Shown piece by piece: positions 1-35,204 of a stretch of DNA of 35,204 nucleotides (its first letter is position 1; each line of letters starts with the position of its first letter). Source of the stretch: Acidobacteriota bacterium (GTDB taxonomy: Bacteria > Acidobacteriota > Aminicenantia > UBA2199); NCBI GenBank assembly GCA_025456175.1, contig JALOLC010000011.1, positions 1 through 35,204 of the forward strand, in the 5' to 3' direction. Below the pieces are notes generated by a model. That model was not told the origin of the DNA. It searched no databases and was given only the letters and a program-made list of their open reading frames with translations. A program made the position numbers and the translations under genes.

Positions 1-7
1 GGGGCCG

Positions 8-526
8 GTGGAGGTCATCGCCGACGACGAGCGCCTGCGCGCCATCATGCCCGGGCTCCGCGGCGAAAGGGTCCTGGGCTTCGATATCGAGGTGCGGCCG
101 ACCTTCAAGAGCGGCGACAGCTTCCCTCCGGCGCTGGTGCAAATGGCGGGGGAGAGTGCGGTCTACTTGGTCCAGCTGAAGAGAATCGCTGACCTTTCCC
201 CTTTGGGCGAGCTGTTCGCCGATAACCAGGTCATCAAAGCCGGCGTAGCCATCACCGGCGACATCGCCAAGCTCCACGAGATCGTCCCCTTCGAGCCGGC
301 CAAGTTCGTCGAGCTGGGCAAGATGGCGGCGAAGAGGGGATTCAAGGCCAGCGGCGTGCGCACCCTGGCCGCAAATCTCCTGGGACTGCGCATCTCCAAG
401 GGCGCGCAATGCTCCAATTGGGAACGCTCCGAACTGACTCCGGCGCAGATCCACTACGCGGCCACCGACGCCTGGGTTTGCCGCGAAATCTATCTGTTTT
501 TGGAGAAATGCGGAGCTCCGATTTAA
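8..526 (+). CDS. 3'-5' exonuclease domain protein (RNase D / WRN-like DEDDy family)
   Basis: FDIEVRPTF (DxE motif), LVQMA, internal D (ITGDIAKL), and C-terminal YAATDAWVCREIY matching the DEDDy Exo III motif (YxxxD). Confidence 0.85.
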   Translation: MEVIADDERLRAIMPGLRGERVLGFDIEVRPTFKSGDSFPPALVQMAGESAVYLVQLKRIADLSPLGELFADNQVIKAGVAITGDIAKLHEIVPFEPAKFVELGKMAAKRGFKASGVRTLAANLLGLRISKGAQCSNWERSELTPAQIHYAATDAWVCREIYLFLEKCGAPI

Positions 527-1747
527 ATGGCATTGGCTGAGCCTGGATCGCTTGAGTCATTCATCCGCCTGGAGGCCAGCCAGCGGCGGCTGAAGCTGCC
601 CCGGGACGGAGCGGCCGTGCTGGCCGGCCTCGACTACGAGCTGGAGATCGAAATAAAGAACGAAGCGCTGCGCCGTTTCTTCAGGCACCACGAATTGCCG
701 GGCCGGCCCGAGCGCATCATCCCCTCGCCGCGGCCGCGCGGCTACCGCACGACCAGCAAGCGTCGCTGCCGCCATGCGGCTTTTGGCGGCCGCCAGGGAC
801 GGGAAATCGCTCACGACGCGTTTTTCAGCGCCGGAGAGGGAGCGGCCATGCTCGAGCCTGAAGAGCATGGCCGGATCTTCGCTTTCCTTGAGGAACGCCT
901 GCAGGACCCCGCCTTTGCCCCCCTGGCCCGCGCCCTCAATTTCATCATCATCCGCGGCACGTACGAGGAATTCTTGGTCGTATTCAATCTACAGGCCATG
1001 AACCGCGGGCTCCATCGCCTGCTGCTGCGTGCGGCCGCCGCCCTGCGCCTCCAGGAAGCCAAGGTCAGTTCGGTTTTCCTGATCATAGACCCCAGCCGTT
1101 CATCCTATTATCTGGAGGCCGACACTCCTCGGGGGGCCTTCCCCATCAAGCGGTTGTTCGGGCCCAAAGGCTTCCGCCTGAAGGTCGGCAGCGTCAGCTT
1201 CTTTGTTCCGCCCCTGGCTTTTTCCCAGGTCAACGAGTCGATTCTCCTGCCGCTGGTCGAAGGGGCCCGCAGCCTGCTGGCCCTGGAAAAGGGTGTGCGT
1301 CTCCTCGACCTGTACTGCGGCTACGGACTGTTCGCCTTCACGTTGGGAAGAGACTACCGCGAGGTCATTGCCGTTGATGAAGCCCAGGCCTCGGTCCGCG
1401 CCGGACGCGATATGACAGCGCGGACTCCCGGTTATCAGCGCATCCGCTTCCTGGCCGCGGCGATCGAGCGCCGCAGCCTGGAGACGGCGCTGCCGCCGCC
1501 GCTGCGGCCCGGGGAGGAGGACGTCCTCCTCGATCCTCCCCGCCACGGCGCGGGCGCCGTCGTCATCGGTTCCATTGCCCGCCGCCGTCCGGGGCGGGTC
1601 CTGCACCTTTTCTGCGCTGCCGAGGAAATGCCCCCGGCCATCGGCCACTGGCGCCGCGAGGGATACTTTGTCCGGCGCGTCCTTCCCCTGGACATGTTTG
1701 CCGGCACCCCCCAGCTGGAGACGATGGTGCTCCTGACCCCGGCTTGA
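527..1747 (+). CDS. Class I SAM-dependent RNA methyltransferase, TrmA/RlmD (uracil-C5) family-like
   Basis: LLDLYCGYGLFAFTLG SAM motif, DPPRHGAG motif, Cys in HLFCAAEEMPPAIGHWRREGYFVRRVLPLDMFAGTPQLETMVLL aligned to the catalytic Cys region of TrmA-type enzymes; ATG directly follows the stop of the previous gene. Confidence 0.75.
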   Translation: MALAEPGSLESFIRLEASQRRLKLPRDGAAVLAGLDYELEIEIKNEALRRFFRHHELPGRPERIIPSPRPRGYRTTSKRRCRHAAFGGRQGREIAHDAFFSAGEGAAMLEPEEHGRIFAFLEERLQDPAFAPLARALNFIIIRGTYEEFLVVFNLQAMNRGLHRLLLRAAAALRLQEAKVSSVFLIIDPSRSSYYLEADTPRGAFPIKRLFGPKGFRLKVGSVSFFVPPLAFSQVNESILLPLVEGARSLLALEKGVRLLDLYCGYGLFAFTLGRDYREVIAVDEAQASVRAGRDMTARTPGYQRIRFLAAAIERRSLETALPPPLRPGEEDVLLDPPRHGAGAVVIGSIARRRPGRVLHLFCAAEEMPPAIGHWRREGYFVRRVLPLDMFAGTPQLETMVLLTPA

Positions 1748-1761
1748 GCCTAGGGCTTTTA

Positions 1762-1869
1762 GAAATCGGTTTACGGTAATTGCCATAAATTGAAATCGGT
1801 TTAGGGTGGAAGGTTTAAGGTTAAGGGAAGAGATGCGCTCCACCTTACACCCTGAACCTTACACCGATT
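1762..1869. repeat. Intergenic degenerate short-repeat element with inverted halves (GGTTTAAGGTTAAGGG / ...CACCCTGAACCTTACACCGATT)
   Basis: GAAATCGGTTTA occurs at 1762-1773 and 1792-1803; reverse complement of about 1838-1869 reads AATCGGTGTAAGGTTCAGGGTGTAAGGTGGAG, resembling AATCGGTTTAGGGTGGAAGGTTTAAGG from 1794. Confidence 0.6.
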
Positions 1870-1927
1870 GCCATCATTTCCTGCCGACTCGCTCATTGAG
1901 CTCGGCTTTAAGTCAGGCTCTGTTTGT

Positions 1928-1935
1928 GCTATGAT
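1928..1935 (+). promoter_or_regulatory. Possible extended -10 promoter element (TGCTATGAT) upstream of metF
   Basis: TG-n-TATGAT just upstream of the ATG at 1964; no good -35 seen. Confidence 0.3.
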
Positions 1936-1963
1936 GCAGCCAATCCACGTTCGAGGAAATGCA

Positions 1964-2926
1964 ATGATCAAGGTGATTGACTGGCTGAAACAGAACCGCA
2001 AGCTGCTTTTTTCCCTGGAGATCACGCCGCCCGATCGCGGCAAGAGCATGGACGACATCCTGTCCAGCATCGATCCGCTCATGCATTTCGAGCCCCAGTT
2101 CATCAACGTCACCTATCACCAGCCGCACATGGTCTACGAGGAGAAGGACGGGGTCATCACCCGGCGGCCGCGGCGCAAGAAGCCCGGCACCGTCGGCATC
2201 TGCAGCGCCATCAAGAACCGCTTCCAGGTCGAGCCGGTGCCGCACCTGATCTGCGGGAGCTTCAACCGCTACGAGACCGAGGACACGCTCATCGATCTCC
2301 ATTACCTGGGCATCCGCAACATCATGGCCCTGCGCGGCGACCCGCCCCCGGGCCAGGCGCGCTACATTCCTGAAAAGGAAGGCCACCACTACGCCAACCA
2401 GCTGGTCGAACAGATCGCCCAGCTGAACCACGGCAAGTACATCGACGATTTGGAAGACCCTTTCCCCACCGATTTCTGCATCGGCGTGGCCGGCTATCCC
2501 GAGAAGCACTTCGAATCGCCCAACCTGGACAAGGACCTGCGCTATTTAAAAGGCAAAGTGGACGCGGGGGCGGAATACGTCATCACCCAGATGTTCTACG
2601 ATTTCCGCCTGTACCGGGAGTTCGTGGAAAAAGCCAGGGCCATCGGCATCCAGGCGCCCATCCTCCCGGGGCTCAAGCCGCTGGTCAACCGCAGGCAGAT
2701 CCAGACCATCCCCAGCTCCTTTCATGTCAACATACCCGCGGAGCTCGTCGCGGCCATCGAGGAGGCGCGCACCAAGGAGCAGGCCTTCGCCAGCGGCATC
2801 CGCCACATGGCCAGGCTGGTCGAGGAGCTGATCGCCTACGGCGTGCCGGGAATCCACGTGTTCACCATGGGGCAGGGCCACGCCGCCAGGGCGCTGCTGG
2901 AAGCCGTTTTCGCCGGCAAGCCCTAG
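1964..2926 (+). CDS. metF: Methylenetetrahydrofolate reductase
   Basis: FSLEITPPDRGKSMDD, INVTYH, NIMALRGDPP, ITQMFYDF, ILPGLKPLVNRRQI MTHFR motifs; start set to ATG 1964 (preceded by GAGG) rather than the ORF-track start at 1868. Confidence 0.93.
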   Translation: MIKVIDWLKQNRKLLFSLEITPPDRGKSMDDILSSIDPLMHFEPQFINVTYHQPHMVYEEKDGVITRRPRRKKPGTVGICSAIKNRFQVEPVPHLICGSFNRYETEDTLIDLHYLGIRNIMALRGDPPPGQARYIPEKEGHHYANQLVEQIAQLNHGKYIDDLEDPFPTDFCIGVAGYPEKHFESPNLDKDLRYLKGKVDAGAEYVITQMFYDFRLYREFVEKARAIGIQAPILPGLKPLVNRRQIQTIPSSFHVNIPAELVAAIEEARTKEQAFASGIRHMARLVEELIAYGVPGIHVFTMGQGHAARALLEAVFAGKP

Positions 2927-2948
2927 AGCGGCCGTCAAGGGAGGCACC

Positions 2949-5900
2949 TTGCGCAAGCCCGGCATCGGCAAGCGCCTGCTCGAGAAGGTCCTGATCCTCG
3001 ACGGCGCCATGGGCACGGCCATCATGGCCGCCAATCCAGGCCCCGACGACTACCAGGGCCATGACGGCTGCCACGACTTCCTCGCCATCTCCAGGCCCGA
3101 CCTCATCGCCGGGATCCATGCCGCCTACCTGGAGGCAGGCTGCGACATCATCGAGACCAACACCTTTGGCGCCCAGGCGGGCGAGCTGGCCAAGCACGGG
3201 CTGCAGACGCGCACGTACGAAATCAATCTCCAGGCTTCCCGGCTGGCCGCAAAAACCGCCGCCGATTACCGCTCGCGGGAGCAGCCGCGCTACGTGGCCG
3301 GATCGATCGGGCCCGGCTCACGCCTGCCCAGCCTGCAGCAGGTTGCTTTCACTGAGCTGGAGGACTCGTATTACACCCAGGCGCTCGGGCTTTTCGACGG
3401 CGGCGTCGACCTGTTCCAGGTGGAAACATGCCAGGACATGCTGCAGGCCAAGGCCGCGCTGCGCGCCCTGGGCCGCGTTTTCAGGGAAAAGGGAAGCGCC
3501 CGTCCGGTCAGTGTCCTGGTCACCCTGGAAAAAAACCGCATGCTGCTGGGCACCGAGATGGCCACGGCGCTGGACACGTTCCTCCCTTTTCCCCTGTTCG
3601 CCTTCGGCGTCAATTGCGGCACCGGCCCGGAAGGGATGGCCGAGGCGGTCAGGACCCTGTCGGCATCGTCCCCATTCCCCCTGGCCGTAATGCCCAATGC
3701 CGGCCTGCCGAGGTACAAGAACGGCAATTATGGATATGACCTGGAGCCGGCCGCCTTCGCCGGCCAGCTGCGCGATTTCGTGAGGGAGAGCGGCGCCGCC
3801 ATCGTCGGGGGCTGCTGCGGCTCGACGCCCAGGCATATCCGCGCCCTGGCGCGGGCTGTCGGCGGCGCGGCCCCTGCCGACCGCAGGAAGGTGCCGCGCC
3901 GGAGCCGGGCGACCTCCCTGTTCGCCAGCCAGGAATTCCGCGTGCGGCCGCGGCCGCTGATCATCGGCGAGCAGACCAATGCCACCGGCAGCCGCCGGTT
4001 CAAGGCGGCGCTTCTGGACGAAGACCTCGACGCCATGCTGGCCGTGGCCCAGGAACAGGCGCGCGAAGGAGCCCACCTGCTCGACCTGAACGTGGCCTTC
4101 GCCGGCCGCGACGAGGCGCGCGACATGGGGCGGGTCGCGGCCAGGCTGAACATGCAGAGTCGCCTGCCGCTGATGCTGGACAGCGCCAGCATCCCGGCGC
4201 TGGAGGCGGGGCTGAAGGGTTGCGCCGGCCGGGCAGTGATCAATTCCATCAACCTCGAGGACGGTGGCCCCCGCGCCGAGGCGATACTCGCTCTGGCCCG
4301 GGATTTCGGGGCGGCGGTGGTCTGCCTGGCCATCGACGAGAAAGGCATGGCCCGCGACCGGGACAGAAAGGTTTCCGTCCTGAGGCGGCTTCACGACTTG
4401 GCCCATCGGCGCGGCCTCGACCCCGGGGATATCTTTCTCGACCCGTTGACCTTTACCCTGGCCTCGGGCGACCCTGGCCTGGTTGCCAGCGGCGTCGAGA
4501 CGCTGGCGGCGCTGCCGCTCATCAAGAAACTCATGCCCAGGGCCCAAACCCTGCTTGGCGTCAGCAATATCTCCTACGGCCTGCAGCCATCCGCAAGGCG
4601 GATCGTCAACGCCGTCTTCCTCTACCACGCCGTCCAAAATGGCCTCGACGCGGCCATTTTTCATGCCGCCCGCATCCTGCCGCTCAACCGCATCGACCCC
4701 CAGGAGATCCGCCTGGCCGAAAACCTCATTTTCAACCGCCGGCAAGAAACAGGCGACCCGTTGCGCGCCATCATGGATCACTTTCAGGACCGGGAAACGG
4801 CCCCGGCCGGCACCGCTCCGGCCGCCAGCCCCGAAGAGCGACTCCGTGAGGCGGTGCTCAGCGGCAGCCCCGCCGGCCTGGAAGCCGACCTGGCCCTGCT
4901 GGCCGAGAAGATCCCCCCGCTGGACATCGTCAACCTGCACCTGCTGAAGACCATGGCTGAGGTCGGAGGGCTTTTTGAAAAAGGGATCATGCAGCTGCCC
5001 TTCGTGCTGCAGGCGGCCGAGGTGGTCAAGGCGGCGTTGGACCTCCTGGAGCCGCGCCTGCCGAAGGCCGGCAGGGGCCTGCGCGGCACCGTGGTGCTGG
5101 CCACGGTAAAGGGCGATGTCCACGATATCGGCAAGAACCTGGTCGACATCATCCTGCGCAGCAACGGCTACCGGGTAATCAATCTCGGCACGAACCAGGG
5201 GGGGGAGGAGATCGCCGCCGCCGTGGCCAGGCACCAGCCAGACCATATCGGTTTGAGCGCCCTGCTGGTCCGCTCCACGCTGGAGATGACGGGGATCCTG
5301 CGTCATCTGCATGAGCGGGGTATCGGCGTCCCCGTAATCTGCGGCGGCGCCGCCCTGACGCCGGCGTTCGTCAACACGGCCCTGAAGCCCGCCTACCGGG
5401 GGAAAGTCAATTATGGCGCCGACGCCTTCGCGGCCATGAAGCTCATGGCTGGGAGCGCGGGTGCCCCGGTTAAGCCACAGGTCCGCAAGGGCAAAGCCCG
5501 GGCAAAGACGCCGGCCATTGCCTGCGCACCGCCCCCCGCTGTCGCGCCCCCCTTTCTCGGCAGCAGGATCGTGCGCTGGGACCTGGAGGATGTCCTGCCT
5601 TTCCTGGACAAGCGCGTGCTGGTCAAGGCCCGCTGGCGCATGCGGCCGGGAGCCGAGGCCGAGCGTTTCTTCGCCCAGACCCTGGCCCTGCTCCGCAAGG
5701 GCGGCGGCCTGCGCTTTTCCTCCATTTACGGGTATTTCCGCTGCCGGCGCCAGGGCAGAAACCGGCTGCTGCTGTGTGCCGGCGGCGACGAGTTCGCCTT
5801 CGATTTCCCTTGCCGCGAAGGCGTCTCCCTGGCCGACTATTTCGCCAGGAACGAGGATGTGGTCCCCTTGTTCATCGTCAGCTGCGGGGCCAGGGTGGCG

Positions 5901-6218
5901 CGTCTGGAAAAAAAGCTTTTCGCCGCCGACCAGTTCAACCGCTACTTCCTGCTGCACGGTCTTGCCGTGGAGCTGGCCGAGGGGCTGGCCGCGGCCATGC
6001 ACTGCCGCATCCGCTCGGAGCTTGGCCTGGGGACCAGGCAGGGGAGGCGTTTCAGCCCCGGCTACCCGGCCTGGCCGCGCCTCTCTGACCAGGAGAAGCT
6101 GGTTCGCATCCTCGCCGCCAAGCGCATCGGCATCGGCCTGAGTGAAAGTTTCCAGCTCTTGCCCGAGCTGAGCGTCAGCGCCATGGTCGTCCGCCATCCC
6201 CAGGCCGGTTGCCGCTGA
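2949..6218 (+). CDS. metH: Cobalamin-dependent methionine synthase (Hcy-, pterin-, cap-, B12- and activation-domain regions)
   Basis: LDGAMGTAI; zinc-site cysteines FGVNCG and GGCCGSTPRHI; pterin domain LIIGEQTNATGSRRF; B12 motif DVHDIGKN...SALL...GGAAL; activation-domain-like RFSPGYPAWP and GIGLSESFQLLPELSVSAMVVRHPQ; TTG start with RBS. Confidence 0.94.
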   Translation: MRKPGIGKRLLEKVLILDGAMGTAIMAANPGPDDYQGHDGCHDFLAISRPDLIAGIHAAYLEAGCDIIETNTFGAQAGELAKHGLQTRTYEINLQASRLAAKTAADYRSREQPRYVAGSIGPGSRLPSLQQVAFTELEDSYYTQALGLFDGGVDLFQVETCQDMLQAKAALRALGRVFREKGSARPVSVLVTLEKNRMLLGTEMATALDTFLPFPLFAFGVNCGTGPEGMAEAVRTLSASSPFPLAVMPNAGLPRYKNGNYGYDLEPAAFAGQLRDFVRESGAAIVGGCCGSTPRHIRALARAVGGAAPADRRKVPRRSRATSLFASQEFRVRPRPLIIGEQTNATGSRRFKAALLDEDLDAMLAVAQEQAREGAHLLDLNVAFAGRDEARDMGRVAARLNMQSRLPLMLDSASIPALEAGLKGCAGRAVINSINLEDGGPRAEAILALARDFGAAVVCLAIDEKGMARDRDRKVSVLRRLHDLAHRRGLDPGDIFLDPLTFTLASGDPGLVASGVETLAALPLIKKLMPRAQTLLGVSNISYGLQPSARRIVNAVFLYHAVQNGLDAAIFHAARILPLNRIDPQEIRLAENLIFNRRQETGDPLRAIMDHFQDRETAPAGTAPAASPEERLREAVLSGSPAGLEADLALLAEKIPPLDIVNLHLLKTMAEVGGLFEKGIMQLPFVLQAAEVVKAALDLLEPRLPKAGRGLRGTVVLATVKGDVHDIGKNLVDIILRSNGYRVINLGTNQGGEEIAAAVARHQPDHIGLSALLVRSTLEMTGILRHLHERGIGVPVICGGAALTPAFVNTALKPAYRGKVNYGADAFAAMKLMAGSAGAPVKPQVRKGKARAKTPAIACAPPPAVAPPFLGSRIVRWDLEDVLPFLDKRVLVKARWRMRPGAEAERFFAQTLALLRKGGGLRFSSIYGYFRCRRQGRNRLLLCAGGDEFAFDFPCREGVSLADYFARNEDVVPLFIVSCGARVARLEKKLFAADQFNRYFLLHGLAVELAEGLAAAMHCRIRSELGLGTRQGRRFSPGYPAWPRLSDQEKLVRILAAKRIGIGLSESFQLLPELSVSAMVVRHPQAGCR

Positions 6219-7777
6219 TGGCCATAAGGGGGCCAAAAAAAAATCTGGCAACTCCGCCGGCGGCCATCTCCGCTATGGAGGAGAGGTTCGAATCGTGGCG
6301 TCAGCGGATCAGCCTGTTCCTGGGGCCGCTTCTGGCCTTTTTCCTGCTCATCCTGCCCATGCCTGGGCTGTGCCGCGATGCCCACGTCCTGGCGGCAATC
6401 ATCGGCTGGATCGTGGTCTGGTGGATCGGGGAGCCGATCCCCATCCCGATCAGCGCCCTGCTGGGGGCGGTCCTCTGCATCCTGGGCGGTGTGGCCGACG
6501 CCAGGACGGTCCTGGCCCCCTTTGCCGAGCCGACCATCTTCTTGTTCATGGGCAGCTTCATCCTGGCTCGGGCCATGAGCGTCCATGCCCTGGACCGCCG
6601 CTTCGCCTTCGCCATCCTGGGCAACCGCTGGATCGCCGAGCGCTCCTGGCGCATCCTGTTCGCCTTCGGCGGGATCGCCGCCTTTCTCTCGCTCTGGATC
6701 AGCAACACCGCCACCACGGCCATGATGTTCCCCATCGGCATCGGCATCGTCTCCGCCATGGCCGGCCTGCTGGAGAAGCAAAGCGGCCGCAGGATCGACC
6801 CAACCCGCTTCCGTTTCGCCACCGCAATGATGCTGATGGCCGCCTACGCCTCCTCGGCCGGCGGCATCGGCACCCCGGTGGGGACGCCGCCGAACCTGAT
6901 CGGCATCGCCATGATCGAGAAGTTCGCCGGCGTGAAAATCCCCTTCTTCCAGTGGATGCTCTTCGCCGTGCCCATGCTGCTGGTTATGTATCTCGTGCTT
7001 TTCCTCCTCCTGGTTGTCCTGCACAAGCCTGAGCTGCCCGTGATCAAGGGCAGCCGTGAGTACGTGCGCCAGGAGCTGGAGAGCCTCGGCCCCTGGAGCC
7101 GCGGACAAAAGAACACCCTGGCCGCGTTCCTGGTGACCGTCGCCCTTTGGGTAACACCGGGATTCCTGTCCGTGTTCTGGGGAACTGCGTCACCGCCTGC
7201 CCAGTGGTACGGCGGGCACCTGCCCGAAGCGGCCGCGGCGCTGATCGGGGCGGGCCTGCTGTTCCTGCTGCCCGTGAACTGGAGGAAAAAGGAGTTCACC
7301 ATCACCTGGCGGCAGGCCGCTGACATCGACTGGGGCACGCTGCTGCTGTTCGGCGGGGGACTGAGCCTGGGGAACCTGATGTTCTCGCTGGGGCTGGCTG
7401 ACCACGTCGGCCGGTCGCTGCTGCGCTTGTCCGGGGCCGAATCGCTCTGGGGCGTCACCCTGGCTGCCGTCTTCATCGCCATCCTGGCCAGCGAGGCGAC
7501 TTCGAACACGGCGGCGGCCAACATGGTGGTGCCCGTCGTCATTTCCCTGGCCCTGGCCGGCGGCTTCAACCCGGTGCCGCCGGCTCTGGGCGCCATCCTC
7601 GGCTGCAGCTGGGGCTTCATGCTCCCGGTCTCCACGCCTCCCAACGCCATCGTTTATGGTTCCGGGCTGGTTCCGATCACCAGGATGATCCGGGCCGGCG
7701 CCATTTTCGACCTGGCGGGCGGGCTGGTGATCTGGGCGGGCTTGCGCCTGCTGCTCCCCCTGGTCGGCCTGGCCTAG
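6218..7777 (+). CDS. SLC13/DASS family sodium:carboxylate (anion) symporter
   Basis: Multi-TM protein with two SNT motifs (SNTATTAMMFPI, SNTAAANMVVPV) typical of the family; ATG 6218 overlaps the metH stop (TGATG), ATG 6275 is an alternative start. Confidence 0.88.
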   Translation: MAIRGPKKNLATPPAAISAMEERFESWRQRISLFLGPLLAFFLLILPMPGLCRDAHVLAAIIGWIVVWWIGEPIPIPISALLGAVLCILGGVADARTVLAPFAEPTIFLFMGSFILARAMSVHALDRRFAFAILGNRWIAERSWRILFAFGGIAAFLSLWISNTATTAMMFPIGIGIVSAMAGLLEKQSGRRIDPTRFRFATAMMLMAAYASSAGGIGTPVGTPPNLIGIAMIEKFAGVKIPFFQWMLFAVPMLLVMYLVLFLLLVVLHKPELPVIKGSREYVRQELESLGPWSRGQKNTLAAFLVTVALWVTPGFLSVFWGTASPPAQWYGGHLPEAAAALIGAGLLFLLPVNWRKKEFTITWRQAADIDWGTLLLFGGGLSLGNLMFSLGLADHVGRSLLRLSGAESLWGVTLAAVFIAILASEATSNTAAANMVVPVVISLALAGGFNPVPPALGAILGCSWGFMLPVSTPPNAIVYGSGLVPITRMIRAGAIFDLAGGLVIWAGLRLLLPLVGLA

Positions 7778-7797
7778 GGGCTCTTTTCGGCCCGCGG

Positions 7798-7826
7798 TTG
7801 ACTTTTAAGCGAATGCTTTCTATAAT
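7798..7826 (+). promoter_or_regulatory. Sigma70-like promoter TTGACT-N17-TATAAT for the phoH cluster
   Basis: TTGACT at 7798-7803, 17-bp spacer, TATAAT at 7821-7826, located directly upstream of phoH. Confidence 0.75.
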
Positions 7827-7862
7827 TTCCCTGATGAAAAGCGATTTCCCGGGATTTTTTTA

Positions 7863-8804
7863 ATGGAAGAGTTCACTTGCCCAGAGGGGCTGGGCCACCA
7901 TTTCCCCTTCCTGCTGCAGAAGAACCTGGACGCCATCGAAAAAGCCTTCGGCTTGGAGATCTCCCTGCGCGGGGACAAGGTCATGTACTCGGGCAACGGC
8001 TCCCAGGCCAGAAAATTCAAGAAATACCTGCAGCACCTGGCCTTGCTCCAGGAGGAGAACGGCAAGCTGCAGGACCACGACATCCAGTTCAGCCTGAACC
8101 TGGTAGCGGAAGGGAAGATCGAGCAGTTCCAGGAGGACATTTTCAAGAAGCACATCATCAAGGTGGACGGCAAGGAGGTCTATCCCAAGACCTACAACCA
8201 GCGCACCTATGTCAATGCCATCCAGGAGAAGGCCATGGTGTTCGGCATCGGCCCGGCCGGCACCGGCAAAACCTTCCTGGCCATCGCCATGGCCCTGAAC
8301 TTCCTCACCGCCAAGCGGGTGGAGCGCATCGTCCTGACCCGTCCCGTTGTTGAGGCGGGAGAGAAGCTGGGCTTCCTGCCCGGGGACATCCAGCAGAAGA
8401 TCAACCCCTACCTGCGCCCGCTCTACGATGCCTTGTACTATCTGATCGGCTTCGAGCGCACCTCCGAGCTCATCGAGAAGGGGATCATCGAGATCGCCCC
8501 CCTGGCTTATATGCGCGGCCGCACCATCGGCGACGCCTTCATCATTCTCGATGAAGGGCAGAACACCGTCGATTCGCAGATGAAGATGTTCCTGACCCGC
8601 TTCGGGCTGAACTCGCGCGTGGTGGTCACCGCCGACATCACCCAGATCGACCTGGAACAGCCCAAGAAATCGGGGATTTTCAAGGCCATCAAGATCCTGA
8701 AGGGGGTGCCGGACATCGGCGTGGTGTACCTGTCCATGAAGGACATCGTGCGTCATCCCCTGATCCAGCGCATCATCGAGGCCTACGAAAAGGCGGACAA
8801 GTGA
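7863..8804 (+). CDS. phoH: PhoH family ATPase
   Basis: Walker A GPAGTGKTFLAIAMA, RPVVEAGEKLGFLPGDIQQKINPYLRPLYDAL, FIILDEGQN Walker B; conserved neighbourhood with pgpH/ybeY/era. Confidence 0.93.
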   Translation: MEEFTCPEGLGHHFPFLLQKNLDAIEKAFGLEISLRGDKVMYSGNGSQARKFKKYLQHLALLQEENGKLQDHDIQFSLNLVAEGKIEQFQEDIFKKHIIKVDGKEVYPKTYNQRTYVNAIQEKAMVFGIGPAGTGKTFLAIAMALNFLTAKRVERIVLTRPVVEAGEKLGFLPGDIQQKINPYLRPLYDALYYLIGFERTSELIEKGIIEIAPLAYMRGRTIGDAFIILDEGQNTVDSQMKMFLTRFGLNSRVVVTADITQIDLEQPKKSGIFKAIKILKGVPDIGVVYLSMKDIVRHPLIQRIIEAYEKADK

Positions 8805-11092
8805 ACCTCGAGCTGGAACTGAAAAGGAAGAAACGGCCGGCCAAGAGCCAGGACAAGGGCGGCTCTTCGCTGGGCAAGCTGCTGCTGGGCGCCTTCTTCG
8901 TCATCGTGGTCGCCAGCATCACGTACGTCCCCCCGGCGCGTTCCATCCCGGAAACGGGCCTGAAGGCCGGCGACATCGCCGACTCCGACATCGTCATCCG
9001 CAAGGACATGACCGTCGAGGACAAGGAGATGACCGATGCCAACCGCCGCAAGGCGCTGGCCGCCCTGATCCCGGTGTACGAGTTCAACTGGCAGAAAATC
9101 GCCGGCAGCCAAATGCTGCTGAACGAATGGTTCAGCTTCTTCAAGGAGGCGCGCAAGGATTTTTTCCTGAAAAAAACCGACCTGGAAGGCATCCGCACGC
9201 GGATTCGCGATGGTTTCGGGCTCGAGCTGCGCCCGCAGCCGCTGCAAGCGCTCATCCAGTCCAACACCTTCGCCAGGATCGATCTGAACCAGTTGCTCCT
9301 GGAGACCAGGAAATGGGAAGAGAAGGGCATCCTCATATCCCGCATCGGCGTCCCCAGGGGCAGCGCCGATGAGATCGTCCTTTTCAGCGAGAACAAGGGC
9401 TTTTCCCAGGCCCGGCTGAGCGATTTCTATGATCTGAAAGACGTCGAGGCCAACCTGTCGGCGTTTCTCAACGCTTCCCGCCTCGACGCCGTTGAAAGGG
9501 AGATCGTCAAGCCGATCCTGCTCGAGTTCATCAGCACCAACGTCACCTACTCCAAGGTGCTGACCCGCCAGCAGGAGGAAAAGGCGCTGGCGCTGGTGAA
9601 TCCCGTCTTCATTCACTTCAAGAAAGGGCGGATCGTGCTGCGCCATGGCGACGAGATCAACAAGGACCACCTGCGGCTGATCCAGCTGATCGCCGCCGAG
9701 GAAAAGACCAGCTCGCGCAAGATCCCGGGCGTCATCTTCATCATGACGCTGCTGGGCGTCTTCTTTTTTTTCTTCTGGCGGCTGAACATCGCCTCCAAGA
9801 CCGGCGGCATCAACCGCGCCCGGCTGAATTTTGTCTCGGGCATGACCTTCATCGCCAGCGCCATGATCTACCGCCTGGCGCTGTTCATCTACCCGCTGGT
9901 GCTGCGCAACATCACCCTGGACCTGCAGGGGGACGCCGCCGGCCTGGTCTACGCCATCCCCTTCGCCGTCGGCTCGCTGATCATCGCCTTCCTGTTCGAC
10001 CTGCCGAGCGCCGTTGTCTTCTCGTCGCTCAACGCCGTCATCGGCGGCTTCATCTGCGACTGGGACTTCAAGGTCCTGCTCTTCGTCCTGGCCGGCAACC
10101 TGGCCGTGGCCTTCGGGGTCGAATACTATCAGCGGCTGAAGCGCTCCTCGATCCTGAAAGCCGGCCTATTCTGGCTGCTGCCGGTCAATATCTTGACCAC
10201 GCTGATCTTCGCCCTGGGCGAGGACGATGCCGGCTTGAGAAAGGCCGCTTTCTATGTGGCGCTGGGCATTTTATCGGCCCTGCTTTCGGCATTCATCGCC
10301 AATTTCCTGATCCCGCTCTGGGAAGTGATATTCAAGCTGGTCACCGACCTCAAGCTGGTCGAGATCACCAACCTGAACCTGCCCTGCTTCCGCGAGATGC
10401 TGGAGAAGGCGCCCGGGACCTTCCACCATTCCCAGATGGTCGCATCCCTGGCCGAAGCCGCCGCCCAGGAGCTGGAGCTCTCCCCGCTTCTGGTGCGCGC
10501 CATGGCCCTGTACCACGACATCGGCAAGATCGACAACCCCCAGTTCTTCACCGAAAACCAGTCGGTCTACGAGGACGCGCACGGTCAGCTCACGCCGCTG
10601 GAGAGCGCCAAGGTCATCATCTCGCACATCGACCTGGGCCTGGAGAAGGCCGAGCGGCTGAAGCTGCCCAAAAAAGTGACCCTGGCCATCACCCAGCACC
10701 ACGGCACCAAGCTGGTGAAGTATTTCCACGCCAAGGCCAAGGAGCTCAGCGCCGGCCAGCTCGACGGGTTCGACGAGAACATGTTCCGTTATCCGGGGAA
10801 GAAGCCGCAGCAGGTGGAGGAAGCCATCATCATGCTGGCCGACCAGGTGGAGGCGGCATCCAAGAGCCTTTCGTCCCCCAACGACAGCGATATCCGCAGC
10901 GTCGTGGAAAAGATCATCGCCTCCGACATCGCCGAAAGCCAGTTCGACGAGTGCGACGGCCTGACCTTCAAGGCCCTGAACACCATCGCCGGCAGCTTCT
11001 ACAACAAGCTGGCGTCGATCTACCACCAGCGCGTCTCCTATCCGGGCTTTGAATTCGAAAAGGGAAAAGACGATGATCGCCATCCAGCATGA
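8801..11092 (+). CDS. 7TM-HD phosphohydrolase (PgpH/YqfF-like, putative c-di-AMP phosphodiesterase)
   Basis: N-terminal TM, large extracytoplasmic region, multiple TMs, HD domain FHHSQMVASLAEAAAQ...ALYHDIGKI; position between phoH and ybeY; GTGA overlap with phoH. Confidence 0.9.
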   Translation: MNLELELKRKKRPAKSQDKGGSSLGKLLLGAFFVIVVASITYVPPARSIPETGLKAGDIADSDIVIRKDMTVEDKEMTDANRRKALAALIPVYEFNWQKIAGSQMLLNEWFSFFKEARKDFFLKKTDLEGIRTRIRDGFGLELRPQPLQALIQSNTFARIDLNQLLLETRKWEEKGILISRIGVPRGSADEIVLFSENKGFSQARLSDFYDLKDVEANLSAFLNASRLDAVEREIVKPILLEFISTNVTYSKVLTRQQEEKALALVNPVFIHFKKGRIVLRHGDEINKDHLRLIQLIAAEEKTSSRKIPGVIFIMTLLGVFFFFFWRLNIASKTGGINRARLNFVSGMTFIASAMIYRLALFIYPLVLRNITLDLQGDAAGLVYAIPFAVGSLIIAFLFDLPSAVVFSSLNAVIGGFICDWDFKVLLFVLAGNLAVAFGVEYYQRLKRSSILKAGLFWLLPVNILTTLIFALGEDDAGLRKAAFYVALGILSALLSAFIANFLIPLWEVIFKLVTDLKLVEITNLNLPCFREMLEKAPGTFHHSQMVASLAEAAAQELELSPLLVRAMALYHDIGKIDNPQFFTENQSVYEDAHGQLTPLESAKVIISHIDLGLEKAERLKLPKKVTLAITQHHGTKLVKYFHAKAKELSAGQLDGFDENMFRYPGKKPQQVEEAIIMLADQVEAASKSLSSPNDSDIRSVVEKIIASDIAESQFDECDGLTFKALNTIAGSFYNKLASIYHQRVSYPGFEFEKGKDDDRHPA

Positions 11093-11489
11093 GGGCTTCC
11101 CCGCTCCCGCCCGGGAGTTCCGCGCCGCCCTGCGCCAGGCGGCCGCCCGCATCGGGCTGAAGGGGCGGGTGACCGTGCGCCTGGCCGGCGCTGAGGAGGT
11201 GCGCGCCCTGAACCGCCGCTTCCGCCAACGGGACCGCGCCACCGACGTGCTGAGCTTTCCCCTCGCCGAAAAGCTTCCCGAAGGCAATTATGCCGGCGAC
11301 ATCCTGATCTGCCTGCCCATAGCGGAGAGGCAAGCGCGGCGCGCCGGCCATTCCCGCGAACGGGAGCTGCTGCTGCTGGCGATCCACGGCCTGCTGCACC
11401 TGAAGGGTCTCGACCACGTGGCGGACGCGGGGGAGATGCTGGCGCTGCAGGAGCGCCTCTTCGCCGAGCTGGCCAGGGAGATGCCATGA
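11073..11489 (+). CDS. ybeY: Endoribonuclease YbeY (rRNA maturation)
   Basis: TDVLSFPL, GDILIC, HGLLHLKGLDH zinc motif; ATG 11073 preceded by AGGGAAAAG. Confidence 0.92.
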   Translation: MIAIQHEGFPAPAREFRAALRQAAARIGLKGRVTVRLAGAEEVRALNRRFRQRDRATDVLSFPLAEKLPEGNYAGDILICLPIAERQARRAGHSRERELLLLAIHGLLHLKGLDHVADAGEMLALQERLFAELAREMP

Positions 11490-12703
11490 GCATCGCCGGC
11501 CTCCTTGCCCTCTTCGTCATCGCCGTCCTGTTCCACCTGCTGGAGAGCAGTTTCGAAAGCTTCTCGCGCATCTCGCTGGCCAAGTTCCTGAAAAGCATCG
11601 AGAACCAGCGCCTGCCGCGCTTTCCCTTCGTCGAAAAATTCGACCTGGTCATCCATTCCCTGGAGACGGTCGTCTTCGTGCTGCAGATCATCCTGATGCT
11701 TTGCACCTTCCGCGCGCTGCGGACGGCGATCCCCCCGGCGGCGCTGCGCATTTTGCTCGTCGGCCTGTTCTACCTCGTCTTCTTCAACGTGGTCTTCTAT
11801 ATCGCCGCCTACCGCAACCGCGAAGCCGTGCTGCGCCGCCTGATCTTCCTTTTTCCCGTCGCCTGGTTCATCTTCTATCCCCTGAACTTCATCTTTTCCC
11901 TTTTCCTGAAGGAGAGCCCGCCCGAGCCGGGCGAAAACGAAAGCGAGGAGATCACCGACGAACAGCTGGAGGTCTTCCTCGAGGAGGGGGCCAAGGAGGG
12001 GGTCATCGAGAAGGAGGACCAGGAGATGATCGAGAGCGTCCTCGAATTCGGGGACACCCTGGTCAAGGAAATCATGACCCCGCGCGTGAACATCACCCAC
12101 GTGCATATCGACGCCGGCCTGGAGGAGGTGGTGGCCACGATCCGGGAAAAGAAGAAGTCGCGCTTTCCGGTCATCGCCGACAAGCTCGACAACGTGGAAG
12201 GCATCATCCTGGCCAAGGACGTCCTGGACTACTGGGGCCGCGGCGACTTCAACCTGCGCGAGATCCTGCGCCCGCCCTTCTTCATCCCCGACACCATGCG
12301 CATCCTGGAGCTGCTGAAGGAGATGCAGCGCACCAACCAGAAGTTCGCCATCGTCAGCGACGAGTTCGGCGGCGTCTCCGGGGTGATCAGCATGGAGGAC
12401 ATCATCGAGGAGATCGTCGGCGACATCAAGGACGAATACGACGAGGACCTCGAGCCGATCGCCCGCGACCGCGACGGCTGGACGGTGCGCGGCGACACCA
12501 GCATCTACGAGCTCAACGAGTCATTGGGCATCGAGATCGACGACAGCGCTGATTACCAGACCGTAGCCGGCCTGATCAGTTCCCAGCTGGGCAGGATCCC
12601 CTCGATCCAGGACCGCATCACCGTCGCGGGCCATGTCTTTGAGGTGCGGGAGATGGACCGCAACCGCATCAAGACCGTCCGCATCACCCATGACCCGAAC
12701 TGA
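11486..12703 (+). CDS. HlyC/CorC (CNNM-type) family protein with CBS pair and CorC_HlyC domain
   Basis: N-terminal TM region, EVFLEEGAKEGVIEKEDQEMIESVLEFGDTLVKEIMTPR, CBS repeats, DEFGGVSGVISMEDIIEEIVGDIKDEYD. Confidence 0.9.
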   Translation: MSIAGLLALFVIAVLFHLLESSFESFSRISLAKFLKSIENQRLPRFPFVEKFDLVIHSLETVVFVLQIILMLCTFRALRTAIPPAALRILLVGLFYLVFFNVVFYIAAYRNREAVLRRLIFLFPVAWFIFYPLNFIFSLFLKESPPEPGENESEEITDEQLEVFLEEGAKEGVIEKEDQEMIESVLEFGDTLVKEIMTPRVNITHVHIDAGLEEVVATIREKKKSRFPVIADKLDNVEGIILAKDVLDYWGRGDFNLREILRPPFFIPDTMRILELLKEMQRTNQKFAIVSDEFGGVSGVISMEDIIEEIVGDIKDEYDEDLEPIARDRDGWTVRGDTSIYELNESLGIEIDDSADYQTVAGLISSQLGRIPSIQDRITVAGHVFEVREMDRNRIKTVRITHDPN

Positions 12704-13598
12704 AGCCCGGCACTCGGGCTACGTGGCCCTGGTGGGCCGCACCAATGTCGGCAAGTCGACCTTCCTGAACGCCCTGATCGGGGCCAAGATCGCCATCGTC
12801 TCGGCCAAGCCGCAGACCACGCGGCGCAAGGTGCTGGGCATCAAGACCACGGAGCGCGGCCAAGCCATCTTCTTCGACTGCCCCGGCATCCACAAGCCGC
12901 ACTTCCGGCTGAACGAACGCATGATGAAGGAGGTCCGCGACGCGCTCCATGACGCCGACCTCGTCCTCTATTTCGTCGACATCGGCGCCCCGCAGGCCGA
13001 CGAGTTCATCTTCGCCCTGCTGGCCGAGGCCGCGTCTGCGCGGGACGATACTGCGGGCAAGCCCGTCTTCCTGGTGATCAACAAGATCGACACGCTGAGC
13101 AAGGGGCGCATACTGGAAAAAATCCAGGAATACAAGGACGCCTTCCCCTGGAAGGAGATCATCCCCATCTCGGCCCTCAAGGGAGACAACCTGGACCTGA
13201 TCGAAGACCTGATTTTCCGCTGCCTGCCCGCGGGCGAGGATTTCTACCCGGCCGAGGAGACCACCCTGCAGGGCCAGGCCTTCTATGTCGGCGAGCTGAT
13301 ACGCGAAAAGGTGCTCGACCGTGTCGAGGACGAGCTGCCGTTCACCACCACGCTCAAGGTCGAGGAGATCAAGGACCGCGGCGAGGTGGTCTACGTGCGC
13401 GCCGAGATCTTCGTGGAAAACCCGGCGCAAAAAAAAATCGTCATCGGCAGGCAGGGCGGGCTGATCAAGCGCATCGGCACCGATGGCCGCCTGGCGCTGG
13501 AGGAATACTTCGCCAAGAAGGTGTTCCTTGACCTCCACGTCAAGGTCGTGCCCAACTGGCGCAACTCACCCCAGGTTCTCCACGAGATCTTCGACTGA
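12690..13598 (+). CDS. era: GTPase Era
   Basis: GRTNVGKSTFLN, KPQTTRRKVLGI, DCPGIHKP, NKID, KH domain IVIGRQGGLIKRIGTDGRLALE. Confidence 0.95.
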   Translation: MTRTEARHSGYVALVGRTNVGKSTFLNALIGAKIAIVSAKPQTTRRKVLGIKTTERGQAIFFDCPGIHKPHFRLNERMMKEVRDALHDADLVLYFVDIGAPQADEFIFALLAEAASARDDTAGKPVFLVINKIDTLSKGRILEKIQEYKDAFPWKEIIPISALKGDNLDLIEDLIFRCLPAGEDFYPAEETTLQGQAFYVGELIREKVLDRVEDELPFTTTLKVEEIKDRGEVVYVRAEIFVENPAQKKIVIGRQGGLIKRIGTDGRLALEEYFAKKVFLDLHVKVVPNWRNSPQVLHEIFD

Positions 13599-13685
13599 GC
13601 GCCGCCCCACGGTTTTTTCCCCCCCCGCCGTCGGTTTTCCTGGTTGCTATTTCCACTTAAATATAATAAAATACAAGACAAGCCA

Positions 13686-15248
13686 ATGCCAATGATAAAA
13701 ACGCTGCGCGCCAAGTTCCTGCTCTCTTTCATCTTGATCGGCCTGGCCAACATCGTCCTCTCCTTGCTAATGATCCTGGGCGTCGTCCATGCGACCAACA
13801 GCCGTATGGCCCGGAAGAATTTCGTGCGCTGGGCGCAGGACTTCGAGGCCATGGCCGAGCCGAATTTCATCTATTTCAACTACATGAATCTGTCGGCGCA
13901 GACCGAGGACATTCTCCGGGGCAATCCCCTGGACTTCATCATGCTGTCCGACGCCCAGGGCAAGGAGATCTTCTTCAAGGGTCCCGAAGGCCTCAAGGAC
14001 GGGCTCACGCCCGAGCGCATCCCCCTTGGCGGCGAGCCCGTTGCCGCGTCCTTCGCCGGCCGCCCCTACCTGCTGCTCAAGCTGCCGGTGAAAGTCGCCA
14101 CTGCCGACACGCAGTGGGGGAGCATCCTCTTCGGTCATTCCAGCGAGGAGAACCGCGCCATCCTGGCCCAGCTGCGCCTGAATGTCCTTCTCATCTCGGC
14201 GGTGCTGCTGGCGGCTTTCAGCGCCCTCATCGTCCTCATCAACCGCAAACTGACCGAGCCGATCCAGCTGCTGAAGAACGGCCTGGAGAAGGTCAGTTTC
14301 GGGGATTTTTCCCACCGCATCCAGATCCACTCCAACGACGAGTTCTTCTTTCTGGGCGGCCAGTTCAATGAAATGGCCGAGAAGATCGAGAGCATGATGA
14401 CCGAGATCGAGGCCACCCAGCGCAGCCTGGAAAAGCAGGTCACCGCGCGCACCCGCGAACTGAACGATTCCAACCAGAAGCTCCAGGTCGCCATGCAGGA
14501 GCTGCGCGACACCCAGCAGCACATCATCCAGTCGGAGAAGCAGAAGTCCCTCACCGCCATCGTCTCCGGCTTCGCCCACGAGATCAACAACCCGCTGACC
14601 GGCATCCTGGGCTACGTCGACCTGATCGCCATCCGCGACGACGCCAGCCCCTACGTGCGCGAGAAGCTGGGCAGCATTCAAAAACAGGCCGTGCGCATCA
14701 AGAACATCATCGACCAGCTCAACCAGTTGAACCCCGACATGGATCAGGTCAAGATGGATATCAGCCTGGCCAACCTCCTGGAGAAGCTGGTCAAGGTCAT
14801 CGCCGGCCGGCCCGAGAACGCCGAGTACGCGATCGTGCGCAACCTGGCCGGCGAGGACATGATCATCCTGGGCAACCATTTCGCCCTCTGGCAGGTCTTC
14901 GAGGGCATCGTGGAGAACGCCATCGAGGCCCTGCGCGAGAACGCCATCGCCCAGGGCCGTGTCGAGATCGACCTGAAGCGCTCGATGGACGGCGCCCAGG
15001 CCATCGTCGACATCCGTGACAACGGCGGCGGCTTCAAGAACCTGGACAAAGCCTTCGACCCCTTCTACACCACGAAGAACCGCACGCAGAAGAAGGGCAT
15101 CGGTCTGACCATCGCCTACAACATCATCCAGGAGCACCAGGGCAACATCGTCATCAAGAACAACGACGGCGGTGGGGCCACGGTGTCGGTCTACCTGAAG
15201 ATTGCGGATAGGAAATCCAATATGCCAACGCGAACGGAGGACAAATAA
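13686..15248 (+). CDS. Membrane sensor histidine kinase (HAMP-HisKA-HATPase), no adjacent response regulator
   Basis: Two TM segments flanking a sensor region, HAMP-like LTEPIQLLKNGLEKVSFGDFSHRI, H-box SGFAHEINNPLTGILGY, N-box ENAIEAL, DNGGGF, PFYTTK, GIGLTIAYNII. Confidence 0.92.
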   Translation: MPMIKTLRAKFLLSFILIGLANIVLSLLMILGVVHATNSRMARKNFVRWAQDFEAMAEPNFIYFNYMNLSAQTEDILRGNPLDFIMLSDAQGKEIFFKGPEGLKDGLTPERIPLGGEPVAASFAGRPYLLLKLPVKVATADTQWGSILFGHSSEENRAILAQLRLNVLLISAVLLAAFSALIVLINRKLTEPIQLLKNGLEKVSFGDFSHRIQIHSNDEFFFLGGQFNEMAEKIESMMTEIEATQRSLEKQVTARTRELNDSNQKLQVAMQELRDTQQHIIQSEKQKSLTAIVSGFAHEINNPLTGILGYVDLIAIRDDASPYVREKLGSIQKQAVRIKNIIDQLNQLNPDMDQVKMDISLANLLEKLVKVIAGRPENAEYAIVRNLAGEDMIILGNHFALWQVFEGIVENAIEALRENAIAQGRVEIDLKRSMDGAQAIVDIRDNGGGFKNLDKAFDPFYTTKNRTQKKGIGLTIAYNIIQEHQGNIVIKNNDGGGATVSVYLKIADRKSNMPTRTEDK

Positions 15249-17176
15249 TGCTCAAATCGATGAGGGATAAGAAGAAAACGCTTTCCTGGACCTTGTGGCT
15301 GGTCATCCTGGCCTTTGTCGGCTTCATCTTCGTGCAATGGGGTTCCGGACGCTTCGAGGATGAGGGGTTGGAGCGCGACGTGGCCGCGGTCGGCAGCCAG
15401 CCGATCAGCGGCGAGGAGTTCCAGAAGCGCCTGGTTCAGAACCTGGATATGTACGACAAGCAGTTCAAGGACAGCCTCAACCGCCAGATGATCAACCAGC
15501 TGGGGGTTCCCGAGCAGGTGCTGCAGGGGATGATCAGCGGCCGCATCATCCAAAGCGAGGCCGAAAAGCTGAAACTGCGGGTATCCGACGCCGAGCTGCA
15601 GGAAGCCATCCGCTCCTACCCGGCCTTCCAGCGCGACGGCGCGTTCATCGGCTCCGAGGAGTACGAGCGGCTGCTGGCCTACAATCACATGACGGTGTTG
15701 GATTTCGAGAGCGGAATGAAACAGGACCTCCTCAGCGACAAGCTGAAGGCGCTGGTGACCGCCGGCCTGGCCCTGGACACCGCCACGCTGCGCGACGACT
15801 ACCGCAAGGAGAACGACAGCGCCGATCTGGAATCGATCCTCTTCCGTGCCGAGGATGTCAAGGAACAGCCCGACGTCTCCGAAGAAGAACTCCGCGAGTT
15901 CCACCGCAAGAACCCCTCCCTGTTCCGCACCCCCGAAAAGCGGGGCGGGGAAGTGCTGGCCATGAAGTTCTCCGACTTCAAGAAGGAAATCCGCGTCGGC
16001 GAGGAGGAGATGTTCGCTTATTTCAAGGCGAACAAGGCCATGTTCCGCGTTCCCGGCAAGACGCGGGTCAGCCGCATCTGGGTGGCCTACGACGCCCAGA
16101 CGCGCGAGGAGGTCCTCAAGCGGATGGATCAGACTGCCGCCGCCTTGACGCCGAGCGATTTCGCCGCCAGGGCCAGGGAGATGTCTGGGGACGAGAAAGC
16201 CAAGGAAGGCGGCGACTGGGGCTACTGGGGCTGGCAAAGCTTCAGCCCCCAGGAAAAATCGGTGATCGACAACCTCAAGCCCGGCGCGATCTCCTCGCCC
16301 GTGGATGCGGGCAAAGGGTTTTCCCTTCTCTACGCCTCCGAAAAGGTCGAGGAGAAGCAGGAGAATTATGACGCGGTCAAGGCCCGCATTCGCGATGTCC
16401 TGGAGGGCGAGAAGCAGAAAAAGCTGGCCAGCGAGCGCCTCGCGCAAGCCTATGAAAAAATCAAGAAGGCCGGCAACGTGCGCGAGGGCGCCGGCAGCCT
16501 GGCGGCCAAAGTCGTCGACAGCGGCCTGCTGACCCAGGGCCAGGCCATCCCGAATGTCGACGAGATGGGCTATATCTCCCAAAAGCTGTTCGCCATGAAC
16601 GACAAGGAGATCTCCCAGCCGCTGGAATTTCCCGAGGGGATCGCCGTCGTGCGCCTGACGCGCATCGTCAAACCCGAGGCCGAGGATTTCGCCGCCGCCA
16701 GGGAGCGGGTGCGCCAGGAGGTTCTGACCGCCAAGAAACTCGAGCTGCAGGAGGCGCGGGCGCTGAAGGTGGCCGCCGAGCTGAACAAGCTCGCTGATGC
16801 CAAGAAGATCGAGGAATTCCTGAAAACGGAGGGGCTCAAGGCGGATGCCGTCACCTACCAGCGCGGCAACCGGCTGGCCGGCCAGCCGGAGACCCCCGGA
16901 CTGGACGACGCGGTGTTCGCCATGGCAGAGAACTCCTACTCCCGCCCCTTGCGCCTGCAGAACGCCATCGCCGTCATCAAGCTCAAGAAGAAAAAGGTCG
17001 TCAGCGACGCCGACTTTGCCAGGGAGCGCGACGGCTATTACCGCCGCCGCCTGGAGGAGGCCCGGAACAGCCGCTTCGGCTCCTTCCTGTTCGCCGTCAG
17101 GAACGATTACAAGATTCGCTTCAATGCCGATAGTTTCGAGAAGATCAAGGAATACGCCCTGTCCAGGTACCGCTGA
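15248..17176 (+). CDS. PpiD/SurA-like membrane-anchored peptidyl-prolyl cis-trans isomerase
   Basis: N-terminal TM (TLSWTLWLVILAFVGFIFVQWG), SurA_N-like region, rotamase-like GGDWGYWGWQSFSPQEKSVIDNLKPGAISSPVDAGKGFSLLYASE. Confidence 0.85.
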   Translation: MLKSMRDKKKTLSWTLWLVILAFVGFIFVQWGSGRFEDEGLERDVAAVGSQPISGEEFQKRLVQNLDMYDKQFKDSLNRQMINQLGVPEQVLQGMISGRIIQSEAEKLKLRVSDAELQEAIRSYPAFQRDGAFIGSEEYERLLAYNHMTVLDFESGMKQDLLSDKLKALVTAGLALDTATLRDDYRKENDSADLESILFRAEDVKEQPDVSEEELREFHRKNPSLFRTPEKRGGEVLAMKFSDFKKEIRVGEEEMFAYFKANKAMFRVPGKTRVSRIWVAYDAQTREEVLKRMDQTAAALTPSDFAARAREMSGDEKAKEGGDWGYWGWQSFSPQEKSVIDNLKPGAISSPVDAGKGFSLLYASEKVEEKQENYDAVKARIRDVLEGEKQKKLASERLAQAYEKIKKAGNVREGAGSLAAKVVDSGLLTQGQAIPNVDEMGYISQKLFAMNDKEISQPLEFPEGIAVVRLTRIVKPEAEDFAAARERVRQEVLTAKKLELQEARALKVAAELNKLADAKKIEEFLKTEGLKADAVTYQRGNRLAGQPETPGLDDAVFAMAENSYSRPLRLQNAIAVIKLKKKKVVSDADFARERDGYYRRRLEEARNSRFGSFLFAVRNDYKIRFNADSFEKIKEYALSRYR

Positions 17177-17186
17177 AGGAGAAACC

Positions 17187-19196
17187 ATGAACCATACTCC
17201 CGAGATCAAGGGCATGCCCGACGGGGCGTTCGAAGTGCTGCCGGCCGGCAAAGAGTACGTCCCCTACATCCACGCCGACCAGGTCCTGCCCGAGGTGACT
17301 GCCCGCTCGATCGTCCTCGGCCTGATCATGGCCGTCGTGTTCTCGGCCGCCGCCGCCTTCCTGGGGCTGAAGATCGGCCAGGTGTTCGAGGCCGCCATCC
17401 CCATCGCCATCATCGCCGTCGGCGTTTCGCCGCTGTTCAAGCGCCGGAACACCATTCTGGAGAACGTCATCATCCAGTCGATCGGCGCCGCTTCCGGCCT
17501 GATCGTGGCCGGCGCCATCTTCACCCTGCCGGCGCTGTTCATCCTCGGCCTTGACAAGGCGATCGGCTTCGACCTGGTCAAGATTTTCGCCGTTTCCTTC
17601 CTGGGCGGTACGTTGGGTGTCCTGTTCCTGATCCCGTTCCGCAAGTACTTCGTCAAGGAAATGCACGGCCATTTCCCCTTCCCGGAAGCCACCGCCACCG
17701 CCCAGGTGCTGGTCGCCGGCGAGAAGGGCGGCGCCCAGGCCAAGATCCTGGTCAAGAGCATGATCATCGGCGGCCTCTTTGACTTCATGGTGCACTCCAT
17801 GGGCGCCTTTCCCGAGTACTTCACCAGCCGCATCTTCAGGATCGGCAAGGTCCTTTCCGACAAGTTCAGGATCGAGCTGCGCATGGACGTGCTCTCGGCC
17901 GTCATGGGCCTCGGCTACATCATCGGCCTGAAATACACGTCGATCATCGCCGCCGGCAGCATGCTTTCCTGGTTCCTGCTGGTGCCGGTGGTTCATTTCT
18001 TCGGCCAGTACATACCCGCCGAGATCGTCGGCAATGCCCCCAAGCTGATCTCGGCCATGAACGCCGAGGAGATCTTCCGCAACTACGTGCGCTTTATCGG
18101 CATCGGCGCCATCGCCATGGCCGGCGTCATCGGCATCCTCAAGTCGTCCAAGATCATCGTCCAGGCCTTCGGCATGGGCTTCAAGCAGATTTTCCGCAAG
18201 GCGGCCGCAGGCGAAGAAAAGGGGCCGCGGACCCAAACCGACCTGAGCATGAAAACCGTCATTCTAGGACTGGCGCTGGCGATCGTGGTCATCTGGGCCT
18301 TTTTCAGCTTCTCGGTGCTGAGCCCGGTGCCGCACCCGCTGCGGCTCGGCCTGATCGCCACCATCACCGTCTTCGTCATCAGCTTCCTCTTCACCTCGGT
18401 GGCGGCCCGCGCCATCGCCATCGTCGGCACCAACCCCGTTTCCGGCATGACGATGATGACCCTCATCCTGAGCAGCCTGGTGCTGGTGGCCGCCGGACTC
18501 ACCGGTCCGTACGGCATGTACGCCGCCCTGCTCATCGGCGGCGTGGTCTGCACGGCGCTCTCCATGTCGGGGGGCTTCATCACCGACCTCAAGATCGGCT
18601 ACTGGCTGGGCTCGACCCCGCTCAAGCAGCAGAAGTACAAGTTCCTCGGCATTTTCCTGTCCTCGCTGACCGTTGGCTTGGTCATCCTGCTGTTGAACCA
18701 GACCTACGGGTTCAGCGGCGGCAATGCCCTGGCGGCGCCCCAGGCCAATGCCATGGCCGCCCTGATCCAGCCGCTGATGAATCCCGGCGCCCAGGTGCCC
18801 TGGCTGCTCTATGGCGTCGGCCTGCTCACCGCCCTGATCATGGAGTTCATCGGCGTGCCGCCGCTGGCCTTTGCCCTGGGCATGTACATCCCCCTGGAGC
18901 TGAACCTGCCGCTGGTCATCGGCGGCCTGATCGCCCACCTGATCTCCCGTTCCAGCAAGGACAAGGATCTGGCCGGCAAGCGCTACGACAAGGGCATCCT
19001 CATCTCCTCCGGCTTCATCGCCGGCGGCGCCATCATCGGTGTGGTCAGCGCCATCCTGGAATGGCGGTTCCCGGACAGTTTCCCGGTGCTGGGCTGGGCG
19101 GTTTCCTCTAAAGGGGAGCCCATCGCCCTGGTGATGTTCATCGCCCTGGCGATCTATCTGTTTCTCGACTCGCGCCGCGCCAGGAAGGAGGATTGA
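17187..19196 (+). CDS. OPT family oligopeptide transporter
   Basis: Polytopic protein with YVPYIHADQVLPEVTARSIVLGLIMAVVFSAAAAFLGLKIG and FPFPEATATAQVL motifs of the OPT family; ATG 17187 preceded by GAAGGAG. Confidence 0.9.
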   Translation: MNHTPEIKGMPDGAFEVLPAGKEYVPYIHADQVLPEVTARSIVLGLIMAVVFSAAAAFLGLKIGQVFEAAIPIAIIAVGVSPLFKRRNTILENVIIQSIGAASGLIVAGAIFTLPALFILGLDKAIGFDLVKIFAVSFLGGTLGVLFLIPFRKYFVKEMHGHFPFPEATATAQVLVAGEKGGAQAKILVKSMIIGGLFDFMVHSMGAFPEYFTSRIFRIGKVLSDKFRIELRMDVLSAVMGLGYIIGLKYTSIIAAGSMLSWFLLVPVVHFFGQYIPAEIVGNAPKLISAMNAEEIFRNYVRFIGIGAIAMAGVIGILKSSKIIVQAFGMGFKQIFRKAAAGEEKGPRTQTDLSMKTVILGLALAIVVIWAFFSFSVLSPVPHPLRLGLIATITVFVISFLFTSVAARAIAIVGTNPVSGMTMMTLILSSLVLVAAGLTGPYGMYAALLIGGVVCTALSMSGGFITDLKIGYWLGSTPLKQQKYKFLGIFLSSLTVGLVILLLNQTYGFSGGNALAAPQANAMAALIQPLMNPGAQVPWLLYGVGLLTALIMEFIGVPPLAFALGMYIPLELNLPLVIGGLIAHLISRSSKDKDLAGKRYDKGILISSGFIAGGAIIGVVSAILEWRFPDSFPVLGWAVSSKGEPIALVMFIALAIYLFLDSRRARKED

Positions 19197-20404
19197 TGGA
19201 GAAGGAAAAGATCGCCCAGGCCATCGACATCCTGGGCGAGCTGGACATCGATCTCTGGCTGGTCATCGACCGCGAATCGGGGATCATCTCCGACCCGGTC
19301 ATGGATTACGTCGTCGGCTGTCATGCCACCTGGCTCTCTTTTTTCCTGTTCGCCAAGAATGGCGAGAAGCACGCCATCGTCGGCAACCTCGACGTGGAGA
19401 CCTTCCGCCGCTCCGGGCTTTTCGACACCGTATCCGCCTACAAGGGGAGTCCGAAGGACGACCTGCTGCGCCTGCTGCGGAGCCTCGGCCCGAAAAAGAT
19501 CGCCATCGACTACTCGCCGGACTGCGCCGCCGCCGACGGCCTGACCCACGGCAACTACCTGAAACTGCTGGAGCTGCTGAAGGACAGCGACTACCCGGGC
19601 CGACTGATCTCAGCCGAGGACGTGATCGCCAAGCTGCGCGGCAGGAAATCGGCTGAGGAGCTGCGCCGCCTGCGCGCCGCCTGCAGGATCACCCTGGAAA
19701 TTTACGGCCAGGTGGACCGGGCCGCCAAACCCGGCATGAGCGAAAAGGAACTGGCCTCCTGGATCACCGCCCGCCGCGAGAAACTGGGGCTGAAGTCCGC
19801 CTGGGACGTCAGCAGCTGCCCCGCTGTCTTCAGCGGCCCGCAGGAAGTCGGCGCCCACTCGGCGCCCACGGGCAACGTCCTCAAGCCCGGGCATATCTTC
19901 AATATTGATTTCGGTGTCAAGGTGGAAAAATATTGCTCCGACCTGCAGCGCACCTGGTACATCCTGCGGCCGGGGGAGACTCAAGCCCCGCCAGAGGTCC
20001 AGCGCGGATTTGACGTCCTCCTGCAGTCGATCCGGCTGGCCTTCGCGGCGCTCAAGCCCGGGGCGCGCGGGGTGGACGTCGACGCCATCGCCCGCGGCCA
20101 TATCGTAGCCCAAGGCTACGACGAGTATCCCCACGCCCTCGGCCACCAGGTGGGGCGCGACGCCCACGATGGCGGCGCCCTGCTGGCGCCGGCCTGGGAG
20201 CGCTACGGCAGCCTGCCGTTCATGCCCCTGGAGAGGGATCAGGTGTATACGATCGAGCCGCGCATCTATGTCAAGGACTTCGGAGTGGCCACGGTTGAGG
20301 AGATGGTCGTCATCACCGCCAGCGGGGCCGAGTACCTGTCTCAGCCCCAGCAGGAGCTGTACCTGGTGAAAGCGCGGCGGCCACGGAAGCGCCAGGGCCG
20401 GTGA
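19196..20404 (+). CDS. M24 family metallopeptidase (Xaa-Pro peptidase type)
   Basis: Pita-bread metal ligands FNIDFG, SDLQRTWYI, HALGHQVG, YTIEPRIY, TVEEMVVIT. Confidence 0.9.
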   Translation: MEKEKIAQAIDILGELDIDLWLVIDRESGIISDPVMDYVVGCHATWLSFFLFAKNGEKHAIVGNLDVETFRRSGLFDTVSAYKGSPKDDLLRLLRSLGPKKIAIDYSPDCAAADGLTHGNYLKLLELLKDSDYPGRLISAEDVIAKLRGRKSAEELRRLRAACRITLEIYGQVDRAAKPGMSEKELASWITARREKLGLKSAWDVSSCPAVFSGPQEVGAHSAPTGNVLKPGHIFNIDFGVKVEKYCSDLQRTWYILRPGETQAPPEVQRGFDVLLQSIRLAFAALKPGARGVDVDAIARGHIVAQGYDEYPHALGHQVGRDAHDGGALLAPAWERYGSLPFMPLERDQVYTIEPRIYVKDFGVATVEEMVVITASGAEYLSQPQQELYLVKARRPRKRQGR

Positions 20405-20414
20405 AAACAAGAGC

Positions 20415-21317
20415 ATGAAGCCACTGGCGGATCACGGGGAGCGGCGCGCGAGAAAGCCCGAGTGGCTGAAGGCGCGCCTGCCGGGCGGCGACGCTTTTTT
20501 CGCCCTGAAAAGCAGGCTGGCGAAGGGCGGGCTGCATACCATCTGCCAGAGCGCGCGCTGTCCCAATGCCCATGAGTGCTGGAACAGCAGCCAGGCCACG
20601 TTCCTGGTCATGGGTGCTGTCTGCAGCCGCGACTGCCGTTTCTGTGCCGTCGCCAGCGGCGTTCCGGCGCCCCTGGACTCCGAGGAAGGGCGCAAGCTGT
20701 GCGAGATGACCGAGTGGATGAACCTGGGCTACGCCGTCGTCACCTCGGTGACCCGCGATGACCTCGCGGACAAGGGCAGCGGCCATTTCGCCATGGTCGT
20801 CCGTGAACTGAAGCGCGGGCGGCCGCAAATGAAGGTCGAGGCGCTGGTGCCCGATTTCTCCGGACGCCCCGAGCTCCTGGATCGGGTCCTGGACGCCGGT
20901 CCCGACGTCCTGGCCCACAACGTGGAGACGGTCGCCGCCCTCTACCCCCGGGTCAACCGCCGCCCCGGCGCCTTCGCCGATTCGCTGCGCATCCTGGAGC
21001 ACGGCAAGGAGCGGGGCTGGATCACCAAAACCGGTATCATGGTCGGGCTGGGGGAGAGCCACGCCGAACTGCGGGAGCTCTTCCGCGTCCTGCGCCGGCG
21101 CGGGGTGGAGGCCCTGACCATCGGCCAGTACCTGCAGCCCGAGCGGCGCAGCCTGCCGGTCCGCCGCTATTACACACCCGAGGAATTCGCCGAGCTCAAG
21201 GAAACGGCCCTCGGGGAGGGTTTCATCGGAGTGGAGTCCGGTCCCTTCGTCCGCAGCTCCTATCATGCCGAGCAGCTTTTCCAAACGGTGAACCGTGCGC
21301 TATCTCATATTCAGTGA
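20415..21317 (+). CDS. lipA: Lipoyl synthase (radical SAM)
   Basis: CQSARCPNAHEC (CX4CX5C), CSRDCRFC radical-SAM motif, VTSVTRDDL, AHNVETV, C-terminal VRSSYHAEQ. Confidence 0.95.
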   Translation: MKPLADHGERRARKPEWLKARLPGGDAFFALKSRLAKGGLHTICQSARCPNAHECWNSSQATFLVMGAVCSRDCRFCAVASGVPAPLDSEEGRKLCEMTEWMNLGYAVVTSVTRDDLADKGSGHFAMVVRELKRGRPQMKVEALVPDFSGRPELLDRVLDAGPDVLAHNVETVAALYPRVNRRPGAFADSLRILEHGKERGWITKTGIMVGLGESHAELRELFRVLRRRGVEALTIGQYLQPERRSLPVRRYYTPEEFAELKETALGEGFIGVESGPFVRSSYHAEQLFQTVNRALSHIQ

Positions 21318-22032
21318 CATCCACAGCAACGTCGAGGCCTTCGCGAAGTTCCTCACCCAGAAGAAGGCGAAGACCGTCGACCAGATCCTTTTTCTGGGCG
21401 ACCTGGTCGGCTATGGACCGAATCCCGACGAGGTGATCAACCTGTTCCGCGGGCTGCCGCACATGAGGATGGTGCGCGGCAACCATGACAAGGTCATCGC
21501 CGAGCTGGAGTCGTCGGCGCTCTTCAATCCCGCCGCCGCTTTTTCCGCCGAGTGGAGCAAGCTGAATATCGCGCCGGCCAACTTCCAGTACCTGAAGAAG
21601 CTGGCGAAGGGGCCGCAGGTGATCGACCGTTTCATCACCATCTGCCACGGCTCCACCTTCGACGAAGACTACTACGTGTTCTCGCAGTTCGAGGCCACCG
21701 AGTCGTTCCGCTTCATGGAGACCTCGATCGGCTTTTTCGGCCACACGCACTTCCCCGTCATCTACTACCTGCGCAACGACAAGCTCGACGCCGTGCCCCT
21801 GACCGAGAGCACGCGCATCAAGCTCGACCGCAACACCCGTTACCTGATCAACCCCGGCTCCATCGGACAGCCGCGCGACAAGAATCCGGCCGCGAGCTAC
21901 ATCGTTTTCGACTCGGGGAAGATGGAGATCAGCTTCAACCGCTTCACGTACGACGTGAGCCGGACTCAGAAGAAGATACGCGAGGCCGGTTTGCCGGAAC
22001 TGTTGGCCAGTCGCCTGGAGGCCGGTGTCTAA
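21295..22032 (+). CDS. Calcineurin-like metallophosphoesterase
   Basis: FSDIHSN, LGDLVGYGPNPDEVI, RGNHD, CHGS, GHTH, NPGSIGQPRD; GTG start overlapping lipA. Confidence 0.9.
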   Translation: MRYLIFSDIHSNVEAFAKFLTQKKAKTVDQILFLGDLVGYGPNPDEVINLFRGLPHMRMVRGNHDKVIAELESSALFNPAAAFSAEWSKLNIAPANFQYLKKLAKGPQVIDRFITICHGSTFDEDYYVFSQFEATESFRFMETSIGFFGHTHFPVIYYLRNDKLDAVPLTESTRIKLDRNTRYLINPGSIGQPRDKNPAASYIVFDSGKMEISFNRFTYDVSRTQKKIREAGLPELLASRLEAGV

Positions 22033-22050
22033 CCGGAAAAGGAGGAGCCC

Positions 22051-23091
22051 ATGAAAAACGAGGAGATCAAAAGCTTTGTTCAGAAGGTGATCAACGAAAA
22101 GATCGAGCTGCTGCTCAACCGCATCGACAGCTTCCAGAGCGGCGTGTTCCGCGACATCGAAAAGCTGAAGGACATGGACGATCTGGCCAAGTTCACCCTG
22201 CCCAAGGACTTTGCCGCCCACGACGAGAACAGCGAGGGCGCGGAGGACGTCAAGGTCCTGAACGAGTACGTCAAGAAGATCTCCACCGCCGCCAACCAGC
22301 TCCAATTGATCGGCAGCATCATCGAGGGCCTCACCCGCTTCTGCGACCGGGCCGCCCTGTTCCTGCTGCGCGACGACAAGCTGGTCGGCTGGCGCGGCAA
22401 GGGCTTCTCGGGCGAGAACGGCCAGATCAGCGACGACGAGCTGAAGCGCATCTTCTTCTCGCTTTCGGCCAACACGGTGCTCAAAAGCGTCATCGAGACA
22501 AAGAAGAGCTATGCCGGCGACCCGCTCAACAAGCCCGACGACTTCCTGATCTACAACCGCTTCGGCGGCGGCAAGCCCAAGAGGATCTTTGTCCTGCCCT
22601 TCTTCGTCAAGGGCAAGCCCCAGGCGGTGATCTATGCCGACTCGCTGGCCGGCGCGCCGATCAAGGCCAAGCCCATCGAGATCCTGGCCACGGTGGGCGA
22701 GCTCAGCCTGGACCTGCTGCCCATCCGCCAGAAGCTGCTGGCCAAGATCAAGACCCAGGAGTTCGTCGAGGATACCGAGATCGAGCAAAAGTCCTTTGAG
22801 CAGCATGAGGAGGAGCTGGAAAAAACGTCGGCCCCGACGCGCGAGAACGATCCCGAGCGCTACGCCCGGGTGATCATCAACGACATCATCCTGTACAACA
22901 AGAAGGTGGTGGAGGACGGCATCAAGAACCGGAACCTGTACGAGGTCCTGAAGGAGACCCTGCTGCAGGCCAAGGAGCTGTACCTGCGCCGCTCCAGCAA
23001 CCTGCGCTACTTTGAGGAGCAGATGGTCAGGCTGCTGGCCAAGGGCGAGCGCGAAGCCTTGAAGGGCTACAAGTTTGAAGTCTACAAGTAA
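22051..23091 (+). CDS. GAF-like domain protein with uncharacterised C-terminal tail (ARVIINDIILYNKKVVEDG...)
   Basis: Central region with GAF-like organisation (GSIIEGLTRFCDRAALFLLRDDKLVGWRGKGF ... IFVLPFFVKGKPQAVIYADS); no recognised enzyme motif. Confidence 0.6.
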   Translation: MKNEEIKSFVQKVINEKIELLLNRIDSFQSGVFRDIEKLKDMDDLAKFTLPKDFAAHDENSEGAEDVKVLNEYVKKISTAANQLQLIGSIIEGLTRFCDRAALFLLRDDKLVGWRGKGFSGENGQISDDELKRIFFSLSANTVLKSVIETKKSYAGDPLNKPDDFLIYNRFGGGKPKRIFVLPFFVKGKPQAVIYADSLAGAPIKAKPIEILATVGELSLDLLPIRQKLLAKIKTQEFVEDTEIEQKSFEQHEEELEKTSAPTRENDPERYARVIINDIILYNKKVVEDGIKNRNLYEVLKETLLQAKELYLRRSSNLRYFEEQMVRLLAKGEREALKGYKFEVYK

Positions 23092-25093
23092 AAGCGCCAG
23101 CTTCCCCTACACCCTGATTTTCTGCCAGCTCGTCCTGTTCGCCTTCGCGGCGGCGTATGGCGTCTCCTGGCTGCAGCGGCCGTCCCCGGCCGTCGAGACC
23201 AAGCCGGCGCTCGACCGCAGGCAGCTTTTCCGCAACTACCGCATCCTGAAGCAGTTCCTGGCCCCCGAGCGCGTCCCGGCATCCTCGCCCCGCGTCCCCC
23301 TGCTGGAGGCCATCGCCAACCTCACGCGCGCCCAGGAGCTCTTCGCCGCGAAGAAATACACCGAGAGCGCCGCCGCGCTGAGCGCGGTGCCGGCACGCTT
23401 TCCGTTCCTGGCCGACCGCCGTGATGACCTGCGCCTGAGGATCCTCCACGCCAACCGGCGCTACGCGGAGCTCGTAGCCCTTTCCGCCGCCCGCCCGAAG
23501 CTGGACCTGGACGGCCGCGTCCTGCGCTTGGACGGCTTGATGAAAACCGGCAATTCCCGGCTGGCTGTTGAAGAATTCAGGCCCCTGTTCGCCCGCCACC
23601 GCCTGCAGGCCTTCTCGCGCCTCGCCCGCAGCGACCTGACGGGCATGCTGCGCCGCCTCAACGAGGAGGACTGGTTCGCCAAATTCACCTACCTGCTGGA
23701 AAACAGCGAGGCCGGGGAATTCCGGCGCGAGCTGCCCTACAGCGGCTTTCGCGAGCTGAATCGCCTTTTTCAGGCCGAGTTCGCTTATCTCGGCCGCGCC
23801 TACGGCCGTGCCCGCCAGCTGCTGCGCGCGCCCTTTCCCGTGAAATTCCAGGCATTCGTCGAACGCCTGCGGCTCAAGATGGACATTCGCGACGAGCCCG
23901 GCCTCGACGTGGAGGGGCGGCTGCGGAGCCTCGGTGACCGTTCGCTACTCAACCCCGGGCTCCTGTTTGACCTGGCGCAAATCCTGGTCGGCAAGGGCGA
24001 GTTCGCCAGGGCGCTGCCGCTTTATGAGCGCTACCTTGGCATCCGCGGCGAGAAGGACGAGCGGTATTGGAAGACCGCCTGGCTGCTGGCCTGGATCCAT
24101 TACCGCCAGGACGACAAGCAGGGGGCGCTGAGGTATTTCCGCCTCGGCAGCGCTTCCCCGGTTCCGGGCTACCGCATCGCTTCGCGCTACTGGCTGGCCA
24201 AGCTCGAGGAGGGCCCGGGGGCGGAAATGACGCGCTACCCGTTTTCCTACTACGCGGTCAGGGGGCTGGAGAGCCAAGGGAGCTTCAAGGACCCGCACCA
24301 GGAGTTCCTGCTGGGCATCGACGACCGGCCCGGCGCCCGCTTCCTGGATATCGTCAAAGACCTGAACGTGCTGGTGGAGCATGGAATGCTGGGCGAGGCC
24401 GCGGAGGCCATCCATTGGGCCAAGAGCGACCCGCTCCTCGCTGCCGGCGACCTCAACCTGCTCAAGGTGATCGAGTCCCTGCTTTATTATCGGCAAAAGC
24501 AGTACTTCATGGCCTACAGCAAGTTTCGCGGCAATTTCCGCTTCCCCGAACAAGTGTTCCTGCCGCATTTCCTCAGCGGCATCTTTTTCCCGCGCGCCTA
24601 CGAGGATCTGATCACCGCCTACAGCCGCGAGCAGGAAGTCGATCCCAGCCTGGTGCTCGCCCTGATCCGCGAGGAGTCCTTCTTCCGCAGCGACGTCCGC
24701 TCGCCGGCCAACGCCTATGGCCTGATGCAGCTGCTGCAGGGCACGGCGCGCCAGGTGGCCAACGGCAGCGGCTTGAAAATCAAGGCCAGGGATCTCTATG
24801 ACCCCGAGGTCAACATCCGCCTGGGGTTGAACTACCTGAAGAACCTGCTGGACCGGTACGAGGGCAGGCTCTATCTGGCATTGGCCGCCTACAACGCCGG
24901 GCCGCACCGCGTCGACCAGTGGCTGCAGGACTTTCCCCTGGCCGATGAGGAGGAGTTCATCGAGATGATTCCCTTTTCTGAAACGCGGAACTACGTCAAG
25001 AACATCCTGCGCAATCATTTTTTTTACAAGTATTACCATGACAACGGCACGGCCCAGCTGAACATAGCGAAGAATCACCAAGGCGGAGGGTGA
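23075..25093 (+). CDS. Lytic transglycosylase (Slt70-type helical repeats plus SLT domain)
   Basis: VDPSLVLALIREESFFRSDVRSPANAYGLMQLLQGTARQVA (SLT catalytic Glu, GLMQL), LALAAYNAGPHRV; N-terminal hydrophobic segment; TTG start overlapping the previous stop. Confidence 0.92.
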   Translation: MKSTSKSASFPYTLIFCQLVLFAFAAAYGVSWLQRPSPAVETKPALDRRQLFRNYRILKQFLAPERVPASSPRVPLLEAIANLTRAQELFAAKKYTESAAALSAVPARFPFLADRRDDLRLRILHANRRYAELVALSAARPKLDLDGRVLRLDGLMKTGNSRLAVEEFRPLFARHRLQAFSRLARSDLTGMLRRLNEEDWFAKFTYLLENSEAGEFRRELPYSGFRELNRLFQAEFAYLGRAYGRARQLLRAPFPVKFQAFVERLRLKMDIRDEPGLDVEGRLRSLGDRSLLNPGLLFDLAQILVGKGEFARALPLYERYLGIRGEKDERYWKTAWLLAWIHYRQDDKQGALRYFRLGSASPVPGYRIASRYWLAKLEEGPGAEMTRYPFSYYAVRGLESQGSFKDPHQEFLLGIDDRPGARFLDIVKDLNVLVEHGMLGEAAEAIHWAKSDPLLAAGDLNLLKVIESLLYYRQKQYFMAYSKFRGNFRFPEQVFLPHFLSGIFFPRAYEDLITAYSREQEVDPSLVLALIREESFFRSDVRSPANAYGLMQLLQGTARQVANGSGLKIKARDLYDPEVNIRLGLNYLKNLLDRYEGRLYLALAAYNAGPHRVDQWLQDFPLADEEEFIEMIPFSETRNYVKNILRNHFFYKYYHDNGTAQLNIAKNHQGGG

Positions 25094-25094
25094 A

Positions 25095-25916
25095 ATGACA
25101 ACGAATCGTTTGCCGCCAGCGGCGGCGAATGCCAAGCCATGTTGGCGGGCCGGCGCTGCGCGGGGAGTGCGGCTCATGCTGCCCGTACTGATCCTGTTTT
25201 CGGCGCAGGCGCTGACGGCCGTCAAGCCCGTCGTCAACACCCACTATTACGAGATCCCCCATGTGATGAAATGCGTGGTTCACCTGCCGGCCGACTATGA
25301 TCCAGGCAAGGTCTACCCGCTGCTGATCGGCCTGCACGGGAGCGGCGGCAGCCCCCAGAATTTCGACTCCAGGTGGGAAAAGCACTCCAAGGCCCAGTAT
25401 ATTCTCGCAGCGCCGGAGGGCCCCTATGTGCTCCCGCCCGAGCAGCGCCGCGATATCCCGGGCTACTCCTGGTTCCTGCTGGTGAAGGACCGCCGCATCT
25501 GGGCCATGGCCGATCCGCTCATTGTCCAGGCCATGGTCGCCACTGTGGCCGAGATCAGGGCCAACTACAAGGTCGGACCGGTCTATATACTTGGTTTTTC
25601 CCAGGGGGTGTCGCTGGCCTACCAGGCGGCCCTGCGCCATCCCGATATTTTCACCGGGGTGCTGGCCGTCGCCGGCCTCTTTCCCGCGGAATTCCTCACC
25701 CAGGCGGACCTGGACCGGGCGGCGCCGACGCTGCGCGTCTTCATCGCTCACGGCACCCGGGATGCCGCCGTGAAGCCGGCGGCCAGCGAAAAGGCGAGAT
25801 CTTTCCTGGAGAAGGCCGGATTCCAGGTGACTTATCGGGCATTCAAGGGCGGGCACACCCTGTCCGACGATCTGTTCCGCGACATCCTCGCCTGGATCGG
25901 TGTGCCTGTCGACTGA
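25095..25916 (+). CDS. Putative secreted alpha/beta-hydrolase (esterase/phospholipase-carboxylesterase-like)
   Basis: N-terminal hydrophobic signal-like segment, LLIGLHGSGGSPQNF, GFSQGVSLAYQAALRHP nucleophile elbow, AHGTRDAAV, GGHTL. Confidence 0.82.
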   Translation: MTTNRLPPAAANAKPCWRAGAARGVRLMLPVLILFSAQALTAVKPVVNTHYYEIPHVMKCVVHLPADYDPGKVYPLLIGLHGSGGSPQNFDSRWEKHSKAQYILAAPEGPYVLPPEQRRDIPGYSWFLLVKDRRIWAMADPLIVQAMVATVAEIRANYKVGPVYILGFSQGVSLAYQAALRHPDIFTGVLAVAGLFPAEFLTQADLDRAAPTLRVFIAHGTRDAAVKPAASEKARSFLEKAGFQVTYRAFKGGHTLSDDLFRDILAWIGVPVD

Positions 25917-25948
25917 CCGATTTGTGACGCGTCCGGTCGAGTGTGGCA

Positions 25949-27001
25949 ATGAAAAAGGTCAAGGTAGGACTCATCTTCGGCGGCAAGTCGGCGGAGCACG
26001 CCGTGTCGCTACTGTCGGCGCGGTCCATCTGGGAACACCTGGACCGGGAGAAGTACGAACCTTTCCTGATCTATATTAACAGGATGGGGGAGTGGTGCCT
26101 GACCGGGAAAACGAGTTTCAAGGAAGAAGAGCTGAAGAAAGAGGAATTCCATTCTTTCATGCCCTGGAGTTCCGGCTGGGTCGGGAGCGGGGACGCCGAC
26201 ATCTATTTCCCGGTGCTGCACGGCCCCAACGGCGAGGACGGCCGCATACAGGGCCTCTTCGAGATGGCCGGCAAGCCCTTCGTCGGCGCCGGCAGCTTCG
26301 CCTCGCAACTGGCCATGGACAAGGTGGCTTCCAAGATGCTTTTCGCCCAGGCCGGGCTGAAGCAAGCCCCATTCCTTTACTTCACCGAGAACAATCCTGA
26401 ACAGATCGGGGAGCTGGTGGGGAAAAAGCTCTCTTTTCCGGTTTTCATCAAGCCCTGCTCTCTGGGCTCTTCGGTGGGCATCCGCAAGGCCAAGGACGTC
26501 CAGGAGCTGCTGGCCGCCGTCGACCACGCCTTCAGCTACGACAACAAGATCATCATCGAAAAAGCCATCGCCATGCGCGAACTCGAAGTCTCGGTCATGG
26601 GCAACGATGAGATCCTGGTATCCGCGCCCGGCGAACTCCTGCCCTCAAGGGAATTTTATGATTACGCGGACAAGTACCTGGACGGCAAGACGCAGTTCCG
26701 CATCCCCGTGAGCCTGGGGGCGGAGATCGAAGCCCGGGTGAAGAAGACGGTGCAGCGGGCCTACCGCGCCCTCTTCCTTAACGGCTTCGCCCGCGTCGAC
26801 CTCTTCCTGGAGAACGGCAGCAACGAGGTGCTGATCAACGAAGCCAATACCATCCCCGGCTTCACTGCCATCAGCATGTTCCCCAAGCTGTGGGAAGCGC
26901 AGGGGATCCCCTTTGCGCAGCTGCTCGACCGGCTCATCGGCTACGGGTTCGCTCACCACGCCAGGCGCAAGGAGAACGTCGATGAAGGTCCTGGCCGTTG
27001 A
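25949..27001 (+). CDS. ddl: D-alanine--D-alanine ligase
   Basis: LIFGGKSAEHAVSLLSA, HGPNGEDGRIQGLFEM, FVGAGSFASQLAMDKVASKMLF, IKPCSLGSSVGI, LINEANTIPGFT. Confidence 0.95.
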   Translation: MKKVKVGLIFGGKSAEHAVSLLSARSIWEHLDREKYEPFLIYINRMGEWCLTGKTSFKEEELKKEEFHSFMPWSSGWVGSGDADIYFPVLHGPNGEDGRIQGLFEMAGKPFVGAGSFASQLAMDKVASKMLFAQAGLKQAPFLYFTENNPEQIGELVGKKLSFPVFIKPCSLGSSVGIRKAKDVQELLAAVDHAFSYDNKIIIEKAIAMRELEVSVMGNDEILVSAPGELLPSREFYDYADKYLDGKTQFRIPVSLGAEIEARVKKTVQRAYRALFLNGFARVDLFLENGSNEVLINEANTIPGFTAISMFPKLWEAQGIPFAQLLDRLIGYGFAHHARRKENVDEGPGR

Positions 27002-27389
27002 CTTCGGCAGCCGCCGCATCGGCCTGGCGGTGGGCGACACGCTCACCCGCGTCGCCACGCCCCTGCCGCTGGTCGCCGCGGCCAACCGCCGTGTCGCGTT
27101 GGACGAGATCGTCCGGCAGGCGGAAGAGTTTGAGGTCGAGCGCATCGTCGTGGGATACCCGCTGAACATGGACGGCAGCCGCGGACCGGCCTGCGTGGCG
27201 GTCGAGCGCTTCGCAGCTGCCCTACGCAAGCGCACCGGGCTTACCGTTGTTCTGGTCGATGAGAAGCTGAGCAGCTTTGAAGCCGAGGAAATGGGCAAGG
27301 AGATCGAGCACGATTTCCGTAAGCGCAAAGCTTTTTTGGACAGCATGGCCGCCCAAGTGATCCTGCAGAGTTACTTCGCTCAGCCATGA
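26982..27389 (+). CDS. ruvX: YqgF/RuvX family putative Holliday junction resolvase
   Basis: VLAVDFGSRRIGLAVGD, IVVGYPLNMDGSRG, VVLVDEKLSSFEAE, KRKAFLDSMAAQVILQSY; ATG overlaps ddl. Confidence 0.93.
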   Translation: MKVLAVDFGSRRIGLAVGDTLTRVATPLPLVAAANRRVALDEIVRQAEEFEVERIVVGYPLNMDGSRGPACVAVERFAAALRKRTGLTVVLVDEKLSSFEAEEMGKEIEHDFRKRKAFLDSMAAQVILQSYFAQP

Positions 27390-28444
27390 AACGCGGCAGA
27401 AAGCGGGCTGGGAAAAGGCCGGTCAGGCGGTTCTTCCTGCTGCTGCTCCTCCTGGCCCTGGCCGCCGCGGCCTGGTTCGCCCACGGTGTGTACCGTCGCG
27501 TCTTCCACCCGTTCCAGGGTTACAGAAAAAACGCCGTGGTGCTCATCGAGAACGGCATGCCGGTCCAGGCCATCGCCCGCAGGCTCGAGCAACAGGGGGT
27601 CATCGCCAGCGCCGAGTATTTCACCCGCTATTACCGGCTGTTCTTCGCCAAGCGGAAACTGAAGGCCGGCGAATACCTCTTCGACGCCCCGTTGTCCATG
27701 CGCCAGGTTCTCCGCAAGCTCGAGGAGGGAAAGTCCATCCTGTACAAGGTGACAGTCAAGGAAGGGCTTTGGATCGGGGAAACGGCGCGGGTTTTTTCGG
27801 AGGCGGGGCTTTTTCCGGCCGCGGAGTTCATTCGGGCAGCGGGCGATGCCTCCCTGGTTCGCGACATCGACTCCGAAGCGAATGACCTGGAGGGCTACCT
27901 CTTCCCCGACACCTACCTGGTGCGCAAGGACATCTCGGCCAGGGAGATGGTGGCCCTGATGGTCGACCATTTCCGGCAGAACTTCGGCAATGAGTTCGCC
28001 TGGCGGGCGCGGGACATCGGCTTCACCGTGCGCCAGGCGGTCATCCTGGCTTCGCTGATCGAGAAGGAGACCGCCAACCGCGACGAGCGCTTCCTGGTCT
28101 CTTCGGTGTTCCACAACCGCCTGCGCAAGGGCATGCTGCTCGATTGCGATTCAACCATCATCTACGCCTTGAAAAAAAGCGGCGTCTACGATGGAGACCT
28201 GCGCTGGAAAGACCTCAAGGAGGATTCCCCCTACAACACCCGCAAGCGCCGCGGTCTGCCGCCGGGCCCGATCGCCAGCCCCGGCTATGCCTCGCTGGAG
28301 GCCGCCCTCTACCCGGAAAGCAGCGAATTCCTCTACTTCGTGGCCAAGGACAGCGGCAGCCACCATTTTTCCCGGAACCTGGACGAGCACAACCGCGCGG
28401 TGCGCAAATACATCATCCAGGGCGGGGATGGCCCCCTTGACTGA
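27386..28444 (+). CDS. mltG: Endolytic murein transglycosylase MltG (YceG)
   Basis: N-terminal TM, LEGYLFPDTY, ILASLIEKET, DERFLVSSVFHNRLRKGMLLDCDSTIIYAL, YNTRKRRGLPPGPIASPGYASLEAALYP, FVAKDSGSHHFSRNLDEHN. Confidence 0.95.
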   Translation: MKRGRKRAGKRPVRRFFLLLLLLALAAAAWFAHGVYRRVFHPFQGYRKNAVVLIENGMPVQAIARRLEQQGVIASAEYFTRYYRLFFAKRKLKAGEYLFDAPLSMRQVLRKLEEGKSILYKVTVKEGLWIGETARVFSEAGLFPAAEFIRAAGDASLVRDIDSEANDLEGYLFPDTYLVRKDISAREMVALMVDHFRQNFGNEFAWRARDIGFTVRQAVILASLIEKETANRDERFLVSSVFHNRLRKGMLLDCDSTIIYALKKSGVYDGDLRWKDLKEDSPYNTRKRRGLPPGPIASPGYASLEAALYPESSEFLYFVAKDSGSHHFSRNLDEHNRAVRKYIIQGGDGPLD

Positions 28445-29138
28445 TCCCGTCCTCCGCTCACTGGCCGGGGAGCGCTTGTTCATTCATGAGGAGGAAAGGC
28501 TTTCTTTTGGCTATACAGCGGGGAATTTCCCGTCCACGTCGCTGAAGCTCCTCTTTCCCGGCCTGCCGCTTCTGTTCCTCAGGCAGGTCCACTCCGACCG
28601 CATCGCAACAAACGAGGAATGGCATGCCGGCATCGAAGCCGACGGGCTGCTCCTGGACCGCCGCGGCGTCGTGGCCGTCGTCCAGACGGCAGATTGCCTG
28701 CCGCTCTTCTTTTTCAACGAAGAACGCAGCCGCGGCGGCGTGCTCCATGTGGGCTGGCGCGGCCTGCTGCAGGGGATTGAAGAGAGGCTCGCCGAGCGGC
28801 TGGGGGCGGAGTTCAGGGATTTCTCATTCTTTCTCGGTCCGGCCATCGAAAAGAGTTGCTACGAAGTCGGAGAGGAAATCGCTGAAAAATTCGCGAAAAA
28901 ACCCTATGCCGGAAAAGTTTTCAGCAGGACGCGCCAGGGAAAGCACCTTCTCGACATCAAGTCCGGCTTGAGACTCTCGCTGCAGGCCCTGGGCGCGGCC
29001 GAAAGCCGGGTAGGGGATTGCGGGCGCTGCACCTACTGCTCGCACGGGCTGTTCCCCTCCTACCGCCGCGACGGCGCCACGGGACGGCGCCTATTCAACT
29101 TCCTGACATTGCGCGGCGGCCGCGGGACGAGCCGATAA
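28428..29138 (+). CDS. pgeF: YfiH/PgeF-type laccase-domain protein (peptidoglycan editing factor / multicopper polyphenol oxidase family)
   Basis: FLRQVHSD, QTADCLPLFFF, LHVGWRGLLQGI, GPAIEKSCYEVGEE, GRCTYCSHGLFPSYRRDGATGRRLFNF; start taken as ATG 28428 overlapping mltG. Confidence 0.88.
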   Translation: MAPLTDPVLRSLAGERLFIHEEERLSFGYTAGNFPSTSLKLLFPGLPLLFLRQVHSDRIATNEEWHAGIEADGLLLDRRGVVAVVQTADCLPLFFFNEERSRGGVLHVGWRGLLQGIEERLAERLGAEFRDFSFFLGPAIEKSCYEVGEEIAEKFAKKPYAGKVFSRTRQGKHLLDIKSGLRLSLQALGAAESRVGDCGRCTYCSHGLFPSYRRDGATGRRLFNFLTLRGGRGTSR

Positions 29139-29171
29139 ACTCCAGGCCCCTTCTCTGCGTAGAAAAGAGCG

Positions 29172-30410
<1,239 letters not shown>

Positions 30411-30449
30411 GCGCATGAACGGCAGCGGGACGCGGCAGGGGAGCGGGTC

Positions 30450-31697
30450 ATGAAGAGCGGACTGGTCAGGGAGATCTTCATGATGGCCCTGGATTCCATT
30501 CGCATGAACAAGCTGCGCTCCTCGCTGACCATCCTGGGCATCGTCATCGGCGTGCTGACCATCGTCGGCATGGTGGCCGTCATCGAGGGCCTCAACGCCA
30601 GCTTCGCCCGGCAATTGGAAGCCATGGGCTCCAACCTGCTTTTTGTCTCGCGCTTCGAACCGGGGATCCAGTTCGGGCGCATGCCTGAGGAACTGCGCCG
30701 CCGCAGGAAGATCGCCTTCCATGACGCCGAGGCCGTGGAGCGCTCCTGCCCGTCGGTGGCCGCCGTGACCTCGGAGGTCACTTATTTCCGCTTCCTGCCG
30801 CCTGCGCGGGTGAAATACATGGCCAACGAGATAGAAAATCCCGAGGTGAGCGGCACCAACCACCGCTACCTGCAGATCTATGAGGAATATACGGTCGATA
30901 CGGGCCGTTTCTTCACCGCGGCCGAAAACCTGAACAAGCGCGACGTGTGCGTGATCGGGGCGGAGATCGTCGACGCCCTTTTCCCCAACCAGAGCCCGCT
31001 GAACAAGACGATCATGCTGGAAGGCAGAAAACTGATGGTTATCGGCACTCTGGCAAAAATCGGCAAGTTCATGGGCCGCAGCCGTGACAGCAAGATGATC
31101 ATCCCGACCGGCACGTTCCGCAAGTTCTTCCCGGGCGAAGACGACGTGACCCTCATCGTCAAGCTCAAGAGCGGTTCCAATAGTGAGACCGCCAAGGACG
31201 AGATCATCAACATCATGCGCCTGCGCCGCAAGGTCAAGGTCAATCAAAAGAACGATTTCGGGGTTTTCACCCAGGACACCATCGCCGGGCTCTACAACCA
31301 GCTCACCGGCGCGGCCTTTCTCGTCATGATCATCATTTCATCGATCGGCCTGATCGTGGGCGGTATCGGCGTGATGAACATCATGCTCGTTTCGGTGAAG
31401 GAGCGCACTCGCGAGATCGGCCTGCGCAAAGCCATCGGGGCGCGGCGCATCGAGATCCGCAACCAGTTCCTCTATGAGGCCATCGTGCTGACCCTTTCCG
31501 GGGGGATGGTGGGCGTCGTCTGCGGGATTCTCGTGAGTCTTCTGATCAAGGCGCTGAGCGGGTTGCCGGTAGCGGTCAATCCACTGTCGATCATGGCCGC
31601 CCTGGCCGTATCGACCTCGGTTGGCCTGTTTTTCGGCATCTATCCGGCCTCACAGGCGGCGAAACTGAATCCGGTTGATGCGTTGCACTACGAATAG
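30450..31697 (+). CDS. ABC transporter permease, MacB/FtsX type (paralogue of the preceding gene)
   Basis: ALDSIRMNKLRSSLTILGIVIGVLTIVGMVAVIEGLN and KERTREIGLRKAIGARRIEIRNQFLYEAIVLTLSGG. Confidence 0.92.
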   Translation: MKSGLVREIFMMALDSIRMNKLRSSLTILGIVIGVLTIVGMVAVIEGLNASFARQLEAMGSNLLFVSRFEPGIQFGRMPEELRRRRKIAFHDAEAVERSCPSVAAVTSEVTYFRFLPPARVKYMANEIENPEVSGTNHRYLQIYEEYTVDTGRFFTAAENLNKRDVCVIGAEIVDALFPNQSPLNKTIMLEGRKLMVIGTLAKIGKFMGRSRDSKMIIPTGTFRKFFPGEDDVTLIVKLKSGSNSETAKDEIINIMRLRRKVKVNQKNDFGVFTQDTIAGLYNQLTGAAFLVMIIISSIGLIVGGIGVMNIMLVSVKERTREIGLRKAIGARRIEIRNQFLYEAIVLTLSGGMVGVVCGILVSLLIKALSGLPVAVNPLSIMAALAVSTSVGLFFGIYPASQAAKLNPVDALHYE

Positions 31698-31724
31698 GGA
31701 TCGCGACTCCTAGGGCCTCTAAAC

Positions 31725-31909
31725 GCTAAAAAGAGTGATAGTGATAGTGATCGTGTTAGTCAAGAAAAAGAAAGTTTAAAATGCCGACTAATTCTATTTG
31801 AACGATTCCCCATAATGCTTTGTTTTTCTGGGGTTTAACTTTTTCAGTTCCAATATGTCCCGTAGGCCTCCTGCTGACACTAACACTATCACTAACACTG
31901 AGATTTAGC
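31725..31909. repeat. Inverted-repeat element: hexamer arrays (GTGATA/GTGTTA) facing each other across an AT-rich core
   Basis: GTGATA-GTGATA-GTGATC-GTGTTA-GTC at 31735-31761; reverse complement of 31877-31899 reads AGTGTTAGTGATAGTGTTAGTGT; GCTAAA (31725-31730) and TTTAGC (31904-31909) extend the arms. Confidence 0.7.
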
Positions 31910-31979
31910 TCGTTATAGACCCATTCGCAATGTCGGATAAGATAGATTATGTAAACCAATGCCTTATTCGAGATAAAAA

Positions 31980-32813
31980 CTAGTTAAAATCCTTGAATTT
32001 TTTCTCGCGAATCTCCCGGATCAGCTTCTCAAGGGCTGCGATCAGGCTCTCCCCGTCCACATTCTTTTCCTTGAAGCGCAGGTTGATCTTGACTTTCTTA
32101 TCATCGGTAACAAAATTGAAATTAAAGTTTTTTGCCTTGGAGGCGGAGCCTTTTCTCTGCTGCTTGATCTTCTCGCGGGAGAAGGGCTTTTTCCCGTACT
32201 GGGCCAGGAGGACATCCATTTTTTCCAGATCTCCCAACTTGGTCAGTTCGAGCAGAAACGTCTTTGATTCTATGCCCAGCTGGAGACACTTTTCCTTAAT
32301 TTCCTGCGGCAGATCGGTAATGCGAATCAACTCGCTGACCGTCACGCGCGACTTAGCGATCTTTTTCGCGATTTCATCGTGGGTATAGCCATAGATCTCG
32401 GTCAGAGAGCGGATCGAATGCGCCTGCTCAAGAATATTGAGGTCTTTGCGCTGGATGTTTTCAATGATTGACATCTCCAAGGCCTCGTTTTCAGGCACGT
32501 CGTGCTCAATGCATGGAATTTCATGCATTCCGGCTTCCCGGGCGGCCCTGAAACGCCTTTCGCCGGCGATAATCTCGAAATTCCCATCTCTCGGCCTGAC
32601 GATCACCGGTTCGATGATGCCATTTTCCCTAATGGAATCGGCAAGTTCAGCAAGATCTCCCATGTCGCGTCGCGGCTGCATTGCATTGGGGACCAGCTTG
32701 TCAATGGGGATATTGCGTATCACCGGTGTCTTTGTCCTCAGCGAGATTTCATCGACCAGATGGTGGTCATGCTTCATCTTGATGAACTCGGGCAAGCCAA
32801 CTTTTTTAGGCAT
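31980..32813 (-). CDS. parB: ParB/Spo0J family partition protein
   Basis: IPIDKLVPNAMQPRRDMGDLAELADSIRENGIIEPVIVRP, IAGERRFRAAREAG, IIENIQRKDLNILEQA, HTH YTHDEIAKKIAKSRVTVSELIRI; ATG at 32813 overlaps the parA stop; ORF-track extension to 32999 is an out-of-frame overlap with parA. Confidence 0.92.
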   Translation of the reverse strand: MPKKVGLPEFIKMKHDHHLVDEISLRTKTPVIRNIPIDKLVPNAMQPRRDMGDLAELADSIRENGIIEPVIVRPRDGNFEIIAGERRFRAAREAGMHEIPCIEHDVPENEALEMSIIENIQRKDLNILEQAHSIRSLTEIYGYTHDEIAKKIAKSRVTVSELIRITDLPQEIKEKCLQLGIESKTFLLELTKLGDLEKMDVLLAQYGKKPFSREKIKQQRKGSASKAKNFNFNFVTDDKKVKINLRFKEKNVDGESLIAALEKLIREIREKKFKDFN

Positions 32814-33561
32814 TTTTGATGATTTCCTTGGCCAGCTCCTGGTACTCGATCGCCCCCCTGGAATTGGGAGCAAAGGTGAAGATCGACTCCTTGTAAGCCG
32901 GACTTTCTTCAAGACGAACGTTTTTTGAGATAATGGTTTTAAAGACTCGCTCGGCGAACATTTTGCGAATATGTTCTTCGCTGTCCTTGGCGATGACAAT
33001 GCGCTTGTCGTAAAGGGTGATCAGAACGCCAAGCAGCATCAGGTCGGGATTGCTGCGCGCCCTGACCTTTTCGTAGGTGTCCAGAAGATCGTCGGTCCCT
33101 TCCAGGGCGAAATAGGAGGCCTGAATTGGGATGATCAGGTGGGTTGCCGCTACGAACGAATTGATGGTGATAAGACCCAGCGTGGGCGGCGTGTCGATGA
33201 TGATGTAGTCGTATTTGTACTTGAATGTGTCCAGTTTGTCTTTCAGGCGGAAATGGCCATCGATCTCCCCTACCAGCTTCGATTCCAGCTTGGCGAGGGC
33301 AATGGATGCCGGCAGCAAGGACAGGTTGATGATGGAAGTCGGTTGCACGACCTCATCAAAACTCAGTTCAGGATTCTCGAGCAAGTCGAAAAGGGAATGC
33401 TTTTGCTCACTGCGGTCCATGAAGGTCACGGTGGAGTTGGCTTGGGGGTCCATGTCAATCAGCAGTGTTTTATGGCCCATCAGGGCAAAAGCTGCCGCAA
33501 GATTGATTGAAGTAGTAGTTTTTCCTACGCCCCCTTTCTGGTTGGCGATGGTAATGATCAC
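32806..33561 (-). CDS. parA: ParA/Soj family ATPase
   Basis: IITIANQKGGVGKTTTSINLAAAFA deviant Walker A, LLIDMDPQANST, YIIIDTPPTLGLIT; GTG start at 33561 with GGAGAC RBS 5-10 nt upstream. Confidence 0.94.
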   Translation of the reverse strand: MIITIANQKGGVGKTTTSINLAAAFALMGHKTLLIDMDPQANSTVTFMDRSEQKHSLFDLLENPELSFDEVVQPTSIINLSLLPASIALAKLESKLVGEIDGHFRLKDKLDTFKYKYDYIIIDTPPTLGLITINSFVAATHLIIPIQASYFALEGTDDLLDTYEKVRARSNPDLMLLGVLITLYDKRIVIAKDSEEHIRKMFAERVFKTIISKNVRLEESPAYKESIFTFAPNSRGAIEYQELAKEIIKNA

Positions 33562-33587
33562 GTTGTCTCCTTGATTATGTGGACCCA

Positions 33588-33616
33588 ACTATAATCGATG
33601 AAACCATCATTGTCAA
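33588..33616 (-). promoter_or_regulatory. Sigma70-like promoter TTGACA-N17-TATAGT for parAB
   Basis: On the - strand: TTGACA (33616-33611), 17-bp spacer, TATAGT (33593-33588), then GGAGAC and the GTG start at 33561. Confidence 0.8.
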
Positions 33617-33640
33617 GAGCTTTTCAAGCGGGAAAATGGA

Positions 33641-33662
33641 CGATGTCGACATGTCGACATCG
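33641..33662. promoter_or_regulatory. Perfect 22-bp palindrome CGATGTCGACATGTCGACATCG (two abutting TGTCGACA boxes) upstream of parA; candidate operator or parS-like site
   Basis: Sequence equals its own reverse complement; TGTCGACA at 33644-33651 and 33652-33659; flanking inverted TTTCAAGC (33622-33629) / GCTTGAAA (33663-33670). Confidence 0.75.
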
Positions 33663-33734
33663 GCTTGAAATGGACTGCACGCGGAAAGAAGCCGAGAATA
33701 ACAGAGAATCAGATTATCGAGCGATATGGGGCGG

Positions 33735-35045
33735 TTAGCGGGATGCGGCGATCTTGAAATAGATGGGAATACCGGCGAAATCCAGTTCCTGTGTCAATCT
33801 TTTTTTCAGAAAAATCTCGTCGGTTGGATTTAACTTCAGGTTCGTCTTGCAGTGGAACTTCACGAAGAACGGGCGCTGTGTTTCGATCGAAATGAACTTG
33901 GGATTGAAGACCTTGTGATCGGAAGTGATCAGCTTTTTTTCACGAAGGATCCTTTTGACCAATTCATTGAACTGCGACAACTGGATTTTTTTCCCCAGTT
34001 TGGCCACGATGGTTTCCGCCAGGTCCAGAACCTGAAAAACGTTCTTGCCGCTGACGGCAGAAACAGCAATGAAGGGGGCGAAATATAGGGAATTGAAGCG
34101 GCTCCTGGCCTGGGCGAAGAATTTTTCACCGGCGGTTCCCGACGCAAGCAGGTCGGCCTTGTTTCCGGCTATTATAACCGGTTTGGCGGCTTGGACGACC
34201 TTCTGGGCGATCAGCAGGTCGTTCTGGTCCACCCGCTGGGAAATATCGATAACGAAGATGATGACATCGGATTGACGAAGCTCGCTCTCGGCGCGGATCA
34301 CGGCTGCGCTCTCGGTATCCTCCCTGACTTTCTGCATTTTGCGGATGCCGGCATTGTCCACCAGGATGAACGTCTGGCGGTTGCGCCTGACCTGCAAGTC
34401 CACCGAATCACGCGTGGTCCCCGGCATGGGGCTGACAATGACCATGTCGTCATTGAGAATCTTGTTGATCAGGGACGATTTCCCTACGTTCGGCTTGCCG
34501 ATGATGCTGATGCGGGCGACCGGATGGTCTTCAGGAATGGCCTGGGAGGAGAATGCAAAGGATTTTCCGATTTCATCCAGGAGTGTCTCAAGGCCCAGGT
34601 TGTGTTCGGCCGAAATCGGGATGAAATCGGCTTTAAGCTCATAATATGAAGAGGGCGGCAGAAAAGTATCCGGCTTGTCGGCCTTGTTGATCACCGGGAT
34701 GATCGTTTTGCGCAGCCTGCGGATCTGGAGGAAAAGGTCTTTTTCGTATCCCAGCAGCTCCCTCTTGCCATCGAACAAAAAAATGATCAGGTCGGATTCC
34801 TCCGCGGCCTTGAAGATCTTCTTGTTGATCTCGGCGCTGATGAACTCCTTGTCCGGGAAAAAGCCGCCGCTGTCCTGGAGATCGATCCGCCTGCCGTTGA
34901 CATCGATCTTCTGCCGGAAAATATCGCGGGTCATGCCGGGTTGATTGTGGATCAGGGCCTTTCTCCTGCCAATGAGGCGGTTGAAGAGGGTTGATTTCCC
35001 GGTATTGGGCACGCCGATGATTGTGATCAGAGGGAACTGGCTCAT
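33735..35045 (-). CDS. der: Ribosome biogenesis GTPase Der (EngA), tandem G domains
   Basis: GVPNTGKSTLFNRLIG, QPGMTRDIF, second G domain GKPNVGKSSLINKILND, PGTTRDSVDL, NKAD, C-terminal KH-like region. Confidence 0.95.
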   Translation of the reverse strand: MSQFPLITIIGVPNTGKSTLFNRLIGRRKALIHNQPGMTRDIFRQKIDVNGRRIDLQDSGGFFPDKEFISAEINKKIFKAAEESDLIIFLFDGKRELLGYEKDLFLQIRRLRKTIIPVINKADKPDTFLPPSSYYELKADFIPISAEHNLGLETLLDEIGKSFAFSSQAIPEDHPVARISIIGKPNVGKSSLINKILNDDMVIVSPMPGTTRDSVDLQVRRNRQTFILVDNAGIRKMQKVREDTESAAVIRAESELRQSDVIIFVIDISQRVDQNDLLIAQKVVQAAKPVIIAGNKADLLASGTAGEKFFAQARSRFNSLYFAPFIAVSAVSGKNVFQVLDLAETIVAKLGKKIQLSQFNELVKRILREKKLITSDHKVFNPKFISIETQRPFFVKFHCKTNLKLNPTDEIFLKKRLTQELDFAGIPIYFKIAASR

Positions 35046-35204
35046 TCAGTTTGATTTTTCATCTTTATAACGGATCATGGCGATACTGAAGCATTCTATT
35101 GCCTCTCCCCTGCCGACCGCATCCATTTTCTCCTTGCTCTTGCCCTTGATGTTGAAATCAGCCTGGGGGATGCCAAGAAGACCCGCCATTTTTTTCCTGA
35201 TCTC
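35046..35204 (-). CDS. ispF: 2-C-methyl-D-erythritol 2,4-cyclodiphosphate synthase, C-terminal fragment (continues beyond window)
   Basis: Reading the complement from 35204: EIRKKMAGLLGIPQADFNIKGKSKEKMDAVGRGEAIECFSIAMIRYKDEKSN*, resembling the IspF C-terminus (I-xxx-LG...N-K...GRGEGI...A); stop TGA directly abuts the der ATG. Confidence 0.85.
   Translation of the reverse strand, partial: EIRKKMAGLLGIPQADFNIKGKSKEKMDAVGRGEAIECFSIAMIRYKDEKSN

Follow-up and report, generated by a model that had tools for sequence, protein, structure and literature searches.

A conserved 16-bp palindrome linked to parA1-parB1 and a dif-type site as a candidate centromere of a second, terminus-linked ParABS system in Acidobacteriota

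The window, a stretch of 35,204 nucleotides from an Acidobacteriota contig, contains parB1 (31980-32813), parA1 (32806-33561) and der (33735-35045), all on the minus strand. ParA1 is a 251-aa ParA/Soj-type ATPase with the Walker A motif KGGVGKTT and without an N-terminal HTH (AAA_31, E 1.8e-55). Its gene overlaps parB1, and thus a deviant Walker ParA-type ATPase adjoins a ParB, as in ParABS systems. ParB1 (277 aa) has both the CTPase domain and the HTH of that family (ParB_N, E 4.3e-29; HTH_ParB, E 5.1e-13). In profile searches and alignments it keeps the GERR and ENxQR motifs, while its N-terminal motif is GLP...HHLV and its DNA-contact residues are altered. About 22 bp past the parB1 stop codon, a sequence scan found a dif-type XerC/XerD site on the plus strand (31930-31957, ATGTCGGATAA-GATAGA-TTATGTAAACC), and this is the only match in the genome. 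It has the layout of an XerCD site, and we assign it as a putative dif by its sequence. The genes examined to the left of dif (window 1-31697: metF, metH, SLT transglycosylase, mltG, MacB/FtsX permeases, and others) are on the plus strand and parB1-parA1-der (31980-35045) is on the minus strand, so that both gene sets are transcribed towards dif. The EngA GTPase gene der, identified by profile search, adjoins parAB1 in the genus and family of the window only; other families do not have it there, and it lies outside the system.

Between parA1 and der there is a perfect 22-bp palindrome, CGATGTCGACATGTCGACATCG (33641-33662), within which two TGTCGACA octamers abut at 33644-33651 and 33652-33659. 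A sequence-only reading of the window had described both, and our scan found them in place; the octamers are the sole copies in the window, where 0.35 is expected. A pattern scan located a sigma70-like, promoter-like element of parA1 on the minus strand (33588-33616; TTGACA at 33616-33611, a 17-nt spacer, and TATAGT ending at 33588), and a similar TTGACA is present in relatives from the genus. The palindrome is 24 bp from TTGACA, close to the 25 bp estimated earlier. An outer inverted repeat that had also been pointed out (TTTCAAGC at 33622-33629 and GCTTGAAA at 33663-33670, spanning 33622-33670) is present, but when its conservation was sought in the alignment of relatives it was absent even within the genus, and it is probably incidental. 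What is kept in the genus and family is an 18-bp block, ATGTCG...CGACAT (33643-33660), while the flanks are not; the outer CG/CG pairs of the 22-bp palindrome are local. Conservation upstream of parA in relatives, a check that the sequence-only reading had proposed, was found: the family block is ATGTCGRC..GYCGACAT, with the flanking positions free. The octamer TGTCGACA was rejected as the unit, as most relatives carry TGTCGGCATGCCGACA; its repetition is a coincidence, because R=A is combined with an AT centre. As judged from the alignments, the conserved core is a single 16-bp palindrome, TGTCGRCNNGYCGACA, and both the TGTCGACA boxes and the outer repeat (TTTCAAGC/GCTTGAAA) are local. In the window the core reads TGTCGACATGTCGACA (33644-33659; family consensus TGTCGRCNNGYCGACA), and after scans of the window, genome, class and phylum we propose it as a terminus parS and candidate ParB1 site. 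One relative (G033, L018 584-607) has three TGTCGACA octamers in tandem, which make two overlapping 16-mers.

The source genome is a 73.5%-complete MAG of 188 contigs and 2.19 Mb, in which the 16-mer TGTCGACATGTCGACA occurs once, even when two mismatches are allowed. The named relatives that match ParB1 indicate that it is a member of Candidatus Aminicenantes (Acidobacteriota). No canonical parS was found at up to three mismatches in the window, as the sequence-only reading had said of this neighbourhood, or at up to two mismatches in the genome. Its absence from the genome proves little, because the MAG is 73.5% complete and is also without ParB2. Most likely, the missing ParB2 match and canonical parS reflect an origin region that lies outside the bin.

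Exact TGTCGRCNNGYCGACA was found in 98 of 142 Aminicenantia genomes, usually in a single copy, and 63 of the 149 Acidobacteriota genomes sampled have it too; a parA1-parB1 pair nearly always adjoins it. The reversed control pattern was found in 5 and 3 genomes, respectively. Outside the class, 53 genomes have both the motif and ParB1, 16 have ParB1 only, one has the site only and 64 have neither; the Fisher p of 1.4e-21 overstates independence since the genomes are related, though the pattern covers dozens of families. Hence the motif occurs in only 1 of the 65 genomes without ParB1, and 16 ParB1-positive genomes are without the exact motif. Among 58 sites across the phylum, 29 are inside parB1, nine are just 3' of it, three are by parA1, 15 share the contig but are elsewhere on it (most of them within 50 kb), and two are on another contig. 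In Aminicenantia the site is typically 830-1050 bp 5' of parB1, which places it immediately upstream of parA1. A single site is the rule in most genomes; this is a low number for a centromere and counts against a centromere reading. In G229, the 53 kb around parB1 contain four sites, and there are several sites, tens of kb apart, in G199 and G188. A palindromic site near parAB that is clustered in some genomes is what is expected of a ParABS system.

The 29 sites inside parB1 are all at one codon position, 513-525 nt from the match start. There the site encodes C-R-x-A-D, with TGT, CGG and GAC in 32 of 32 such genes and GCC in 31 of 32, although in three sampled genomes TGT accounts for only 12-19% of Cys codons and CGG for 24-34% of its codon family. 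The parB1 genes without an internal site have CRxAG at this position with mixed codons. Judged by codon usage, the fixed codons are a signature of selection on DNA, not protein. In G145, G160, G172, G196, G255 and others (L161, L166, L167, L169, L292), the site fixes TGT CGG CNN GCC GAC. The Asp also seems to be fixed by the site, and the parB1 genes whose site is elsewhere mostly have Gly. A candidate DNA-binding site thus appears to override codon choice, and apparently one amino acid too, within parB1.

Nearly every relative has two chromosomal ParBs. ParB2 keeps N178 and GHAR and has a canonical or near-canonical parS about 0.9 kb away in Aminicenantia; in the genomes checked it is about 2-30 kb from dnaA. 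The origin is thus served by an ordinary ParB2 and canonical parS. Relatives do have canonical parS near oriC, yet the palindrome is widely conserved, which is not the combination that the sequence-only reading had named as telling against its proposal. A 55-sequence phylogeny puts ParB1 and ParB1-like proteins at one end of a long branch with full support, and ParB2 and the ParB and Noc proteins of Bacillota and Pseudomonadota at the other; by this tree, ParB1 is a separate ParB clade. An AlphaFold2 model of ParB1 has a pLDDT of 68, a modest to low confidence, and only confirms the ParB/Noc fold. Two of the acidobacteria, G199 and G188, encode many further ParB homologues (16 and 11 matches, respectively), which points to numerous plasmids there.

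In 27 aligned ParB1 rows, G84-R87, E118, N119 and R122 (GERR and ENxxR) are invariant. Mapped onto Caulobacter positions by HMMER alignments, all 27 rows have R156 (=R173), E161 (=N178), K/R184 (=G201) and L/I187 (=R204). At the ParB1 N-terminus (residues 4-22 in the protein of the window), a conserved GLPxxxxMRHDxHFVE replaces the usual ParB motif, and it is probably a clade-specific contact with ParA1. Canonical chromosomal ParB conserves R173 and G201; R173 of Caulobacter ParB reads G1 of parS, and Arg at position 201 of Noc reads C6 of NBS (PMC7383237). The motif shares G1 with parS and C6 with NBS. Because G1 and C6 match the kept R173 and the K/R at 201, ParB1 is the likely binder, and from these residues and the motif we infer that ParB1 likely binds it.

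The dif-type site is 28 bp long (XerC half, 6-bp centre and XerD half) and is a single match in the genome of the window and in nearly all matched closed genomes; in the control DNA, 1.40 Mb of samples taken from closed chromosomes, no such site was present. At 108 ParB1 loci (some genomes counted twice), one dif-type site is 3' of parB1, mostly at less than 1 kb, and at two loci at 2.5-6 kb. A 2011 survey predicted dif in three Acidobacteria, and ParB was not mentioned in it. The XerD half of dif faces parB1 in 25 of 26 loci measured, and this constant orientation implies that parAB1 stays on a single replichore side. Two families, f2 and f5, carry parAB1 or an orphan ParB1-like gene elsewhere but still have the palindrome 0.13-2.5 kb from dif (an exact copy in f2, a copy with one mismatch in several f5 genomes), and therefore the motif follows dif, not the genes. 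Three f5 loci (L117, L113, L112) have an orphan ParB1-like gene that is some 62 kb from dnaA and lacks a parA1, and a one-mismatch palindrome 134-144 bp from dif. Possibly, f5 has lost the motor and retained the terminus site. Family f41 (Chloracidobacterium-like) has its dif candidates some 40 kb away from parB1, and copies of the motif lie in between or close by. In f54 a ParB1-like gene adjoins dif (at 9-191 bp in L358, L359 and L360, where the GLP...MRHD N-terminus was undetected) and no motif was found nearby. In one f54 genome, G223, exact TGTCGGCCAGCCGACA is 354 kb away. The site may have changed in this branch.

Across seven closed genomes, the distance of ParB1 or the site from the dnaA antipode is 0.012-0.092 of the genome (0.41-0.57 when taken from dnaA). 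The probability of this placement by chance is 7e-6 if the seven genomes are independent, or 0.001 when four families are counted. Genome-wide GC skew was taken from samples along the chromosomes. In G196 and G229, ParB1 or the site is located where the sampled skew switches sign, while in G255, G431 and G063 it was uninformative. Within a few kb of dif, the GC skew switches sign in the genus of the window but has no consistent pattern elsewhere, and it is not taken as proof. Clustering of the palindrome near the origin had been put forward as a check; there is one copy in the genome of the window, and in the seven closed genomes ParB1 or the site is near the dnaA antipode. The sequence-only reading had not noted the dif site 22 bp beyond parB, the location at the terminus, or that the unit is a single 16-mer.

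parA1-parB1, the 16-bp palindrome and dif are thus a conserved group across Acidobacteriota, located at or near the dnaA antipode in closed genomes. We consider it very likely, on comparative sequence evidence, that the palindrome is a parS-like centromere of a second, terminus-linked ParABS formed by ParA1 and ParB1. The earlier proposal of a ParB lineage with its own centromere is strongly supported by the co-occurrence with ParB1, the clusters, the in-gene and downstream sites and the retention at dif. In such a system, a ParB1 dimer would nucleate on the palindrome through its HTH and, as in other ParABS systems, close as a CTP-dependent clamp and spread across the neighbouring dif region. 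Nucleoid-bound ParA1 might then engage ParB1, by which sister termini would be positioned, held or separated, and this could aid XerCD/FtsK dimer resolution and late segregation. Where the site is beside the parA1 promoter, as in the window, ParB1 would probably autoregulate too.

An operator-only function, in which ParB1 or ParA1 on the palindrome represses the parA1 promoter and the site is no centromere, would fit the 24 bp to the -35 box in the window and the Aminicenantia sites just upstream of parA1. It is quite unlikely, since 29 of the 58 phylum sites are inside parB1 and nine downstream, the f2 and f5 sites adjoin dif apart from parAB1, and G229, G199 and G188 have several sites spread over tens of kb. 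The autoregulatory operator of the sequence-only reading may hold where the site is upstream of parA1 but fails as a general explanation. That the palindrome is an intrinsic terminator of der, or a chance palindrome, is extremely improbable. A minus-strand scan does score it as terminator-like with the tail TCCATTTTCC, contrary to the earlier statement that no T-run follows it; however, the T-tract is not shared by relatives, the sequence rather than pairing alone is conserved, and other families keep the palindrome without an adjacent der. The earlier conclusion that it is not a terminator thus stands, and we rejected the terminator, as neighbours vary while the palindrome persists. Chance does not agree with a motif carried by 98 of 142 genomes. 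Because the motif sits upstream of parA1, inside parB1, 3' of parB1 or in distant clusters, a der terminator and a plain operator are excluded as its common function.

Elements that integrate at dif are known and can carry parAB, and ParB1 is on a long branch apart from chromosomal ParB2 and other ParBs. Xer-dependent integration at dif is a subject of PMC9765430. The locus might then be a relic or domesticated mobile element, with parAB1 arriving by integration at dif and parS left as baggage. This is quite unlikely: there is one dif per locus and no further att-like copy, the neighbours are housekeeping genes that vary by family, and ParB1 and the motif are phylum-wide with codon-level conservation, which argues for ongoing selection for function. 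parAB1 may have come long ago from a Xer-integrated element, which would be its origin rather than an alternative function. A plasmid origin of parAB1 was rejected, since only distant plasmid ParBs were matched. The palindrome could also be the terminus site of another protein (a MatP/matS-like organiser, a fork trap or an XerCD accessory site), and the motif does track dif even with parAB1 elsewhere. We regard this as very unlikely, because the motif is in only 1 of 65 genomes without ParB1, is symmetric and 16 bp long with parS-like TGT...ACA ends, and is matched by changes in the parS-contact residues of ParB1. Fork-trap sites are polar, unlike the symmetric motif, and the motif is also unlike matS.

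Going further, we think it somewhat probable that Acidobacteriota partition both chromosome ends with separate ParABS systems: one is canonical and at oriC, and the other, as old as the phylum and with a centromere of its own, actively positions the terminus around dif and couples it to dimer resolution. Chromosomal ParABS is understood as an origin-segregation machine, and MatP, FtsK and SMC-type proteins are so far the factors credited, in a few lineages, with handling the terminus. To our knowledge, all well-studied bacterial chromosome centromeres are near the replication origin. No precedent for a terminus- or dif-linked ParABS was found in the open-access literature searched; provisionally, a terminus ParABS is unreported, and the genomes scanned are those of Acidobacteriota. 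If the proposal is true, a ParA/ParB motor also manages the terminus. The system would allow a ready test of how the terminus is handled in bacteria other than Proteobacteria. It would also be a natural experiment on how ParB-parS specificity changes (N178E, G201K/R and R204L, matched by the motif), and would place two orthogonal ParB-parS pairs within one cell.

MatP/matS is similar by analogy only, as a dedicated protein-DNA system that marks the enterobacterial terminus around dif. The ParB1 family is unrelated to MatP, the conserved linked protein here being a ParB with Pfam ParB_N and HTH_ParB domains; moreover, matS is a 13-bp site with many copies over Ter, and MatP is without a ParA-type motor. 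Plasmid (type Ib) and second-chromosome ParABS systems also have a parS upstream of parAB, likely autoregulation and their own centromere sequence, but ParAB1 is on the main chromosome beside dif and is conserved across a phylum. The best plasmid ParB matches have less than 60% identity and cover at most 71% of ParB1. Similar to ParB1, Noc is a ParB paralogue with altered DNA specificity in genomes that keep a canonical ParB, and it too has C6 in its site (NBS, TATTTCCCGGGAAATA) and a basic residue at position 201. In contrast, ParB1 has its own ParA, keeps R173 and G1, and has few sites, all at the terminus; its motif differs from NBS, and it scores 155 bits against the NCBIfam Noc model, whose cut-off is 315. 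The system departs from canonical chromosomal ParABS (Spo0J, Caulobacter ParB) in that its motif is TGTCGRCNNGYCGACA instead of parS TGTTTCACGTGAAACA, it adjoins dif at the terminus and not oriC, and ParB1 does not keep both R173 and G201 but has Glu, Lys/Arg and Leu at N178, G201 and R204, with a canonical ParB2 also present. It shares with canonical ParABS a ParA-type ATPase beside a ParB with ParB_N, HTH, GERR and ENxxR, and a 16-bp palindrome with TGT...ACA ends whose sites are in parB or clustered over tens of kb.
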